DNA of 64,000 nucleotides from Chloroflexota bacterium (GTDB lineage Bacteria; Chloroflexota; Dehalococcoidia; Bin125). The notes below the pieces were generated by a model. It saw only the letters and a list, made by a program, of their open reading frames with translations. It was not told where the DNA came from and searched no databases. Numbering within the stretch: the first letter of the stretch is position 1; the number at the start of each line of letters is the position of its first letter. The DNA lies in assembly GCA_028875225.1 (NCBI GenBank), contig JAPPFB010000012.1, forward strand, positions 294,985-358,984, read 5' to 3'. Made by a program: the position numbers and the translations under genes. This document shows positions 1 to 64,000 of this stretch, one piece after another.

Positions 1-231
1 TTTCACTACCCTGTTGTCTTTTTACACCGCCCCCCCGGCAAACCACCCGCTTTGCTCTATAATTTAAACCCTCAACAAAAACAAACTCACGGCCCCCCGG
101 GTTGGGGGGGCCCCCGCAGCGCCTGGCTGGTCGCCCCGCCCCCGCCTGCGGGGGGGCGACTCCTCAGCCGGACGCACCGGAAACTCTCCTCAGGGAGAGG
201 GTCGCGGCGCCTCGCCCTTCGCGAGCGCCCT
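1..231. other. Left-edge non-coding segment with GC palindromes
   Basis: No credible gene lies here. The long plus-strand frame that crosses it is the antisense shadow of the two minus-strand genes to the right. The segment holds C-rich and G-rich runs (about 91-120), a palindrome at about 131-165 that resembles a rearranged copy of the hairpin at 15269-15288, and a CTCTCC...GGAGAG inverted repeat at about 183-198. It lies downstream of the enolase-family gene, so the hairpins may act in transcript 3' end formation or stability, but no U-run is present. Confidence 0.5.
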
Positions 232-1404
232 CTACGGCGACGCCACCTTGCTGAACTGCTTCGACGGCATCGTCCCCAGCAACGGCGCCCAGCCCGGCTC
301 CGGGTGCGGCGGGTGCGCCGCGAGCCAGTCCTCGTCAATCGCCGCCCCCAGACCCGGCGCCTCGGGCACCGAGTAGAAGCCGTCTTTGTGCGTCGGCAGC
401 TCGCCGATGCACGCGTCCTGGAACCAGGGCCGCATCCCGCCCTCGTGGATCTTGAAGTTCGGAATCGACGCGTCGACATGCAGCGCCGCCAGCACCTCCA
501 TCGGACCGTGGATCGCGTGCGGCTGCACGCCCACGTACTGCGCCTCGGCCAATGCCGCGATCCGCTTCATCTGACCGATCCCGCCGGTCTGGATCATGTC
601 CGGCTGGATCATCGCCACGATCTGCCGCTGCAGCAGATCGAAGTACGTGAACGGACTGTAGATCCGCTCGCCCGTCGCGATCGGAACGTTGGTTCCCCGA
701 GCGACCTGCTCCATCGCGTCGATGTTCTCGAACGGCACCGGCTCCTCGTAGACGAACGGGCGGTACTGCTCCATCTCGTTGCCGATCCGGATCGCCTCGG
801 CCGGCGTCAGACGCCCATGCACCTCGACCAGCAGCTCGACCTCAAAGCCGACCGCGTCGCGCACGGCCGCCAGCGTGTCGATCGCCTTCTTTTCCGCCTC
901 ATACGAGATGAACAACCCGCGATGATCGAACGGATCGCCCTTCAGCGCTGTGAAACCTCGTTCCAGCTGGCTCAACGCAAACTCGGCGGCGGATTCCGGC
1001 GAAGGGCCGTCCCAGCGCCCGTACGTCCAGATCAAATCCCGCATCTTGCCGCCCAGCAGCTCGTAAACCGGCACGCCCAGGGCCTTGCCCTTGATGTCGT
1101 ACAGCGCCATCTCAATCCCGGCCTGGGCGCTGTTCTGGATCGGCCCGCCGCGCGTGAAGTAGCGATGGTGAATCGTCTGCCACAACTCTTCGATCCGGAA
1201 CGGATCCTCACCCGTAATCATCCCCCCGTATTCCTCCACCAACGACGCCACCGCCACCGGCCCGCAGGTCGCGTCGCCCCAGCCCGTAATCCCCTCGTCC
1301 GTCTCAACCTTGACGAACACATAGTTCCAGGGAGGAAAGTTGAACATCGGATGCGCCGTCGTCCCCGGCGAAGCCGGAATCGCGCTGATCTTCGTGATTT
1401 TCAT
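232..1404 (-). CDS. Enolase-superfamily sugar-acid dehydratase (DgoD/mandelate racemase-like)
   Basis: A 390-residue protein of the mandelate racemase/muconate lactonizing subgroup. The N-terminal capping domain (about 1-120) holds the family signature ALYDIKGKALG, and a TIM-barrel domain follows. Likely metal ligands are E194 (in EVHGRL), E220 (in YEEPV) and E246 (in TGERIYS), and H296 (in QPHAIHG) fits the barrel general base. The ExHGRL and YEEPV motifs are closest to galactonate dehydratase-type members, which dehydrate acid sugars to 2-keto-3-deoxy acids through an enolate. E194 where D is usual is a small departure. It is one of four enolase-family genes in the first 15 kb. Substrate cannot be read from sequence. 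Confidence 0.9.
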   Translation of the reverse strand: MKITKISAIPASPGTTAHPMFNFPPWNYVFVKVETDEGITGWGDATCGPVAVASLVEEYGGMITGEDPFRIEELWQTIHHRYFTRGGPIQNSAQAGIEMALYDIKGKALGVPVYELLGGKMRDLIWTYGRWDGPSPESAAEFALSQLERGFTALKGDPFDHRGLFISYEAEKKAIDTLAAVRDAVGFEVELLVEVHGRLTPAEAIRIGNEMEQYRPFVYEEPVPFENIDAMEQVARGTNVPIATGERIYSPFTYFDLLQRQIVAMIQPDMIQTGGIGQMKRIAALAEAQYVGVQPHAIHGPMEVLAALHVDASIPNFKIHEGGMRPWFQDACIGELPTHKDGFYSVPEAPGLGAAIDEDWLAAHPPHPEPGWAPLLGTMPSKQFSKVASP

Positions 1405-1474
1405 GATGTGCTCTCCTCGCAGTCGACGATTCCGTCGAGGCTAGCGCCCGCCCAACACTACCCGCACCATCTCC

Positions 1475-1503
1475 GTCATTCCCGCGCTTGCCGCGGGAAT
1501 CTC
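1475..1503. repeat. ATTCCCGCG palindrome, copy 1
   Basis: A perfect inverted repeat of ATTCCCGCG (1478-1486) and CGCGGGAAT (1492-1500) around five bases, flanked by CCGTC and CTC. The same core and flanks occur in opposite orientation at 26933-26965. The ATTCCC...GGGAAT layout resembles the dRS3 type of small dispersed repeat known from Neisseria. It sits between two minus-strand genes. Confidence 0.8.
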
Positions 1504-1575
1504 GCCTGCTCCAGTTCGACCGCAATGTCGAAGCAGGGCGATTCCGTCACCGAGCCCCGTGATCGCAGGCCGCAG

Positions 1576-4017
1576 CTACCGCAACGCCCCAGCCAGCGCA
1601 AACCGCTCAATCTCCCCATCCCCAAACCCGAGCCACTCGCTCAGCACCTCGAACGTGTCCTCGCCCAGCAGACGCGCCCGCTCCAACTCGCACGGAGCAT
1701 CCGACAGCCGGAACGACGCCTGCGGCGCCCGATACGTGCCCATCACCGGATGATCCAGCCGCTGGTAGAAGTTCCGATGCCGCAACTGAGGGTCGTGCTC
1801 GAGCACATCCTCACCCGTCTGCACCACGCCGGCTGCGACGCCCTGCGCCTGGAGCGTTGCCATCACCTCGCGGGCGTCGCGCTCGATCGTCCATTGCTCA
1901 ACCTTGCGGTCGAGCTCGTCCTCGTTCGACTTCCGATCCTCCAGCGTGGCGAAACGGTAATCGTCGGCCAGCGAGGGCGCATCGATCGCCTCACAGAACG
2001 ATCGCCACTCCTCGTCGCTCGTCACCGCGACCACGCACCAGCGATCGGCGGCGCAGCGATACGCCCCGTGCGGCGCGGCGTCGGGCTGCCGGTTGCCGTT
2101 CCGATTCGCCACCCGCCCGTTGACGAAGCAGTCGAGGATCGACGGCGTCAGCCAGTGGACCCCGGCCTCGAACTGGGACACATCGATGTACCGGCCTTGA
2201 CCCGTCCGACGCCGATGATCGAGCGCCGCCAGCAGCAGCGGCACGTTGAAACGCGGTGCGATGAAGTCGGTGTAGGCGCTCAGGTAGCCGGGCTCGTCCT
2301 CGGGCCAGCCGGTCAGTTCGTTGAATCCGGCCAGCGCCGCATAGTGTCCGCCGCCGCCCTTCCCGCGAGCGTGCGGACCATCCTGACCCTGACCGCTGCT
2401 GCTCAGCACGATCACCCCGGGATTCAACTCCCGCAGCGCCGCAGGGCCCAGTCCCATCCGGGTCATGGCCCCGGCCGAGAAGTTGTCGAAAACGATATCC
2501 GCCCACTCGACCAGCCGCCGCGCAATCGCCATGCCCGCTTCGGTCCCCAGGTCGACATTGATCGCCCGTCCGCCGGTCCGCACCTGCGCATACTCTCCGG
2601 AGCGTTCCGGATCCGGCAGGTCATCCTTGAACGGACCAACAATCCGCAACGAGTCCAGCCGCGCCGTGCTCTCGACGTGGACGACGTCGGCCCCGAAGTC
2701 CGAAAACGGCTTGATCGTCAGCGGTCCGACCATGAACCAGCCGAAGTCGGCAATCTTGATCCCCGCCAGCGGCTTCGCCGCCGATGAGACGGAATCGACG
2801 CCGTTCCGCCGCTCCGTCCTGCTTCCCAGGCGGTCGAACACCTCGTCGTTGTGCGCTCCCAGCGACGGCGCAGCGCGAGTCGTTGCCGGAATCGGACAGT
2901 CACCCCTGGCGAACGCGCCGGGAAAACGGATCGGCCGGCCCAGCTCGGGATGATCCACATCGCGCCAGAACTCCCGGGCCTGCAGCTGCCTGTTGGCCAG
3001 CGTGTCCGCCGATGTCGCCGACGGATAGAGCAGGAATCCATAGCTCGTCGCCGCGTCGTACAGCTCATGCTTGGTCCGGCCAATGAACAGGTCGGCGAAT
3101 AGTCGTCCCAGCGGTTCCCAGTCCTCCTCCGTCATCTCCTCATGCGGCAGGTGCTCCCAGTCCACCGCCCGCAGCTCCTGTCCTTCGCCGATCTCATCGA
3201 GCCAGTCGAGGAACCCGCTCAGCCGCTGGGTCGATCCCGGCCCCGCCGGACACAGCCAGATCACGTGGCCGTCGCGGCACTCCCACGTCCACGGCAGCGC
3301 GGCGCCACCGACCGTCGGGCGTTCTCGCCGGTCAAGATTGCGCCCCGTCATATCCCAGCTGCCGGTGATCTGGTACAGACCCCTCGACGCCGCCTCCTGG
3401 ATCGACAGATCCACATGCTGACCCCGCCCCGTCCGCTGCCGCTGAGTCAGCGCGATCAGCGCCCCGATCACCGCGTCGCCGCCGGCATGCAGAAACGACT
3501 GGTAATCGTCGCTGATCTGCGCCGGAGGAGCCGAAGCCTCCCCCGAAATTGACATGTTGCCGCTCATCGCCCAGAGCACGATCTCGGTTGCCCGGTAGTC
3601 GCGGTACGGCCCCGTCTGACCGAACGGTGAGATCGAAACCAGGATGAGTCCGGGATTGACCTCGGACAGCGCCTCATAGCCAAGCCCTAGGTCTTCCATG
3701 CGGCCCGGATCGAACGACTCCAGCACCACGTCCGCCGTCTGCGCCAGTTGCAGGAACCGATCTCGCCCCGCTTCGTCAGCGAGATCAACCGTGACGCTGC
3801 GCTTGTTCGCGTTCCAGGCCAGCCAGCGCAGACTCCGCTCCGGACCGGCAACATTGTCCACAAACGGTCCCCGCCGCCGAGCCGCATCCCCCTCCAGCGG
3901 CTCCACCTTGATCACGTCCGCCCCAAGATCAGCAAACAGCTTCCCCGCGAAGTGCCCCCGCTCGTCCGTCAAGTCCAGCACCCGATACGGACCCAACATC
4001 GCACCCTGATCGCTCAT
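1576..4017 (-). CDS. Double-domain CaiB/BaiF-family CoA-transferase
   Basis: An 813-residue protein made of two full CaiB/BaiF (family III CoA-transferase) domains, about 1-400 and 415-813; usual family members have one domain of about 400 residues. These enzymes move CoA between carboxylic acids through an aspartyl-CoA intermediate. Counting back from the conserved GxGx turn, D584 (in AYTDFIAP) aligns exactly with the catalytic Asp169 of formyl-CoA transferase. In the first domain D170 or D171 (in QISDDYQ) is the likely equivalent, with a small insertion after it. Since family III enzymes work as interlocked dimers, a fused pair could act as a built-in dimer. The neighbouring enolase-family gene hints at acid catabolism; the substrate is unknown. 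Confidence 0.9.
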   Translation of the reverse strand: MSDQGAMLGPYRVLDLTDERGHFAGKLFADLGADVIKVEPLEGDAARRRGPFVDNVAGPERSLRWLAWNANKRSVTVDLADEAGRDRFLQLAQTADVVLESFDPGRMEDLGLGYEALSEVNPGLILVSISPFGQTGPYRDYRATEIVLWAMSGNMSISGEASAPPAQISDDYQSFLHAGGDAVIGALIALTQRQRTGRGQHVDLSIQEAASRGLYQITGSWDMTGRNLDRRERPTVGGAALPWTWECRDGHVIWLCPAGPGSTQRLSGFLDWLDEIGEGQELRAVDWEHLPHEEMTEEDWEPLGRLFADLFIGRTKHELYDAATSYGFLLYPSATSADTLANRQLQAREFWRDVDHPELGRPIRFPGAFARGDCPIPATTRAAPSLGAHNDEVFDRLGSRTERRNGVDSVSSAAKPLAGIKIADFGWFMVGPLTIKPFSDFGADVVHVESTARLDSLRIVGPFKDDLPDPERSGEYAQVRTGGRAINVDLGTEAGMAIARRLVEWADIVFDNFSAGAMTRMGLGPAALRELNPGVIVLSSSGQGQDGPHARGKGGGGHYAALAGFNELTGWPEDEPGYLSAYTDFIAPRFNVPLLLAALDHRRRTGQGRYIDVSQFEAGVHWLTPSILDCFVNGRVANRNGNRQPDAAPHGAYRCAADRWCVVAVTSDEEWRSFCEAIDAPSLADDYRFATLEDRKSNEDELDRKVEQWTIERDAREVMATLQAQGVAAGVVQTGEDVLEHDPQLRHRNFYQRLDHPVMGTYRAPQASFRLSDAPCELERARLLGEDTFEVLSEWLGFGDGEIERFALAGALR

Positions 4018-4302
4018 GCCACCACCTCGCCAACCAATCTATCAACCAACCACCGCCCCATCCGGCACACCCTCATCCCACGAACCCGCCCCTCCGATCC
4101 CCTCTCCCCGCGGGAGAGGGTTAGGGTGAGGGCCCTCCGACCCATCCCACACAACCCCCCTTCCCCTCTCCGATGCCCCGCGCTTGACGCGGGGCCCAGC
4201 CCGCGATCTTCATCAACGGCGCCACATCCGCGCATCCACGACCGTCCCCAACCCGCATACCATACACAGAACATATGTACCTCTCAACGAAAGGCCCTCC
4301 CC
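4018..4302. other. Intergenic region with two dispersed palindromes
   Basis: This 285-base divergent region separates the CaiB/BaiF gene from the HTH gene. It contains a CCCTCTCCCCGCGGGAGAGGG-type hairpin followed by a TTAGGGTGAGGG tail (about 4098-4133), a layout seen in intergenic repeats of many GC-rich bacteria, and the GCCCCGC palindrome listed separately. Promoters for both genes should lie here, but I see no clear -35/-10 pair. An ACATATGT palindrome lies near 4271. Confidence 0.5.
4175..4195. repeat. GCCCCGC-CTTGA-GCGGGGC palindrome, copy 1
   Basis: Perfect 8-base arms GCCCCGCG and CGCGGGGC around CTTGA, followed by CCAG. A second copy with the same loop and the same flanking CCCAG lies in inverse orientation at 36961-36981, so this is a dispersed repeat rather than a chance hairpin. 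Confidence 0.75.
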
Positions 4303-5040
4303 ATGTCCACCCCACCCACCCCCCGACGCTGCCGACGCATCCTCGAAGCCCACCACCTCGACTGCCAGGGCCTCTCCCCCGAAGAAATCGCCACCCAGCT
4401 CCGCTGCGCCTGCTCCACCGTCTACGCCTACTTCCGAGACTTCAACCTCCACCGAGCCCACATCCTCCGCAGCGTCGCCGCCGACCGGCTCGCCGACCAG
4501 GTCCACATCCTCACCACCCCCGAAACTGATCCCGACCAGCACCGCCAGACCGTCGCCGCCACCCGCGAACTCCGCCTCCTCCTCCAGAACCTGCCTGCCA
4601 TCGAGCAATACGACGACCAGCAAAGCGAAGCAACCGACGAACATACCTGGGATTTCCAGTTAGATCCCGACGGCCACCGCCGCTACATCAACGGACCCAG
4701 CGCCGGACAGTGCGCGCAGTACTGCGCCAAGTGTCTCTTCGCCTTCTGCGCCAGCCAAGCCGACGAACCAGAACCAGACGAACCCGGAACCACCGAACCT
4801 GAGCCGGACCAATCCGCATCACACCCGGACGAATCCGCACCCATCCAGACAAATCTGGACAAATCCGGACAAGAAATCGACCAACACCCCGCCCACGACA
4901 GCAAATCCGCCCCAACCCGCCAGAATTCACCCCCAATACCCCGCCAACCCCGGAACTGGCCCAGACTCGCCCCATCCCCACGACCCAACCGAAGCATCAT
5001 CATCCCCCCCCGACATCGGCAGGTACTGAGCACGCCCTAG
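4303..5040 (+). CDS. Small HTH protein with Cys-rich segment and acidic/Pro-rich tail
   Basis: I start this at the ATG at 4303 (245 residues), not at further upstream codons that run back through repeat DNA and the antisense of the CaiB gene. A likely helix-turn-helix covers residues 24-45 (LSPEEIATQLRCACSTVYAY), of the kind seen in resolvase-type or terminase-small-subunit-like DNA-binding proteins. Four cysteines at 137, 141, 144 and 149 could bind metal. From about residue 153 the protein is low-complexity, rich in Pro, Glu, Asp, Ser and Gln, and probably disordered. The coding strand is very C-rich, and both opposite frames are open for part of the length, so the call is moderate. Function unknown. 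Confidence 0.6.
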   Translation: MSTPPTPRRCRRILEAHHLDCQGLSPEEIATQLRCACSTVYAYFRDFNLHRAHILRSVAADRLADQVHILTTPETDPDQHRQTVAATRELRLLLQNLPAIEQYDDQQSEATDEHTWDFQLDPDGHRRYINGPSAGQCAQYCAKCLFAFCASQADEPEPDEPGTTEPEPDQSASHPDESAPIQTNLDKSGQEIDQHPAHDSKSAPTRQNSPPIPRQPRNWPRLAPSPRPNRSIIIPPRHRQVLSTP

Positions 5041-5075
5041 CCTGCGCCTGATTGCTGCCAACCCTGGAGGCGCAC

Positions 5076-6305
5076 ATGAAGATCACCTCGATCGAGACCT
5101 TCGTCGTCGACGCGGGCTGGCGGCCCTGGCAGTTCGTCGCCGTGCGCACCTCCGACGGCATCACCGGCTACGGCGAGATCTCCGACGGCCGCACCCCCTA
5201 CGGCATCGTCGGCACGATCAACGACCTCGAGCCGGTCCTGATCGGCGCCGATCCGCTCGCGGTCGAGGCTCGCTACTGGGACATGTACCGCCTGGCCCGG
5301 CAATCACCCGGCGGAGTCGTCGCCAAGGCGATCGCGGGAGTCGAATTGGCCCTCTGGGACATCAAGGGCAAAGCCCTCGGCGTGCCCGTCTACTCGCTCT
5401 TCGGCGGCCCCACCCGCGAGCGGCAGCTGATCTACTGGTCCCATTGCGGCAGCTCCCGGGCCGCAAACTTCCACCGGATCAAGTGGCACAACGGCAACGA
5501 CTGGGTCGTCGGCGCGCCGCCTGTGCGCACCATGGACGACGTCGCCGCGCTCGGCGCCGAGGTGCGCGAAAAGGGCTTCCACGCCCTCAAGACCAACATC
5601 CTCTTCCCCGGCAACCCAACCCGCACCTTCGGCCTGCAGCAGGACGTCGAGAACATCGACAGCAACACCAATCCCGCCGTCCTGCGCCACGTGCCCGAGT
5701 ACATCGGCGCGCTCAAGGCGGGGGCCGGCCCCGATGTGCAGATCGCGCTCGACATCAACTTCAACTGCACCCCGCTGGCCGCCCGGCAGATCTGCCAGTC
5801 GCTCGAGCACCTCGAGATGATGTGGGTCGAGATTGATTTGTACGACGCTGAAGCGCTGGCCGACGTGCGACGTGCGACGACGGTGCCGATCACCTCAGGA
5901 GAAAATCTCTACACCGTCCGCGACTACCTGCCCTTCCTCGACCATCGCTCGATGGACAACGTGATGATCGACGTCTGCTGGCAAGGGTTTTCCCGCTCAC
6001 GCGATGTCGCATTGCTGGCCGAGAGCTACGAACTCAATGTCGCGCCGCACAACTACTACTCGCACCTCGCCTCGATGCACGCCCTGCACCTCTGCGCAAC
6101 CGTGCCCAACGTCCGGATCATGGAGATCGACATCGACGACGTGCCCTGGAAGGACGACATCACCGGCGGCCCGATCGAGATCGTCGAAGGACATCTGCCG
6201 CTTCCCACGAAGCCAGGCTGGGGCGTCGACCTGAACGAGGCCCTGGCCCGCCAGAAGGTCTGGGAGAGAGGCCGCGGCCCCGGCTTCTCATCAGGCCGCA
6301 ACTAG
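5076..6305 (+). CDS. Enolase-superfamily (mandelate racemase-like) protein, paralogue A
   Basis: A 409-residue protein started at the ATG at 5076, which has CTGGAGG upstream. It shows the MR/MLE cap signature (LALWDIKGKALG, about 91-102) and barrel ligands D226 (IALDINFN), E252 (WVEID) and E276 (SGENLY), with H325 (in APHNYYSH) as likely base. The usual KxK motif on the second strand is reduced to LKTN around K172, and an insertion of about 30 residues follows it. These features suggest a subgroup outside the well-studied ones, acting on a carboxylate with an acidic alpha-proton. It is followed 27 bases later by a close paralogue, a tandem duplication. Confidence 0.9.
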   Translation: MKITSIETFVVDAGWRPWQFVAVRTSDGITGYGEISDGRTPYGIVGTINDLEPVLIGADPLAVEARYWDMYRLARQSPGGVVAKAIAGVELALWDIKGKALGVPVYSLFGGPTRERQLIYWSHCGSSRAANFHRIKWHNGNDWVVGAPPVRTMDDVAALGAEVREKGFHALKTNILFPGNPTRTFGLQQDVENIDSNTNPAVLRHVPEYIGALKAGAGPDVQIALDINFNCTPLAARQICQSLEHLEMMWVEIDLYDAEALADVRRATTVPITSGENLYTVRDYLPFLDHRSMDNVMIDVCWQGFSRSRDVALLAESYELNVAPHNYYSHLASMHALHLCATVPNVRIMEIDIDDVPWKDDITGGPIEIVEGHLPLPTKPGWGVDLNEALARQKVWERGRGPGFSSGRN

Positions 6306-6332
6306 CCGCTAGGGAATGAAAGAGAGCGAGTC

Positions 6333-7565
6333 ATGAAGATCACTGAAATCGAGACCTTCGTCGTCGACGCCGGCTGGCGACCCTGGCAGTTTGTCGCGGT
6401 TCGGACCTCGGACGGGATCACCGGCTACGGCGAAATGTCGGACGGCCGCAATCCCTACGGCATCGTCGGCACCATCGAGGACATGCTGCCAATCCTGATC
6501 GGCAGCGATCCACTCGCCGTCGAGGCCCGCTATTGGGACATGTACCGGTTGGCCCGGCAGTCTCCGGGCGGCATTGCCGCGAAGGCCATCGCCGGCGTCG
6601 AGCTGGCCCTCTGGGACATCAAGGGCAAGGCGCTGGGCGTCCCCGTCTACTCGCTCTTCGGCGGTCCGACCCGCGAACGCCAGATGATTTACTGGTCGCA
6701 CTGCGGCTCCTCGCGAGCGCGGAGCTACGACCAGATCCTCTGGGACAACGGCTCCGAGTGGGTCGTCGGCGCACCGCCGCTGCGCACGATGGACGACGTG
6801 ACGGCGCTGGGCGAAGAGGTTCGGGGCAAGGGATTCCACGCGCTCAAGACCAACATCGTCTTCCCCGGCGATCCGACCGGCGTCTACGGACCCGGCTGGG
6901 GCGGCGTCGGCAATATCGACCGCAACGCGGTCCCCTCGCTGCTGCGCCACATTCCCGAGTACATCGGCGCGCTGAAGCAAGGTGCCGGCCCCGACGTGCA
7001 GATCGCGCTCGACCTCAACTTCAACTGCACGCCCCTGGTCGCCCGCCAGATCTGCCAGGCGCTCGAACACCTCGAAATGATGTGGGTCGAAATCGACATG
7101 TACGAGCCCGAGGCGCTGGCCGACGTGCGCCGCCAGACCACGGTGCCGATCACCTCCGGTGAAAACCTCTACACGATCCGCGACTACCGGCCCTACTTCG
7201 ATCACCGCTCGATGGACAACGTGATGATCGACGTCCCCTGGCAGGGCTTCGCCCGCTCGCGCGACGTCGCCCTGCTGGCCGAGAGCTACGAGCTCAACTG
7301 CGCCCCGCACAACTACTACTCCCATCTCGCCACGATGCACGCCCTGCACCTCTGCGCAACGGTCCCCAACGTCCGCATCATGGAGATCGACATCGACGAC
7401 GTGCCCTGGAAGGACGACCTCGGAGGCGGCCCGCTGAACATCGTCGACGGTCACCTCGAACTTCCCGCCACACCCGGCTGGGGCATCGACTTCGACGAAG
7501 ACGTCGCCCGCAAACACGTCTGGGAAAAGGGCCGCGGCCCCGGCTTCACGGCGAATCGGAGATAG
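6333..7565 (+). CDS. Enolase-superfamily (mandelate racemase-like) protein, paralogue B
   Basis: A 410-residue protein about four-fifths identical by eye to the gene just upstream. The same ligands are kept: D227, E253, E277 and H326, and the LKTN motif at K172. Differences cluster in the segment after the cap domain (about 128-142) and in the insertion near 182-200, positions that often touch substrate, so the two copies may differ in substrate range. It probably shares a transcript with paralogue A. GAAAGAGAGCGAG upstream of the ATG may serve as ribosome site. Confidence 0.9.
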   Translation: MKITEIETFVVDAGWRPWQFVAVRTSDGITGYGEMSDGRNPYGIVGTIEDMLPILIGSDPLAVEARYWDMYRLARQSPGGIAAKAIAGVELALWDIKGKALGVPVYSLFGGPTRERQMIYWSHCGSSRARSYDQILWDNGSEWVVGAPPLRTMDDVTALGEEVRGKGFHALKTNIVFPGDPTGVYGPGWGGVGNIDRNAVPSLLRHIPEYIGALKQGAGPDVQIALDLNFNCTPLVARQICQALEHLEMMWVEIDMYEPEALADVRRQTTVPITSGENLYTIRDYRPYFDHRSMDNVMIDVPWQGFARSRDVALLAESYELNCAPHNYYSHLATMHALHLCATVPNVRIMEIDIDDVPWKDDLGGGPLNIVDGHLELPATPGWGIDFDEDVARKHVWEKGRGPGFTANRR

Positions 7566-7570
7566 GAGCG

Positions 7571-7834
7571 CTAATGCCTGCGGTTTATGTCGCGTCGATG
7601 ATCAACCGTCGTCACACGAGCCTCTTGCAGCTCGTCATCGATCGCATACACCACGCGATAGTCTCCGACCCGGACCTGCCATCTGACCGGTCGACCGCGA
7701 CGCTGCTTCGCGCCCCGTCCACGAGGGTCTTCCGCCAACTGTCGAACTCGTCGCCGAACTCGATTCTGAATCCCCTGGGGCAACTTGCGGAACTCCCGAC
7801 GGTATCGGTCGGACAACACGACTCGATAGGCCAC
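7571..7834 (-). CDS. RelE/ParE-type toxin
   Basis: An 87-residue basic protein with a GTG start. It has the RelE/ParE layout: an N-terminal strand, a helix rich in Arg (FRKLPQGIQNRVRRRVRQL), then GRPVRWQVRVGDYRVVYAID, which is the typical core of RelE-family mRNA interferases, and a C-terminal VTTVDHRRDINR where basic and aromatic catalytic residues usually lie. It follows the acidic gene at 7840-8070 after five bases, the usual antitoxin-then-toxin order. It converges with the enolase-family gene to its left. Confidence 0.85.
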   Translation of the reverse strand: MAYRVVLSDRYRREFRKLPQGIQNRVRRRVRQLAEDPRGRGAKQRRGRPVRWQVRVGDYRVVYAIDDELQEARVTTVDHRRDINRRH

Positions 7835-7839
7835 GGCGT

Positions 7840-8070
7840 TCAGCCTGCGGCAGTGCTGTCGGCGTCCAGCTCAGCCTCGAACTCGTCGAGCGGAGTCCAG
7901 CGGCGACCGCTCTCTTGCATTTCCGCTTCCCCTTCCGCCGACTTCGTAAGTTCATACGCCTCGGCCCAGTCGTCGTCGTCCCATTCTGAGATTGGGGGGA
8001 ACAGTTCCAAATCGAGGACGTCAAGGTTGATCAGGGCCAACCTCGGATCTGTCGCCGGTGCGTCCGCCAT
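7840..8070 (-). CDS. Acidic putative antitoxin partner of RelE-type toxin
   Basis: A 76-residue very acidic protein placed directly upstream of the RelE-type toxin with a five-base gap. I do not recognise a standard RHH, HTH or Phd fold; the sequence is dominated by Asp and Glu (for example SEWDDDDWAEAYEL). The role as antitoxin is inferred from size, charge, order and spacing. AAAGGAG ten bases before the ATG is a good ribosome site. Confidence 0.7.
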   Translation of the reverse strand: MADAPATDPRLALINLDVLDLELFPPISEWDDDDWAEAYELTKSAEGEAEMQESGRRWTPLDEFEAELDADSTAAG

Positions 8071-8096
8071 CTCTGACTGCTCCTTTGCCCAGGTTC

Positions 8097-8107
8097 ATCG
8101 TAACGAT
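8097..8107. promoter_or_regulatory. Candidate autoregulatory palindrome of the RelE-type module
   Basis: ATCGT-A-ACGAT is a perfect palindrome 27 bases upstream of the antitoxin start. Type II toxin-antitoxin pairs commonly bind such a site over their own promoter. Short palindromes also occur by chance, so confidence is low. Confidence 0.3.
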
Positions 8108-8197
8108 AGGGACTGTCAGGCCGAGACATTGGCGGCGCACCCTGCCGGTAACTCGCTATCCTCTCACGAAACCCGTGACTGGCTGGGAGTTGTGAGC

Positions 8198-9985
8198 ATG
8201 CATGACATCGTGATCCGCAATGGACGCATCATCGACGGGACGGGGGCTGCCGAGTTCATCGGCGATATCGCCATCGACGGTGACCGCATCACGGCCGTTG
8301 TACGTGACGGCGAGGGCGTGGTTGGTGAGGGCCGCCGGGAGATCGACGCCTCCGCCAAGCTCGTCACGCCGGGCTGGATCGACATTCACACGCACATGGA
8401 CGCACAAGTGTCGTGGGACCCATACATGACCCCGTCCTGCTACAACGGCGTGACGACGGTGGTGATGGGCAACTGCGGGGTCGGCTTTGCGCCGGTGCGC
8501 GAAGACGACCGCGAGTGGCTGATGGACTTGATGGACGCCGTAGAGGACATCCCCGCGACCGCGATGGCCGCCGGAATCACCTGGGAGTGGGAGTCGTTCC
8601 CCGAGTACCTCGATGCGATCGACGACAAGCCGCGGGTGATGGACATCGCCGCGCAGTTCCCGCACTGCGCCCTGCGCACCTACGTCATGGGTCCGCGCGG
8701 CGCCGACGACGTGCAACCCTCCGACGACGAGTTGTCGCACATGCGCCGTCTGGTGCGCGAAGGCATCGAGGCCGGCGCCGTCGGCTTCTCCTCCAATCGC
8801 CTGCTCGCGCACCGGACCAAGGAAGGCGAGCTGATCCCCGGCACCCTGGCGCAGTACCCGGAGCTTGAGGCGGTCGCCGAAGGCATCGAGCAAGGCGGCG
8901 GCGGGGTGTTCCAGCTGGTGGGACCGTTTGAGCGCGAGTGGGTCGAGAACATGGCGCTCGAGCATGACCTGACCATCACCTATCTCTCCGGCGAAGGCTC
9001 CGTGACAAACGGATCCGGTTGGAAAGACGGCCTGGAAAGCGTCGAAGAGGCGACCGAGCGCGGCGTGCGAATCTTCCCCCAGATCCGCGGCCGCGGCACA
9101 ACGTTGCTGATGAACCTCGAGGGTTCGATCCACCCGTACACGCTCAACTTCGCCTACCGCGACCTCGTCGAACATCTGCCGTTGGCGGAGCGTCTTGAAA
9201 AGATGCGCGACCCGGAGATCAAGGCGCAGATCCTGGCCAGCGACTGGGATCTGACCAACGACGTGCGCAAGAAGTCGGAGAACGCCGAGGACCACCCCTT
9301 CCTCGTCGACACCACCCCGGGCAACCTGCTGCCGGGCCTGTTGGAGATGCTGGTCAACTCTCCGGAGACCATCTATGTCCTCGGCGACCCGCCCGTCTAC
9401 GAGCCCGAGTACGACCGTTCGGTCGCCGCGCACGCGGAGCGCGAGGGTCTGACCACCGAAGAAGCCTTCTACGACCTGTTGACCAGGGACGACGGCTCGA
9501 CGCTGCTGTTGGTCTACCTCGAGGGTTACTCGCAGGGCAACTTTGACTATCAGCGCGACCTGATGATGCATCCGCTGACGCGCAACGGCCTGTCCGACGC
9601 CGGAGCGCATGTGGCGGCGGTCTCGGACGCGCACATGGTCTCCTGGAATCTCGCCTACTGGGGCCGCGACCGAACCCGCGGCGAGCGGGTGCCGCTGGAA
9701 ACCATCGTGCACAAGCAGTCGGGCGCCAACGCCGACCTCTACCGCCTCGGCGACCGAGGCGAGTTGATCGCGGGCAAGCGGGCCGACGTCAACGTGATCG
9801 ACCTGGAGCGTCTCGACACCGACGCGCCGCAGATGGTCTACGACCTGCCCGAGAACGCGAAGCGCTTCATGCAGCGTCCGACCGGCTACGTCGCAACGAT
9901 CTGCGCCGGCGAGGTCGTGCTCGAAGACGACGAACTGACCGGCGCATTGCCGGGCAAGCTGGTGCGAGGTCCACAGACGGCTTAG
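8198..9985 (+). CDS. N-acyl-D-amino-acid deacylase-like amidohydrolase
   Basis: I start at ATG 8198, giving 595 residues; the frame is open further upstream only across the toxin-antitoxin genes. The protein begins with the beta-sandwich strand DIVIRNGRIIDG and then the metal motif H64-x-H66 (IDIHTHMD), followed by GNCGVGFAP with C93, the cysteine typical of D-aminoacylase-type enzymes in place of carboxylated Lys. The C-terminal SDAGAHV carries a further conserved Asp and His. These enzymes hydrolyse N-acyl-D-amino acids, with one or two zinc ions. The next genes encode a peptide-type transporter, which fits uptake and breakdown of D-amino-acid-containing compounds, though that link is inference. 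Confidence 0.85.
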   Translation: MHDIVIRNGRIIDGTGAAEFIGDIAIDGDRITAVVRDGEGVVGEGRREIDASAKLVTPGWIDIHTHMDAQVSWDPYMTPSCYNGVTTVVMGNCGVGFAPVREDDREWLMDLMDAVEDIPATAMAAGITWEWESFPEYLDAIDDKPRVMDIAAQFPHCALRTYVMGPRGADDVQPSDDELSHMRRLVREGIEAGAVGFSSNRLLAHRTKEGELIPGTLAQYPELEAVAEGIEQGGGGVFQLVGPFEREWVENMALEHDLTITYLSGEGSVTNGSGWKDGLESVEEATERGVRIFPQIRGRGTTLLMNLEGSIHPYTLNFAYRDLVEHLPLAERLEKMRDPEIKAQILASDWDLTNDVRKKSENAEDHPFLVDTTPGNLLPGLLEMLVNSPETIYVLGDPPVYEPEYDRSVAAHAEREGLTTEEAFYDLLTRDDGSTLLLVYLEGYSQGNFDYQRDLMMHPLTRNGLSDAGAHVAAVSDAHMVSWNLAYWGRDRTRGERVPLETIVHKQSGANADLYRLGDRGELIAGKRADVNVIDLERLDTDAPQMVYDLPENAKRFMQRPTGYVATICAGEVVLEDDELTGALPGKLVRGPQTA

Positions 9986-10012
9986 GGCCCCTTCAAGCTC
10001 CAGACCTCTCAC

Positions 10013-10050
10013 TCAAGTGGTTCCTTCCGGAATCGGAAGGAACCACTTGA
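10013..10050. promoter_or_regulatory. Perfect 16-bp inverted repeat before transporter promoter
   Basis: TCAAGTGGTTCCTTCC and its exact complement flank a six-base loop. It begins 27 bases after the amidohydrolase stop and ends three bases before the likely -35 element of the transporter operon. It could be an intrinsic terminator without a U-run, an operator, or both. Confidence 0.65.
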
Positions 10051-10053
10051 TCG

Positions 10054-10082
10054 TTGCAATCGCATTTTGTAGTTGGCATACT
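10054..10082 (+). promoter_or_regulatory. Sigma70-like promoter for the ABC transporter genes
   Basis: TTGCAA (10054-10059), a 17-base spacer, then CATACT (10077-10082). Spacing is ideal and both boxes match the consensus at four of six positions. The transcript would start near 10090, leaving a leader of about 140 bases before the binding-protein gene. Confidence 0.5.
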
Positions 10083-10229
10083 CCCAGAAATTCGCGGCAA
10101 GCGAATCAGGTAGCGCGCATCTCCGCGCCGCTACCGAGCAGGCAGGTTGGAGTGGAAAGGTTGTATCGAGCGAGTCCCGACCGCTGCCATTGCACGAGAG
10201 AACCAGCACCGAGCTAGAGAGACCGACCC

Positions 10230-12125
10230 ATGACAGAGAGAAACTACTGGCAGCGAATGCGCCGATCACGAATGAGCCGGAGAGCGCTATTGCGCGCTTC
10301 CGGACGGGCGGGAGTGGGCGCCGCCGGACTCGCGCTGGTTGGCTGCGGCGACGACGACGATGACGACGCCGTCGCGCAGGTCCAGCAGCCACAGCAACAG
10401 CAGGACCAGCCCGCAGCTCAGGCGCAACCGCAACATCAGCAGCAACAACAAGCCGCGCCCGCCGAGCAGCAACAACAACAGCAAGAGCAGCAGGCGGTGG
10501 CGCAGGCGCAGCAGGCCGAGCAACAAGAGCAGCAGGCCATGCAGCAGCAACAACAGCAGCAGCAGGAAGCTGTCGACCTGTCCCGCGAAGGCGAGACCGA
10601 CTGGGAACGCACCGTGACCGTGGCCGTCCCGAACGCGGTGGGCGGTCTCGACGTGCAGGCGCCGGGCAACTACACGCTGAAGTGGAACGGTCCGCTGCAC
10701 TTCGACCAGATGCTGCAATATGACCTGGTCACTCGCGAAATTGTGCCGCACGTGGGCAGCTTCGAATGGATCGAGGATTTCACAGCGCTGCTCTGGCACG
10801 TCAATCCCGGGCACGCCTGGCACGATGGCACGCCACTCACGGCCGACGACGTCAAGTTCTCGATTGAGCGGGCCGGCGGTGAAGCGGCGTACAACGACAA
10901 CGGGACCTACGAGACCGGGATCGCGTATATCATCTCGGCGGTCAACGGCACGGCGGAAGTGATCGACGACTCGACGCTGCGCCTGCCGGTCAATACCGAC
11001 GTCACGGCCCCGGGCAGCGTCGGCACGACGATGCCGCTCGTTCCGAGGCACCGGATCGAGGAACTAGGCGACGAGGGATACAACCGCGACGGCCTGGCCA
11101 GCGGGCCCTTCATGTTGGACAATTTCGAGCCCGACATCGAAGTGCGCAGCGTGCGCAACGACAACTACCCGATCGGCTACGAAAACCTGAACCGCAAGCA
11201 CCGTGCCTGGGCCAAGGAGATTGTGCAGTCGGTGCGGCCCGAGCCGGTCGCGCGCCTCGCCGCGCTGCAGGCAGGGGAGGCCGACGTTGCGCCGTCGCTC
11301 GAGTGGGAGATCGTGCAGGACTTCGTCGACGAGCCCGGATTCGAGGTGTTGTTCGACCCCGGCTGCTGTCCGCACACCATCTTCCCAAACACGCTGGTGC
11401 CGATGTTCGACGACGGCTCGAATCCTTACCGCGACATCCGCGTCCGGCAGGCGATGAACCACGCCGTGGACGTGGAGACGATTTACACCGCGATCGCCAC
11501 CGGTCGGGAACAACGCGCGTACGGCATCGGCACCCGGCAGCTGGGCGGGATGCAGCCAGAGCAATCCGGTCCGCTGACGATGGAGTACAACGTCGAGAAG
11601 GCGATGCAGTTGATGGACGCCGCCGGGTACGCCGACGGCTTCGAATCGGACTTCTACGGAACGGCCGGTTTCTTCGCCTGGACCGACCAGATCGCGCTGT
11701 CGGTGCAGCAGTACCTCGACGTGGTCGGGATTCGGACCAACCTGCAGCTCGACCCGCTGCCCGATTTCCGCGCGCGGATGGCCCAGCGCGACGTGCCCGG
11801 TCTGCACTACTACTTCACCAACCAGTCGCCCGACCCGTTCCAGGTGATCAACGCCGAGGTGGCCGAAGGCGGCACGCTGTCCGTGGCCGAGTACCCCGAC
11901 TCAGGCATCCAGGAGCTGGTCGAAGCGCAGCGCTCCGAGTTCGATCCGGAGAAGCGCCGGCAGTATCTCAACGAGCTGGCTCAGTTGATTTACACCAACG
12001 CCTCCTGGCTCTTCCTGTTCGAGACCGTCGGCACCGGCCTGATGTCCGACACCCTCGAGTGGGACATGAAAGGCAACTCACGAGACTACGGCGGTCTGTG
12101 GGGGATTCGTCCGCTCGTGACCTAG
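10230..12125 (+). CDS. Family-5 ABC substrate-binding lipoprotein with Tat signal and poly-Gln linker
   Basis: A 631-residue extracytoplasmic binding protein of the SBP family 5 (oligopeptide/dipeptide/nickel type). The N-terminus has a twin-arginine motif (SRRALLRAS, R17-R18) and a lipobox ending at C39 (LALVGC), so it is probably Tat-exported and lipid-anchored. Residues 40-46 are nearly all Asp, and residues about 49-113 are a Gln-rich tether made of runs of up to eight Gln. The ligand domain begins near 125 and has the family pattern around NPGHAWHDGTPLTADDVKFS. It is first in an operon with two permeases. The ligand is uncertain. Confidence 0.9.
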   Translation: MTERNYWQRMRRSRMSRRALLRASGRAGVGAAGLALVGCGDDDDDDAVAQVQQPQQQQDQPAAQAQPQHQQQQQAAPAEQQQQQQEQQAVAQAQQAEQQEQQAMQQQQQQQQEAVDLSREGETDWERTVTVAVPNAVGGLDVQAPGNYTLKWNGPLHFDQMLQYDLVTREIVPHVGSFEWIEDFTALLWHVNPGHAWHDGTPLTADDVKFSIERAGGEAAYNDNGTYETGIAYIISAVNGTAEVIDDSTLRLPVNTDVTAPGSVGTTMPLVPRHRIEELGDEGYNRDGLASGPFMLDNFEPDIEVRSVRNDNYPIGYENLNRKHRAWAKEIVQSVRPEPVARLAALQAGEADVAPSLEWEIVQDFVDEPGFEVLFDPGCCPHTIFPNTLVPMFDDGSNPYRDIRVRQAMNHAVDVETIYTAIATGREQRAYGIGTRQLGGMQPEQSGPLTMEYNVEKAMQLMDAAGYADGFESDFYGTAGFFAWTDQIALSVQQYLDVVGIRTNLQLDPLPDFRARMAQRDVPGLHYYFTNQSPDPFQVINAEVAEGGTLSVAEYPDSGIQELVEAQRSEFDPEKRRQYLNELAQLIYTNASWLFLFETVGTGLMSDTLEWDMKGNSRDYGGLWGIRPLVT

Positions 12126-12155
12126 TGACGACCGCTCCCTGCAGGAAGGCCGGAC

Positions 12156-13094
12156 ATGGGTCCGCAGAGCATCTCGACGATCCTTGTATCGCGCCTCCTG
12201 CAGGGGATCCTGGTCGTCTTCGTCGTCATTTCGGTCGTCTTCCTGGTCTCGCGGCTGGCGCGTAACCCGGTCGAGTACCTGACGACCGACGAAACGACAG
12301 AGGAGGAGAAGGAGCTGCTCAAGGAGCAGCTTGGGCTGACCGGTCCGATCGGCATCCAGTACGTCAAGTTCCTGTGGGACGCGGTCCAGTTGGACCTCGG
12401 CAACTCGTTCATCAGCGCCCGTCCGGCGCTGTCCGAAGTGAGTAGCCGAGCCTCGAAGACGCTGCAGCTCGGCGCGTCGGCGCTGATCTTCTCGCTGGTG
12501 CTCGGCGTTCCCCTGGGCATCATCGCCGCGCTCTATCGGGCGACGCCGACGGATTGGGTGGCGCGGTTCCTCGCCGTGCTCGGCCAGGCGATCCCCAACT
12601 TCTGGCTGGGTCTGATCCTGATCTTCTTTTTCGCCGTGCAGCTCGACCTGATGCCGACCGGAGGCAGCGGCGGGGTCGAACACCTCGTCCTGCCGACGAT
12701 CACGCTGGGTCTGCTGGCGTCGGCCATCTCGATGCGGCTGACGCGCTCGGGCATGATCGACGTGATGGGCACCGACTTCGTCCGGACGGCGCGGGCGAAG
12801 GGTCTGCGCGAATCGACAGTCATCTGGCGACACGCGCTGCGACATGCGCTGTTGCCTGTGGCGACGATCCTGGGGATCCAGGTCGGCTACATGATCGCCG
12901 GCACGGTGATTGTCGAGCAGGTCTTCGCCTGGCCGGGCATCGGACGCTTGATGCTGCACACGATCCTGGTCGGCGACTTCCCGGTCATGATTGCCGGGAT
13001 CCTCGTGATCTCGACCAGCATCGTGGTCGCCAACATCCTGGTTGATCTGTCCTATCCGATCATCGACCCGCGAATCCGGGCGGGGGCTCGCTGA
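12156..13094 (+). CDS. DppB-like ABC transporter permease
   Basis: A 312-residue membrane permease of the oligopeptide/dipeptide type. The first membrane segment is at about 11-32, then a long extracytoplasmic loop (about 40-95), followed by five further hydrophobic segments. The EAA-type cytoplasmic loop that docks the ATPase is visible as FVRTARAKGLRESTVIWRHA (about 208-227). It lies 30 bases after the binding-protein gene and overlaps the next permease start. Confidence 0.9.
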   Translation: MGPQSISTILVSRLLQGILVVFVVISVVFLVSRLARNPVEYLTTDETTEEEKELLKEQLGLTGPIGIQYVKFLWDAVQLDLGNSFISARPALSEVSSRASKTLQLGASALIFSLVLGVPLGIIAALYRATPTDWVARFLAVLGQAIPNFWLGLILIFFFAVQLDLMPTGGSGGVEHLVLPTITLGLLASAISMRLTRSGMIDVMGTDFVRTARAKGLRESTVIWRHALRHALLPVATILGIQVGYMIAGTVIVEQVFAWPGIGRLMLHTILVGDFPVMIAGILVISTSIVVANILVDLSYPIIDPRIRAGAR

Positions 13095-13993
13095 TGGCGG
13101 CGCGGGCGGTCGCAGCGGCTCCGGCCTCACTGCTGCGCGGCGTCCGCCTGGGCGGTTCCTGGCAGCGCTCCTTGCTGCTCGCACCGGCGGTCATCATTCT
13201 GCTCGCATTCCTGACCGCAGGGATCTTCGCCGATCTGCTGTCCGCGTACGACCCGGAGCAGATTGTCTTGCAGGAACGTCTGATTCCGCCGGCGTTCCAG
13301 GACGGCGGGAGCATCGCGCATCCGTTGGGCACCGACAACCTGGGCCGCGACATCCTCGCTCGCGTCATGTACGGGGCGCGGGTCTCATTGCTGGTCGTGG
13401 TCACGTGCATCCCGGCATCGGCGCTGATTGGCACGCTCTGCGGGCTGCTCGCCGGTTGGCGGTTGGGCTGGTGGGACCGCTTCCTGATGCGCATCGTCGA
13501 CGTGCAGCTGGCACTGCCGGCGATCCTGTTCGCGCTGCTGATTTCGGTGGTCTTCGGAGCCAGCCTGCTCAATGTGATCCTGATCATCATCATCTTCAGC
13601 TGGTCCGGCTATGCGCGGCTGGTCCGGGCCGATGTGTTGTCGCTGCGCGAGCAGGAGTTTGTGGTCGCTGCGCGCGCCAGCGGGGCCAGCGACCGGCGGA
13701 TCCTGTTCCGACACGTGCTACCCAACATCGTCAACACGATCGTGATCATGGCCACGCTCGACGTCCCTTCGGTGATCCTGATCGAAGCGGCGCTGAGCTT
13801 CCTCAACATCGGGGTGGCGCCGGGGACGCCGTCCTGGGGCGCGATGATCTCGGAGGGGCGCAACTTCATGACGATCGCCTGGTGGCCGATCTGGATGCCG
13901 GGGATCGCGATCCTGCTGGTCTCGCTAACCGGCAATCTGTTCGGCGACTGGCTGCGGGACACGCTGGATCCCCGCTTGCGCAACGTGCGCTGA
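13094..13993 (+). CDS. DppC-like ABC transporter permease
   Basis: A 299-residue second permease of the same transporter. Its ATG overlaps the stop of the first permease by one base (TGATG), implying coupled translation. The family hallmark HPLGTDNLGRDILARVMYGAR lies about 75-95, and the EAA loop is FVVAARASGASDRRILFRHV (about 194-213). No DppD/DppF-type ATPase follows: the next gene is an enolase-family enzyme, so the ATPases must be encoded elsewhere or shared. Confidence 0.9.
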   Translation: MAARAVAAAPASLLRGVRLGGSWQRSLLLAPAVIILLAFLTAGIFADLLSAYDPEQIVLQERLIPPAFQDGGSIAHPLGTDNLGRDILARVMYGARVSLLVVVTCIPASALIGTLCGLLAGWRLGWWDRFLMRIVDVQLALPAILFALLISVVFGASLLNVILIIIIFSWSGYARLVRADVLSLREQEFVVAARASGASDRRILFRHVLPNIVNTIVIMATLDVPSVILIEAALSFLNIGVAPGTPSWGAMISEGRNFMTIAWWPIWMPGIAILLVSLTGNLFGDWLRDTLDPRLRNVR

Positions 13994-14017
13994 TCAACTG
14001 ATCAAGACTCCGCGATA

Positions 14018-14062
14018 GCATCGAAGCGCCGTCACTGTTCAGCCAAGGGAGCGCTTCGATGC
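14018..14062 (+). promoter_or_regulatory. Hairpin covering the start codon of the downstream enolase-family gene
   Basis: GCATCGAAGCGC (14018-14029) is perfectly complementary to GCGCTTCGATGC (14051-14062). The right arm contains the ATG at 14059, and the 21-base loop holds the likely ribosome site AAGGGA (14045-14050). In RNA this would pair the start codon in the stem. It could tune translation, or the DNA palindrome could be an operator. Confidence 0.45.
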
Positions 14063-15174
14063 CCAGGATCACTGCTGTTCGCTCGCGCATGCTTCGGATT
14101 CCGCTTGACCATCCGACGTCGTTTTCCAACCGCACCGTGTACCACCGGGACCATCCCGTGGTCGAGGTCGAGTGCGATGACGGGTTTGCCGGGATCGGGT
14201 TTTGCTACGCGGGCAACTCGAATGGGCAGTTGGTCACTTCGGCGATCGACAACCTGTTCGCTCCCCTGCTGATCGGGAAGGACCCCTTCCGCGTGGAGGG
14301 TCTGTGGGCGGAGATGTACCAGGAATCGCTGCTGCACGGGCGGGCGGGTTCGACGATGCGGGCGCTCTCGATGCTGGATATCGCGCTCTGGGATCACAAT
14401 GCGAAGGCGGCGGGGCTGCCGCTCTACAAGCTGCTGGGCGGTTACTACGAGGACACGGTGCCGGCCTATGCGTCGGGCGGCTACTACCTCGAGGGGAAGG
14501 GGCACGAAGGATTGCAGCAGGAACTGCTGGGCTACGTCGAGATGGGCTTCGATGCGGTCAAAATCAAGGTCGGGCGGCTCTCGGTACGTGAGGAAGCGTC
14601 GCGGATGCAGGCCGCGCGCGAGGCGGTGGGTCCGGACGTGCAGATCATGCTCGACGCCAACAACGCCTGGTCGAACCTCGAGGACGCGCTGCGCTACATG
14701 GCTGCCTACGAGCCGTCCAATCCGTACTGGATGGAGGAGCCGTTTTCGCCCGACGCGATCGGTCTGCACGCCAAATTGGCGCAGCGGACCGGCGTGCCGG
14801 TGGCGACCGGCGAAATCGAGGTCGGGCGCTGGCGATTCAAGGATTTGATGGACCAGGACGCGGCGATGATTCTGCAACCTGACGCGGCAGTGCTCGGCGG
14901 AGTGACCGAGTTCCGCCGAATCGCCAATACGGCGGCGTCCTACGGCGTCTCGATCTGTCCGCACTGGTTCCACGATCTGCATCGCCACCTGGTCGCTTCG
15001 TCGCCGAACGCGACGTACGTCGAGTTCTTTCCCGACGACCAGGTGCACAACTTCCGCAACGTGATTGATCGGCAGACGGAAGTCCGAGACGGTCGGCTGG
15101 TGCTGCCGGATACGCCGGGTCTGGGGTTCGAGTTCCTGCCTGCGGCGCTGGAGCAGTACTCGGTCGACGAGTAA
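14059..15174 (+). CDS. Mandelate racemase-like enolase-superfamily enzyme with KxK motif
   Basis: A 371-residue member of the mandelate racemase subgroup, distinct from the three others in this window. Cap domain is about 1-125. The barrel shows the KxK motif K168-I-K170, metal ligands D199 (MLDANNAW), E226 (WMEEPF) and E252 (TGEIEVGRW), and H302 (CPHWFHDLH), the complete set for two-base (Lys and His) chemistry as in racemases and acid-sugar dehydratases. It follows the transporter permeases and may act on the imported compound. The start codon lies in a perfect hairpin. Confidence 0.9.
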   Translation: MPRITAVRSRMLRIPLDHPTSFSNRTVYHRDHPVVEVECDDGFAGIGFCYAGNSNGQLVTSAIDNLFAPLLIGKDPFRVEGLWAEMYQESLLHGRAGSTMRALSMLDIALWDHNAKAAGLPLYKLLGGYYEDTVPAYASGGYYLEGKGHEGLQQELLGYVEMGFDAVKIKVGRLSVREEASRMQAAREAVGPDVQIMLDANNAWSNLEDALRYMAAYEPSNPYWMEEPFSPDAIGLHAKLAQRTGVPVATGEIEVGRWRFKDLMDQDAAMILQPDAAVLGGVTEFRRIANTAASYGVSICPHWFHDLHRHLVASSPNATYVEFFPDDQVHNFRNVIDRQTEVRDGRLVLPDTPGLGFEFLPAALEQYSVDE

Positions 15175-15217
15175 CCGATTCAGGCCCCTGCATGAAGGCG
15201 ACCCGGCATTGGCTCAA

Positions 15218-15420
15218 CCAGAGTCGGCCCCGCGTAGGGAGACCTTTGCGCAATCACTTGAAGAAGTCGCCCCCGCGCGGGCGGGGGCAGCACGACCAGA
15301 TAGGGGAAAACAGGCCCCGCCTACGCGGGGCCGACTTTGATTGGGTTGTGCAAGGGTCTCCCTGCGCGAGGGCGACTTCTGTGTGTCCGCCGAGCGGGTC
15401 CCCGCGTGAAGCGGGGACTG
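15218..15420. repeat. Composite palindromic repeat cluster
   Basis: This gap between convergent genes is packed with GC palindromes. Hairpin A is GCCCCCGC...GCGGGGGC (15269-15288), hairpin B is GGCCCCGC...GCGGGGCC (15313-15332), and a GGGTCTCC box starts at 15354. The same three parts occur at 51246-51338 with identical offsets: 44 bases from A to B and 41 from B to the box. A diverged inverted copy of the box region lies at about 15218-15255, and a separate GTCCCCGC-GTGAA-GCGGGGAC hairpin at 15398-15418. Confidence 0.75.
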
Positions 15421-15429
15421 GACTAAATT

Positions 15430-16317
15430 TCAGTTCGCGACGACAACGCCTTTGGCGATTGCGAGTTCGCCGAGGTGGTTGCGCATTTCGTAGAAGATGA
15501 TCTCCCGGTCGCCCTCGTCGCGGACTTCGAGTGCGTTGACGGTGACGTCTTTGCCGGGAATGACCATGCCCCGGAACTGGCCGGCGAATCGGCGGACTCG
15601 AGTGGGGTCGCCGTCGAGGTTGCGGTTGATCACCTCTCGCAAGGCGATCAGGATGTTGGCCGAGCCGTGGAGGATGATGTCGGGCAGGCCGGCGGCGAGG
15701 GCGACCTTGCGCTCGGTGTGGATCGGATTCCAGATGTCGGCGCACTCGGTGTAGACGTGCGGCGCCTGCGGATCGATCGGGAAGGTGGTTGACCAGACCC
15801 GTTCGCCGTTGTCGGTTGAACGCTGCGGCAGTGGCGGGGTGGACGCGAGTTCGGCGTCTTCACCGTCCAGCTCGGCCCCACGGGTAATGCCGCCGGTGTC
15901 CATGATCGCGACGGTGTCGCCGCTGCTGTCGCGGAAGGTGAAGCGCTGCGCGCTGAGCACGCCGGGCTTGATCTGCTTGACCGCCACGCTCTGGCCCTGG
16001 CTGGTGATGATGTCGCCCTCGCGAGCGTGGCGCTCGAACTGGACATCGACCCAGGCGTGGACGCCGCGACGGACCAGCTCCATCGGGTACTCGAGATCGG
16101 GTGTGAAGCGGCTGTTCCACTGCCAGCTGAAGACCATACCGGGGTGCGCAATCAGGCCGCCGGGCCGGTCGTCCTCAAAGTAGACCGGATTGAAATCACT
16201 GACGCCGCCGGCGAACGCCGTGATCGATCGGGCGGTGACCTCGAAGGACCTGGCAATCGTGAAATGGCCAATGTCAGCCTTCATGCGGAGCTCGTGGAGC
16301 TTCGTCCCGGTGGTCAT
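15430..16317 (-). CDS. Double hot-dog MaoC-like (R)-enoyl-CoA hydratase
   Basis: A 295-residue protein with two hot-dog halves. The N-terminal half (about 10-140) resembles the MaoC-N type, and the C-terminal half carries the hydratase-2 motif NPIHTERKVALAAG...ILHG (about 197-218) with N197 and H200 in catalytic places. Family members add water to trans-2-enoyl-CoA giving (R)-3-hydroxyacyl-CoA, though many of these two-domain proteins have other acyl-CoA substrates. Its ATG overlaps the stop of the nitroreductase gene by four bases (ATGA), so the two are translationally coupled. Confidence 0.85.
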   Translation of the reverse strand: MTTGTKLHELRMKADIGHFTIARSFEVTARSITAFAGGVSDFNPVYFEDDRPGGLIAHPGMVFSWQWNSRFTPDLEYPMELVRRGVHAWVDVQFERHAREGDIITSQGQSVAVKQIKPGVLSAQRFTFRDSSGDTVAIMDTGGITRGAELDGEDAELASTPPLPQRSTDNGERVWSTTFPIDPQAPHVYTECADIWNPIHTERKVALAAGLPDIILHGSANILIALREVINRNLDGDPTRVRRFAGQFRGMVIPGKDVTVNALEVRDEGDREIIFYEMRNHLGELAIAKGVVVAN

Positions 16318-16973
16318 ACTCGTGGCCTCTCCGGAGACTCGGACTTGTGCTCGTAGCGGTCCCAGTGCAGGACCTCGTCCAGTGGACGGCGGCGGATGGG
16401 GCCGAAGTTTCCGGTTGGCCAGCCGAGCGGAATCAGGACCATGGGCAGGATGTGATTGGGCAGATTCAGTACCTCTTGCGCTTTCTCGCGACCGCCGCCG
16501 AAGAACGCGAGCGTGGTCGGCACGCTGCCGACTTCCAGCGCGCGCGCTGCGAGCAACAGGTTTTGCACTGCGCCCCAGACCTCGGTGGCCGCGGCCGCGC
16601 CGACGGCGAAGGTGTCGGTCGGCGTGACCACTGTGTCGGCGCAGGCGATCACGATCGCCGGCACCTCGTGCAGGTGATTCATCTGGTACTCGACCGCGGC
16701 GAGGAACCGTTCGCGGCGTCCCTGATCGACGTGCGGGTTGGCGGCCTCGCGGTTGTTCTCCAGATACCTCGACACGCCGGCGCGATTGAGGTCGGCGAGC
16801 TGCTGCTTGATCTCGGGATCGCGCACGACGACCCAGTGGCGGGCCTGACGATTGGAGCCGCTCGGTCCCAGGTGGGCCGCCTCGATCAGCTGAACCAGGA
16901 CGTCCTCAGGAATCGGGTCGGGCTTGTAGCGCCGCATGGCGCGGGCGGTCTGGATGACGTCGAAGAATTCCAT
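16314..16973 (-). CDS. Nitroreductase-family FMN oxidoreductase
   Basis: A 219-residue protein with the nitroreductase layout: RAMRRYKPDPIPEDVLVQLIEAA near the N-terminus with the FMN-contacting Arg pair, LGPSGSNRQARHWVVVRD (about 36-53), and the C-terminal LGWPTGNFGPIRRRPLDEVLHWDRY motif typical of this family. Such enzymes use NAD(P)H to reduce nitro groups, quinones or other electron-poor substrates. It is the middle gene of a three-gene minus-strand operon. Confidence 0.85.
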   Translation of the reverse strand: MEFFDVIQTARAMRRYKPDPIPEDVLVQLIEAAHLGPSGSNRQARHWVVVRDPEIKQQLADLNRAGVSRYLENNREAANPHVDQGRRERFLAAVEYQMNHLHEVPAIVIACADTVVTPTDTFAVGAAAATEVWGAVQNLLLAARALEVGSVPTTLAFFGGGREKAQEVLNLPNHILPMVLIPLGWPTGNFGPIRRRPLDEVLHWDRYEHKSESPERPRV

Positions 16974-16991
16974 GCTGTTGCTCCAGGGTAC

Positions 16992-17414
16992 TTAGTCGCC
17001 GTATGAGATCAGTTCGACGAGGTTGCCGTCGGGGTCGCGGGTGTAGACGCTGATTCCCTCGGCGGTGCCAGTGGCCCTGCCTCCGATGCGTGACCCGGGA
17101 CCCTCGATGACTTCGCAACCGGCGGCCTCGATCGCCGCCGCGGCTGATTCGGGCGTGCCGTCCCAGACGAAGCAGAAGTCGCCGCAGCCGGGCTTGGCGG
17201 TCGGGCCGCGCAGGTCGAAGCCGGGGTTTTGCCAGAGCTTCGGGTCGTGGACGTTGATCTTCTGGTCGCCGCAGGCGATGGCGAAGGCCGGGAATTCGCC
17301 GGCGCGCCACTCCGCTTCGTGCAGAATGGCAAACCCGAGCGCGCGATAGAAGTTCAACAACGCTTCGGGATCGCCCGCCGGGATTGCGACGTGATCCATA
17401 CCGGTGACCGCCAT
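16992..17414 (-). CDS. VOC-superfamily (glyoxalase/dioxygenase-like) protein
   Basis: A 140-residue single vicinal-oxygen-chelate protein with two beta-alpha-beta-beta-beta units. Likely metal ligands are H8 (MDHVAI), H56 and E134 (in NLVELISYGD). FYRALGF and the DPDGNLVE motif are family marks. Members include glyoxalases, extradiol dioxygenases and resistance proteins, and this one cannot be placed further. It is the first gene of the operon with nitroreductase and MaoC-like genes, diverging from the haloalkane dehalogenase. Confidence 0.8.
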   Translation of the reverse strand: MAVTGMDHVAIPAGDPEALLNFYRALGFAILHEAEWRAGEFPAFAIACGDQKINVHDPKLWQNPGFDLRGPTAKPGCGDFCFVWDGTPESAAAAIEAAGCEVIEGPGSRIGGRATGTAEGISVYTRDPDGNLVELISYGD

Positions 17415-17537
17415 ATCCGCCCCGTTTCGCTGCAGCGCCGACGCTGCTCTGCTGTGCGAAGCCTAACCCTTCACGCTGTTATCCTTGCCTCGCTCGCAAA
17501 CAGATTCCCAACCATTTCCGCAATCTCTGGAGCGACC

Positions 17538-18428
17538 ATGCCCGATATCTCCGCCGACGATCCGTTTCCTCGTAAGCGTCTGACTATTGGCGAGACCACG
17601 ATGGCCTATGTCGATGAGGGCGATCCAGACGGCGACCCGATCATTTTCCTGCACGGCAACCCGACCTCTTCCTACCTGTGGCGCAACATCATGCCGCACG
17701 TGTTTGAGTCGGGAAGGTGTCTGGCGCCCGACCTGATCGGCATGGGCGTGTCCGGCTCGTCTCCATCGGGCTCGTATCGGTTCGTCGACCACGCGGAATG
17801 GGTTGACGCCTGGATCGAGGGCATGAACCTGGGCGACAACCTGACCTTCGTGATCCACGACTGGGGATCGGCGCTGGGCTTCCACTGGGCCAACCGACAC
17901 CGAGATCGGGTCAAGGGCCTGGTCTACATGGAGGCGATCGTTCGGCCGGTGACCTGGGACGAATGGCCCGAGGCGGCGGCCCGGATTTTCCAGGGCATGC
18001 GCTCGGAAGCCGGTGAGTCGATGGTGCTGGAGAAGAACGTCTTCGTCGAACGGATCCTGCCGGGCAGCGTGTTGCGCGGTCTGACCGAGGAGGAGATGGA
18101 TGTCTATCGGCTGCCCTATCGCGAGGTGGGGGAATCACGCCGACCGACCCTCACCTGGCCTCGGGAGATTCCGATTGACGGCGAGCCGGCAGACGTCGTC
18201 GAGATCGCCCAGAGCTATGCCGACTTCCTCTCGTCGGACGAGTCAGCGCACATTGCGAAGCTGTTCGTCAACGCCGAGCCGGGCGCGATCCTGACCGGGG
18301 CGCAGCGCGAGTTCTGCCGCAGCTGGCCGAATCAGACCGAGGTCACTGTCGCCGGCAACCATTTCATCCAGGAAGACTCGCCGCACGAGATCGGCGCAGC
18401 GATCCGCGAGTGGTACGAAGGTCTCTGA
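17538..18428 (+). CDS. Haloalkane dehalogenase (HLD-II type)
   Basis: A 296-residue alpha/beta hydrolase started at ATG 17538 with a CTCTGGAG ribosome site. It has the features of haloalkane dehalogenases: HGNPTSSYLWRNIMPH with halide-binding N41, nucleophile D108 followed by W109 (VIHDWGSALGFHWA), catalytic acid E132 in YMEAIVRPV (the HLD-II position after strand 6), and H275 in GNHFIQEDSP. The family hydrolyses carbon-halogen bonds to alcohol plus halide. It stands divergent from the VOC/nitroreductase/MaoC operon and is followed by two DinB genes. The dehalogenase call is strong; the substrate is unknown. Confidence 0.9.
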   Translation: MPDISADDPFPRKRLTIGETTMAYVDEGDPDGDPIIFLHGNPTSSYLWRNIMPHVFESGRCLAPDLIGMGVSGSSPSGSYRFVDHAEWVDAWIEGMNLGDNLTFVIHDWGSALGFHWANRHRDRVKGLVYMEAIVRPVTWDEWPEAAARIFQGMRSEAGESMVLEKNVFVERILPGSVLRGLTEEEMDVYRLPYREVGESRRPTLTWPREIPIDGEPADVVEIAQSYADFLSSDESAHIAKLFVNAEPGAILTGAQREFCRSWPNQTEVTVAGNHFIQEDSPHEIGAAIREWYEGL

Positions 18429-18451
18429 CTCGGACGGAACAGGCATTAGAC

Positions 18452-18928
18452 ATGACGGAAATCACCAACGCCGACGAAGCTCGGGCTGCGATCGCGCAAG
18501 CGCGCGCGGAGTTCCGCGAGCTGGTGCAGGGACTCTCGGACGCCGAGTGGGGTCGCAAGAGCCACAACTCCGGCTGGACGAATGGCCAGCTCTGCTGGCA
18601 TATTGCGTTCACCGCCGGGGGCGGCGGCATGCGCGTCTCGCGGCTGCGTCAGGGCAAGGGCTTCGATCCACCCGGTCCGCTGATGGCGGTGTTGCACCTA
18701 TTGAGTGAGTGGATTGTGCGCATCCGTTCGCGAGGGGCGACGCCAGCGACGGTGCTGGCGCTCTTTGACGAGACGTGCACCAGGACGGAGACGGCGATTG
18801 ACACCGTCGCCGACGACGAATGGGGTAACAGCGGCGTGTTCCTCGGCGAGACCATAAGCGTGGGCGATGCGTTTGGGTTCATTGGCGGGCACGTCGCTGA
18901 GCATGCCGCCGAGATGCGTCGCGGCTAG
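18452..18928 (+). CDS. DinB-superfamily protein, tandem copy 1
   Basis: I start at ATG 18452 (158 residues). The four-helix DinB fold is indicated by the three expected metal-binding histidines: H50 (LCWHIAF), H147 and H151 (GHVAEHAAEM). DinB/YfiT-like proteins include thiol-dependent S-transferases and isomerases that use bacillithiol or mycothiol, and many with no known role. It starts 23 bases after the dehalogenase stop and is probably cotranscribed, which hints at a thiol-linked detoxification role (inference). Confidence 0.8.
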   Translation: MTEITNADEARAAIAQARAEFRELVQGLSDAEWGRKSHNSGWTNGQLCWHIAFTAGGGGMRVSRLRQGKGFDPPGPLMAVLHLLSEWIVRIRSRGATPATVLALFDETCTRTETAIDTVADDEWGNSGVFLGETISVGDAFGFIGGHVAEHAAEMRRG

Positions 18929-19010
18929 TTTGCAGGCCCGTCGCCGGGGTCGAGATCGGCGAAGTATCCGAGCGCCAACCACGGATACGAGTAACGAACA
19001 GGACCGAACC

Positions 19011-19487
19011 ATGGCAGAGATCACCAACGCCGAGGAGGCTCGCGCCTCGCTGGAGCAGGCGCGCTCGGAGTATCGAGAACTGGTCCTTGGGATTTCCGAG
19101 GAGGAGTGGAATCGACAGAGCAACAATGCCGGCTGGACGAACGGCCAGCTCTGCTGGCACATCGCCTTTGGAGTCGGAGCGGGTGGGCAGTCGCTCTCCC
19201 GGCTGCGCAAGAACAAGGGCATGAATCCGCCTGCTCCGCTGATGGCCGTGATCAATTTCGCCAGCCTGTGGTATGTCCGCATCCGTTCGCGCGGCGCCAC
19301 CGCCGAATCGGTGCTCGCGCTGTTCGACGAGGGCTGCGCCAAGATGCAGAAACTGGCCGACGGCATCGGCGACGACGAGTGGAGCAACGGCGGCGTTGTG
19401 CTCGGTTCCGAGACGACCGTTGGCGGCGTGTTCGCGTTTCCGAGCGAGCACATCAGCGAGCACGCAGCCGAGATGCGGCGCGGCTAG
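19011..19487 (+). CDS. DinB-superfamily protein, tandem copy 2
   Basis: A 158-residue paralogue of the gene just upstream, with identical length and the same landmarks: MAEITNAEEAR start, GWTNGQLCWHIAFG, RIRSRGATAESVLALFDEG and EHISEHAAEMRRG with the histidine triad. The two differ mainly around 55-90, which would line the ligand pocket. It appears to be a tandem duplication kept with divergence. Confidence 0.8.
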   Translation: MAEITNAEEARASLEQARSEYRELVLGISEEEWNRQSNNAGWTNGQLCWHIAFGVGAGGQSLSRLRKNKGMNPPAPLMAVINFASLWYVRIRSRGATAESVLALFDEGCAKMQKLADGIGDDEWSNGGVVLGSETTVGGVFAFPSEHISEHAAEMRRG

Positions 19488-19502
19488 GTCGCCGGCACGC
19501 CG

Positions 19503-19931
19503 ATGCCTTTGAGTTCCGAGGACATCTTCGAGCGCTACCCGCCACTGCGCGACATGGAAGCGGTCGCGCTCTTCCAGGAGCTCGGCTACCGCTTCACCGA
19601 TGCCGGCGAGGGCTGGTGCGAAATCACCCTGACCGCGTTGCCGAAGACGCACAATCTGTATGGCATCGTCCATGGCGGCGTCTGGTTGCTGGTCGCCGAT
19701 TCGGCCATGGGCGGCGCGCTGGGCACGATCCAGGGTGAGGGCGAGCGCGTAATCACCGCCCAGTCGGAGTTCCGCTGGCTGCGCGGTTTGGACGGTGACG
19801 TGATTCGTGCCCGGGCGGAGGTGATCCGTCGCGGGCGGACGCTGAGCCACTGCTCGGTGGACCTGTATGACGACCAGGACCGGCATATCGGTCATGGCAA
19901 TGGCACCTACGTGATGCTTCCGCCGGAGTAG
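19503..19931 (+). CDS. PaaI-type hot-dog thioesterase
   Basis: A 142-residue hot-dog protein. The family signature HGGVWLLVADSAMGGAL has H57-G58-G59 and D66, where the Asp on the long helix is the usual catalytic residue of PaaI-type acyl-CoA thioesterases. It starts 15 bases after the second DinB gene. Likely cuts an aromatic or short acyl-CoA ester; substrate unknown. Confidence 0.8.
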   Translation: MPLSSEDIFERYPPLRDMEAVALFQELGYRFTDAGEGWCEITLTALPKTHNLYGIVHGGVWLLVADSAMGGALGTIQGEGERVITAQSEFRWLRGLDGDVIRARAEVIRRGRTLSHCSVDLYDDQDRHIGHGNGTYVMLPPE

Positions 19932-20002
19932 CGTGCTGAGTTGCCGCGAAGCTCTACCCTGATGCTTCAACGAATCGTTCGACTGGGGAAGGACGCGTCT
20001 GC

Positions 20003-20752
20003 ATGGCCGGACGACTTGACGGCAAGACGGCATTGATCACCGGCGGGGCCCGTGGACAGGGCGCCGCCGAGGCGAACCTGTTTGCCGAGGAAGGCGCGAC
20101 GGTGGTGATCACCGATGTGCTCGACTCGGACGGAGAGGCCACAGCGGCGGGCAGCGACCGCATTCGCTACCTGCATCACGACGTGACCAACGAGGACGAA
20201 TGGATTTCCGTGGTCCAGGATGTGCTCGAGGACCATGGCAAGATCGACGCGTTCATCAACAACGCGGGCATCTACCGCCAATCGCCGATCGCCAGTCTCT
20301 CCGTCGAGGAGTACATGGAAGTGATCAACATCAATCAGGTGGGCGTCTTCCTGGGCCTGAAGCACGTCGGACCCGTGATGTGCGAGGCCGGCTCCGGCTC
20401 GATCATCAACATCTCATCGATCGCCGGCATGCGCGGCGGGCCCGGGTCGCTGGCCTATTCGGCCTCGAAGTGGGCGGTGCGAGGCATGACCAAGGTCGCC
20501 ATGGGGGAGTTCGCGCCTTCGGGCGTGCGAGTCAATTCGATTCATCCCGGCCTGATTGAGACGCCGATGCTGCATCAACTGCCGGCGATTGAACAGGGTC
20601 TGACCGACCAGCTGGTTCGCCGGATTCCATACGGCCGAATCGCAGAGGCGGTGGAGGTGGCCCGGCTGGCATTGTTCCTCGCGTCGGACGACTCGGAGTA
20701 CATGAACGGCACCGAATTCATCATCGACGGCGGCATGATCCAGGGGATCTGA
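20003..20752 (+). CDS. Classical SDR oxidoreductase
   Basis: A 249-residue short-chain dehydrogenase of the classical type. It shows the TGGARGQG cofactor motif (13-20), an acidic residue at the end of strand 2 (VVITD, D38) that favours NAD(H), NNAG (86-89), and catalytic S139, Y152 and K156 (YSASK). The C-terminal NGTEFIIDGG motif completes the fold. Likely oxidises or reduces a hydroxyl/keto group. It sits between the thioesterase and the cyclase fusion. Confidence 0.9.
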   Translation: MAGRLDGKTALITGGARGQGAAEANLFAEEGATVVITDVLDSDGEATAAGSDRIRYLHHDVTNEDEWISVVQDVLEDHGKIDAFINNAGIYRQSPIASLSVEEYMEVININQVGVFLGLKHVGPVMCEAGSGSIINISSIAGMRGGPGSLAYSASKWAVRGMTKVAMGEFAPSGVRVNSIHPGLIETPMLHQLPAIEQGLTDQLVRRIPYGRIAEAVEVARLALFLASDDSEYMNGTEFIIDGGMIQGI

Positions 20753-20773
20753 TCGAATGAGGTTGGCTGAATC

Positions 20774-22183
20774 ATGAGCGCTCCGCCTGTCCAGTACACG
20801 CGCACCGAGGACGACGTCGACATCGCCTGGGTCGAGCGCGGCGTGGGCAAGCCGTTGGTCGTGTCGACGGGACCGATGTTGCCACTCAACCTGGGTTGGG
20901 AGCCCGGCGGAGTCTGGGAGCGGCTCTCGCAGTCGTTCCGGGTGATTCGATTCGATCCGCGGGGCTGCGGTCTGTCCGAGCGCGACGGAGTATTCGGTTC
21001 GTTTCACGATGAGGCGCTGGATTTGGCGGCCGTGGTCAATGAACTTGGAGCGCCGCGAGTGGCGCTGATGGGCCATTACATCGGCACGCCAGCTGCCGTG
21101 ATTGCGATGCTGAACGAACCGGAGCGATACACGCACCTGTTCCTGCATCTGCCGATTCCCATGGGGGGAGATCGGTCAGGAATGGTGCAGCACAGCGAGG
21201 TCAGCGATCTGATCGACAAGACAGTGGAGAATCTGTTGCGGTTGGGGTGGCAGCATCATGACGAGGCGGCTCGACGCGCGCTCCTGACGATGATCGCACC
21301 GTCTGCCGATGAAGCCACGCTGCGCAACCTGTCGCAAATGATGCATCACTATCCGTCCATGAACCGATTGTTCGGTCTGGTTCGCGAGATGCGCGATCTG
21401 GACCTGCGAAAGGAATTACGCGACGTCGAGATACCGACCCTGATCTCCATCCCATCCGAGGAGGAGGGATTTGACGGGGGATACAGCTCGATGGGCCGCG
21501 ATTGGGCGCGAATCATTCGAGGGGCGCGATTGATCGTGGCCACCGACCACACGCCGGTACTGGTTGACAACGCCCCCACCATCTCGCAGATTGCCGATGC
21601 TCTTGAGGATTTCATCGGCGTGGACGAAGCGATCCGAACGACCGGCGAGGCGACGCGCACGATTCTGTTCACCGACATCGAAGGATCGACCTCAATGGTC
21701 GACCGATTGGGCGACGACGAGGCGCGCGCGATCACACGCGAGATTGAACAGCTCACCCATACCGCCATCCGCGACCACCAGGGCGTGCTGGTCAAGACGA
21801 TGGGCGATGGCGTGTTGGCATGGTTCGGGGCTGCGTCGTCCGCCGTCGAGACGGCGGTACAGATTCAATCGCAACTCGCCACGCACGAGCGCTACAACGA
21901 CGTCTACGTGAGAATCGGCTTGAGCGCCGGTGAGCCGATCGCCGAATCGGACGACTTGTACGGAGCCACGGTCAACCAGGCGGCGCGCATCATGTCGATG
22001 GCGCAAGGTGGCCAGATCCTCGTCTCTGATCTGGTTCGCGGACTGCTGCAGGGGCGCAGATTCCGCTTCGAGGATCGGGGAACACACCAATTGCGCGGAT
22101 TCCGCGATTCGATCCAGATATTCAGCGTCGACTGGCAGAGCGCCTCGGGCGAACGCATGCCCCTGGAAGGGACAAACCGATGA
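20774..22183 (+). CDS. Alpha/beta-hydrolase-like sensor fused to class III adenylate/guanylate cyclase
   Basis: A 469-residue fusion. Residues about 1-283 have the alpha/beta-hydrolase fold, but the nucleophile elbow reads LMGHYIGTPAA, with Y102 where Ser is expected, so hydrolase chemistry is doubtful. Residues about 295-455 form a class III cyclase catalytic domain: metal-binding D301 (LFTDIEGSTSMV) and D345 (KTMGDGVLAWFG), K341 and D394 in purine-selecting positions (adenine favoured), and N401/R405 (VNQAARIM). No membrane segment is evident, so it is probably cytoplasmic. I infer that the dead hydrolase fold is a small-molecule sensor for cyclase output. Its stop overlaps the next start (ATGA). 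Confidence 0.9.
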   Translation: MSAPPVQYTRTEDDVDIAWVERGVGKPLVVSTGPMLPLNLGWEPGGVWERLSQSFRVIRFDPRGCGLSERDGVFGSFHDEALDLAAVVNELGAPRVALMGHYIGTPAAVIAMLNEPERYTHLFLHLPIPMGGDRSGMVQHSEVSDLIDKTVENLLRLGWQHHDEAARRALLTMIAPSADEATLRNLSQMMHHYPSMNRLFGLVREMRDLDLRKELRDVEIPTLISIPSEEEGFDGGYSSMGRDWARIIRGARLIVATDHTPVLVDNAPTISQIADALEDFIGVDEAIRTTGEATRTILFTDIEGSTSMVDRLGDDEARAITREIEQLTHTAIRDHQGVLVKTMGDGVLAWFGAASSAVETAVQIQSQLATHERYNDVYVRIGLSAGEPIAESDDLYGATVNQAARIMSMAQGGQILVSDLVRGLLQGRRFRFEDRGTHQLRGFRDSIQIFSVDWQSASGERMPLEGTNR

Positions 22184-23169
22184 CTGAAATGACCAGGCGT
22201 GAACGCGTGCGGGCCGCGATTTCGGGTGAGCCGGTCGACCGCGCGCCTGCGTCCCTCTGGGGGCACGACTTTCTGCGCGAGTGGAGCAATGACGAACTCG
22301 TCGGCGCGACCTGCGAACAGTACGAGGCGTACGACTGGGACTTCATCAAGATCAATCCTCGCTGGTCGATGTTTCCCGAGGCCTGGGGCGCGGTCTATCA
22401 ACCTCCGGTTGAACAGACCAATCAGACCATGATCCGTCCGGCCCTGAGCGAACTGGAGGAATTGCACGACGTTGTCCCGGTTCACGCCGAGCGCGGCGTC
22501 TTCGGTGAACACATCGAGTCGACACGCCTGGTTGTCGAGCGAACCGGGGGCGAGGTTGACGTGGTCCAGACGGTGTTCTCGCCAATGGCGACGGTGGGAC
22601 TGATGTTCGGTCATCCACGAGCCTTCAAGCTGGCGGCGGCCGAAGCGCCCGCCGCCGTCCATGGCGCGATCGCGCGAGTGACGGAGACGATCATCAACTA
22701 CAGCCGGGCCAACATGAACGCCGGCGCCTCCGGCGTCTTCTACGCGCCGCTGCAGTGGGCCAGCCACGCCAACTCCACACCTGACTTCTACCGCGAGTTC
22801 GGCCGTCCCTATGACCTGCAAGTCCTGGACGCGATCCGAGACGCCGAGTTCAACATCCTCCACGTCTGCCACACCAACAACATGCTGGCCGATGTGCTCG
22901 ACTATCCGGTCCACGCATTCAACTGGGACGACCGCGACGAGACCAACGCCAGCCTGGCCGACGTCTGGTCGCAGACCGACAAAGCCGTCATGGGCGGCGT
23001 CAGCCGGGCTGGTCTCGGGGAACTCGGCGCGGACGAAGTGCGCAATCAGGCGTCGGAGGCGGCGAGCGTCGGCAACACGCGGGTGTTTGTCACCGGAGGC
23101 TGCTCGATTCCGCCGCATACATCGCAGGAGAATCGCGCGGCGGTGGCGTCTGGGGTACGGGGGAACTAG
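22180..23169 (+). CDS. UroD/MtaA-superfamily protein (cobamide methyltransferase-like)
   Basis: A 329-residue TIM-barrel protein of the uroporphyrinogen decarboxylase superfamily. H228-x-C230 (ILHVCHTNN) and C308 (VTGGCSIPP) form the H-x-C...C zinc-site pattern of MtaA/CmuA-type methylcobamide methyltransferases rather than true heme-pathway UroD. Family members move methyl groups between a corrinoid protein and a thiol. No corrinoid-binding protein is seen nearby. It is translationally coupled to the cyclase fusion (four-base ATGA overlap), so its activity may be linked to cyclic nucleotide signalling. Confidence 0.8.
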   Translation: MTEMTRRERVRAAISGEPVDRAPASLWGHDFLREWSNDELVGATCEQYEAYDWDFIKINPRWSMFPEAWGAVYQPPVEQTNQTMIRPALSELEELHDVVPVHAERGVFGEHIESTRLVVERTGGEVDVVQTVFSPMATVGLMFGHPRAFKLAAAEAPAAVHGAIARVTETIINYSRANMNAGASGVFYAPLQWASHANSTPDFYREFGRPYDLQVLDAIRDAEFNILHVCHTNNMLADVLDYPVHAFNWDDRDETNASLADVWSQTDKAVMGGVSRAGLGELGADEVRNQASEAASVGNTRVFVTGGCSIPPHTSQENRAAVASGVRGN

Positions 23170-23603
23170 GTCGCCGCTAGCAGCGGATTCGACCAACGTA
23201 AGCCAGGAAACCGCGCAAAGCCGCGATCGTTGGTGTGGATCTCTGCATCGTGCTCAATCGCAACCGCTGCGATATGCGCGTCGGGAACGACGTTCCCGCC
23301 CTGGCCTGCCGCCCTGAGCAGTTCAGCGAGAACCCGCAGATGATCCGTTCCTGGTAGCAGCACGGAAATGTGTTGATAAGAGAGCCAACGCTCAACGACT
23401 GCGACAGCCTGCGGCGTTGACAGCGGCATCGTCAACTTGGTCGGGTGCGTCGCTAAGCGCACGAACCCAATGCTGACTAACCACGGCACGCCGACCGGCT
23501 CACGCCCGCTTACCAGTTGTACCCACCAGCGACGTGCTTCGTCATGATGCGCGAACTCTCTGAAGTGGGCGTACAACAACAGATTGACATCGGGAACGAT
23601 CAC
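23166..23603 (-). CDS. vapC: VapC-type PIN-domain toxin
   Basis: A PIN-domain nuclease. I prefer the GTG at 23603 (145 residues) because it overlaps the antitoxin stop by four bases (GTGA), the common toxin-antitoxin arrangement; a GTG at 23627 would add eight residues. Acidic metal ligands are D5 (VPDVNLLLYAH), D108 (VVPDAHIAA) and D126 (HTNDRGF). The length and the FPGLRW ending fit VapC. Its 3' end overlaps that of the UroD-like gene by four bases. Confidence 0.85.
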   Translation of the reverse strand: MIVPDVNLLLYAHFREFAHHDEARRWWVQLVSGREPVGVPWLVSIGFVRLATHPTKLTMPLSTPQAVAVVERWLSYQHISVLLPGTDHLRVLAELLRAAGQGGNVVPDAHIAAVAIEHDAEIHTNDRGFARFPGLRWSNPLLAAT

Positions 23604-23857
23604 TGCCGGATCTTCTGTTCGAGCCACTCATCATCAAGTTCGGAAAGGACCTGTTTTGGAGTGAGATGGGCGATCTCTGGCCGCAACCCACCAGGGAATG
23701 TCTTCAAATCTGGCGATTCCCGCAAAACGGACGCTCGGTCGCAAAACCGACTGCGAAGCTCTTCGTTGGCCAGCTGATCTGCTGGCACGCCGCGGCGCTC
23801 TGCCTCTTCGGCGAGAGCGGCGGCGACATCGTCGTCGAGGGAGAGCTGTTTGGTCAT
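23600..23857 (-). CDS. vapB: VapB-type ribbon-helix-helix antitoxin
   Basis: An 85-residue protein starting MTKQLSLDDDVAAALAEEAERRGV, the typical ribbon strand plus first helix of RHH antitoxins, followed by a second helix (PADQLANEELRSRF) and a tail that should wrap the toxin. It lies directly upstream of the PIN toxin and is expected to bind its own promoter as a dimer. Confidence 0.8.
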   Translation of the reverse strand: MTKQLSLDDDVAAALAEEAERRGVPADQLANEELRSRFCDRASVLRESPDLKTFPGGLRPEIAHLTPKQVLSELDDEWLEQKIRQ

Positions 23858-23874
23858 GAGCTCAGCCTAGTTGG

Positions 23875-25089
23875 TCAGTCTCCGACGGGAATCCGGTACA
23901 ACTCCGAGGCGTTGCGCTCCAGGACCGCCGTGCGTACCTCGGGGTCGAGGTCGCCGAGGACATTGGCGATGTGCTCCTGGCTGCGCGGGTAGAGACAGGT
24001 CGGATGGGGGAAGTCGGTCTCGAAGAGGACGTTCTTGACTCCGATCTGTTCGATCACCTTGCGCGGACCGAAGTCCTCGAACCAGAAGCAAGCCCAGATG
24101 TTGCGGCGGAACTTCTCCGTCGGGCGCAACTCGTGATGTTTGACCTCGGTCGGCACCATCTCGTCCCACTGGTACTCGCAGGCTTCGAGCAGGAATGGGA
24201 TCCAGCCGATGCCGCTCTCGACCGAGACGAACTTGAGCTTCGGGAAGCGCTCCAGCACGTCGCTGTAGAGCAGGTTGGAGATCATCCGCGCGTTGTCGAT
24301 GTAGATGTTGGCCGCGCCGATCGCCAGCTTGCGCTCCGGACCCATCGACTCCCAGGGTGAGGAGACGAACGGGGAGGGCGCGCCCTTGGCCCCGCCGGAG
24401 CCGATGTGGAAGTTGAGCACCACGCCGAGGTCCTGCGCGAGCTCGAAGAACGGATCCCAGTGCGAGGTGCCGTAGTCGGGCAGGTCGAACTTCTCCGGCG
24501 TATCGCAGATCGTGTAGCCGCGTGTGCCGTACTCCTCGACCGTGCGGCGCATCTCGGCCAGCGTCGCGTCGAGATCCCAGAAGGGCAGCAGCGCCTGCGG
24601 GAACAGGCGGCCCCCCGACGTCGTCTGCCACTCGCCCATCGCGTCGTTGTAGGTCGTCACGCAGGCGTTGCGCAGTTCCCGATCGGGGATGTTGAGGAAG
24701 TTGGCCGAAGCGAACCCGGAGATGTTGGGATACACAATCTGTGCGTACAGGCCGAGACGCTCCATCAGTTCCAGCCGGGCTGGCACCTCGTAGGCGGCCG
24801 CGTCAAGCCGCTCGAAGTCATGCACGCCGAGGATGCCGAGCACCTTGTCGCCGCTGCTCTCGACGACCGAAAGGCCGACCGGGCCAAGCGGCACATCGCC
24901 GTCGACGAACCAGAAGTGTTCGCCGTCGACCTTGCGGAGTTGCGGCATGCGGTCGCGCATTGTCGCCGGCGCGCGCGAGGTCCAGAGGTCGGGTGGCTCG
25001 GTGACGTGCGAGTCGCAGTCGATCACATTGATGCCCTGGACCGCGTTGAGCATCGGGTTGTCGTGAACTGTGGGGTTGGCGCTGACCAT
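23875..25089 (-). CDS. Amidohydrolase-2 family metal hydrolase/decarboxylase
   Basis: I start at ATG 25089 (404 residues); the frame remains open upstream but runs into the neighbouring gene. The protein has the amidohydrolase-2 (ACMSD-like) plan: an N-terminal D24-x-D26-x-H28 metal strand (IDCDSHVTEP), NFHIG in mid-barrel, and LFETDFPHP near the C-terminus with the conserved Asp. Members perform non-oxidative decarboxylation or hydrolysis of aromatic and related acids. Such genes are common in bacteria that degrade recalcitrant organics. No substrate can be assigned. Confidence 0.85.
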   Translation of the reverse strand: MVSANPTVHDNPMLNAVQGINVIDCDSHVTEPPDLWTSRAPATMRDRMPQLRKVDGEHFWFVDGDVPLGPVGLSVVESSGDKVLGILGVHDFERLDAAAYEVPARLELMERLGLYAQIVYPNISGFASANFLNIPDRELRNACVTTYNDAMGEWQTTSGGRLFPQALLPFWDLDATLAEMRRTVEEYGTRGYTICDTPEKFDLPDYGTSHWDPFFELAQDLGVVLNFHIGSGGAKGAPSPFVSSPWESMGPERKLAIGAANIYIDNARMISNLLYSDVLERFPKLKFVSVESGIGWIPFLLEACEYQWDEMVPTEVKHHELRPTEKFRRNIWACFWFEDFGPRKVIEQIGVKNVLFETDFPHPTCLYPRSQEHIANVLGDLDPEVRTAVLERNASELYRIPVGD

Positions 25090-25148
25090 GCCGTCGCCTT
25101 TCGCTTGTCGCTGTGGACTGAGAACAAGGGCAATGCTATGCGATTGGC

Positions 25149-25931
25149 CTAGTCGCTGCCGATTCGTCGGGCGAGCGCACCAGCGGCGATGCACGACCCG
25201 GCCGCGAGGCCCAGTGTGAACACGAGCCAGGGCCAGAAGAGCTCGGCGGTGCCCCAGGGATCGGCTCCGACGCCTGAGGCGTTGGCCCCGTACTCAAGCC
25301 ACCAGGCGAGAAACACGTAGAGCGCCAGGGCGACGTTCAAGGGGCTGACTACGGGACCGCTGAAGCCGCGTCCTACGATCCATCGGCTGAGGAGGGCCAG
25401 GAATGTAAGAGTCGCGCCCCATGTCAGTGCGGTCTCGGGCACGCTGGCCTGACTGTGCCACATCGCCAGATGCAGACCGAACACCATCAGGGAGAACAGC
25501 AACCACCAGGCGGCGAGGGGATTGACCGCATACGGAGCGATGGCGCGAGCGCCCAGCAGAATGCCACAAAACAGGAGGGAGAACGGCCAATAGATCGGCT
25601 CGGCCGCGAACGTGCCGCCAAGGCTGGTGAAGCTGATCAGCATCTCACCGACTACCACACCGGCTACGCCCAGCACGACGGCCAGATTCTCTGTCGCAGG
25701 CAAGTCGCCGCGCAGCGGGCGCAGGGTCAACGCGCGCGAAATGAGGATCAGGGAAATGAGCATCGCCGCCCAGCCGGCGGACAACTCAGGGCCCGCACCA
25801 CTGATCTCGAGGAACGTCTCAAGCAGAAACACCAGAACGGCGGCGATGATCATCGTCCGCCAGCCTGTGTCATCCCAGATGCGGCGCAACGTTCCGATCG
25901 GGTCGTGCAACAGTTGCTCGTGATGCGGCAT
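25149..25931 (-). CDS. Polytopic membrane protein of unknown function
   Basis: I start at ATG 25931 (260 residues), which has GAGGAGG upstream; the longer open frame is antisense to the SDR gene to the right. After a short cytoplasmic N-terminus (MPHHEQLLHDPIGTLRR) it has about seven to eight hydrophobic segments, starting near residues 25-43, 54-66, 85-107 and 116-135 and ending near 227-250. No family motif is recognised. It is divergent from the SDR gene at 26038. Confidence 0.7.
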   Translation of the reverse strand: MPHHEQLLHDPIGTLRRIWDDTGWRTMIIAAVLVFLLETFLEISGAGPELSAGWAAMLISLILISRALTLRPLRGDLPATENLAVVLGVAGVVVGEMLISFTSLGGTFAAEPIYWPFSLLFCGILLGARAIAPYAVNPLAAWWLLFSLMVFGLHLAMWHSQASVPETALTWGATLTFLALLSRWIVGRGFSGPVVSPLNVALALYVFLAWWLEYGANASGVGADPWGTAELFWPWLVFTLGLAAGSCIAAGALARRIGSD

Positions 25932-26037
25932 GACCGCCTCCTCTCGGGACCGGTACTCGTTGCTGCGAACGTAGGGCTTTGTGATTGACCATGTCGTACG
26001 TTGCGGGCAACCCAGAACACAGTTGAGGAGGAAGCGT

Positions 26038-26841
26038 ATGGGAGCACTCGACGGCAAGGTTGCCCTGATTACAGGTGGAGCGTCGGGCATTGGGCTGGCC
26101 ACGGCCCAGCTCTTTGTGGAAGAGGGCGCGCAAGTTGCAATGCTCGACCGGAATGCCGATCTCGTCAACGAGACCGCGCGCGAGATCGGTTCCAATGCCC
26201 TCGCGATCAGCGGAGATGTGACCAGGGAAGAGGACGTCGAGCGAATGGTTGCGGGCTGCGTGGAGCGATTCGGCCGACTCGATATCGGCTTCAACAACGC
26301 CGGGATCGCCGGGACTGCAGCGATCCACGAGCACGAGTTGAGCCACTTCCAGCACGTGATCGACGTCTGCTTGACCGGCGTGTTCCTCTGCCTCAAGCAC
26401 CAGTCAAAGCAACTCATCGCGCAGGGTGAGGGTGGGTCGCTGATCAACACGGCCAGCATCAACGCGACCCAGGCGAGCAAGGGACTCGGCGCATATTGCT
26501 CGGCCAAGGCCGGCGTCGCCATGCTGACCAAGGTCTCGGCCCTGGAACTGGGTGAGTATGGCATACGAGTCAACGCGATCGGTCCTGGCCATACCAGGAC
26601 GCCAATGACCGAGCGAGCGCGCGATGTCGACGGCTTCGACGAAGCGATGATCGGCGCCACGCCGCTGGGTCGGCTCGGCGAGCCGAACGACATCGCCCAG
26701 ATGGCGCTGTATCTGGGCAGTGACGCCAGCCCATGGGTCTCCGGCCAGCTCTTCTACGTCGACGGCGGGATCACCGTCAACGAGCTACCGCCGGGATTCA
26801 ACCTGCTTGAGGCTTCTCTGAGACAACCGGGCTCCTCCTGA
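26038..26841 (+). CDS. Classical SDR oxidoreductase
   Basis: Started at ATG 26038 after TTGAGGAGGAAG, 267 residues. Cofactor motif TGGASGIG (12-19), D37 after strand 2 (NAD preference), NNAG (86-89), catalytic S140, Y153 and K157 (YCSAK), and the C-terminal SGQLFYVDGG. It is closely related to the next SDR gene (both have MLDR/IADRNAD and CSAKAGVAMLTKVSALELG), so these two are a duplicate pair separate from the five-gene array downstream. Confidence 0.9.
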   Translation: MGALDGKVALITGGASGIGLATAQLFVEEGAQVAMLDRNADLVNETAREIGSNALAISGDVTREEDVERMVAGCVERFGRLDIGFNNAGIAGTAAIHEHELSHFQHVIDVCLTGVFLCLKHQSKQLIAQGEGGSLINTASINATQASKGLGAYCSAKAGVAMLTKVSALELGEYGIRVNAIGPGHTRTPMTERARDVDGFDEAMIGATPLGRLGEPNDIAQMALYLGSDASPWVSGQLFYVDGGITVNELPPGFNLLEASLRQPGSS

Positions 26842-26932
26842 CTGAACGAATCCGGCCGTATCTACGCTTGCTGCTGGGCCCGAATCGGCTTGAACGGAGG
26901 TCTCTCACTGGCGGAGACTATGTGCCACCTCA

Positions 26933-26965
26933 TCGAGATTCCCGCGACCAGCGCGGGAATGACGG
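26933..26965. repeat. ATTCCCGCG palindrome, copy 2
   Basis: Arms ATTCCCGCG (26938-26946) and CGCGGGAAT (26952-26960) around five bases, flanked by GAG and GACGG. It is the reverse complement, including flanks, of the repeat at 1475-1503. It lies between two SDR genes about 30 bases before the second start codon. Confidence 0.8.
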
Positions 26966-26992
26966 TTCAGTTTCTGAATGGAGGAAGAACAG

Positions 26993-27781
26993 ATGGGACA
27001 ACTCGACGGCAAGGCTGCACTGATCACCGGCGCGGCTTCGGGAATTGGACTGGCGGCGGCCAGGCGCTTCGCCGAAGAAGGCGCGCAGGTGGCGATCGCC
27101 GATCGCAACGCCGACGGCGCTGCTGAAGCAGCGCGTGAGATCGGCTCGCAAGCGATCGCGATCACGGCCGATGTCACCGATGAAGACGATGTCGCCAACA
27201 TGGTGATGTCTTGTGTCGACCGTTTCGGACGGCTCGACATCGCATTCAACAACGCCGGCATCGGCGGCTTTTCGCCGATCCAGGACTATCCGCTAGCCCA
27301 GTTTCAGCGAGTGATCGATGTTTGCCTGACGGGCGTCTTCCTCTGCATCAAGCACGAATCGAAGCACCTCATTGAGCAGGGTTCAGGCGGCTCAATCATC
27401 AACACCGCCTCACTCAACAGCATCCAGGCAACCGAGGGACTTTCGGCCTACTGCTCGGCCAAGGCCGGCGTTGCGATGCTGACCAAGGTCTCGGCGCTGG
27501 AGCTGGGACGACACAACATCCGCGTCAACAGCATCGGACCGGGGCTGATCCGCACGCCGCTGACTCAGGGTCTGCGCGACATTCCCGAGCTGGAGGAGGC
27601 GTTTGCGCACGAGGCGCCGCTTGGCCGGATCGGCGATCCCGAGGATGTGGCCCAGCTGGCGCTCTGGCTGGCCTCCGACGCCTCGTCGCTGATGACCGGA
27701 CAGACCGTCCAGTTGAACGGCGGCGCCGACATCAACAAGTACCCGCCGCTGTTCGAGTTCTTCGGTCAACAGCCGCTGTAG
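26993..27781 (+). CDS. Classical SDR oxidoreductase
   Basis: Started at ATG 26993, preceded by GGAGGAAG; 262 residues. TGAASGIG (12-19), D37, NNAG (86-89) and catalytic S140, Y153 and K157 (YCSAK) are all present, with MTGQTVQLNGG at the C-terminus. It is a paralogue of the gene at 26038-26841. The two are separated by a dispersed palindromic repeat. Confidence 0.9.
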   Translation: MGQLDGKAALITGAASGIGLAAARRFAEEGAQVAIADRNADGAAEAAREIGSQAIAITADVTDEDDVANMVMSCVDRFGRLDIAFNNAGIGGFSPIQDYPLAQFQRVIDVCLTGVFLCIKHESKHLIEQGSGGSIINTASLNSIQATEGLSAYCSAKAGVAMLTKVSALELGRHNIRVNSIGPGLIRTPLTQGLRDIPELEEAFAHEAPLGRIGDPEDVAQLALWLASDASSLMTGQTVQLNGGADINKYPPLFEFFGQQPL

Positions 27782-27834
27782 TCCGTAGACTGCCTGCCGA
27801 CTGAGCTCGTTGAGACACGGAACGGGAGCTGATC

Positions 27835-28731
27835 ATGCGTGAGTTTTCCGGCAAGACCGCGGTCGTCACCGGTGCGGCCAGCGGAATGGGACTCGCCTTC
27901 GCCCGGCGGTTCGCCGCCGAGGGCATGAATGTCGTCCTCGCCGACATCGAGGAGGACGCGCTCAACGCCCAGGTGATCCGGCTCGAACAGGAAGAGCGCA
28001 ACGTGCTCGGCGTGATCGTCAACACGATGCGGCGCGAAGCGCTGGAGCACCTGCTGGAGCGGACAACCGAGCAATTCGGAAACGTTCACATCCTGGTCAA
28101 CAACGCCGGCGTCGCCGGCGGCGATGACGCCGGGTTCTCAACCGACGGCTCGATCCGGGGTTCCTGGGAGGTCCCCGACGCCACCTGGGAATGGATCATG
28201 GGCGTCAACTTCTGGGGCGTCCTCTACGGCATCCAGGTGTTCGTCCCGCACATGCTGGAGCATGGCGAGGAGGGTCACATCGTCAATACGGCCTCGTTGG
28301 CCGGCCTGATGCCCGGCGGCAGCGCCTACAGCGTGTCGAAGCACGGGGTGTTGACCCTGACCGAGGGTCTCTACCAGCAGTTCCTGGCAATGGGCGCCAA
28401 TCTGAGCGCATCGGTGCTCTGTCCCGGATTCGTCAACACAAACATCGGCTACGCCGATCGAAATCGCCCCGACGAGCTGGGAGGCGTGTCCGAACGAACT
28501 CCCGAGCTACAAGACGCCATCTCGGCGATGCTCGGCGGCGGCATGGACCCCGACCGGGTCGCCGACATCGTCTTCGACTCGATCGTCGAGCAACGCTGCT
28601 ACATCCTGCCGCATCCGGCCTGGGACGATGTCGTCCGCGGTCGCGTCGAGCACGTGCTCGCCAGGGGCGCACCGCTGACGGTCGACATGGAAGAGCTGAT
28701 GCGCCGGCGAGCGGCAGGCGAAGAGGTCTGA
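27835..28731 (+). CDS. SDR oxidoreductase, tandem array member 1
   Basis: A 298-residue SDR, the first of five sharing the start M-R-[ED]-F-x-G-K-T-A-V and an extended C-terminus. TGAASGMG (12-19), D37 (VLADIEED), NNAG (89-92), then a variable segment at about 93-115 before WEWIMGVNFWGVLYG, and catalytic S154, Y165 and K169 (YSVSK). The last 50 residues (YILPHPAWDD...LMRRRAAGEE) replace the usual short SDR C-terminus and may cover the active site. Substrate unknown. Confidence 0.9.
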   Translation: MREFSGKTAVVTGAASGMGLAFARRFAAEGMNVVLADIEEDALNAQVIRLEQEERNVLGVIVNTMRREALEHLLERTTEQFGNVHILVNNAGVAGGDDAGFSTDGSIRGSWEVPDATWEWIMGVNFWGVLYGIQVFVPHMLEHGEEGHIVNTASLAGLMPGGSAYSVSKHGVLTLTEGLYQQFLAMGANLSASVLCPGFVNTNIGYADRNRPDELGGVSERTPELQDAISAMLGGGMDPDRVADIVFDSIVEQRCYILPHPAWDDVVRGRVEHVLARGAPLTVDMEELMRRRAAGEEV

Positions 28732-28751
28732 GTGGCAGAAAGGAACGACCA

Positions 28752-29645
28752 ATGCGAGAGTTTGCAGGCAAGACGGCAGTCGTCACCGGCGGCGCGAGCG
28801 GCATCGGCCTGGCGATGGTCGAGCGCTTCGCTTCGGAGGGCATGAACGTCGTCCTCGCCGACATCCAGGAAGACGCCCTCCGGGCTCAGGTCCAGCGGCT
28901 GGAGCAGGAAGAGCGTTCGGTCATGGGCGTCGTCGTGGACACGATGCAGCGGGAGTCGCTGGAGCGCGTCCGCGACGAGACCATCGAGCGCTTCGGCAAC
29001 ATTCACATTCTCTGCAACAACGCGGGCGTGTTCAGCTTCCAGGACGCGATGGGACTGAGCGGCGCCGGGATCAACATCTGGGACGTGGAGGACAGCGTCT
29101 GGGAGTGGGTGATCGGCGTCAACTTCTGGGGCGTGCTCTACGGCGTGCAGACATTCCTGCCGCACATGATCGGACACGGCGAAGACGGACACGTGGTCAA
29201 CACCTCCTCGGTCGCCGGCATCACCCCGGGCGGCAGCGCCTACAGCGTCTCCAAGCATGGCGTGCTCACCCTGACCGAGGGCTTGCATCAGAATCTGGAG
29301 CGGATCGGTTCGAGGATTGGCGCCTCCGTGCTCTGTCCGGGCACCGTGCAGACCCAGATCATGAACGCCGACCGCAATCGACCGGACGAGTTCGGCGGGG
29401 CCGGCGAACGCTCCGAAGACGAAGCAGCCGGAGTCGACGCGTTCCTCGCCGGCGGGATGGATCCGGCCAACGTGGCTGAACTGGTCTTGCAGTCCATCGT
29501 CGAGCAGCGTTGTTACATCCTGCCGCATCCCGCTTGGGACGATTACGTCCGCCAGCGGGTCGAGAACATCGTCGCCCGAACGGTTCCGGCGACGCTCGGG
29601 CCGGGAGAGATGTTGCGCCGCCGGGAGGCCGGCGAGCAGTGGTAG
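28752..29645 (+). CDS. SDR oxidoreductase, tandem array member 2
   Basis: Started at ATG 28752 after AGAAAGGAACGACCA, 297 residues; the frame runs further back only as an antisense-like extension over member 1. TGGASGIG (12-19), NNAG (89-92), catalytic S153, Y164 and K168 (YSVSK). The variable segment (about 93-115, FSFQDAMGLSGAGINIW) is unlike member 1. The ending (MLRRREAGEQ) keeps the shared C-terminal extension. Separated by 20 bases from member 1. Confidence 0.9.
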   Translation: MREFAGKTAVVTGGASGIGLAMVERFASEGMNVVLADIQEDALRAQVQRLEQEERSVMGVVVDTMQRESLERVRDETIERFGNIHILCNNAGVFSFQDAMGLSGAGINIWDVEDSVWEWVIGVNFWGVLYGVQTFLPHMIGHGEDGHVVNTSSVAGITPGGSAYSVSKHGVLTLTEGLHQNLERIGSRIGASVLCPGTVQTQIMNADRNRPDEFGGAGERSEDEAAGVDAFLAGGMDPANVAELVLQSIVEQRCYILPHPAWDDYVRQRVENIVARTVPATLGPGEMLRRREAGEQW

Positions 29646-29709
29646 CGACCACTCGTACACTGCGCGGACAATCGACCTCCAACCCGGAAGTGCTCTGAGA
29701 GGATCGACC

Positions 29710-30594
29710 ATGCGCGAGTTCAGCGGCAAGACAGCGGTCGTCACGGGCGCCGCCTCAGGGATGGGCTACGCCTTCGCCGAGCGCTTTGCCGCCGAGGGTA
29801 TGAACGTGGTCCTCGCCGACATCGAGACCGACGCGCTCAACGCCGCCGTCACGCGGCTCGAACAGCAGGAGCGCAATGTCATTGGCGTTGAGGTCAACAC
29901 CATGCGCCGCGAGACGCTCGAGAACCTGCGCGACCGGGCGGTTGATCGCTTCGGCAAGATTCACGTGCTCTGCAACAACGCTGGCGTGACCTCTCGCCAG
30001 GACGCCGGAGTGGGCGCGTTCCCGGTCTGGGAAGTCCCCGACTCGACCAGGGAATGGGTCATGGGCGTCAACTTCTGGGGGGTGCTCTACGGGGTGCAGG
30101 TGTTCGTCCCGCACATGCTTGAGCATGGCGAAACCGGACACATCGTCAACACATCGTCGGTCATGGGACTCGTCCCCAGCGGCTCCGCCTACGGCGTCGC
30201 CAAGCACGGCGTCCTGACCCTGACCGAGGGGCTCTGGCACCACCTCCGGGCGGCGGAGTCGAACGTTTCCGCCTCCGTGCTCTGCCCCGGATTCGTCAAC
30301 ACGCAAATCACCGAAGCCGAGCGAAACCGCCCCGAGGAGTTCGGCGAGACGATCGAGGGCACGCCAGAGCAACGGGCGTTCTTCCAGACACTGCTCGGCG
30401 AGGGCATGGAACCGTCCGATGTCGCCGAACTGGTCTGGCGGGCCATGGTCGATGACCGGCTCTACATCCTTCCTCACGAGGGTTGGCGAGAGATCGTCCG
30501 CGGACGCGTCGAAGCGATCCTGGATGGCGGTGAACCGATCGAGATCGATTTCCAGGACATGATGCAACGTCGAGCGCGAGGCGAGATCGTCTAA
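29710..30594 (+). CDS. SDR oxidoreductase, tandem array member 3
   Basis: A 294-residue array member. TGAASGMG (12-19), NNAG (89-92), catalytic S150, Y161 and K165 (YGVAK, slightly different from the YSVSK of the neighbours). Its first 71 residues are nearly identical to those of member 4, in contrast to more divergent later parts, which suggests recent exchange between the two genes. It lies 64 bases after member 2 with AGAGGATCGACC before the start. Confidence 0.9.
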   Translation: MREFSGKTAVVTGAASGMGYAFAERFAAEGMNVVLADIETDALNAAVTRLEQQERNVIGVEVNTMRRETLENLRDRAVDRFGKIHVLCNNAGVTSRQDAGVGAFPVWEVPDSTREWVMGVNFWGVLYGVQVFVPHMLEHGETGHIVNTSSVMGLVPSGSAYGVAKHGVLTLTEGLWHHLRAAESNVSASVLCPGFVNTQITEAERNRPEEFGETIEGTPEQRAFFQTLLGEGMEPSDVAELVWRAMVDDRLYILPHEGWREIVRGRVEAILDGGEPIEIDFQDMMQRRARGEIV

Positions 30595-30606
30595 GGGAGC
30601 AGCAAC

Positions 30607-31503
30607 ATGCGTGATTTCAGCGGCAAAACGGCGGTCGTCACGGGCGCAGCGAGCGGCATGGGCTACGCCTTCGCCGAGCGCTTTGCCGCCGAGGGCATGA
30701 ACGTGGTCCTCGCCGACATCGAAACCGACGCGCTCAATGCCGCCGTCACCCGGCTTGAACAGCAGGAGCGCAATGTCATTGGCGTTGAGGTCAACACGAT
30801 GCGCCGCGAGACGCTCGAGAGCGTCCGCGATCAGGCGATCGACCGGTTCGGCAAGATCCATGTGCTCTGCAACAACGCCGGCGTCACGTCGCGCCGCGAC
30901 GGCGGACTGGGGGCCGGCACTGGCGCCGTCCCGGTCTGGGAAGTGCCCGACTCGACCTGGGACTGGGTCATGGGCGTCAACTTCTGGGGCGTGCTCTACG
31001 GCCTGCAGGTCTTCGTCCCTACGATGCTCGAACATGGCGAAGCGGGCCACATCGTCAACACCGCTTCGGTGGCCGGACTGATCCCCGGTGCGTCGGCGTA
31101 CAGCGTCTCCAAGCACGGCGTTCTGACGTTGACCGAAGGACTCTGGCACCAACTGCGAGCGGCCGATGCCAACATCTCGGCTTCGGTGCTCTGTCCTGGC
31201 TTCGTCAACACCCAGATCAACGAGGCCGAACGCAACCGTCCCAGTGAGTTCGGTCAGTCGATCGAAGCCAACGAGGCCCAACGCTTGGCCTCACAGGTCT
31301 TCCTCGGCGGCGGCATGGATCCCTCAAACGTCGCCGAACTCGTCTGGCAGGCGATGGTCAACGATCAGCTCTACATCCTCCCCCACGACGGCTGGCGGGA
31401 CATCATCCGCGGTCGCGTCGAGTCGATCCTCGACGGCCAACAGCCGGTCGAGGTCGATTTCCAGAAGATGATGGAGCGACGCACACAGGGCGAAGATGTT
31501 TGA
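30607..31503 (+). CDS. SDR oxidoreductase, tandem array member 4
   Basis: A 298-residue array member, 12 bases after member 3. TGAASGMG (12-19), NNAG (89-92), a longer variable loop (about 93-112, TSRRDGGLGAGTGAVPV), and catalytic S154, Y165 and K169 (YSVSK). The C-terminal extension ends MMERRTQGEDV. Its stop overlaps the annotated start of member 5 by eight bases. Confidence 0.9.
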   Translation: MRDFSGKTAVVTGAASGMGYAFAERFAAEGMNVVLADIETDALNAAVTRLEQQERNVIGVEVNTMRRETLESVRDQAIDRFGKIHVLCNNAGVTSRRDGGLGAGTGAVPVWEVPDSTWDWVMGVNFWGVLYGLQVFVPTMLEHGEAGHIVNTASVAGLIPGASAYSVSKHGVLTLTEGLWHQLRAADANISASVLCPGFVNTQINEAERNRPSEFGQSIEANEAQRLASQVFLGGGMDPSNVAELVWQAMVNDQLYILPHDGWRDIIRGRVESILDGQQPVEVDFQKMMERRTQGEDV

Positions 31504-32389
31504 GAAGAGCGTGATTCGCGAATTCAGCGACAGTACGGCGGTCATCACCGGCGCCGCCTCGGGAATGGGGTACGCCTTTGCCGAGCGCTTCGCCGCCGAG
31601 GGCATGAACGTCGTCCTCGCCGACATCGAGACCGAGGCGCTCCAGGCGGCCGTCTCCCGCCTGGAGCGACAGGAGCGCAGCGTCGTCGGGATCGAGGTCA
31701 ACACGATGCAGCGGGAATCGGTGGAATCGCTCCGCGACCAGGCGATCGACCGATTCGGCAACGTCCACGTGCTCTGCAACAACGCCGGCGTGACCAGCAG
31801 CGAGGACGGAGGGACCCGCAACCTGTGGGAGATCCCCAACTCGACCTGGGACTGGGTGCTGGGCGTCAACTTCTACGGCGTGTTGTATGCGATCCAGGCG
31901 TTCCTGCCGCATATGGTCGAGCACGGCGAGCCTGGACACGTGGTCAACACGTGCTCCGTCGGCGGGATCGTCGCCGGTTCGGGAGCCTACAGCGCATCCA
32001 AGCACGGCGTGCTCTCGCTGAGCGAAGGACTCTATCTCGATCTGCGCGCAAGCGACTCGAAGATCTCGGCCAGCGCGCTCTGTCCCGGACTGGTCAAGAC
32101 CAACCTGCTCAACGCCGAGCGCAATCGGCCCGATCAGTTCGGCGGGCCTGCTGAACATACGCAGGAGAACTTTGCCGCGGAGATGATGTGGGATGACGCG
32201 ATGGATCCGAGCAATGTCGCTTCGCTCGTCTGGGACGCCATCGTCAACGACACCTTCTACATCCTGCCGCACCCGGGCTTCGACGAGATCGTCAGGGACC
32301 GGGTCGATCGGATCCTGTCGCGATCCGCGCCCGAACCACTGGACTTCGCAGATTTGGCCAGGCGACGAGCGGCCGGCGAGTTGGTCTAG
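31496..32389 (+). CDS. SDR oxidoreductase, tandem array member 5
   Basis: 297 residues from ATG 31496. A GTG at 31511 would give VIREFSDSTAV, which aligns directly with the MREFSGKTAV starts of the other members and has GAGAAG just upstream, so the true start may be 31511. TGAASGMG, NNAG, and catalytic S154, Y165 and K169 (YSASK; numbering from the ATG) are present. The Gly-Lys of the N-terminal motif is replaced by Asp-Ser, and LNAERNRPDQFGG matches the array. It converges with the ferredoxin gene with a 12-base gap. Confidence 0.9.
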   Translation: MFEKSVIREFSDSTAVITGAASGMGYAFAERFAAEGMNVVLADIETEALQAAVSRLERQERSVVGIEVNTMQRESVESLRDQAIDRFGNVHVLCNNAGVTSSEDGGTRNLWEIPNSTWDWVLGVNFYGVLYAIQAFLPHMVEHGEPGHVVNTCSVGGIVAGSGAYSASKHGVLSLSEGLYLDLRASDSKISASALCPGLVKTNLLNAERNRPDQFGGPAEHTQENFAAEMMWDDAMDPSNVASLVWDAIVNDTFYILPHPGFDEIVRDRVDRILSRSAPEPLDFADLARRRAAGELV

Positions 32390-32401
32390 CTGAGGACCGT
32401 A

Positions 32402-32947
32402 CTACTCGTCCTCGCCTGATGCGAGTTGCGCCGCGAATTCCTTGCGGCCGACCCGCTCTTTCTCCGTCTTGGCGAGGATCGTCTCGGGAATCCAGAAGGG
32501 CAGATGTTCGTCGGCGCGGCTGGGGGCGAGCAGGTCGTCGAGGTCCATGACCAATTCTCGGCGGTCGTACTTGGTCTGCTCGTGGCCTTCCCAGAGCGGC
32601 AGCATGGCGATCGCGTCGAAGGGGCAGACCTCCACGCAGATGTTGCAACGCATGCAGCGGCCGAAGTCGATGTAGAAGTCGTCAATCACCGACTTGTGAT
32701 TGCTCTTGCCCGCCGCGCTGCCCGGGTTCTTCATCAGCGTCGTCGTCATGCAGTCGACCGGGCAGGCGGCAGCGCACTTGCCGCAACCGGTGCAGTTCGG
32801 CTCTTCGAGCTGGTGGTTCCAGATCAAGTACGGGAAAGTCCGAGCCCGCTTGGGAAGCTGCTTCTTCTCGAACGGGTAATGCACCGTGACCGGCCCGCGG
32901 CCAACCACCTTCGCGCCCCGACCCATGACCTTGAACACACCGCGCAT
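32402..32947 (-). CDS. NuoI-like 2[4Fe-4S] ferredoxin
   Basis: A 181-residue protein with two classical 4Fe-4S motifs: C52, C55, C58, C62 and C98, C101, C104, C108, each ending in Cys-Pro. The spacing of about 36 residues between clusters and the pre-motif segment FPYLIWNHQLEEPNCTGCGKC resemble NuoI of complex I and related electron-transfer subunits. No other complex I gene is nearby, so it may be a stand-alone ferredoxin for the oxidoreductases around it. The last 50 residues are charged. Confidence 0.85.
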   Translation of the reverse strand: MRGVFKVMGRGAKVVGRGPVTVHYPFEKKQLPKRARTFPYLIWNHQLEEPNCTGCGKCAAACPVDCMTTTLMKNPGSAAGKSNHKSVIDDFYIDFGRCMRCNICVEVCPFDAIAMLPLWEGHEQTKYDRRELVMDLDDLLAPSRADEHLPFWIPETILAKTEKERVGRKEFAAQLASGEDE

Positions 32948-33004
32948 GGCCCGCTCCCTGTGCTACCGCGCTACCGATTCAGGATAGCGCACGGTCTATT
33001 CCCG

Positions 33005-33679
33005 TCAGAGCGACATCTCGGGGACGGACGACGGAATCAACAGGGGCGTTCCTGTCCATGCGGCCACCTCTTCGGCCGAGATCCCGGGCGCCGTCTCGCG
33101 CAGCGTCAGGCCGCCGACCGTCACATCGATCACCGCCAGGTCGGTGACGATCACATCCACACAGCATTCCGCGGTCAGCGGATACTCGCAGACGTCCACG
33201 ATGCGCGGCTCGCCCTCGCGAGTGACATGCGCCATCGCGATGATCAGCCGGCGCGCTCCGACCGCGAGGTCCATCGCGCCGCCCACGCTGCCGCCACCGC
33301 GAGCCGGCACGTACCAGTTGGCCAGGTCGCCCCGAGCCGAGACCTGCAGACCGCCCAGGATCGCCGCGTCGATGTGGCCGCCGCGAATCATGGTGAAGGA
33401 GTCGGCGGTATCGAAGAAGCTCGCGCCGGGAACCAGATCGACCGGCTGCCCGCCCGCGTTGATCAGATCCGAATCGAAATCCGACTCGGAGATGCCCGAA
33501 TAGCCGAGGATGCCGTTCTCGGCCTGGAAGAGGATGTGGTCGGCGGGCTCGACGAACCCGGCCACCAACGTCGGCAGTCCGATGCCCAGGTTGACAATCG
33601 AGCCGGGCTCAAGTTCACGCGCCGCCCGCAGCGCGATCAGTTCCCGGCTGAGGCCCGTCGGTGGTCGGTCGGAGGCCAT
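33005..33679 (-). CDS. 3-oxoacid CoA-transferase-type subunit B
   Basis: I start at ATG 33679 (224 residues), two bases after the subunit A stop; an upstream start would overlap subunit A by 34 bases. It has the family I subunit B marks: NLGIGLPTLVA (30-40) and the catalytic Glu54 in AENGILGY, which forms the glutamyl-CoA thioester, plus GGHIDAAILGGLQV and GGGSVGGAMDLAVGA. With subunit A it would move CoA from succinyl- or acetyl-CoA to a 3-oxo or related acid. Confidence 0.88.
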   Translation of the reverse strand: MASDRPPTGLSRELIALRAARELEPGSIVNLGIGLPTLVAGFVEPADHILFQAENGILGYSGISESDFDSDLINAGGQPVDLVPGASFFDTADSFTMIRGGHIDAAILGGLQVSARGDLANWYVPARGGGSVGGAMDLAVGARRLIIAMAHVTREGEPRIVDVCEYPLTAECCVDVIVTDLAVIDVTVGGLTLRETAPGISAEEVAAWTGTPLLIPSSVPEMSL

Positions 33680-33681
33680 GG

Positions 33682-34374
33682 TCAGCCGTCCCAGCGCACC
33701 GGAACCGGCTCGCATTGGACCAGCCGGTCAACGTAGATGCCCGGCGTTGCGATCTGCTCGGGCAGGATCTCGCCCGCTTCGACGATCTCCTCGACTTCCG
33801 CGATCACCACGTCGGCTGCCGTTGCCATGACCGGGTTGAAGTTCAGTCCTGCCAGGCGATATTGCAGGTTGCCCTGACGGTCTCCGCGCCAGGCTCTGAT
33901 CAACGCCGCGTCACCGCGCAGCGGGCGCTCGAGCAACCAGCGTTCCCCGTCAATCTCGATCGTCTCCTTGCCATCGGCCATCATCGTGCCGAGTCCTGTC
34001 CTGGTCAGCACTCCACCGAGTCCGGCGCCTCCGGCTCGCAGACGCTCGATCAATGTGCCTTGCGGCACCAACTCCAGCTCGGCTTCACCGGCCCGGTACT
34101 GCGCTTCGAATCGCGACGACCTTGTTCCCGACGCCCGAATGGCGAACGTTGCAATCACCCTGGCCAGTTGGCGATTCTCGCACAGTTCGTCCAACAGGTC
34201 GCCCAGCCCAATGTTGTTGGCGACGGCGGTCAGACCGGTCTGGCCTGTGCGCTTGAGTGCCAGGATCAGATTGGATGGCGTGCCGGCAGAGACGAACCCG
34301 CCGACCAGAATCGTCGCGCCGTTGGCGATATCGCCGACGGCAGCCTCGGGTGTATCGCAGATCTCGACAGTCAT
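33682..34374 (-). CDS. 3-oxoacid CoA-transferase-type subunit A
   Basis: A 230-residue family I CoA-transferase subunit A. The glycine-rich GATILVGGFVSAGTPSNLILAL (about 19-40) and GTLIERLRAGGAGLGGVLTRTGLGT (about 107-131) are typical, as is GDAALIRAW. It precedes subunit B in the same operon and is divergent from a CaiB/BaiF gene of the unrelated family III, so two types of CoA-transferase sit back to back. Confidence 0.88.
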   Translation of the reverse strand: MTVEICDTPEAAVGDIANGATILVGGFVSAGTPSNLILALKRTGQTGLTAVANNIGLGDLLDELCENRQLARVIATFAIRASGTRSSRFEAQYRAGEAELELVPQGTLIERLRAGGAGLGGVLTRTGLGTMMADGKETIEIDGERWLLERPLRGDAALIRAWRGDRQGNLQYRLAGLNFNPVMATAADVVIAEVEEIVEAGEILPEQIATPGIYVDRLVQCEPVPVRWDG

Positions 34375-34401
34375 GCGCCGATCCTACCGGCAGGCGCTCA
34401 T

Positions 34402-34422
34402 CAGATATCTTGCTCATATCTG
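34402..34422. promoter_or_regulatory. Inverted repeat in divergent CoA-transferase promoter region
   Basis: CAGATAT (34402-34408) and ATATCTG (34416-34422) form a perfect 7-base inverted repeat around seven bases, centred between the divergent subunit A gene and the CaiB/BaiF gene. It is the most AT-rich spot of a 74-base gap that must hold both promoters, so it is a plausible operator controlling both directions. Confidence 0.4.
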
Positions 34423-34448
34423 GCATCTGCGTCCGAAGGAGACTGATC

Positions 34449-35672
34449 ATGCCCGCCCCGCTCGAAGGAATCCGCGTCGTCGACTTCACCCGCTACCAGA
34501 ATGGTCCACACGCCACGGCGATGCTCGCCGACATGGGCGCCGATGTGCTCAAGGTCGAGATGCCCGGTAACGGCGATCCGGGGCGGCAACTCGGCGTGGG
34601 CGCCGACGGCTTCTGCTCCTACTTCGAAGCCCTCAACCGCGGCAAGCGCTCGATGACGCTCGACCTGCGGGCGGAGGGTGCGATCGAGGTCGTTCACAAA
34701 CTGATCCAGGACGCCGACGTGCTGACCGAGAACTTCCGGCCCGGCTACCTCGACTCCATCGGCCTCGGCTATGACGACCTGAGGCAGGTCAATCCTCAGC
34801 TGATCTACGCGACCAACTCCGGCTTCGGCCCTGAAGGCGAGTGGGCGACCCGTGGCTCATTCGACGTCGTCGCGCAGGGTATGTCGGGCGCCATGATCGC
34901 GCTCGGCGGCGGACCGGGCGAACGACCGATCACGGCGCCCTGGGGCCTGGCCGACCAGACCGGCTCGCTGCTCTTCGCCTACGGAATCGTCACCGCACTG
35001 TTCGCCCGCTCGCAGCATGGGGTCGGACAGAAGATTGATGTCTCCCAGCTCGGGGCGATGCTGACCCTGCAGGCGCTTTCGCTGCAGGCGTTCCTGCACA
35101 GCGGCTTCCAACCGGTGCTCAAGCCGGGGCGTTCTTTCTCCGCGACCTTTAGCTGGTACCAGGCCGGCGACGGCAAGTGGTTCACGATGGGCCTGCTCGA
35201 CCCGAAGAGCTGGGCTCCGCTCTGCGAGGCGCTGGAGCGTCCCGACCTGCTCAACGACGAGCGCTCGACCGACCCCTTCCAGCGGCGCGACAACGAGGAA
35301 TGGCTGCGCTCCGAGTTGGAGCAGACCTTCCAGCAGCGGACACGAGACGAGTGGCTGGCCCGCATGATTGCCGCGCGGATTCCCTGCGGTCCGGTCTACG
35401 ACTACGAGGAAGTGGCCGACGATAACCACTTCTGGCTCAACGGCTACCTGCAATCGCCGCCGCATCCACACTTCGAGGATCACAAAGTGGTTGGCATCCC
35501 GGTGAGCTTCAGCGAGACCAAGACCCAGGTGCAATCGTCGGCGCCGGAACTGGGACAGGACACCGAGCTGGAATTGCTCAACCTCGGCTACGACTGGCCA
35601 GAGATCGAGCGCCTGCACGACAGCGGCATCACCGCGGTGAAGCGCCAGGGCTCGGCCGCCGCGGGCGACTGA
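34449..35672 (+). CDS. CaiB/BaiF-family (family III) CoA-transferase
   Basis: Started at ATG 34449 after GAAGGAG; 407 residues, normal for a single-domain family member. N-terminal LEGIRVVDFTRYQNGPHATAMLADMGADVLKVE-type fold start, and D169 (GLADQTG) aligns exactly with the catalytic Asp169 of formyl-CoA transferase when counted back from the GVGQ turn. It would move CoA between two carboxylic acids. It is followed 14 bases later by a flavin-dependent acyl-CoA-dehydrogenase-like gene, which suggests activation followed by oxidation of the same acid. Confidence 0.9.
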   Translation: MPAPLEGIRVVDFTRYQNGPHATAMLADMGADVLKVEMPGNGDPGRQLGVGADGFCSYFEALNRGKRSMTLDLRAEGAIEVVHKLIQDADVLTENFRPGYLDSIGLGYDDLRQVNPQLIYATNSGFGPEGEWATRGSFDVVAQGMSGAMIALGGGPGERPITAPWGLADQTGSLLFAYGIVTALFARSQHGVGQKIDVSQLGAMLTLQALSLQAFLHSGFQPVLKPGRSFSATFSWYQAGDGKWFTMGLLDPKSWAPLCEALERPDLLNDERSTDPFQRRDNEEWLRSELEQTFQQRTRDEWLARMIAARIPCGPVYDYEEVADDNHFWLNGYLQSPPHPHFEDHKVVGIPVSFSETKTQVQSSAPELGQDTELELLNLGYDWPEIERLHDSGITAVKRQGSAAAGD

Positions 35673-35686
35673 GCGAATGGCGGCCG

Positions 35687-36928
35687 ATGAACCGAACCCA
35701 GCCTGACCCCGCCGAGCATCAGATCGTCCAGGTCGCGAGGGACCTGCAACCGCTGATCGCTGAGTGCGCCGACGAGACCGAGGCCAACGGTCGACCTCCC
35801 GACCACCTGATCGAGACGTTCACCGACGCCGGTCTGTTCCGCCTGTTCATCCCGGAGGCCGCCGGCGGGCTGGAAGTCCCGCCGCTGGTGACATTCCATA
35901 CGGTCGAAGCGCTGTCTGAGGCCGATCCGTCCAGCGGCTGGGTCGTCATGCTCGCGGCCGAGCTCTCGTTGGTGACGGGTTTTCTGGAGACCGAGCATCT
36001 GCGCGAGATGATCGGCTCGGATCAGCCCGGAGGACCCCGCTGCCGGATCGCCGGGTCGGCGCGGCCGACCAACTGGGGCAAGCGCGCCGAGGGCGGCTGG
36101 ATCATCAACGGCATCGCCACCTACGCCAGCGGCATCGACCACGCCACCCAGGTGGTCGCCGCGTTCCGCGACGAAGACCAGCCCGCCGATTCGTACATGT
36201 CGTTCCTCGATCCCGATCAGGGCACAATCCTGCAGACCTGGGACACGATGGGCTTGCGCGGGACCGGCTCGCATGATTACGAGAGCGCCAACGTCTTCGC
36301 GCCCGACCAGCGAACGATGAAGATCGGTTCGAGGCCCGTTGCCAGGGGTCCGAACTGGCGAATTCCCGACGGCGGGATCGCCAGCTGGCTGCAGAACGGC
36401 GGCCAGGCGCTGGGAGCCGCTCAGGGCGCGATCAACGAGGTGGTCGGCCAAGCGAAGTACGTGGCCAGCAAGAGCGACTCGCGCTCATTGGCCGAGCGCG
36501 AGCACTTTCGCGTCGCGCTGGGCCGCGCCCAGGCCAGGGTCGGTTCGGCCCGCTCCTACGTCCGCGAGATGGGATCGATCGCCTGGCAATCGGTTCTCGA
36601 TGGAACACCCAACCTCGACGCCGTCGCGCAGTGGCGGCTGGCGAACGTCAATGCCGTCCACGCCGCGACCGAGGCCGTCGAGATGCTCTTCCCCGCCGCG
36701 GGGACGAACGCCATTCACCGGCGCTGGACGCTCGAACGCCGATTCCGCGACCTGCAGGTCGCGCGACGCCACAACGCGGGCCTCGATTTCAACTGGGACG
36801 CGGGAACCCGCCACATGCTCGGCATGCCCGCCCTGACTCGCGGATCGGCGATCCCCAACAGGGATCGATACCGGAGTGAGCATGAGGTGGGAGAAGCTGG
36901 GGCCGCAGGCGGTTCGAGGCGAGATTGA
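35687..36928 (+). CDS. Acyl-CoA dehydrogenase-like flavoprotein (HsaA-type hydroxylase group)
   Basis: A 413-residue protein of the acyl-CoA dehydrogenase fold. The N-terminal helical part (LIETFTDAGLFRLFIPEAAGG) and the mid beta-domain (TWDTMGLRGTGSHDYE) fit, and the C-terminal half (LFPAAGTNAIHRRWTLERRFRDLQVA) is closer to the two-component flavin monooxygenases such as HsaA than to true acyl-CoA dehydrogenases, which normally show a catalytic Glu. The final 35 residues after NRDRYRSEHE are low complexity. It probably forms an operon with the CaiB/BaiF gene. Confidence 0.8.
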   Translation: MNRTQPDPAEHQIVQVARDLQPLIAECADETEANGRPPDHLIETFTDAGLFRLFIPEAAGGLEVPPLVTFHTVEALSEADPSSGWVVMLAAELSLVTGFLETEHLREMIGSDQPGGPRCRIAGSARPTNWGKRAEGGWIINGIATYASGIDHATQVVAAFRDEDQPADSYMSFLDPDQGTILQTWDTMGLRGTGSHDYESANVFAPDQRTMKIGSRPVARGPNWRIPDGGIASWLQNGGQALGAAQGAINEVVGQAKYVASKSDSRSLAEREHFRVALGRAQARVGSARSYVREMGSIAWQSVLDGTPNLDAVAQWRLANVNAVHAATEAVEMLFPAAGTNAIHRRWTLERRFRDLQVARRHNAGLDFNWDAGTRHMLGMPALTRGSAIPNRDRYRSEHEVGEAGAAGGSRRD

Positions 36929-36960
36929 CGGCGCCGTGCGAGCGTTGTGATGTGCCCTGG

Positions 36961-36981
36961 GCCCCGCATCAAGTGCGGGGC
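36961..36981. terminator. GCCCCGC palindrome, copy 2, between convergent genes
   Basis: GCCCCGCA and TGCGGGGC around TCAAG, the reverse complement (with one paired base change in each arm, and shared GGGCC flank) of the repeat at 4175-4195. It lies between the convergent flavoprotein gene and purL, a natural place for a bidirectional transcript end, though no U-run follows. Confidence 0.5.
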
Positions 36982-36998
36982 GACGGATTTGAACTGTT

Positions 36999-39248
36999 CT
37001 AGGCGTCCAACAGTTCTGGCAACGTTGAGTGCCATATGTCGGCTGCATTGGTCAGGTCCATGTCGATCGAGTCGATCTCGAGCCTGTCGCCACCGATCAC
37101 GCCGATCCTGGTTGCCGGCACTCCGAAGCGGGTTGCGATCTCCTCCAGCGCCGCGGCACGCGCGGCCTCGACGCTGACGACTGCACGCGCACCGGCTTCA
37201 CCGAACAAGGTTGCATCGAGTCGACGAATATCACCAAGTTCGACATTGACGCCGACTGCACCGGCCATCGCGGACTCGGCCAATGCCACGGCAAGTCCAC
37301 CGTCCGAGCAATCGTGCGCCGACTTGAGGACTTCCGCCTCCGCGCCGGCGACGAGGGTCTCGACCAACGCCGCCTCTTCGTCGAGGTTCACCTCGATCGG
37401 CCCGGCCGACTTGCCATGCAGGACCGCCAGGTACTCGCTGCCGCCCAGGGTCGAGGCAGTCTGCTCCACCCCGGCGCCCAACAGCCAGATTTCGTCGCCC
37501 TCGTCACGGAACGCCATGCGGACTGCCTGCCTGACATCCGAGATGACGCCGAGCATCCCGACCACCGGGGTCGGCGTGACCGGGCCATCCTCGGACTCGT
37601 TGTACAAACTGGCGTTCCCCGAGACGACGGGTGTGCGGAAGGCGCGGCAGGCGTCGGACATGCCGCGGATCGATTCGCGGAGTTGGAAGTAGATGGGGGC
37701 CCGCTCCGGGTTGGCGAAGTTGAGGCAGTCGGTCACTGCAACCGGACGCGCGCCGCTGCAGGCGACGTTGCGCGCCGCCTCGGCGACCGCCCGGGCCGCG
37801 CCGGCGTACGGATCGAGTTCGACAGCTCGTCCGGGTCCGTCCGTACAGACCGCAAGCCCCTGCTTGAGGCCCCGAACTCGCAGCACGGCCGCATCGGATC
37901 CGGGTGTGACCACGGTGTTGGTTCCGACCATGTGGTCGTACTGCCGGTAGACCCAGCGCTTCGACGCGATGTTGGGCGACGCTAACAAACGCAACAGGGC
38001 TTCGTTGGCGGCCGAAGGTTGCAGATCGGCGAGCGAGGACGGATCCCATTCGGCCCGCGAAGCCGCGTCAGCGTCTCGTTCGGCGTAGGGTTCGTAGGCC
38101 GGAGGGTTGGTCATCACCGAGACCGGCGCCGCCGCAACTTCCAGATTGCCGTCCAGCACGCGGGCGCTGCCGTCGTCGGTCACCTCACCGATCACTTCGG
38201 CGTGGAGATCCCAGTGCTCGAACCAGGCCCGCACGTCTCCGACGTGGTCGGGCTTGACCGCGGCGATCATCCGCTCCTGCGACTCCGAGAGCATCACCTC
38301 GTACGGCGTCATGCCCGATTCGCGGCGGGGCACATGCTGAGTCTGAATTCGGATACCAGCGTTCGCGCGCTCGGCCATTTCAACGGTTGAGGAGGTGATC
38401 CCGGCTGCGCCGCAATCCTGCAACCCCTCGAGCCAATCGCGATGATCCCGGACGAGCCCGACGCAGGCGTCCATCAGCGACTTCTCCAGGAACGGATTGC
38501 CGACCTGTACGGCCGAACGCCGTTCGGCCGAGGATTCGTCCAGCTCGACCGAGGCGAACGTTGCCCCGTGCAAACCGTCGCGGCCGGTATCGGCGCCGAC
38601 GATCATCAGTTGAGTGCCGGGTGGCCCGGCGGTCGCAGAGATTAGCGCTCCGCGAGGAGCGATGCCGAGACACATTGCGTTGACCAGCGGGTTGCCGCTG
38701 TAGGAGTCTCCGATGACGAGCTCTCCGCCGACGGTGGGAATACCCAGGCAATTGCCGTAGCCGCCAATGCCGGCGACCACGCCGACGCAGAGTCGGCGAT
38801 TGCGCCGGTCTTCCAGCGGTCCGAAGCGCAGCGAGTCGAGCAACGCGATCGGCTGTGCGCCCATCGCAAAGATGTCGCGGACGATCCCGCCGACTCCGGT
38901 CGCGGCGCCTTCATACGGCTCGATCGCCGACGGATGGTTGTGCGATTCGATCTTCATCACGGCGACCCAGCCGCCGCCGATGTCGATCGCGCCGGCATTT
39001 TCCTCGCCGAGGTTGGTGAGGATGCGTTCGTCTTCAGTCGGGAAGTGATGAAACAGCGGCCGCGAGTGCTTGTAGCCGCAGTGCTCGCTCCAGAGGGCGC
39101 CAACCATGCCCAGTTCGACATCCGTCGGCGCCCGGCCCAGCATCTCGCAGGCGAGTTCGTACTCTCTGCGGCTCAGCGCAATCTGGGCCAGGACGTCGTC
39201 GTCAACCTCTGCCGGCGGTGCATCGGCTGGTAACGGGAACTGCGCCAC
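36999..39248 (-). CDS. purL: Phosphoribosylformylglycinamidine synthase, large subunit
   Basis: A 749-residue PurL of the small (Bacillus-type) class, which works with PurQ and normally PurS. It converts formylglycinamide ribonucleotide to the amidine with ATP and ammonia from PurQ. Seen in the sequence: MVGALWSEHCGYKHSRP near the N-terminus with the conserved His, MKIESHNHPSAIEPYEGAATGVGGIVRD (about 98-125), the second ATP-cone half SGNASLYNESEDGPVTPTP, and DCSDGGLAVALAES. Length matches this class. Its start lies one base after the purQ stop. Confidence 0.95.
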   Translation of the reverse strand: MAQFPLPADAPPAEVDDDVLAQIALSRREYELACEMLGRAPTDVELGMVGALWSEHCGYKHSRPLFHHFPTEDERILTNLGEENAGAIDIGGGWVAVMKIESHNHPSAIEPYEGAATGVGGIVRDIFAMGAQPIALLDSLRFGPLEDRRNRRLCVGVVAGIGGYGNCLGIPTVGGELVIGDSYSGNPLVNAMCLGIAPRGALISATAGPPGTQLMIVGADTGRDGLHGATFASVELDESSAERRSAVQVGNPFLEKSLMDACVGLVRDHRDWLEGLQDCGAAGITSSTVEMAERANAGIRIQTQHVPRRESGMTPYEVMLSESQERMIAAVKPDHVGDVRAWFEHWDLHAEVIGEVTDDGSARVLDGNLEVAAAPVSVMTNPPAYEPYAERDADAASRAEWDPSSLADLQPSAANEALLRLLASPNIASKRWVYRQYDHMVGTNTVVTPGSDAAVLRVRGLKQGLAVCTDGPGRAVELDPYAGAARAVAEAARNVACSGARPVAVTDCLNFANPERAPIYFQLRESIRGMSDACRAFRTPVVSGNASLYNESEDGPVTPTPVVGMLGVISDVRQAVRMAFRDEGDEIWLLGAGVEQTASTLGGSEYLAVLHGKSAGPIEVNLDEEAALVETLVAGAEAEVLKSAHDCSDGGLAVALAESAMAGAVGVNVELGDIRRLDATLFGEAGARAVVSVEAARAAALEEIATRFGVPATRIGVIGGDRLEIDSIDMDLTNAADIWHSTLPELLDA

Positions 39249-39249
39249 G

Positions 39250-39912
39250 TCAGCCCCACCGCTCGATCATCGAGCGCCAGATGTAGTTGCCGTCGGTGCC
39301 GCCCAGCAGTGCGTCGGAGGCCCGCTCGGGGTGCGGCATCATGCCCAGCACATTGCCCATCGGATTCACGATTCCGGCGATGTCGCGAAGCGATCCGTTC
39401 GGATTCTCTCCCGAGTATCGAAATAGCACGCGCCCGGCGTCTTCCAGCTCGTCCAGGACTGCGGGAGGAGCGAAGTACTGCCCTTCCCCGTGGGAAATCG
39501 GCAGATGAACCACCTGCCCCGCGTTACAGGCGCTGGTGAATCCGGTGTCCGCTCGCTCGACCGTCAGCTCTTGCGGCTGACAGCGGAACTGCAGTGACGC
39601 GTTGCGCAAGAGCACTCCCGGCAAGAGTCCGGCTTCGCAAAGGATCTGGAAGCCGTTGCAGGAGCCGAAGATCGGCTTGCCGGTCGCCGCGAATCGCTCA
39701 AGCGCCGACATGATCGGTGAGAAGCGCGCGATCGCGCCGCAGCGCAGGTGATCGCCGTAGGAGAAGCCTCCCGGCAGGATCACGCCGTCGTATTCGTCCA
39801 GTGTTGACTCGCGGTGCCAGATCCGTTCGGCCGTCTGACCGAGGTCTTCCAGCGCATAGACGCAGTCCCAGTCGCTCCAGGTTCCGGGAAAGACGAGCAC
39901 GGCGAAGCGCAT
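39250..39912 (-). CDS. purQ: Phosphoribosylformylglycinamidine synthase, glutaminase subunit
   Basis: A 220-residue class I glutamine amidotransferase. The catalytic triad is C85 (FGSCNGFQILCE), H193 and E195 (MPHPERA). It supplies ammonia to PurL. It is upstream of purL by one base in the same operon. The usual third subunit gene, purS, is not found on either side: only 58 bases separate purQ from the PgpH-type gene. Confidence 0.95.
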   Translation of the reverse strand: MRFAVLVFPGTWSDWDCVYALEDLGQTAERIWHRESTLDEYDGVILPGGFSYGDHLRCGAIARFSPIMSALERFAATGKPIFGSCNGFQILCEAGLLPGVLLRNASLQFRCQPQELTVERADTGFTSACNAGQVVHLPISHGEGQYFAPPAVLDELEDAGRVLFRYSGENPNGSLRDIAGIVNPMGNVLGMMPHPERASDALLGGTDGNYIWRSMIERWG

Positions 39913-39970
39913 GAGCCGATGCTATCGGTCGGACTCGTTATGGCCAGTTGCGGTGGATCCAGAAGCCGCG

Positions 39971-42187
39971 CTAGAGCGCCGGTTCTGCCGATGAACCCTC
40001 TCGAGGGGTGGCTCGCAGCTCGGACTCGGCGGCGGGGGGATATTCGATCCGCTGGTGATGCACTCCGACCAGTGTCTGCTTGAAGCTGGCGGAGATCTGG
40101 CGAATCTCGCTCATCGTCAGGTCGCAATGATCGAGTTGCCGCTCGCGCAGGCGCTCGTCGAAGACGCCGTCGACCAGCATGCCGATTCGGTCCGCTTCGT
40201 ACTCTCCGCTGGACCGCACCACCGCCTCGCAGCTATCGGCCAGCATCACGATCGCGGTCTCGCGCGTCTGCGGCGGCGGACCCGGATAGGTGAAGTCTCG
40301 GGCATCAACTCGCGGGTCCGTCATCGCGGCCTTGCGATAGAAAAACGTCACCCGGCGCGAACCGTGATGTTCGAGGATGAAGTCCCGGATCCGCGGCGGC
40401 AGCCGATCGCGCCGGGCGAGGTCTTCGCCGCGTTCGACATGCTCGATGATCAGCCGGGCGCTCTCGCTGGGCTCCAGATTTTCGTGCGGATTCGGTCCGT
40501 CCTGATTTTCGATGAACATCGCGGGACGGTTGAGCTTGCCGATGTCGTGGTAGTAGGCGCCGACCCGGACCAGGAGTGGATCGGCGCCGATTTGCGCGGC
40601 GGCCCGCTCCGAGAGCGTTGCCACCAGCAGGGAATGGTGGAACGTTCCAGGCGCTTCTTCCTGCAGTCGACGCAACAGCGGTCGTTGAAGCTGTGCGAGT
40701 TCCAACAGACGCATCGGCGTGGTGATCCCGAACAGCGCGCCCAGAAGTGAGAATGCGCCGATTGTGATTACCGCAACCAGCGCGGCGGTGACGAGCGACG
40801 CCAGTGCGAGCCAACCGAGTTGATCGGTTATGCGTTGCGGATCGAGCAGCCAGATTGCCGCCCCGGCAAGTAACCCTGACACTCCCGCGGCGAGCCCGGC
40901 CAGTCCATACTGAGCCAGGGCCTGCGCCCGGGTTGCAGCGAAGACGCCGCCCAGCGAACTCGCGAGGAAGAACGCCAGCGGTCGCAGGGCGAGCGGGCCC
41001 GAGGGCGCCAGACCATAGTCGGGCAGGACGATCGCCGCGGTTCCAACCAATACTGAGATGAGCACTCCGGTGGTGACGCCGAGGCCGGTGCTGAGTAACG
41101 CGGCAACCAGGACCGGCCCCGCCGCAAGCGGCAACATGAGGTCCAGCGACTCGTCGACGCCGCCGGGCAGCGCGAACTCGAACCAGGCGCGCGCCGCTGC
41201 GACAGAGAACAGGACCAGCACTGCGAGCAGCAACAGCCGCCGATCGCTGCCGGCTTCGGCAGGTTTCCAGATCATCAGATAGAGAGCGAACACCCCTGCA
41301 GCACTGACGCCGATGATCACGATGGCGCCCAGCGATTCGAGTTCGATCCCGGCGCTGCGCGGAGTCAGATTGCTGAGCGCCTCGCCAGCGAAGTCGTCCA
41401 CCATGGCGCCGCGGGCGACGATCAACTCGCCCTCAGCCACGGTCCGAGAGACTCCGGCGACGGACCGGGCGGCAAGGTCACGAGCCTGCTCCGTCGCTCC
41501 CGCCGATTCGATCATGGTGGGGCGCAGGTAGGCGGCGACCAGGGAGGCGACCAGCGCCGTTTCCGTGAGCGTCAACGATGGATCGACCCGATCGTGCAAT
41601 GTGAGACGGACCGTGTCGAGTTCCTCCTGATAGAGGCGATCCTGAAGCAACGACTCCAGGACGATCTGCGATTCACGTCGAATGCTGCCGAACAGTGGAT
41701 CGGAGACCGCGATCAAGAATGCCTCGTCACGCTCGGCCAGCCTCGAACCAGGAATTGGGGATGGAGCGATTGGGGTCGGCTCGTCGTCCGGCTGCGCCTG
41801 AGTGGCGCCTTCCTCCTCCTCTTCCGATTGAGCGGACTGTGCGCTCGTCTCCGCTGCTGGGGCGATTGGCGTGTTGCGAGCTTGGCGCTCCGACACGACG
41901 GCGTCGAGATAGATGCGGAGCGCTTCCAGTTGGGCGGGCCTGATGTCGGGGTTGAACTCGAACTGGGTCTCGACGTCCGCGCGCGCTATCTCCTGGGCCT
42001 CAGCCGTCAATGCCGGGCTGATGAACGTGACCTCTTCCGACGCGACGATGTCGCGGTCGGCGATGGTACCGACGGACGGAAACTGCTCCTCTGGTCGGAA
42101 CGGTGTGAGCGCGAGCACAATCCCGATGGCCAGCGCGACCCCGAACAGGCCGACGCGCCACGGAGTGAAGTAGGTGGGCTGGCTCAT
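39971..42187 (-). CDS. pgpH: 7TM receptor-HD hydrolase, PgpH/YqfF-type c-di-AMP phosphodiesterase
   Basis: I start at ATG 42187 (738 residues); a GTG one codon earlier is possible. After a first membrane segment (about 13-30) comes an extracytoplasmic region of about 240 residues with a Gln/Glu-rich stretch, then a cluster of about six to seven membrane segments (about 270-480), then a cytoplasmic HD domain. Metal ligands include H517/H518 (TFHHSLLVA) and H547-D548 (YYHDIGKL). This architecture is that of PgpH, which hydrolyses cyclic di-AMP and so controls osmolyte and potassium balance. An Ala/Glu/Pro-rich tail follows the HD domain. Confidence 0.9.
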   Translation of the reverse strand: MSQPTYFTPWRVGLFGVALAIGIVLALTPFRPEEQFPSVGTIADRDIVASEEVTFISPALTAEAQEIARADVETQFEFNPDIRPAQLEALRIYLDAVVSERQARNTPIAPAAETSAQSAQSEEEEEGATQAQPDDEPTPIAPSPIPGSRLAERDEAFLIAVSDPLFGSIRRESQIVLESLLQDRLYQEELDTVRLTLHDRVDPSLTLTETALVASLVAAYLRPTMIESAGATEQARDLAARSVAGVSRTVAEGELIVARGAMVDDFAGEALSNLTPRSAGIELESLGAIVIIGVSAAGVFALYLMIWKPAEAGSDRRLLLLAVLVLFSVAAARAWFEFALPGGVDESLDLMLPLAAGPVLVAALLSTGLGVTTGVLISVLVGTAAIVLPDYGLAPSGPLALRPLAFFLASSLGGVFAATRAQALAQYGLAGLAAGVSGLLAGAAIWLLDPQRITDQLGWLALASLVTAALVAVITIGAFSLLGALFGITTPMRLLELAQLQRPLLRRLQEEAPGTFHHSLLVATLSERAAAQIGADPLLVRVGAYYHDIGKLNRPAMFIENQDGPNPHENLEPSESARLIIEHVERGEDLARRDRLPPRIRDFILEHHGSRRVTFFYRKAAMTDPRVDARDFTYPGPPPQTRETAIVMLADSCEAVVRSSGEYEADRIGMLVDGVFDERLRERQLDHCDLTMSEIRQISASFKQTLVGVHHQRIEYPPAAESELRATPREGSSAEPAL

Positions 42188-42307
42188 CACGGGATCATTG
42201 GAGCATGGTCACGGACGCGTGGGGCGAAGCACGTATCGGAGCGTTTCACGATCCAATAGTACAGCCGCCGTTACGTCAAGAACGGCCCAAAGCCGAGCGA
42301 TGATCGA

Positions 42308-42787
42308 CTATCGATCAGCCTGCGCAACTTCATCGAGCAGTTCACTCACCACCGCGTTGACCAACGAGCCGTCGGCTTCGCCGCGCAGTTCGCGCATCAA
42401 CAGGCCCATGACCTTGCCGCGATCACTCGGACCACTCGCGCCCACTTCCTCTATCACCGCTCGCGCATGCGCCTCGACCTCGTCTCGCCCGAGCTGCCTG
42501 GGCAGGTATTGCTCGATGATCGCAATTTCGACTCGCTCCTGATCAGCGAGGTCGTCGCGACCACCCTTCTCGAATTGTTCGATCGATTCTCGCCGCTGCT
42601 TGACCTGTCGCTGCAGGATGGCGAGGATGTCCGACTCCGCCAGCTCCGAGCCACGCTTCTCGATTTCCGCGTTCTTGATCGCGGCCTCGACCATCCTGAT
42701 CGTGTTGCGGCGGGGCGCGTCCTTGGCGCGCATCGCATCGCGCAGGTCGGAACGCAATTGGTCACGAACGCCGGGCATCGGCTGCAT
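42308..42787 (-). CDS. GatB/YqeY-domain protein
   Basis: A 159-residue protein of the YqeY family, which matches the C-terminal tRNA-binding domain of GatB. Typical features: RDAMRAKDAPRRNTIRMVEAAIKNAEIEKRG near the N-terminus, KQRRESIEQFEKGGRDDLADQE, IIEQYLPRQL and the final GKVMGLLM. The exact role is not known in the family; tRNA or amidotransferase binding is likely. A start at 42778 is also possible. Confidence 0.88.
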   Translation of the reverse strand: MQPMPGVRDQLRSDLRDAMRAKDAPRRNTIRMVEAAIKNAEIEKRGSELAESDILAILQRQVKQRRESIEQFEKGGRDDLADQERVEIAIIEQYLPRQLGRDEVEAHARAVIEEVGASGPSDRGKVMGLLMRELRGEADGSLVNAVVSELLDEVAQADR

Positions 42788-42853
42788 TCAATCCATTGCA
42801 CGCACGCCGTTCGCGACGGCGCCGCGGCGACACACAGAGCTTCTGCTCGCGCG

Positions 42854-42997
42854 CTAGTCGGCCGAGGGGAGCACCTTCGGCTGCATCAGTTCCATTTCGC
42901 GTTCGTCGACCTTCAGGTCGCACTCGCCCGGCTTGATGCAGAGGACCTCAATGCCTGACTCTTCGTCTCGGTACCGCTTACCCAGTTGGACTGCCAT
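42854..42997 (-). CDS. Small desulforedoxin-like protein with lost cysteines
   Basis: I place the start at ATG 42997, giving 47 residues beginning MAVQLGKRYRDEESGIEVLC. The plan (GKRY, then a turn, EVLC, and a C-terminal MxxMQPKVLPSAD) resembles small one-domain desulforedoxin-type zinc or iron proteins, but the usual first CxxC is replaced by D-E-E-S and only two cysteines remain (C20, C26). It may be a degenerate paralogue of the neighbouring 40-residue gene, with lost metal site, or it may pair with it. Confidence 0.6.
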   Translation of the reverse strand: MAVQLGKRYRDEESGIEVLCIKPGECDLKVDEREMELMQPKVLPSAD

Positions 42998-43055
42998 CTT
43001 GGCTGCTCCCATACGTACGCAGTCGTCCGTCATCGGCCGACTGCGGTTGGAATCG

Positions 43056-43178
43056 TTACTTCTTTTCCTCAAGCGGCGTGTCGCCGCACTTGAGCTCTGC
43101 CTCACCGCCGCGCGTCACGATAAATTCCGCGCCGCAGCTCGGACAGAAGTAACGCTTACCGGTCTGTGCTGCTGCCAT
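43056..43178 (-). CDS. 40-residue desulforedoxin-like zinc-ribbon protein
   Basis: Found by reading the minus strand by hand. ATG at 43178 with AGGAG eight bases upstream. The product starts MAAAQTGKRYFCPSCGAEF and contains C12-x-x-C15 and C31, with a charged C-terminus (PLEEKK). The GKRY-x-CPSC pattern fits desulforedoxin-like rubredoxin-fold domains; a fourth cysteine is missing, so metal binding may need a dimer or another ligand. It shares the GKRY start pattern with the gene at 42854-42997. It lies downstream of the cytochrome operon. Confidence 0.65.
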   Translation of the reverse strand: MAAAQTGKRYFCPSCGAEFIVTRGGEAELKCGDTPLEEKK

Positions 43179-43194
43179 TCTGTTTTCTCCTGAC

Positions 43195-43215
43195 CCCCTC
43201 AATCCGACTGAGGGG
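43195..43215 (-). terminator. Hairpin downstream of the cytochrome operon
   Basis: CCCCTCA and TGAGGGG form a perfect 7-base stem with a seven-base loop, 100 bases after the cytochrome c stop and just before the ribosome site of the small zinc-ribbon gene. No U-run follows, so it may attenuate rather than end the transcript. Confidence 0.4.
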
Positions 43216-43315
43216 ATGTACTTGCAACGCCGAACCTGGAATGCCTGTCAGCGTACCAATGGCGAACGACTTGCACTCTGCTGTCAGTCACGTGTCGGCG
43301 TTCGCACAACCGACC

Positions 43316-44317
43316 TTATGACGAGTTGCTGTGGCTGCTCAGCCAGTCGCCCAGCTCAGCCGAAATCTGTCCACAGGTATTGGACGTTACCTGCGTCGCC
43401 GGCGTCGGAACAGGCAGCCCGGCTGCGAACCGCTCCTCAGCGGTGACGAGATTACTCTCGGCCGTGCGGAAGTCTGCGACCACCTTGAGCCAGGCGCGAT
43501 TCATGGCGACATCCTGCTGCACACCAGAGGCGGCGTCGAAGGTCGACTGAGCATCGGCGCGAGCGGCTGAGTCATCCGACGTCCTCAAGGTGACCACCGC
43601 CAACACCAGGGCGGTGTAGCCCTTTTCGTAGGCGGCCAGGGCATCCTGGGCCTCCACCAGGCCCTCGCCCGATTCTTCCGCCGCCGCGACGGCTGCGCGC
43701 AGGGCATTCAGCTCTTCGTCGGCGGATTCGGTGCGTGCGACGGCGCCCTCGGCGGCCTGGACATCGGCGAACCAACCCGAGGCCTTCAACGTGACCTCGG
43801 CCGCATCGAGGGCGATGTGCAGGTTCTCGATGGTGACTTCGTCCAGGTGGTGCGCGTGCTCGACGGCCTTTTCCCAGGCGTTGCCGGCATTGGTCGTGAT
43901 CAAGGTCACGAGGTTGTCAATCTTGAAGCCGTCCAGCGAGCCGCCTTGATCGATGCTCCAGGGAGGCATCGGCGTACCGTTGCGTCCACAAGTGATGGTG
44001 TAGCGGTAGTCGTTCTGCAACGCCTCCAGCTGTCCCTGGTTGTCGGTCAGGAAGGCATAGGTGTTGTTGGGCGTGTTCAGCGCCGGACCGACCAGCGAGG
44101 CGTCCGATTCGGAGCCGCGGCCGTCATTGCCGTGGCATTCGCGGCAGTTGTTGGCAAACGTCCACGCGGCACGTTCGGCGTCCTTGGTCAGGATTTCCGA
44201 GCGCGCTTCCGTCCGCCGTCCGTTGTCGAACCACGTGTAGGCGCCCAACGAGGCGACTGACAGCACCAACAGGATCACCATGGCGAGAATCTGCTTCTCG
44301 GTGTTCTGTCCGCTCAT
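43316..44317 (-). CDS. Membrane-anchored monoheme cytochrome c with coiled C-terminal extension
   Basis: A 333-residue protein with one N-terminal membrane anchor (about 9-29) and a class I cytochrome c domain: heme site C58-x-x-C61-H62 (NNCRECHG) and likely sixth ligand M117 (TPMPPW). From about residue 150 to 315 it continues as an Ala/Glu-rich helical domain, not part of a standard cytochrome c, with Cys near the C-terminus (SNTCGQIS). It is the last gene of the Rieske/cytochrome b operon and so is the probable electron acceptor of that complex on the outer face. Confidence 0.88.
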   Translation of the reverse strand: MSGQNTEKQILAMVILLVLSVASLGAYTWFDNGRRTEARSEILTKDAERAAWTFANNCRECHGNDGRGSESDASLVGPALNTPNNTYAFLTDNQGQLEALQNDYRYTITCGRNGTPMPPWSIDQGGSLDGFKIDNLVTLITTNAGNAWEKAVEHAHHLDEVTIENLHIALDAAEVTLKASGWFADVQAAEGAVARTESADEELNALRAAVAAAEESGEGLVEAQDALAAYEKGYTALVLAVVTLRTSDDSAARADAQSTFDAASGVQQDVAMNRAWLKVVADFRTAESNLVTAEERFAAGLPVPTPATQVTSNTCGQISAELGDWLSSHSNSS

Positions 44318-44378
44318 CGTCCTCTATTCCCCGTGTGGCTCGGTTGCACGATTGCTCGTCAAGTCACTGTCCGGCCGA

Positions 44379-45107
44379 TTAGCCGTAGGACGTGGTGCGC
44401 TGAGGGTTATCCTCACCGCCCTTTTTGATGTTGCCGGTGTTGACCGTCAACGAGCCATCGCTGTTGACGGTGATCTCCATGGTGTCCATCGGTCGCGGCG
44501 CGGGTCCGAAGACGCGGATGCCGCCCTTGGTGTAGGTCGAGCCGTGGCAGGGGCAGCGGAACCATCCGGTCACACCCTCGAAGGGGAAGCCCGCCCGCCA
44601 GGGGATGGTGCAACCCAGATGGGGACACTTCCACCACAGGGCCAAGAGTCCTTCGTCGCCTTCCGTGCCGAATCCTGCGTGCGTGCCGTCGCCGGCTCGC
44701 AGGTGTGACAGATAGAACTTGCCAATCTGGATCGGCGCCGGGTCGGCGCCGACGTCGGGCACTGCACTGGCGCCGACGGTGATTCGGCCGCCGAAGCCGG
44801 TGACGCCGCGCGGCCAGAAGTTGGACAGGAACGCACCCAGGCCTCCGGTGAGGCCGAAGGTGAAGAATCCCCAGAATGAGACGCGAAGCAATTGTCGGCG
44901 CGTGACCTGACCCTGGCGCGCTCGTCGCCGCTGGGCCTGGGTGACCATCGCGCGGGCGCCTTCGCCGGTCTGGACTACACCCTGCCGAGATTCGCCGCGC
45001 AGATGCGGAGCGCGCTGGGGCCGAGAGCCGCCGGATGGCTCCGCCGGCGCCGGCACGCGGCGCTGCTGGCCGCCCTCTCCCGTTTGCTGCGAGTTGCCGT
45101 TGGCCAC
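44379..45107 (-). CDS. Rieske iron-sulfur protein of the cytochrome b complex
   Basis: A 242-residue protein from GTG 45107, supported by GGAGGAG overlapping the end of the upstream gene. A disordered 65-residue N-terminus precedes a twin-arginine motif (TRRQLLR, 69-75) and one membrane segment (about 76-98). The 2Fe-2S site is C161-x-H163...C166 (CPHLGC) and C185-x-C187-H188 (CPCHGS), with C166 and C187 as the usual disulfide. The Rieske domain accepts electrons from menaquinol in the complex. A later ATG (44948) would drop the odd N-terminus. Confidence 0.92.
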   Translation of the reverse strand: MANGNSQQTGEGGQQRRVPAPAEPSGGSRPQRAPHLRGESRQGVVQTGEGARAMVTQAQRRRARQGQVTRRQLLRVSFWGFFTFGLTGGLGAFLSNFWPRGVTGFGGRITVGASAVPDVGADPAPIQIGKFYLSHLRAGDGTHAGFGTEGDEGLLALWWKCPHLGCTIPWRAGFPFEGVTGWFRCPCHGSTYTKGGIRVFGPAPRPMDTMEITVNSDGSLTVNTGNIKKGGEDNPQRTTSYG

Positions 45108-45110
45108 CGG

Positions 45111-46010
45111 TTACTCCTCCAGCACCACAATGTCCCAGGGCGGCTTCAGGTCCTGTCCCTGGCCACGGAAGGCAGTACCGACGATGGTCGTCGTCAGGTA
45201 GACGCCAATGAAGGCCGAGAAGATGAGCAGTGCGATGTCGCGCCGCGTGTGAATCCAGCCAAGCGCCTTGCAGAACAGCACGAACAGCACTGGCAGGCCA
45301 ACCATCGTGGCCACGGGAATGATCTGTTGCGAGAGGAATGATGGGAAATTGAGATTCAACAACCACGGATCGGTGGTGGTGCCTGGAATGCCGAGCGGAA
45401 TGGCGCGCCAATCCGCGAACATCGTGAATCCGCCGATGGTGAAGCCTAAGGAGTCCCAGGGAATGCCGGTGTCGAAGCCGCGCAGGTTGCGGAACCAGTC
45501 GAGGCCGCCCGGCCAACTGAAGTCGCTGTTCAGGCCCAGGCCGCGAATGATGTTCTCAGTCCAGACGACGTGCAGGGAGCCGTCCCAGATGATCAACAGG
45601 CTCGTGATCAACGTGGCGGCGGTGAAACCGAAGACGGCCAGACGGCCGGCAAACTTCGTGCCGAACCATACGCCCTGACCTTCGGTGTCGCGGTCCCAAT
45701 AGGGAATCGCCGCCAGCAGCACGAGCGCGATGGTGGGAACGATCACGCCGGCCCAGGCGGGCTCCATGTGCAGCAGCAGTTCCTGCAGGTTGAGGAAGTA
45801 CCAGGGCGCCTTGGACGGGTTCGGGGTGGTGTCGGGGTCGGCGCGGTTGAGCAGCGGCGCGTTGACCATCGCCGAGAGCACCATCAGCGCGATCGAGAAG
45901 ATCAGCGCGGAGATGAACTCGATGAAGACCAGGTCCGGCCAGACCAGGACCTCCTGCTCACGCTCACGGCGTGGGCGTGTTCGGACGGCGGCAGCGGCGC
46001 GGCTGACCAT
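45111..46010 (-). CDS. Cytochrome b C-terminal subunit (subunit IV-like)
   Basis: A 299-residue membrane protein equivalent to the C-terminal half of cytochrome b (subunit IV of b6f complexes). The motif APWYFLNLQELL (about 68-79) stands at the place of the PEWY quinol-oxidation loop, here as PWYF. Membrane segments lie at about 28-50, 83-104, 121-143, 218-240 and 255-277. It is longer than the 160-residue plant subunit IV because of a loop and extra segments. It follows the cytochrome b gene by 15 bases. Confidence 0.88.
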   Translation of the reverse strand: MVSRAAAAVRTRPRREREQEVLVWPDLVFIEFISALIFSIALMVLSAMVNAPLLNRADPDTTPNPSKAPWYFLNLQELLLHMEPAWAGVIVPTIALVLLAAIPYWDRDTEGQGVWFGTKFAGRLAVFGFTAATLITSLLIIWDGSLHVVWTENIIRGLGLNSDFSWPGGLDWFRNLRGFDTGIPWDSLGFTIGGFTMFADWRAIPLGIPGTTTDPWLLNLNFPSFLSQQIIPVATMVGLPVLFVLFCKALGWIHTRRDIALLIFSAFIGVYLTTTIVGTAFRGQGQDLKPPWDIVVLEE

Positions 46011-46025
46011 CGAGTTGTCCTCCCG

Positions 46026-46781
46026 CTACAGCGGCCGCGCGAGTCCGCCGTCACGGCGAACGCGCCAGAAGTGCACGGCCAGGAAGATCGAGATCACCAG
46101 CGGCAATCCAATCACGTGCAATGTGTAGAACCGAATCAGCGCGTTCGGTCCCACTGAGAACCCACCAAGCAGGAGGAACTTCGACTCGTCGCCCAGGACG
46201 GGCGCCGAGCCGACCATTGTGGTACCCACGGTGATTGCCCAGAACGCGAGCTGATCCCAGGGCAGCAGGTAGCCGGTGAAGGAAAGCAAGAGCGTGAGGA
46301 TGAAGAGCACCACGCCGACGACCCAGTTGAACTCGCGCGGCGGCTTATAGGCGCCGGTGTAAAAGACGCGCATCATGTGCAGCAGCACGAGGATGATCAT
46401 CGCGTGGGCCATCCAGCGGTGCATGTTGCGCAGCAACTGGCCGAAGCGCACGTTGGCCTCGAGCGCCTGGATGTCCTGGTAGGCGCGCTCGACCGAGGGG
46501 ACGTAATAGAACATCAAGAGGACGCCGGTCACGGTCAGTCCCAGGAACATGAAGAACGAGAGACCGCCGAGGCAGTAGGTGTGCGTGATCTTGACGTGGG
46601 TGCGGTGGATCCGGGTCGGGTGCAGGTGGAGGAAGACGTTGGTCGCCACCGCCAGCATCTGGTTGCGCGGCGTGTTCGGATAGCCCGTGCGGAAGATCGA
46701 CTGCCACACGTAGTTCTTGAAGATCAGGTCGTAGATCAGATCGTTGAACGACTTGCGCGGCGCGCGCTCGAGATTGGCCAT
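46026..46781 (-). CDS. Cytochrome b N-terminal subunit (b6-type)
   Basis: A 251-residue four-helix cytochrome b. Heme ligands are H121 and H135 on one helix and H222 and H237 on another. The second pair is spaced by 15 residues, as in b6, rather than 14 as in bc1 cytochrome b. [13 protein letters not shown] (about 170-182) is the conserved cd-loop region. Split b subunits like this with a separate subunit IV are typical of menaquinol-oxidising complexes in Gram-positives and related phyla. The gene follows a candidate small membrane ORF by six bases. Confidence 0.92.
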
Positions 46782-46787
46782 GGCCGA

Positions 46788-46919
46788 TTAGCGCTCCCAC
46801 CAACGCCCGAGGATCACGAGCGCGCCGAAGCAGAAGAGCATCGTCAGCCCTACGAGCGGCAACTCCATGATCTCCGAGCGAAACGGAATCGTCACGAGGG
46901 CGGCTGTCAGCAGTTCCAC
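46788..46919 (-). CDS. Candidate 43-residue single-helix membrane protein at head of cytochrome operon
   Basis: Read by hand from the minus strand. GTG at 46919 gives 43 residues; an ATG at 46868 gives MELPLVGLTMLFCFGALVIL and then GRWWER, 26 residues. The product has one clear membrane helix and a positively charged C-terminal end. A GGAAGAGG ribosome site precedes the GTG. It is the first open frame after a strong promoter and six bases before cytochrome b. Photosynthetic b6f complexes have similar single-helix subunits (PetG, PetL, PetN), but no sequence kinship can be claimed. Confidence 0.5.
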   Translation of the reverse strand: MELLTAALVTIPFRSEIMELPLVGLTMLFCFGALVILGRWWER

Positions 46920-46972
46920 CAGCTACCTCTTCCCACGATTATCCCGACCGCCCCATCGGGGCACGCTCAAGA

Positions 46973-47001
46973 AATGTACGCCCACGCCGAATTGTGGTCA
47001 A
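46973..47001 (-). promoter_or_regulatory. Sigma70-like promoter of the cytochrome b/Rieske operon
   Basis: On the minus strand TTGACC (complement of 46996-47001), a 17-base spacer, then TACATT (complement of 46973-46978). Spacing is ideal and the -35 matches consensus at five of six positions. Transcription would start near 46966, about 47 bases before the small ORF. Confidence 0.65.
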
Positions 47002-47049
47002 GATCGCGCCCCCTGGTTTGACTGTCGGTGTGCAAGGGCTGGCCATCGG

Positions 47050-48135
47050 CTAGACCGGCTCGCCTGCGCGCATTATCGCAACACGACTTGATACAGACGA
47101 GTCCTCGGTGAGCACCACGCCGATTCGGGTGGCCTCCTTCGATTCGGCCAAGACCGAGCCCGCATCCTCGGCAGTTACGACGAGCGCCATGCCCAGCCCC
47201 ATGTTGAAGACGCGGTGCATTTCCTGGTTCGAGATCTCGCCCCGGTCCTGGATCAGTCCGAAGATCGGAGGCTCCGGCCATCGCCCGGCCTCCAACTCGA
47301 AGCGGAGCCCGACGGGCAGGATCCGCTCGAGATTGCCGCCAATGCCGCCGCCGGTGATATGGGCGATGCCCTTGATCCGATCCAGTACTCCCCGCAGCGC
47401 CGGCCAGTAGGAAATGTGAGGATGGAGCAGCGCCTCCGCCAGCGACTCGCCCAGCGCCGGCTCGAACACCTCGAGCCGCTCGCGCCGGACCTCCCATGAA
47501 CCATCTTCCGGTCGCAGGCCGAACACCTGGCGGGCCAACGAATAGCCATTCGTGTGTAACCCGTTACTCGGCAGCCCCAGGACAACATCTCCGGCCTTGA
47601 TCGTCTCGCCAGTGATCTCCGCTCCGTGCTCCAGCACGCCGACGATGGTGCCGGCGAGATCGAAGTGGCCGGCAGGGTAGAGATCAGGCATGTCCGCCGT
47701 CTCGCCGCCGAGCAGCGCGATGCCGCTCTCTCGGCAGGCCGCCGCCACACCGGAGACGACCGCGACCTTGTCGTCCTCGGATAACTCATTGGCCGCGAGG
47801 TAGTCGAGGAAGAACAGCGGCGCAGCTCCGGCGCAGAGGATGTCGTTGATGCAATGATTGACGAGGTCGCGGCCGACGCCTTCCAGCCGTCCCGCCAGGC
47901 TGGCGATCATCACCTTGGTGCCGACTCCGTCCGTCGAGGCCGCGAGCACCGGACGTTCGTAGCCGGTTAGCTCGAACAGTCCGCTGAACCCACCAACATC
48001 TCCCAGTTGTTCTGGACGCGCCGCGGTCCTCGCGAGGTCGCGGTAGCGAGGAATCAGTCGGTCGTTGGCGTCCACGTCCACGCCCGCGGCCGCGTATGCG
48101 GTCGCGGTCGGTTCAGGCGGATTTGACCGGGCCAT
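47050..48135 (-). CDS. purM: Phosphoribosylformylglycinamidine cyclo-ligase (AIR synthase)
   Basis: A 361-residue PurM. It closes the imidazole ring of aminoimidazole ribonucleotide with ATP. The family marks are ASTDGVGTKVMIA (about 66-78), NHCINDILCAGAAPLFFLDYLA (about 93-114), ALLGGETADMPDLY, GLPSNGLHTNGYSL and HITGGGIGGNLERILP. Length fits. It follows purF by three bases, so purF and purM are cotranscribed; purQ and purL lie in a different unit 8 kb away. Confidence 0.95.
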   Translation of the reverse strand: MARSNPPEPTATAYAAAGVDVDANDRLIPRYRDLARTAARPEQLGDVGGFSGLFELTGYERPVLAASTDGVGTKVMIASLAGRLEGVGRDLVNHCINDILCAGAAPLFFLDYLAANELSEDDKVAVVSGVAAACRESGIALLGGETADMPDLYPAGHFDLAGTIVGVLEHGAEITGETIKAGDVVLGLPSNGLHTNGYSLARQVFGLRPEDGSWEVRRERLEVFEPALGESLAEALLHPHISYWPALRGVLDRIKGIAHITGGGIGGNLERILPVGLRFELEAGRWPEPPIFGLIQDRGEISNQEMHRVFNMGLGMALVVTAEDAGSVLAESKEATRIGVVLTEDSSVSSRVAIMRAGEPV

Positions 48136-48138
48136 TGC

Positions 48139-49725
48139 TCAGCGGCGTTCCGGCGCGAGCGCGACCATCGTCTCGTCGGACCGGCCGCTGCGACGCGGCG
48201 ATGATCCGTTGCCGTTCCCATTTCCATTCGCCGGCTGGGGTTGGGCGGTGACCAGCGGCACACTTAGCGTGTCGACCTCGAAGTCAGTCTGGACCGAGAC
48301 GGGATAGTCGCCATTGAAGCAGGCCAGGCAGGTGGTCTTACCCAACGACAGCGCCCGCTGCAGGCCGTCCTGGCTGAGGTAACCGAGCGAGTCGGCGCCC
48401 AGGTGTTGGCGGATCTCTTCGACTGTATGCCGAGCCGCGATCAGTTCCTGCCTGGTCGCCATGTCGACGCCGAAGTGACAGGGATGCTGAATCGGCGGCG
48501 CAGCGATCCGCATATGGATCTCCGTCGCGCCCGCCTCGCGGATGAGCTTCACGATTCGCGGGGTCGTGGTCCCGCGGACAATCGTGTCGTCGACGACAAC
48601 CACGCGCCGTCCGGCCAGCACCGAGGGCATCGGGTTGTATTTCAGGTGAGCGCCCAGATCGCGGAGGCGCTGGTCGGGCGAGATGAACGTGCGGCCCACG
48701 TAGCGGTTTTTGACCAGTCCCTCGGAATAGGGAATGCCCGATTCGGACGAGTAGCCAATCGCGTGCGCCGTCGCCGAGTCCGGCACGCCGATGACGACGT
48801 CGGCGTCGGCCGGATGCTCGCGGGCCAGCTCCACGCCCAGCTGCGAGCGCGACTGCCACGCCGCCTGTCCGTCGAGGATCGAGTCGGGCCGGGCGAAGTA
48901 AATGTGCTCAAACACGCAGCCGGCCGGTTGCGCCGGGAAAATCGCCTGGTATGAGCGCATGCCGCGTTCATCGATCGTGATCAGTTCGCCGGGACGGACT
49001 TCGCGCAACAATGTCGCGCCCAGTTGATCAAGGGCGCAGGTCTCGGAAGCAACGACGTATCGGCCGCCGACCTGTCCGATGCACAGTGGCCGCACGCCGT
49101 ACGGGTCGCGAGCGGCCATCAGCCGGTCGGGCGTGAGCAGGACGAGCGAATAGGCGACCTCGATGTGACGCATCAAGGCGCTGAATCGGTTCTCCCAGAC
49201 TGCGTCGGCGTCCGTCTCTTCGTCACCGAACTGGAGCAGGTACTTGGCCAGGACCTCAGTGTCGGTCGAGGTCTCGAATGTCGCGCCGGACTCGGTCAGT
49301 TCGACCCGAACCTGCGCGGCGTTGACTACGTTGCCGTTGTGCGCAACGGCGACCTGCTCGCCGGTCAGTGGATCGTCGAGCAGGATCGGCTGCGCGTTGC
49401 GGAACCGGCTGGCGCCGGTCGTCGAGTAGCGCGTGTGGCCGATAGCGGCGATGCCTTCCAGTTCGGCGGCGCTCTGCTCGTCGAAGACCTGGGCCACCAG
49501 TCCCATGCCGGTCTTGACGGTCAGCTTGCGGCCGTCGGTTGTACAGATTCCAGCGCTCTCCTGGCCGCGGTGCTGCAGCGTATGGATGCCGTAGAAGGTT
49601 TCAACCGCCACGTCGACTTCCGGCGCCCAGATGCCAAAGACGCCGCACGCTTCGCGAGGGCGGTCGTCAAGCTCGCGTAGGGGGTGAGAGGGTGGCGTCT
49701 CGGGCTCGGTAATCGGCTGATGCAC
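48139..49725 (-). CDS. purF: Amidophosphoribosyltransferase, Fe-S type
   Basis: A 528-residue protein from GTG 49725. C27 (REACGVFGI) would be the N-terminal nucleophile after removal of a 26-residue propeptide. The PRPP loop is VVVVDDTIVRGTT. Four Cys positions of the oxygen-sensitive Fe-S class are kept: one in AGCVFEHIYFARPDS, one in HPCHFGVDM, and two in TTCLACFNGDYP. The enzyme begins purine synthesis by making phosphoribosylamine. The last 35 residues form a Gly/Asn-repeat and basic tail not usual for the family. Confidence 0.95.
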   Translation of the reverse strand: MHQPITEPETPPSHPLRELDDRPREACGVFGIWAPEVDVAVETFYGIHTLQHRGQESAGICTTDGRKLTVKTGMGLVAQVFDEQSAAELEGIAAIGHTRYSTTGASRFRNAQPILLDDPLTGEQVAVAHNGNVVNAAQVRVELTESGATFETSTDTEVLAKYLLQFGDEETDADAVWENRFSALMRHIEVAYSLVLLTPDRLMAARDPYGVRPLCIGQVGGRYVVASETCALDQLGATLLREVRPGELITIDERGMRSYQAIFPAQPAGCVFEHIYFARPDSILDGQAAWQSRSQLGVELAREHPADADVVIGVPDSATAHAIGYSSESGIPYSEGLVKNRYVGRTFISPDQRLRDLGAHLKYNPMPSVLAGRRVVVVDDTIVRGTTTPRIVKLIREAGATEIHMRIAAPPIQHPCHFGVDMATRQELIAARHTVEEIRQHLGADSLGYLSQDGLQRALSLGKTTCLACFNGDYPVSVQTDFEVDTLSVPLVTAQPQPANGNGNGNGSSPRRSGRSDETMVALAPERR

Positions 49726-49765
49726 GCGGTCCTCGCGTTAGTCGATTCCGTGGTGTACCTGCACG

Positions 49766-50251
49766 TTAACGCACGCGATCCGTGGATACCAGACGGCGAT
49801 GTTCAACCATCAGGCATCTGTCCTCCACGGCACGCAGCCCGGCCTCGCGGGCGCGTCGCAGGCCATCCGGATTGACGATCCCTAGTTGCAACCAGACGGT
49901 CCGCACGCCAGCCGTTTTGGCGGCAATCGCGTCGGTAATCGGCCGGCCGGTATCGACCGAGCGGCGGAAGACGTTGACGGTGTCAATCTCCAGGTCGGGC
50001 AGGGCCTTGTGAGCTTCGGCCAGCGTTGCGTAGACTTGCTCACCGAGAATCTCCGTGCCCGCAGCCGCAGGGTTGACGGGAATGATCCGATAGCCATGGC
50101 GCTGCATGTAATCGGTGACCCGATGGGAGTCACGCTCCGGCTTTGGCGAGAGTCCGATGACAGCAATGGTCCGCATGTCGGCCAGCGACGCCTCGACGTC
50201 GGTGTCAATCAGTTCCTGCCAGCTTCGGTCGTGACGGTCGGGCTCAGACAT
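49766..50251 (-). CDS. CoA-binding-domain protein (YccU-like)
   Basis: A 161-residue single Rossmann-fold CoA-binding protein. TIAVIGLSPKPERDSHRVTDYMQRHGYRIIPVNP (starting near residue 28) is the family core, and VRTVWLQLGIVNPDGLRRAREAGLRAVEDRCLMVEH (second half) has the usual Cys of the ECP/DRC motif. Such proteins resemble the CoA-binding part of succinyl-CoA synthetase; function is unknown. Confidence 0.85.
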   Translation of the reverse strand: MSEPDRHDRSWQELIDTDVEASLADMRTIAVIGLSPKPERDSHRVTDYMQRHGYRIIPVNPAAAGTEILGEQVYATLAEAHKALPDLEIDTVNVFRRSVDTGRPITDAIAAKTAGVRTVWLQLGIVNPDGLRRAREAGLRAVEDRCLMVEHRRLVSTDRVR

Positions 50252-50260
50252 CGTTGGCTC

Positions 50261-50950
50261 CTACCAGATGGGTCCGCGGACAGGGGCTTCGGTCAGCGCG
50301 GAGAAGGCCTCGGCGACCTCGAAGATCTGTTGCAGCCCCTCTTCCTCGTGCTGACGTGGCGTCGAGACGGAACCGATGACGTGACGAGTGCCGCTCTTCT
50401 TGACCAACACGAGCTGCCACTGGGCGAACTCCTCGGCGGGCAGGGCGCCGCCGGCCCTTGCAATCTCGCGGCCTTCGTCCTCGACCAACAGCTCACGGAT
50501 CTTCCAGAACGGGATTAATTCGTTCGTGCCTATGCCCAGTCCCAGAAACCGCTGTTTCATCGAGACGTTCTGCCCGCCGAGATCCGCGACGATGTTCGCG
50601 CCCATCAGGGCGTAGACCAACGAGAGCCCGGAGAGCGGCAACAGGACAACCGCGAAGAGCAGCAGGATACCCATCAGCCAGAAGGGGAAGGAATCGACCG
50701 AAGTGGCCAAGAGGGCCAACAGTCCGGCGGTCAGGGCGACCCCGAACAGCGGCACGATCACGGCCGACTTTGGCGGGCGGACTTCGATTCGATCCGGCTT
50801 GATCGTGACCACACGCCGGTGGAGGAACAACGTACGCTCGGCCAGCGGTTCATCAATAGCGTCGGGACGCTCGATCTGACGACCCTCGGTCTCATCGAGG
50901 ACCTCATCAAGCTCGCCCAACTGCGCGGATTCGGTCGATTCGGTGGTCAC
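50261..50950 (-). CDS. Two-helix membrane protein of unknown function
   Basis: A 229-residue protein with an acidic N-terminus, two adjacent membrane helices (about 62-83 and 88-112) and a cytoplasmic domain of about 115 residues rich in beta and helix (for example FWKIRELLVEDEGRE, WQLVLVKKSGT). The layout resembles small PH-like membrane proteins but I do not recognise a family. It is nine bases upstream of the CoA-binding gene in the same direction. Confidence 0.7.
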   Translation of the reverse strand: MTTESTESAQLGELDEVLDETEGRQIERPDAIDEPLAERTLFLHRRVVTIKPDRIEVRPPKSAVIVPLFGVALTAGLLALLATSVDSFPFWLMGILLLFAVVLLPLSGLSLVYALMGANIVADLGGQNVSMKQRFLGLGIGTNELIPFWKIRELLVEDEGREIARAGGALPAEEFAQWQLVLVKKSGTRHVIGSVSTPRQHEEEGLQQIFEVAEAFSALTEAPVRGPIW

Positions 50951-50984
50951 ACCGCCAGATTACCAACGGCGATATGCTCGCCCC

Positions 50985-51224
50985 ATGGCTCCCCTGGACC
51001 GGACACGCTTGACCGGCCTGATCCTGATGGTCGCCGCCGCCTTCCAGGCGCTCTGGTTCCTGCTCGGCGTGCGGAGGCAGAGCTACGCCGCCGTCGCCAT
51101 ACCGGCCGCCGCGATCACGCTCTCCGCCGCCGTGCTGCTCTTCTGGATCGGCTGGACCACCTACGAGCTCGAGGACGATCTCGAAGGGCTCAACTTCGTT
51201 CCCGAACCGCTCGACGACATCTAG
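50985..51224 (+). CDS. Small two-helix membrane protein
   Basis: Started at ATG 50985 (79 residues), giving two clean membrane helices (about 9-28 and 35-59) and a short acidic cytoplasmic tail (ELEDDLEGLNFVPEPLDDI). An earlier in-frame start at 50943 would overlap the divergent gene. It is alone on the plus strand here. Function unknown. Confidence 0.65.
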   Translation: MAPLDRTRLTGLILMVAAAFQALWFLLGVRRQSYAAVAIPAAAITLSAAVLLFWIGWTTYELEDDLEGLNFVPEPLDDI

Positions 51225-51239
51225 GCGCGACTCAACACA

Positions 51240-51345
51240 GTAGTCGCCCCCGCGCAGGCGGGGGCGAGGCGGCATTACTGGCTCCACGGGGCCCCGCCTG
51301 CGCGGGGCCGACTTCGGTTTGTTTCCGCCCGGGTCTCCGGAGAGG
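51240..51345. repeat. Composite two-hairpin repeat, copy 2
   Basis: Hairpin A (51246-51265), hairpin B (51290-51309) and box GGGTCTCC (51331-51338), with the same 44- and 41-base offsets as at 15269-15361, although the sequence between the parts differs. It fills the gap between convergent genes. Confidence 0.8.
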
Positions 51346-51356
51346 AATGGTCGAGA

Positions 51357-51848
51357 TCAGTCAGACCAACCCGGACCCTCGATCCGCCTCAGATCACTCT
51401 GATTGACCGTCGTCAACAGTTCTCCGACCAGCGAACCGTCGGGCAGCGTCAGACCGGCGGCGAGGTCGGCCAACGGCCGGAGCACAAAGCCGCGCTGCGT
51501 CAGGTACGGATGCGGCACCTGGAGTCTTGGTTCGTCGATCACTTCTGAGCCGTAGAGCAGGATGTCGATGTCGATCAGGCGCGGACCCCAGCGCTCTTCC
51601 CGCACACGTCCCAGTTCGTTCTCGATTGACTGGACGGCATCCAGCAGATCCAGCGGGTTCAAGGTCGTTCGTCCGCGCACGACGGCGTTGAGGAACGCCG
51701 GTTGATCGGTGACCCCCCAGGCGGAGGATTCGTACAGCGACGAGACCCGCACATCGTCGACCACCTGGCGTATCTCAGCCACCGCAGATCGCATTAGCTC
51801 GCGACGGTCGCCGAGATTGCCGCCCAGGCCGAGGAACACGTTGGTCAT
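51357..51848 (-). CDS. folK: 2-amino-4-hydroxy-6-hydroxymethyldihydropteridine pyrophosphokinase
   Basis: A 163-residue HPPK of normal length. LGLGGNLGDRRELM near the N-terminus, then WGVTDQPAFLNAVVRG, RWGPRLIDIDILLYG with the metal-binding Asp pair, and PHPYLTQRGFVLRPLADL. It transfers pyrophosphate from ATP to the pterin, the step before dihydropteroate synthase. Its ATG overlaps the folP stop by four bases. Confidence 0.95.
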   Translation of the reverse strand: MTNVFLGLGGNLGDRRELMRSAVAEIRQVVDDVRVSSLYESSAWGVTDQPAFLNAVVRGRTTLNPLDLLDAVQSIENELGRVREERWGPRLIDIDILLYGSEVIDEPRLQVPHPYLTQRGFVLRPLADLAAGLTLPDGSLVGELLTTVNQSDLRRIEGPGWSD

Positions 51849-52648
51849 TGGCGCACGATGTCGTCGGCCATACGCACGACCCGGGTCATTTCAGCGACAT
51901 CGTGAACGCGGACAAGGTCGGCGCCGTTGGCGACGGCCAGCGCCGTAACCGCAGCCGATCCTTCGAGCCGCTGCTCGACGCCCCAACCGAACTGTTCCCC
52001 GGTCATTCGTTTGCGCGACATACCAACCAGGATCGGGCATCGCAGTACCCGTAGCTCCGACAGGCGGCGCAGAATCTCGGCGTTTTCGGACAGTTCCCAG
52101 CCGAATCCGAAGCCGGGATCGAGAATCATCCGCTCGTGGTCAACTCCGTGCCGGCTGGCGATCGCGAGCGACTCGCGGAAGCCGTTCAGGACCGTAGCTA
52201 CCGGATCGGCAGCTGGTGAGAGGTGGCGCTGGTTGTGCATCGCGATCACCCAGGCGTCCCGGGCAGCTGCGACATCGGCCAGCGCCGGATCGCCCTGCAG
52301 GCCATTGATGTCGTTGAGCATGGCCGCACCGGCGTCGAACGCCGCCAGGGCGACGGCCGGCTTGGTCGTATCCACGGAAATCGGGGTCTCGGGCAAACCT
52401 GCCGCTGTGCGCTCGAGCACGGGCAAGATCCGTTCCATCTCCGTCTCTGTCGAAACGGGCTGGTATCCGGGCCGGGTTGATTCTCCTCCGATATCGATGA
52501 TGTCGGCGCCGTCGCGCACCATTTGCTCCGCCGTCGCGACGGCCTGCGCGACGTCGATGACGCCATCGCCGGCGAACGAATCGGGTGTGACGTTGAGAAT
52601 ACCGACGATCAGCGTCCGCGAACCCCACGGAAACGCATCCAGCTCCAC
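51845..52648 (-). CDS. folP: Dihydropteroate synthase
   Basis: A 267-residue DHPS from GTG 52648. LNVTPDSF (18-25), DIGGESTRPG (52-61), ISVDTTKPAVA and ILDPGFGFG are the standard motifs, and GMSRKRMTG and RVHDV complete the barrel. It joins p-aminobenzoate to the pterin pyrophosphate. It is directly followed by folK with ATGA overlap and preceded by the JAMM gene by ten bases. No folB or folE is seen. Confidence 0.95.
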   Translation of the reverse strand: MELDAFPWGSRTLIVGILNVTPDSFAGDGVIDVAQAVATAEQMVRDGADIIDIGGESTRPGYQPVSTETEMERILPVLERTAAGLPETPISVDTTKPAVALAAFDAGAAMLNDINGLQGDPALADVAAARDAWVIAMHNQRHLSPAADPVATVLNGFRESLAIASRHGVDHERMILDPGFGFGWELSENAEILRRLSELRVLRCPILVGMSRKRMTGEQFGWGVEQRLEGSAAVTALAVANGADLVRVHDVAEMTRVVRMADDIVRQ

Positions 52649-52658
52649 GGCAACCCCT

Positions 52659-53165
52659 TCACAGCGACGTTTCCCGAACTCTCGGCCGGCCGTCGATTTC
52701 GATCATCTCCAGCCGCTTTCGGTCAGCGTCTCCTGCATCGATCACCAGGTCGATTTCCGCTGCCTTCACGGTATCCGGATCGTCGCCGTCGTCGATCCGC
52801 CAGGCGCGCACGGAGGGCGGCTCGTCGGCCAGCGAGACGAGAACCCAGTAGGGCCACTCGGTGGCGCCTTTGTGCAGCCGGGCGATGTTCAGGTCGGTCG
52901 GCGAGGGTCGGGCCTCGGAGGCGACATGGGAGTGGTAAATGACGAGCAGATCGCCGTCGACGTCTTCGATCGCGTTGTAGAGATGAAGCAGCTGCTGCGG
53001 AGGAATGTTGAATCGCCAGGGCGAGGCCTGGTCGTTGGTCGCCCGCCAGAGTGTCAGCGCTCCGTCGGCAGCGCGGCCGATAATGCCGCAGCATTCGTTG
53101 GGTAGATCCTCGCGCGAATGAGCGATCATCTCGTCAATCAGGACCTGCGGCAACTCCAGGGTCAT
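52659..53165 (-). CDS. JAMM/MPN metalloprotease of the Mec+ type
   Basis: A 168-residue JAMM protease. The zinc site is complete: E24 (PNECCG), H78-x-H80, S88 and D91 (YHSHVASEARPSPTD). The block LVIYHSHVASEARPSPTD and the following WVLVS...RAWRIDDG closely resemble mycobacterial Mec+ (Rv1334), which cuts cysteine from the CysO-cysteine adduct. A CysO, CysM and E1-like set lies about 3.4 kb away on the same strand, so this is its likely protease. It is coupled by a four-base overlap to the MT-A70 gene upstream. Confidence 0.85.
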   Translation of the reverse strand: MTLELPQVLIDEMIAHSREDLPNECCGIIGRAADGALTLWRATNDQASPWRFNIPPQQLLHLYNAIEDVDGDLLVIYHSHVASEARPSPTDLNIARLHKGATEWPYWVLVSLADEPPSVRAWRIDDGDDPDTVKAAEIDLVIDAGDADRKRLEMIEIDGRPRVRETSL

Positions 53166-53782
53166 GTTCCCGCCGCCTCCCGCTGGTCCTGCCAGAATGT
53201 GCGCTCCGTCTGAGGATGCGGAATCTCCGCGCCCCAGGTGTCCCAGCCGTGGATGTCGGCGTCGCGCGCGAAGAGTTCGATCTTGCGTTGTCGCGGAAAC
53301 ATCTCTTCGATCCTACGCCTGACCTCGATCGGTTTGCGCGAATGATCGCTACGTCGTTCGGAAACCAGTTGTCGGACGTTGCGCGCTCCGCGAGGCGCGG
53401 GAATCCGGCCGCGCTTGAACACGAGGCAGAGCTCGCACTGGGACATGGTGTAGAAGCCGGGATTGACCCGCTGCTTGTCCCAGACGAAGGCGACGGTCGC
53501 CCAGGCGAAGCCCCAGGCCTTGCCCAGGTCGATCGCCTGATCAAGGTGTGGCGACGTCGCCCACATAAAGAGCAGCGAGTCGTCCGCGGCAATCGAGGAG
53601 ACATCGAGCTCGATCAGGTCCTGGAGCTGGACCGTCTCGTAGTGGCGGATCGCCCCGCCCGAGTCGCCGCTGCCCGGTCCGGCGTGCTGCAGTTGGCCCT
53701 TGTAGTCCCAGGGCGGATCGGCGTAGATGACGGCGTAGCACTCGTTTGGCAACGGCGGAAACAGCACCCGTCGGCCAATCAC
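53162..53782 (-). CDS. MT-A70 family adenine methyltransferase
   Basis: A 206-residue protein from GTG 53782. The DPPW catalytic motif is at 22-25 (YADPPWDY), with LLFMWATSPHLDQAIDLGKAWGF (about 70-92) and the C-terminal KIELFARDADIHGWDTWGAEI typical of small MT-A70 proteins. These methylate N6 of adenine in DNA or RNA. No restriction partner is seen. It overlaps the HEPN-like gene upstream and the JAMM gene downstream by four bases each, so the three are translated in a coupled chain. Confidence 0.85.
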   Translation of the reverse strand: MIGRRVLFPPLPNECYAVIYADPPWDYKGQLQHAGPGSGDSGGAIRHYETVQLQDLIELDVSSIAADDSLLFMWATSPHLDQAIDLGKAWGFAWATVAFVWDKQRVNPGFYTMSQCELCLVFKRGRIPAPRGARNVRQLVSERRSDHSRKPIEVRRRIEEMFPRQRKIELFARDADIHGWDTWGAEIPHPQTERTFWQDQREAAGT

Positions 53783-54156
53783 GCGTCCGCTGATGGCTCA
53801 ATCAGCGGTCGTAGCTTGTCGAGCAGCAACACGACTTGGCCGAGATAGGACGCCACAGCGCTCTCGTCGTAGTAGTCCTCGTAGAAGTTGCCGTGTAGCG
53901 ACTCCGCTTGAGAGAACAAGAACTGCAACTCACGATCGCCTGTTTCGTCGACCAGGCGGTTCACCGTCAGCCACAGTTGCCGATGTCGCACATGATCGAG
54001 GTCGCGCGCTTCGGCGCATGCCTTCACAAGCTCCGCTGCTGCGCCCCAGCCCTTTTCGGACGCCTGCACGAGATCTCCTTCAGCAAGATGCTCGTGCGCC
54101 TTTCGCAGGTAGGAACTGCTCAGGTCGCTATAGCGTCCAACCGCGGCGGTCACCAT
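53779..54156 (-). CDS. HEPN-like/PaREP1-type helical protein
   Basis: A 125-residue all-helical protein. YLRKAHEHLAEGDLVQASEKGWGAAAELVKACAEARDL is the typical core of PaREP1/HEPN-like proteins. I do not see the Rx4-6H motif of HEPN ribonucleases clearly; LHGNFYEDYYD near residue 88 is the usual second-helix mark of the non-catalytic group. Good GGAGGAG ribosome site before ATG 54156. It overlaps the methyltransferase start by four bases (GTGA). Confidence 0.7.
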   Translation of the reverse strand: MVTAAVGRYSDLSSSYLRKAHEHLAEGDLVQASEKGWGAAAELVKACAEARDLDHVRHRQLWLTVNRLVDETGDRELQFLFSQAESLHGNFYEDYYDESAVASYLGQVVLLLDKLRPLIEPSADA

Positions 54157-54175
54157 GTCGTTCTCCTCCGCCAGC

Positions 54176-54550
54176 CTATCGCGGATCCCACTCGCGCAGG
54201 TCGCCGTCGTCGTGGCAGGCGCCGGGCTGGAGGGTCATCTGCAGATAGGGACGACTGGCTGCCGGGGCGACCAGGTGGTTGAGCCAGTGCTCACGCTCGG
54301 ACTCGGGGATCAGCGCGGCGATGTCGCCAAAGCGGAGGTGGATAACGGCGTCGTGCTCGACGATGCCGAAGTCGATCACAGCTTTGCCCGGCTGAAGCAA
54401 TCGGCCGACGGTGTTGGTGCGCAAGATCTTCGCGCCACGGTCGATGTAACGGTTGAGGACTGCGGCCGAGAAATGGATCGGCAGGGTGGAGGCGTCGCCT
54501 GAACTGACCGCTCGGGCAACGGTGCGTTTCCAGACGTGATCGGTGGGCAC
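54176..54550 (-). CDS. Hypothetical protein
   Basis: A 124-residue protein from GTG 54550. Not recognised. It is probably mixed alpha/beta (VLNRYIDRGAKILRTNTVGRLLQPGKAVIDFGIVE then AVIHLRFGDIAALIPESE), with Cys and several His and Asp residues near the C-terminus (GACHDDGDLREWDPR). It lies 19 bases upstream of the HEPN-like gene on the same strand and may head that operon. Confidence 0.65.
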   Translation of the reverse strand: MPTDHVWKRTVARAVSSGDASTLPIHFSAAVLNRYIDRGAKILRTNTVGRLLQPGKAVIDFGIVEHDAVIHLRFGDIAALIPESEREHWLNHLVAPAASRPYLQMTLQPGACHDDGDLREWDPR

Positions 54551-54555
54551 GGAAG

Positions 54556-54606
54556 CCCCCCTCTGCCTTCGGCATCTCCCCCCGCTTCGCGGGGGGAGAG
54601 GGGAAA
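54556..54606. repeat. CTTCGC-loop palindrome between operons
   Basis: A small CTGCCTTCGGCA hairpin followed by CTCCCCCCGCTTCGCGGGGGGAG-type stem with a TTCG-class loop. It lies just downstream of the thiosulfate sulfurtransferase stop and before the next gene, so it may end the sulfur operon transcript. Similar intergenic repeats are common in GC-rich genomes. Confidence 0.55.
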
Positions 54607-54610
54607 GTGG

Positions 54611-55456
54611 TCAGGCCGAGGGGTTGTCGATCGGCACGCCGACGACGGAGCCGTATTCGGTCCAGGAGCCGTCGTAGTTGGAGGTGTTGTCGATACCGAG
54701 CAGGTAGCGCAATGCGAACCAGCTGTGTGAGGAGCGCTCGCCGATGCGGCAGTACGCGATCACCGGTTGGTCGCCGGTGATGCCTTGGGCCTGGTAGATG
54801 TCGCTGAGCTCGTCGGCCGACTTAAACGTGCCGTCCTCGGCGACCGCGGTCGCCCAGGGAATGTTCGAGGCGCCGGGAACGTGTCCCTTGCGTTGGGCAG
54901 TCTCGGGCAGACCCGGAGGGGCCATGATCACGCCGTTGAACTCATCGGGCGAACGCACGTCAACGAGCTGGCCGCCGGCCTCGACGTGGGCCAGCACGTC
55001 GGGCAGCTTGGCCCGCAGGGACTCGTCGCGCTCGGCGACGGCGATGTTGCCGGAGCCGGCAGCCGGAGCGTCAGTGGTGGTGGCACGGCCCTCGGCCTCC
55101 CACTTGACCCGGCCGCCGTCCATCAGCGCGGTGTTGGTGACGCCGTAGAGCTCGAGCATCCACAGCGCGTAAGCGGCGAACCAGTTGTTGTTGTCGCCGA
55201 AGAGGACGATCTGCGAATCGTCGTTCGCCCCAGCGCTGCGCAGCAGGTCGGTGACGACCTCACGCGAGGCGACGTCGCGCGTTACCTGGTCCTGGAGCTG
55301 CGAGGTCCAGTTCCAGGCGACGGCGCCGGGCGGATGGCCTTCGTCATAGGCCGAGGTGTCGACGTCAACCTCAATCAGGACAACGTTGGAGTTGTCGAGG
55401 TTGTCGGCGACCCAGTCGGTCGAGACGAGCTTCTCGGGGTGTGCGTAGTTGGCCAT
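54611..55456 (-). CDS. Thiosulfate sulfurtransferase (two-domain rhodanese)
   Basis: A 281-residue tandem rhodanese. The N-terminal domain (about 1-130) is non-catalytic; the C-terminal domain has the persulfide loop C236-R-I-G-E-R (AYCRIGERSSH) and the CRIGERSSHSWF-type motif of actinobacterial CysA/SseA-like thiosulfate:cyanide sulfurtransferases. It can pass sulfur from thiosulfate or similar donors. Last in the sulfur operon after CysM, it is a good candidate for the sulfur donor that thiocarboxylates CysO (inference). Confidence 0.9.
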   Translation of the reverse strand: MANYAHPEKLVSTDWVADNLDNSNVVLIEVDVDTSAYDEGHPPGAVAWNWTSQLQDQVTRDVASREVVTDLLRSAGANDDSQIVLFGDNNNWFAAYALWMLELYGVTNTALMDGGRVKWEAEGRATTTDAPAAGSGNIAVAERDESLRAKLPDVLAHVEAGGQLVDVRSPDEFNGVIMAPPGLPETAQRKGHVPGASNIPWATAVAEDGTFKSADELSDIYQAQGITGDQPVIAYCRIGERSSHSWFALRYLLGIDNTSNYDGSWTEYGSVVGVPIDNPSA

Positions 55457-55499
55457 TTCGGTTGGTCCTTTCTATGGACGTTGATTGGAGTGAGCCGGG

Positions 55500-55557
55500 C
55501 GGGCCCCCTCAGCCGCTTCGCGGCAGCTCCCCCAGAGGGGGAGCTCTCAGGGGCTAC
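55500..55557. repeat. Nested palindromes between cysM and sulfurtransferase
   Basis: GCCGCTTCGCGGC and CTCCCCCAGAGGGGGAG hairpins nested within an outer CCCCT...AGGGG pair. Located between the cysM stop and the sulfurtransferase start, they may lower downstream expression or stabilise the upstream message. Confidence 0.55.
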
Positions 55558-56517
55558 TTACCACCAGATTTTGCCTTCGATCTCTTCATCGCCGGCGATG
55601 TCCTCGTACTCGCGATTCCAGAGGCCGGTGGAGAGGTACTTCCAACCGCCGTCGGCGAGGAGAACGACAATGTGCCCGGTCTCAAGGCGTTCGGCGGCTC
55701 GCTGTGCGGCTCGGATCGCGGCGCCGCAGGAGATGCCGGCGAAGATGCCCTCCTCTTCGAGCAGGCGCTTAACGACGGCGAAGGAGGTGCGGGAATCAAC
55801 CATGATCCGGGCGTCGAGGACGGATTCGTCGAGGACGGGTGGAATGTAGCCCTCGTCGAGCGAGCGCAGGCCCTGAACCAGATCGCCGGGATGCGGCGCG
55901 GCGGCGACGATCTTGATCTCGGGGTTTTGCTCCTTGAGGTAGCGTCCGACGCCGGTCAGCGTGCCGCCCGTGCCGAGACCGGCGACGAAGTGCGTGATCT
56001 CGGGGCAGTCGCGGTAGATCTCGGGGCCGGTGGTTTCGTAGTGCGCGCCCGGATTGGCGGCGTTCTCATACTGCATCGGCATGAAGACGGAGGGGTCGGC
56101 CTCGTACATCTCCTTGGCCATCTTGACCGCGCCGTTGGAGCCGGTTTCGCCGGGAGAGAGCACGACCTCCGCGCCAAAGAACGAGAGCAGGTCGCGGCGC
56201 TCGACCGAGACCGACTCAGGCATCACGCAACGCACGGGATGACCGGTCAGGCGGCCCATGAGTGCGATCGAGAGTCCGGTGTTGCCGGAAGTTGGCTCGA
56301 GGATGGTCTGGCCGGGTTGGAGAGAGCCGTCGGCGTGGGCGGCGTTGATCATCGCCCGGGCGATACGGTCCTTGACCGAGCCGGTCGGGTTCTGTCCCTC
56401 CAGCTTGACCCAGATCGCGACGTCGGGATTGGGCGACATCCGCTGCAGTCGGACGAGCGGCGTGTCACCGATTGTGTCGAGCAGCGACTGATAACGGGCC
56501 GGCGTGGCGGTGACCAT
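55558..56517 (-). CDS. cysM: CysM-type cysteine synthase, CysO-thiocarboxylate dependent
   Basis: A 319-residue PLP enzyme. K49 (GSVKDRIA) binds PLP, and PTSGNTG and GTGGTL hold the phosphate. Several blocks match mycobacterial CysM rather than CysK: LVRLQRMSPNPDVAIWVKLE-type start, PEITHFVAGLGTGGTLTG, GLRSLDEG with R218 at the place of the O-phosphoserine-selecting Arg, and the C-terminal GWKYLSTG...IEGKIW. That enzyme joins O-phosphoserine with CysO-bound sulfur. Its ATG overlaps the CysO stop by one base. Confidence 0.9.
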   Translation of the reverse strand: MVTATPARYQSLLDTIGDTPLVRLQRMSPNPDVAIWVKLEGQNPTGSVKDRIARAMINAAHADGSLQPGQTILEPTSGNTGLSIALMGRLTGHPVRCVMPESVSVERRDLLSFFGAEVVLSPGETGSNGAVKMAKEMYEADPSVFMPMQYENAANPGAHYETTGPEIYRDCPEITHFVAGLGTGGTLTGVGRYLKEQNPEIKIVAAAPHPGDLVQGLRSLDEGYIPPVLDESVLDARIMVDSRTSFAVVKRLLEEEGIFAGISCGAAIRAAQRAAERLETGHIVVLLADGGWKYLSTGLWNREYEDIAGDEEIEGKIWW

Positions 56518-56795
56518 CAGGATGCGCCCCCAGCGAGCGCCGGCAGGATTGCGAGCACGTCGCCGTCGGAGAGCGAGGTCTCCATGCCATCGAGGAAGCG
56601 GATGTCCTCGTCGTTCAGGTAGATGTTGACGAAGCGGCGGAGTTCGCCGTCCTCCATCAGCTGGTCGCCGATGCCGGGATACGAGGTTGCCAGCGTGGTC
56701 AGCAGTTCGCCGATGTTGGCGGATTCGATCTGCACCTTTTTCTCACCGTCGGTGAACTTCTGCAGCATCGACGGAACCCGAACTTCAACAGCCAT
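56517..56795 (-). CDS. cysO: CysO-like ubiquitin-fold sulfur carrier with masked GG tail
   Basis: A 92-residue beta-grasp protein. RRFVNIYLNDEDIRFLDGMET and ILPALAGG match mycobacterial CysO closely. The chain ends A-L-A-G-G-A-S: two residues follow the GG, so a protease must remove Ala-Ser before the C-terminal Gly can be adenylated and thiocarboxylated. QbsE-type carriers are processed this way by a JAMM protease, and a JAMM gene lies in the next operon. The protein carries the sulfur atom to CysM. Placed between the E1 fusion and CysM genes. Confidence 0.92.
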   Translation of the reverse strand: MAVEVRVPSMLQKFTDGEKKVQIESANIGELLTTLATSYPGIGDQLMEDGELRRFVNIYLNDEDIRFLDGMETSLSDGDVLAILPALAGGAS

Positions 56796-56831
56796 GTGTC
56801 GATTCCTCTCGATCGTCGGCGGGAGGGGGAG

Positions 56832-57929
56832 TTAGTTCTCGTGGAACGGTGAGCCGCAGAACTCCTCGTAGTCGATCAGTTCGGTCACGGTTGGAGCGTC
56901 GCCGCAGAGCGGGCAGCCGGGGTCTCGGCGGATCTTGACAGTGCGGAAGTCCATGGCCAGGGCGTCGTAGAGCAGGAGGCGATTCTTGAGCGGCTCGCCC
57001 TGTTCGAGCAACACCTTGATTGCTTCGGTCGCCTGGATCGCGCCGACCGTACCCGGCAGCACGCCGAGCACGCCGGCCTCGGAGCATGACGGGACCATGC
57101 CCGGTGGCGGCGGCGACGGGTACAGGCAGCGGTAGCATCCCTCGCCCGGGAAGAACGTGGTGACCTGACCCTCGAACAGGAAGATCGAGCCATCGACCAG
57201 GATCTTCTCGGCCAGGAATGCGGCGTCGTTGACCAAATAGCGGGTGGCGAAGTTGTCGGCGCCGTTGATGATCACGTCGTACTCGGGGATGATCTCCATC
57301 GCGTTGTCGGAGGTCAGCGGCGAGGTGTGAGTGATCACATTGATGTTCGGATTCATGTCGAGAATCCGGTCCTTGGCCGAGTCGACCTTCATCCGGCCGA
57401 TGTCGGAGGTGCCGTGGATGATCTGGCGCTGCAGGTTGGAGCGGTCCACGACGTCGAAGTCGGCGATGCCGATCGTGCCGATCCCGGCGGCGGCCAGGTA
57501 GACGAGCACCGGCGAGCCGAGGCCACCCGCGCCGACGGCGAGGATTTTGCCGTCGATCAGCTTGCGCTGTCCGAGCGGGCCGACCTGATCCATGATCAGG
57601 TGCCGCGAGTAGCGCTCAACCATTTCCGGAGTCATCACGGTCGGGGATGCGGCAGCGCCACCGGCGATGGCCGGAATCACGGCCAGTTCGTCCCCGTCCT
57701 CGACCAGCGTCTCGGCGCCCTGCAGGGAGGCGATTTCGTGGTTGTTGACGTAGACGTTGACGTGCTCGAGCAGTTCCTGCTCGCCGTCGAAGACCATCTC
57801 GCCGAAGCCGGGGAAGCGCTGATCGAGATCGCGCAGCACACCGTTGACGTCGATTCCGTCGGCGTCGACGAAGGTCCGGTTGCCCGTGATCTTGCGGAAC
57901 GGCGTCGGGATGTAGACCTTCACGCTCAT
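56832..57929 (-). CDS. Ubiquitin-like domain fused to MoeB/ThiF-type E1 enzyme
   Basis: A 365-residue fusion. Residues 1-91 form a CysO/MoaD-like beta-grasp domain ending AIAGG (G90-G91). After a short AAASPT linker comes an E1-like adenylyltransferase: ATP motif GAGGLGS (133-139), IADFDVVDRSNLQRQ, zinc cysteines C265/C268 (CYRC) and C339/C342 (CPLC), and C282 (VPSCSEAG) at the place of the ThiF/MoeB sulfur-relay Cys. No C-terminal rhodanese is present. The E1 part should activate the CysO tail. The internal GG-AA junction could be a processing site that frees a second carrier. Confidence 0.9.
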   Translation of the reverse strand: MSVKVYIPTPFRKITGNRTFVDADGIDVNGVLRDLDQRFPGFGEMVFDGEQELLEHVNVYVNNHEIASLQGAETLVEDGDELAVIPAIAGGAAASPTVMTPEMVERYSRHLIMDQVGPLGQRKLIDGKILAVGAGGLGSPVLVYLAAAGIGTIGIADFDVVDRSNLQRQIIHGTSDIGRMKVDSAKDRILDMNPNINVITHTSPLTSDNAMEIIPEYDVIINGADNFATRYLVNDAAFLAEKILVDGSIFLFEGQVTTFFPGEGCYRCLYPSPPPPGMVPSCSEAGVLGVLPGTVGAIQATEAIKVLLEQGEPLKNRLLLYDALAMDFRTVKIRRDPGCPLCGDAPTVTELIDYEEFCGSPFHEN

Positions 57930-57953
57930 TGGCTTGTCCTCTCAGCTCTCTCT

Positions 57954-58940
57954 TCAGCTGTCCGAGAGCGGCATCGACAGGTACCGCTCGCCCGTGTCGC
58001 AGATGGTGGTGACGACACGACAACCGGGTCCGAGACGCTCGGCGACGATGTTCGCCGCGTATACGTTCGCGCCCGATGAAATTCCGCACAAGATGCCCTC
58101 TTCACGCGTCAGCCGCAGCATCATTTGCTCGGCGTCGCGATCGGAGACGCCAATCACTTCGTCGTAGACCTCGCGATTGAGGACACCGGGCACGAATGAC
58201 GCGCCGATGCCCTGGATGGCGTGGACGGAGAAGCGTCCGCCCTGCAGGACCGGGGATCGTTCCGGCTCGACGGCCGTCACGGTCAGTCCTGGCCGTCGCT
58301 CACGCAGCACATCTCCGACCCCAGTGATCGTACCGCCAGTGCCGACTCCCGTGACGAAGGCGTGGAGACGCTCACCGTCGGGCATAGGGCAGTCTTCCAG
58401 CGCCGACCAGATTTCCAGCGCGGTCGTTCGGCGGTGGATCTCGGGATTGGAGAGATTCTGAAACTGCTGCGGCATGAAGTAGCCGTCTTCGGAGGCGAGC
58501 TCCTCGGCGGCGAAGACGGCGCCGGTCATGCCTTCGATCGCCGGCGTCAGGATCACTTCCGCGCCAAAGCGCTCCAGCAACCGCCGGCGCTCATGCGACA
58601 TGTCCTCGGGCATGGTCAGGATCAGCCGGTAGCCCTTGACCGCCGCGACCAGTGCCAGTCCGACGCCGGTGTTGCCCGAGGTCGGTTCGACGATCACGTC
58701 GCCGGGACGCAACGCGCCGCTGCATTCGGCATCCTCAATCATCGACTTGGCGATCCGATCCTTGACCGATCCACCTGGATTGAGCGATTCCAGCTTGGCG
58801 ACCACTTCGGCGCTGCCGTCGCGAGCGACGCGGCGCAGCGTGACCATCGGCGTGGCGCCGATCAAATCAAGCACAGAGGTTGCCAGGGGCGGTCGAGTCA
58901 GGCTCAAGGTGGGATTCGTCTCGTCAGGTTCGGCAGTCAA
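57954..58940 (-). CDS. Cysteine synthase (CysK-like)
   Basis: A 328-residue PLP enzyme of the O-acetylserine sulfhydrylase/cystathionine synthase group, distinct from the CysM gene two places downstream. K60 (GGSVKDRIA) is the PLP lysine; PTSGNTG and GTGGTITG hold the cofactor. HAIQGIGASFVPGVLN is the typical CysK-type loop. The only start I see at the 5' end is TTG at 58940, with no ribosome site; a GTG 22 codons later is an alternative. Nine bases after the Rrf2 stop. Confidence 0.88.
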   Translation of the reverse strand: MTAEPDETNPTLSLTRPPLATSVLDLIGATPMVTLRRVARDGSAEVVAKLESLNPGGSVKDRIAKSMIEDAECSGALRPGDVIVEPTSGNTGVGLALVAAVKGYRLILTMPEDMSHERRRLLERFGAEVILTPAIEGMTGAVFAAEELASEDGYFMPQQFQNLSNPEIHRRTTALEIWSALEDCPMPDGERLHAFVTGVGTGGTITGVGDVLRERRPGLTVTAVEPERSPVLQGGRFSVHAIQGIGASFVPGVLNREVYDEVIGVSDRDAEQMMLRLTREEGILCGISSGANVYAANIVAERLGPGCRVVTTICDTGERYLSMPLSDS

Positions 58941-58949
58941 GTGGTTGGG

Positions 58950-59411
58950 TTAGATGTGATATCGACCACCAGTTGGTGATCCGATCAGGGCCGATTCCGC
59001 GGCCAGGTCGGCAATGGTGCGCTCGGCCAGGGTGTCCAGGATGGCGGCGCGCACATCGTCCCAGAGGCGGACTTGCGCGGCCGCCCCGGTACAGCGCTCG
59101 GAGGCCCGTCCGTTCTGCGCGCCGCGTTCGAGGCAGTCGGCCAGCGTCAACGGGCCCTCGAGCGCCTCGACCACGCGATCGAGTCGGATCTCCTCGGGCG
59201 GCAGCGCGAGCTGGTGTCCGCCCTGAGCGCCGCGAGCGGATGAGATGAACCCGGCGGCGCGCAGACGGCCCAGCACCTGGCCCGCCAGCGAACCGGGAAT
59301 GCCCTGGCGTTCGGCGATTTCGGCCGACGGAATCGGAGCGCCATCATCGTGCTGCGCGAGATCGACCAGGGCGCGAATGCCGTAGTCGCTCGTGGACGAC
59401 AACTTCATCAT
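58950..59411 (-). CDS. Rrf2-family transcription regulator (CymR/IscR-like)
   Basis: I start at ATG 59411 (153 residues; the ATG at 59408 or a GTG at 59432 are possible). MKLSSTSDYGIRALVDLA is the classic Rrf2 start, with a winged HTH (about 25-65) including GSLAGQVLGRLRAAGFI and the wing GAQGGHQLAL. Only two Cys remain in the sensor area (C93, C107), so an IscR-type Fe-S cluster is not obvious and a CymR-like role in cysteine control is favoured by the operon, which it heads. Likely represses itself and the divergent cysH. Confidence 0.88.
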   Translation of the reverse strand: MMKLSSTSDYGIRALVDLAQHDDGAPIPSAEIAERQGIPGSLAGQVLGRLRAAGFISSARGAQGGHQLALPPEEIRLDRVVEALEGPLTLADCLERGAQNGRASERCTGAAAQVRLWDDVRAAILDTLAERTIADLAAESALIGSPTGGRYHI

Positions 59412-59433
59412 CGCGGGCGCGTCTCCAGACACA

Positions 59434-59475
59434 CCGCATCTGGAGCGATGCGGATAATCTTGACTGAAATAGTAA
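59434..59475. promoter_or_regulatory. Shared control region of Rrf2 operon and cysH
   Basis: CCGCATC (59434-59440) and GATGCGG (59447-59453) form a perfect 7-base inverted repeat around TGGAGC, next to an AT-rich stretch (59454-59480) holding TTGACT, a good -35 match on the plus strand. In a GC-rich genome this AT-rich island is the likely promoter pair. The repeat is a candidate Rrf2 site. Confidence 0.45.
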
Positions 59476-59530
59476 CATTTCCCTCCGCCCGGACGGCCTT
59501 CCGATCCGATCCTCCGCTTGGAGCCTGCCC

Positions 59531-60295
59531 ATGACGACCCTCAGCAGTGCATTCGACGCGACACAGATTGACGCGACGGCCGCGCGGCTGGCCTCCGCGC
59601 ATCCCTCGGACATCATCGCCGAGGCGCTCACGCACTTCGACGGGCTGACAATCTCCTTCAGCGGCGCCGAAGACGTCGTGCTGATCGACCTCGCCGCTCG
59701 CGAGGCCGAGAAGCTGGGCAAACAGTTCCGCGTCTTCACACTGGACACGGGCCGGCTGCATCCGGAGACGCTCGAGTTCATCCAGCGCGTCAGCAACCAC
59801 TATGACGTGCCGATCGAGGCCTACCATCCGCAGGCGAAAGCCGTCGAAGACCTGGTCCGGGAGAAAGGGCTGTTCAGCTTCCGCACCGACGGTCACCAGG
59901 AATGCTGCGGAATCCGCAAGGTCGAACCGCTGGGACGGGCGTTGGACGGCGTCGAGGCGTATGCGACGGGTCAGCGAAAGGACCAGTCACCGGGCACGCG
60001 GGCCGACATTCCGGTCGTCCAGCTCGATCCGGGATTCGGCCGGGCGGACGATCCGCTGGTCAAGTTCAATCCGCTGGCCAACTGGAGCTCGGCCCAGGTC
60101 TGGCAGCAGATCATGGCTTACGGCGTGCCCTACAACCCCCTGCACGACCAGGGATTCAAATCGATCGGCTGCGCGCCCTGCACCCGCGCCACCCATCCCG
60201 GCGAGCACGAGCGCGCCGGTCGCTGGTGGTGGGAGGAAGCGACGCAGAAGGAATGCGGGTTGCATTCCATCAATCTGGAGCGTTCGGAGCGCTAG
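59531..60295 (+). CDS. cysH: Adenylylsulfate (APS) reductase, Fe-S type
   Basis: A 254-residue CysH. The paired cysteines C125-C126 (QECCGIRK) and C214/C217 (GCAPCTR) bind the 4Fe-4S cluster that marks APS-reducing enzymes, and C242 in the C-terminal ECGLH motif is the catalytic Cys. It reduces activated sulfate to sulfite with thioredoxin. Divergent from the sulfur operon, sharing its control region. GGAG eight bases before ATG 59531. The 3' end overlaps the thioredoxin-like gene by 26 bases. Confidence 0.93.
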   Translation: MTTLSSAFDATQIDATAARLASAHPSDIIAEALTHFDGLTISFSGAEDVVLIDLAAREAEKLGKQFRVFTLDTGRLHPETLEFIQRVSNHYDVPIEAYHPQAKAVEDLVREKGLFSFRTDGHQECCGIRKVEPLGRALDGVEAYATGQRKDQSPGTRADIPVVQLDPGFGRADDPLVKFNPLANWSSAQVWQQIMAYGVPYNPLHDQGFKSIGCAPCTRATHPGEHERAGRWWWEEATQKECGLHSINLERSER

Positions 60296-60518
60296 CGGCG
60301 AGGATCGCATCGACGAGGTCGCTGGCGACGATCGGCGCCTCGGCCAGGATTTGACCGTCCACCGTCGCCACGACCGGCACCGCGTCTCCGTACTCGCCCT
60401 CATTGGCCGACCAGTCGAACTGCATCGCCGCCGCCAGCGAGGCCATGAGTTCCTGCGCTCGATCACAGGAGCCGCAATCGGATTTGACCCAGAGAACGAG
60501 TTCGAGCGTCTCAGCCAC
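60270..60518 (-). CDS. Thioredoxin/glutaredoxin-fold small protein
   Basis: An 82-residue protein with the redox motif C15-G-S-C18 in LVLWVKSDCGSCDRAQELM, then a short strand with VPVVATVDG where thioredoxin-fold proteins have their cis-Pro. Resembles glutaredoxin-like (DUF836-type) proteins. It may be the electron donor for the convergent cysH product or serve ResB-linked thiol chemistry. Overlaps lgt by eight bases. Confidence 0.75.
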   Translation of the reverse strand: MAETLELVLWVKSDCGSCDRAQELMASLAAAMQFDWSANEGEYGDAVPVVATVDGQILAEAPIVASDLVDAILAASAPNAPD

Positions 60519-61437
60519 GTCCGAGGCCTCCTCGTCGGCTGCCGCGATGCGTGTGCCGCTCGACGGTCAGGCCGGTCTGCACTGGCGCCTGGCGATGCCG
60601 TCGGAGGTGCAGCGCCATCCAGACCGCGGCGACGGCGGTGAGGATCGCGAGCAGTTGCGGAACCGACAGCGCGCCGGCCACAGCCGCCTCGTCGGTGCGA
60701 AGCAAGGAGAGCGCGCCACGCACCACCGCGTAAGCGAAGACATAGAACGTGAATCCCCAGCCTGCGCCGACGCCCATCCGGCGCAGCAGGAACAGTCCGC
60801 CGAGGATCATGAAGTCGAGGATCGGTTCGTAGCCACCGGCGACGGGATGTACGGCGACCGGCGCTTCGCCCTCGAAGCCCCGTGAGCCGCGATACCAATC
60901 GTCGACGCCGGGCGCCGACCAGGGACCGTCGGTCAGCGGATGGGTGTAGCGGAAGGCCCAGGGCAGCTCGGAGGCGTTGGCGAAGTGCTCGCCATTGACG
61001 AAGTCGCCGAAGCGGCCGACAGCCTGTCCGAGGATCATGCCCGGCGCGGCGACGTCCAGCGCCACCCACTTGGGAAAGTTGGGCTTGAAGAAGGTGACGT
61101 AGATGAAGCCGCCCAGCACCCCGCCGATCATCGCGCCGTAGATCGAAATGCCGCCGTCGGTCAGCGCGAAGATATCGCCGACCGAGCCGATCTGGTCGGT
61201 GTGCTCGAAGACCCAGAGCAGGCGCGCGCCGACAATTCCCGAGATCACGGAGACAACGGCGATCGACATCGCGTCGTCTTCCGAGATCCGCGCCCGTCGA
61301 GCCAGCCGCACCGCCAGCCAGACGCCGAGCGCGATCCCGACCGCCGTGAACAGTCCGTGCCAGGTCAGCTCGAATCCGCCCGTGTCGACCAACACCGGAT
61401 TGATCCTGATATTGATGATTGCCACCAGATCAGGCAT
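60511..61437 (-). CDS. lgt: Prolipoprotein diacylglyceryl transferase
   Basis: Started at ATG 61437 (308 residues), which has GGAGG at good distance; a start 15 bases earlier would sit on that site. Seven membrane segments. The Lgt signature GQAVGRFGDFVNGEHF holds R142, and WHGLF (H27) and ISIYGAMIGG are further conserved parts. It attaches diacylglycerol to lipobox Cys, as needed for the binding lipoprotein of this window. The cytoplasmic tail is His/Arg-rich. Overlaps the resB stop by eight bases. Confidence 0.92.
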   Translation of the reverse strand: MPDLVAIINIRINPVLVDTGGFELTWHGLFTAVGIALGVWLAVRLARRARISEDDAMSIAVVSVISGIVGARLLWVFEHTDQIGSVGDIFALTDGGISIYGAMIGGVLGGFIYVTFFKPNFPKWVALDVAAPGMILGQAVGRFGDFVNGEHFANASELPWAFRYTHPLTDGPWSAPGVDDWYRGSRGFEGEAPVAVHPVAGGYEPILDFMILGGLFLLRRMGVGAGWGFTFYVFAYAVVRGALSLLRTDEAAVAGALSVPQLLAILTAVAAVWMALHLRRHRQAPVQTGLTVERHTHRGSRRGGLGRG

Positions 61438-63610
61438 CGTCCCGCCTCCCATCCTCCGCTTGAGCGTAATCGCCGCCGAACAATCCGCGGCGTGGCCCGA
61501 GACGCGGTTTCCGTTTCGGCGCGTCTTCGCCGCTGAGCAAACGTTCGAGTTCCGAGGTCAGATCAATCCCGTGTCCAGCCTGGCCGGCGAGTTGCACTCG
61601 ATCGGCGGTCACGCGCGCCCAGACCCGCCGACGGGGCATGAAGAACGTGGTCGTCATGCCCACGATCCCCAGTCCAACTCCGACCCAGAACGCGATGCCG
61701 CCCGGATCCCGCCGCACATTGAGGCCCGTGAACTCGCGCGGACCGGCGAACTGGTAGCGCAGGCCGGCGTGGACGATCTCCTGGCCTTCATCCAGTTCGA
61801 TCCGTCCGGCGTCGCCGCCCAGACCCAGGATCATCCGTGACGGACGACCGACCTGTCCGCCCACCGACGACTCGTTGGTCGAGCCTTCGGCGAGGCGAAC
61901 GCTCTCGCCCCCCAGCGCATTGAATTGCTCTGCCGTGCGGGCCTGGCCGAAGCGCTCGAGCGCGATCAGGACATCGCCATCCGCGCCGGGAATGTCGGGC
62001 GCCACCTCGTAGAAGACCGATTCCGCGCCCAACCAGGTGAGTTGAATCGATCCGACCTGGCGCGTCTCTTTCACTTCGAGTCTGCCCTGCAATGCTCGGT
62101 CCGGTTCGGCGCCCTGATAGGTCAGGCTGATGCCGCTGCTCAACACGACCGTTTCGCCGACTGACAGCAGGCCACGATCGACCTCTCGTTGCTGGGAGTA
62201 ATAGAAAAACCCTTCACCGGCTTCAGCGTCGCGCAGACCGACCAACAGCAGTTCGTCCTCTGTCAGCGGCAATGCGGAAAGCATCGCCTCGCCCTCTGCC
62301 TGGTCGAGGGAGACGACCCCTTCGAGCAGCGTTTGATCTCCGACTGCCAGGACCAGGCGTGGACCAAGCGGCGGATCCTGGCCAACGCCAAGCTCGGCGA
62401 AGGTCAGTCCCGATGCCGTGGCCGGAGTTGGTATGACCCGGTACCAGAACTCATAGCCCTCCCGCTCGGGCACCAGGGTGACGGCCAGCGAACGAGCGCC
62501 ATCCAGCGGGATCAAGGTGTAGCCGGAGAGTCGGACATCATCGGACTCCTCGTCCAACACCTCGTCGGCCACCTGATGTTGCAGCGAAATCACTTCCTCC
62601 GAAACGACCGCGCCGCCTCGTTCGACACGAATTCGCGGTCCGACAATCTGCTGGTCGAGGAAATGCGTCTCCGAGTAGAGCAGTTGTCCCGATGAGTGGT
62701 CGAACACGCGCAGTTCCGCACCGTGCTCCCAATAGGCCGCCTGATGGACGCGGTAACCGGCTGCGTGAACGGGTCCGTTGACCGTGACCTCGCCGCCGCC
62801 GACCTCCTGTCCGCCCTCGGCAACGCGGACGAAGCTGCGGAAGTCCAGCGCCTGGCCGTTATCGGCGAAGCGCGCCACGGCGTCGTCGACAATGATCTGC
62901 ACCTGCGCTCGGTCGGCGCCGGGCGGGAAGAGTATGTGCGACTCGCCCTCGGCGACCCAGAACTGGTACTCCTCGCCGGCGAACTTGGTCACCAGTGTCG
63001 CGCCAAGCAGGAGCAATAGCGCGAGATGGGTGACGAACGTCGCCAGCTGCGCCCAGCCGTAGCGATCGGCGAAGAGCATCACTTCACCATCGTTGGAACT
63101 CACCTCTTCGACGCGATAGCGCGCGGATCGAAGGCGGGCCTCCAACTGATCGCGAGCGGATCCCTGGCGCTCGCTCTCTCCAATCGCGGCCGAGGCGCGA
63201 TGCCGGGCGCGGTCGAAGTAGGCCGCGTTGACCCGCTTCGGCGGACGCCGGACGGTGCGCCAGATCGGCGGCGCGCGGCTGACCGTGCAGACCGAAATCG
63301 CCAGCGCGACGAGCGCCACGACGGCGTACCAGTAAGGCTGCTTGTAGAGGTTGAAGACGCCGCCGTTGGTCTCGTAGAACCAGGGGAATTCGGCCAGCAC
63401 GTCGGTGAACCCGCCCCAGGTCGGACGCTGCGCCTCGATATGGATCTCGACCTGCTCGGGGATGTCGGCCAGTTGCGGCGGGACCTGCGGGATGACCACG
63501 CCGACGGCCGAGAACAGCGCCGCCGCGAGAATCAGTCCGATCGCCCACTTGACCGACGTCAGCCGACGCCAGATCCACCAGGCAGGGTCGGGCCACGCTT
63601 CACGCCGCAT
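61430..63610 (-). CDS. resB: ResB-like cytochrome c biogenesis protein
   Basis: A 726-residue ResB of system II cytochrome c maturation, which delivers heme together with ResC. Membrane segments lie at about 20-40, 94-110, 187-206 and near the C-terminus (about 640-660), with a long outer domain between the third and fourth. H195 (TFVTHLALL) is at the usual heme-ligand place in the third segment, and GLNVRRDPG is the typical sequence before the last helix. Larger than many homologues because of an expanded outer domain. It fits the cytochrome c gene of this window; ResC is not seen. Confidence 0.88.
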   Translation of the reverse strand: MRREAWPDPAWWIWRRLTSVKWAIGLILAAALFSAVGVVIPQVPPQLADIPEQVEIHIEAQRPTWGGFTDVLAEFPWFYETNGGVFNLYKQPYWYAVVALVALAISVCTVSRAPPIWRTVRRPPKRVNAAYFDRARHRASAAIGESERQGSARDQLEARLRSARYRVEEVSSNDGEVMLFADRYGWAQLATFVTHLALLLLLGATLVTKFAGEEYQFWVAEGESHILFPPGADRAQVQIIVDDAVARFADNGQALDFRSFVRVAEGGQEVGGGEVTVNGPVHAAGYRVHQAAYWEHGAELRVFDHSSGQLLYSETHFLDQQIVGPRIRVERGGAVVSEEVISLQHQVADEVLDEESDDVRLSGYTLIPLDGARSLAVTLVPEREGYEFWYRVIPTPATASGLTFAELGVGQDPPLGPRLVLAVGDQTLLEGVVSLDQAEGEAMLSALPLTEDELLLVGLRDAEAGEGFFYYSQQREVDRGLLSVGETVVLSSGISLTYQGAEPDRALQGRLEVKETRQVGSIQLTWLGAESVFYEVAPDIPGADGDVLIALERFGQARTAEQFNALGGESVRLAEGSTNESSVGGQVGRPSRMILGLGGDAGRIELDEGQEIVHAGLRYQFAGPREFTGLNVRRDPGGIAFWVGVGLGIVGMTTTFFMPRRRVWARVTADRVQLAGQAGHGIDLTSELERLLSGEDAPKRKPRLGPRRGLFGGDYAQAEDGRRDDA

Positions 63611-63615
63611 GAATC

Positions 63616-64000
63616 TCAGCGTATCGGCGGCTGCTTCAATCCCGATCCGGTCAGCGGCACCAACACGCGGTCGTCTTCGGCGAGCATGCCTCGCTCCAAC
63701 AGGCGCCTCAGGGCTGCCAGCGGAACGGCCGAGGTTGGCTCGACGAACAGGCCGCGCTGCGCGATCGTGGTCCGCGCCATCTCGATCTCCAACTCCGATA
63801 CGACGCCGGCCGCGCCTCCGCTCTCACGGATCGCTTCGAGCATCTGCGCCAGACGCGGCGGGTTCGCGACCGCGATCCCGTCGGCGATCGTCGGCTCAGG
63901 GTCGCGCGGCTCGTGGTTGCGGAACGCCGATGCGAGCGGACTGACGTTGATCGCCTGGATTGCGAACAGTCGCGGCATCCGCTCGATTTGTTCCAGATGG
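63616..64000 (-). CDS. Threonine synthase-like PLP enzyme, C-terminal part
   Basis: The gene runs off the right edge; the visible 3' part encodes about 128 residues from HLEQIERMPRLFAIQA to the stop at 63616. PRLFAIQ and GLFVEPTSAVPLAALRRLLERG and VLVPLTGSGLKQP are typical of threonine synthase C-termini (a fold-type II PLP enzyme converting phosphohomoserine to threonine). Related threonine dehydratase-like proteins cannot be excluded without the PLP lysine region. Five bases upstream of resB. Confidence 0.8.
   Translation of the reverse strand, partial: HLEQIERMPRLFAIQAINVSPLASAFRNHEPRDPEPTIADGIAVANPPRLAQMLEAIRESGGAAGVVSELEIEMARTTIAQRGLFVEPTSAVPLAALRRLLERGMLAEDDRVLVPLTGSGLKQPPIR

Follow-up and report, generated by a model that had tools for sequence, protein, structure and literature searches.

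A class III cyclase fused to a triad-less alpha/beta-hydrolase, a probable sensor cyclase within a larger Dehalococcoidia family

The window, a stretch of 64,000 nucleotides from a Chloroflexota bacterium, codes for a fusion of an alpha/beta-hydrolase-fold domain to a class III cyclase, preceded by genes for a hotdog thioesterase and a short-chain dehydrogenase/reductase (SDR) and followed by a URO-D/MtaA-like gene (Table 1). All orthologous loci read retain the order thioesterase, SDR, cyclase, and URO-D, and the cyclase stop and URO-D start abut or overlap in most loci of the same genus; in the window, the ATGA overlap probably couples translation of the URO-D/MtaA-like gene to that of the cyclase. 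Twelve loci with long flanks also code, farther upstream, for a haloalkane-dehalogenase-like protein and two DinB-like proteins. In the window, the haloalkane-dehalogenase-like protein of this conserved cluster matches NCBIfam NF002938 (415 bits, cut-off 241), and the other two are adjacent DinB/mycothiol-maleylpyruvate-isomerase-like paralogues that are likewise paired in orthologous loci. With a thioesterase, an SDR, a URO-D/MtaA-like protein, and a haloalkane-dehalogenase-like protein, the neighbourhood points to the metabolism of small organic compounds. The cyclase diverges faster than these neighbours, with 75 to 85% identity in many genomes versus about 84 to 97% for the SDR, thioesterase, and URO-D proteins.

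Table 1. Coordinates of the fusion gene, its parts and its neighbours in the window, and of related genes at other loci (prefixed L; G and C denote genome and contig)
Feature	Location	Strand	Remarks
Haloalkane-dehalogenase-like protein	17526..18428	+	
DinB/mycothiol-maleylpyruvate-isomerase-like paralogues	18449..18928, 19005..19487	+	
Hotdog thioesterase	19503..19931	+	Conserved neighbour
SDR	20003..20752	+	Conserved neighbour, directly upstream of cyclase
Alpha/beta-hydrolase - class III cyclase fusion	20774..22183	+	Single ORF, ATG to TGA, 469 aa
Alpha/beta-hydrolase fold domain, catalytic triad lost	20786..21628	+	Residues about 5-285; Pfam, fold model, triad columns
Nucleophile elbow LMGHYIGTPAA	21065..21097	+	Residues 98-108; sequence and model; Tyr102 codon 21077-21079
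Catalytic-acid position	21461..21463	+	Residue 230 = Glu; alignment columns
Catalytic-His position	21554..21556	+	Residue 261 = Pro; alignment columns
Interdomain linker	21623..21649	+	Residues 284-292; low confidence in AlphaFold2 model
Class III cyclase catalytic domain	21647..22138	+	Residues about 292-455; D301, K341, D345, D394, N401, R405
URO-D/MtaA-like protein	22180..23169	+	ATG overlaps cyclase stop (ATGA)
Hydrolase module - Ser/Thr kinase fusion	L252:1151-4483	-	
Hydrolase module - Ser/Thr kinase fusion	L253:385-5352	+	
Hydrolase module - Ser/Thr kinase fusion	L254:2-1582	-	
Hydrolase module - LuxR/GerE fusion	L257:1100-2194	-	
Hydrolase module - LuxR/GerE fusions	L258:641-1816, L258:2507-3652	+	
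Hydrolase module - LuxR/GerE fusion	L259:83-1264	+	
Tandem fusion array	L233 (G596:C27:7000-21000)		
Tandem fusion array	L234 (G596:C88:1-6200)		
Intact hydrolase, degenerate cyclase	L073:1249-2820	-	
Intact hydrolase, degenerate cyclase	L075:1252-2814	-	

The open reading frame, the Pfam matches, and the fold model agree on a class III cyclase fused to an alpha/beta-hydrolase that lacks its nucleophile, as an earlier note on this DNA had proposed. Guanylate_cyc matches residues 296 to 450 with 65.4 bits, above its cut-off, and alpha/beta-hydrolase families match weakly at about residues 45 to 253 (Abhydrolase_1, 25.2 bits versus a cut-off of 25.8); no PAS domain was found in the fusion protein with Pfam. 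Both folds are visible in an AlphaFold2 model built from 25 relatives (mean pLDDT 81, pTM 0.59), and the predicted structure settles the identity of the hydrolase half, which aligns with the esterase 5h3h over 256 residues (Z 28.2, rmsd 2.4). Its closest folds are the aryl esterases and haloperoxidases (1va4, 1a8q, and 5h3h; Z about 28), although these are unfused, active Ser-Asp-His enzymes. The cyclase half gives Z of 25 to 27 against the cyclase domains of Ma1120 and Rv1900c. The linker between the halves is poorly predicted (pLDDT <50), and the relative placement of the two domains is thus not fixed by the model.

Tyr replaces Ser in the G-H-Y-I-G elbow, also as first noted. Tyr102 sits in the model at the nucleophile elbow, the junction of strand 96-101 and helix 102-114, in blocks with pLDDT of about 91, and the elbow contains neither a Ser nor a Cys elsewhere, residues whose presence there would have counted against the reading of the earlier note. 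The Ser, Cys, or Asp nucleophile of alpha/beta-hydrolase enzymes is absent from all 16 orthologues, and the acid and His of intact relatives align with positions 230 and 261 of the window protein, which are not conserved as Asp and His and vary among the orthologues. His259 was considered as the catalytic His and rejected, as it lies two positions away from the His column of the family and most orthologues of the same genus have Asp in its place. Loss of hydrolase catalysis in the window protein is well supported by these alignments, with the entire triad missing and not Ser alone. The cyclase half retains the metal-binding D301 and D345 and the ATP/purine-selecting K341 and D394, in agreement with the initial reading, together with the transition-state N401 and R405; judged by sequence, it carries every residue required for conversion of ATP to cAMP.

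The two-domain architecture, as judged by domain order, is already known from LipJ (Rv1900c) of Mycobacterium tuberculosis, which had been overlooked. Residues 3 to 450 of the window protein match positions 7 to 447 of the LipJ model NF058673 (NCBIfam, bifunctional lipase/adenylate cyclase), but with 162.7 bits they fall far under the curated cut-off of 800. The LipJ cyclase domain (1ybt and 1ybu) is 34% identical to that of the window protein (Z 25.9). PMC10865251 lists LipJ as an esterase, and in its cyclase the transition-state Asn is replaced by His (PMC4886424), whereas the window protein has Asn at this position. The window protein also differs in the loss of its triad, as Ser-Asp-His is kept in LipJ-like relatives with an SEGG elbow, a comparison made with the elbows of those relatives. 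The nearest solved cyclase domain by sequence is that of the Mycobacterium avium adenylyl cyclase Ma1120 (4wp3 and 4wp9; E 1e-25, 35% identity), which fits the model with an rmsd of 1.2 over 161 residues (Z 26.6 versus 4wp9), although the solved entries are without a hydrolase domain.

Other hydrolase-fold proteins act in signaling. In the RsbQ-RsbP system of Bacillus, an alpha/beta-hydrolase serves as the sensor input for diverse outputs, and the RsbQ triad is needed (PMC3183031). RsbQ (1wom; Z 25.3 versus the window hydrolase half) resembles the window protein in using a hydrolase as signaling input, but it is a separate protein acting on a PAS domain, whereas the window hydrolase is fused to its output and has lost its triad. 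The earlier note's comparison with plant hormone receptors is apt in idea, as GID1 is a hydrolase fold that lost catalysis and became a hormone receptor, but not in detail: the gibberellin receptor GID1 has lost His alone and binds the hormone with its Ser and Asp, and D14/KAI2 keep the triad (PMC3531792), whereas the window protein lacks Ser as well, and none of these plant proteins has a cyclase. Close kinship to plant receptors was not found, the lone related PDB match being marginal (6j2r, E 9e-4).

Including the window protein there are 16 distinct orthologues from 16 genomes, of which 15 belong to the same genus and the remaining one to a sister genus; the others are 53 to 95% identical to it. 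All 16 carry Tyr102, which excludes chance or assembly error, and all have full-length frames; most of the genomes used appear metagenome-assembled and are hence incomplete. The dN/dS ratio is about 0.10 in the hydrolase and cyclase halves alike and 0.02 to 0.04 in the closest pairs, values that are rough because dS is near saturation (median 1.2). The hydrolase half is under purifying selection.

For the wider family, 163 distinct fusions of full length were collected from genomes of Chloroflexota and plasmids of proteobacteria. Conservation of Tyr, which the earlier note had proposed to check in homologous fusions, holds in the orthologues but not beyond them: the nucleophile column has 16 residue types (S 62, Y 25, G 17, L 14, V 8, and T 7, with Phe, Ala, Asn, Ile, His, Gln, Trp, Met, Glu, and Pro being rarer), and 16 of the 25 Tyr-bearing fusions make up the clade of the window protein. 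D301, D345, and R405 are each retained in 160 of the 163. A tree built with the elbow columns omitted separates a LipJ-like clade, mostly with G-x-S-E-G-G together with Asp and His, from a clade of Dehalococcoidia that contains a subgroup bearing Ser and a large radiation whose residue 102 varies freely. The orthologues lie inside this radiation, and their triad loss is part of it, a point that the earlier note had missed. Ser-bearing active homologues, which were to speak against a sensor, do occur, taken literally, in the form of the LipJ-type fusions, but these are in a different clade and are evidence of ancestry, not of the activity of the window protein. The direction of change, presumably loss of the triad, rests on the intact triads of each of the two main clades and of the enzyme superfamily at large, the tree being unrooted.

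A second tree, inferred under a mixture model without any of the triad columns, requires at least 13 changes between Ser and non-Ser at the nucleophile, and residue 102 changes at least 64 times, versus 2 at each metal site and a median of 51.5 for hydrolase columns. Strong co-evolution of Ser loss and His loss was considered (Fisher p 7e-16), yet an independent-pairs test is not significant and we do not use it as evidence; given the 13 minimal changes, the association is mostly inherited. Relative to 44 triad-bearing members, 81 His-less ones gain most variability in the active site, at positions 230 (acid), 102 (nucleophile), 261 (His), 103 (next to the nucleophile), and 33 (oxyanion loop); we note that 102 and 261 are partly circular here, since Ser and His define the triad-bearing set, but 230 is not. 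Column 102 has 3.5 bits of entropy among 78 pseudo-hydrolase paralogues versus its fixed Tyr in the orthologues, and positions 30, 33-35, 62, 65, 102, and 104 are all invariant in the 16 orthologues and hypervariable among paralogues, a pattern that would be expected of specificity positions. The hypervariability of the dead active site could be drift and not selection for new ligands; what speaks against drift is limited to the invariance within the orthologues and to the low dN/dS, with its near-saturated dS.

Copy number can be high, with 22 full-length fusions in genome G596 (Dehalococcoidia, 2.5 Mb, 78% complete), three of them with an intact triad, and at least 10 in the single-contig genome G518. 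We also observe in G596 two tandem fusion arrays with differing elbow residues (Table 1). Paralogues outside the clade of the window protein share no common operon, and their neighbourhoods differ. The same hydrolase module is fused to Ser/Thr kinases in three proteins, one of which also has cyclase and AAA domains, and to LuxR/GerE DNA-binding domains in four; in all of these the elbow is without Ser at the nucleophile position. A module shuffled among cyclase, kinase, and LuxR outputs behaves as an input (sensor) domain. One of the kinase proteins (L252) has three hydrolase modules around a single kinase, and all three lack the nucleophile Ser.

We consider it likely that the window protein is a soluble, one-protein sensor cyclase in which the dead-hydrolase domain binds a small metabolite. 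This sensor role was the central proposal of the earlier note, and it is supported indirectly, through the loss of catalysis, the purifying selection, an active site fixed in orthologues and hypervariable in paralogues, and the shared module on several outputs; these data also extend the idea from a single protein to a family. The domain is kin to an esterase-like fusion partner of the LipJ type and has lost its nucleophile, acid, and His, yet purifying selection maintains it; the emptied pocket, with Tyr102 lining the old nucleophile position, would bind a small organic metabolite but not cleave it. Such binding may alter the packing of the hydrolase domains, and this change would pass through the short linker to rearrange the cyclase homodimer, switching its shared active sites on or off. 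A substrate or product of the conserved thioesterase-SDR-cyclase-URO-D cluster is the probable ligand, and the effect of cAMP would be mediated by one of two cNMP-binding proteins encoded in the genome. No cAMP target operon was identified, which we count against the sensor-cyclase reading.

Non-catalytic proteins of the alpha/beta-hydrolase fold that work by protein contacts exist, as in the NDRG family. With this precedent, the hydrolase domain might control the cyclase by dimerization or contact with a partner protein and bind no small molecule; low dN/dS demonstrates function without saying which. We nonetheless regard this as unlikely, as the positions that are hypervariable in paralogues and fixed in orthologues include the active site (30-35, 62, 65, and 102-104), where surface contacts would not place diversity. 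The alpha/beta-hydrolase fold also supports non-hydrolytic reactions. Tyr102, invariant in orthologues, could then serve as acid/base or nucleophile in Ser-free catalysis (lyase or isomerase), with product or turnover controlling the cyclase, and RsbQ does require its triad for signaling (PMC3183031). This is less probable still, given that the acid and His positions vary even among orthologues and that relatives carry Gly, Leu, Val, or Ile in the nucleophile column, substitutions incompatible with any common chemistry. That the hydrolase half is a functionless, decaying leftover of a LipJ-like esterase would fit the complete triad loss, but this is strongly disfavoured by its low dN/dS, equal to that of the cyclase half, and by the intact frames and conserved gene order of the orthologues.

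Returning to the sensor cyclase, the relatives suggest that dead enzymes of this fold may have been reused repeatedly as a large set of chemical sensors. In related Dehalococcoidia the dead-hydrolase module would have multiplied and diversified into receptors, attached for the most part to cyclases and otherwise to Ser/Thr kinases or LuxR DNA-binding domains. We tentatively propose, with somewhat more reserve than for the window protein itself, a chemosensory repertoire of tens of intracellular paralogues per genome, often in tandem, with hypervariable pockets and cyclase, kinase, or LuxR outputs; within such a repertoire the window protein is a single-copy, cluster-bound member of its own genus. 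The literature searched held nothing on hydrolase-fold sensors in Chloroflexota and no account of a receptor family with many copies and several outputs in which the whole triad is lost and the nucleophile site is hypervariable, a combination that none of LipJ, RsbQ, and GID1 has. The Dehalococcoidia radiation, with its dismantled triad, hypervariable nucleophile position, fixed cyclase metal sites, and several outputs, thus looks new.

If true, the dead-hydrolase repertoire would form, within a single soluble fold, the bacterial equivalent of a receptor gene family, and it suggests an unrecognized intracellular chemosensing system in uncultured Chloroflexota. The evolution of receptors from enzymes is usually argued from a few plant proteins (GID1, D14, and KAI2). 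Here, a single family covers the range from complete Ser-Asp-His triads to wholly dismantled ones, which even occur together within a single genome, and because its output can be assayed by its own product, cAMP, the transition from enzyme to receptor is testable. Decay in the reverse direction is also seen, in two fusions (L073 and L075; Table 1) with an intact Ser-Asp-His hydrolase and a cyclase without the metal Asp and Arg.
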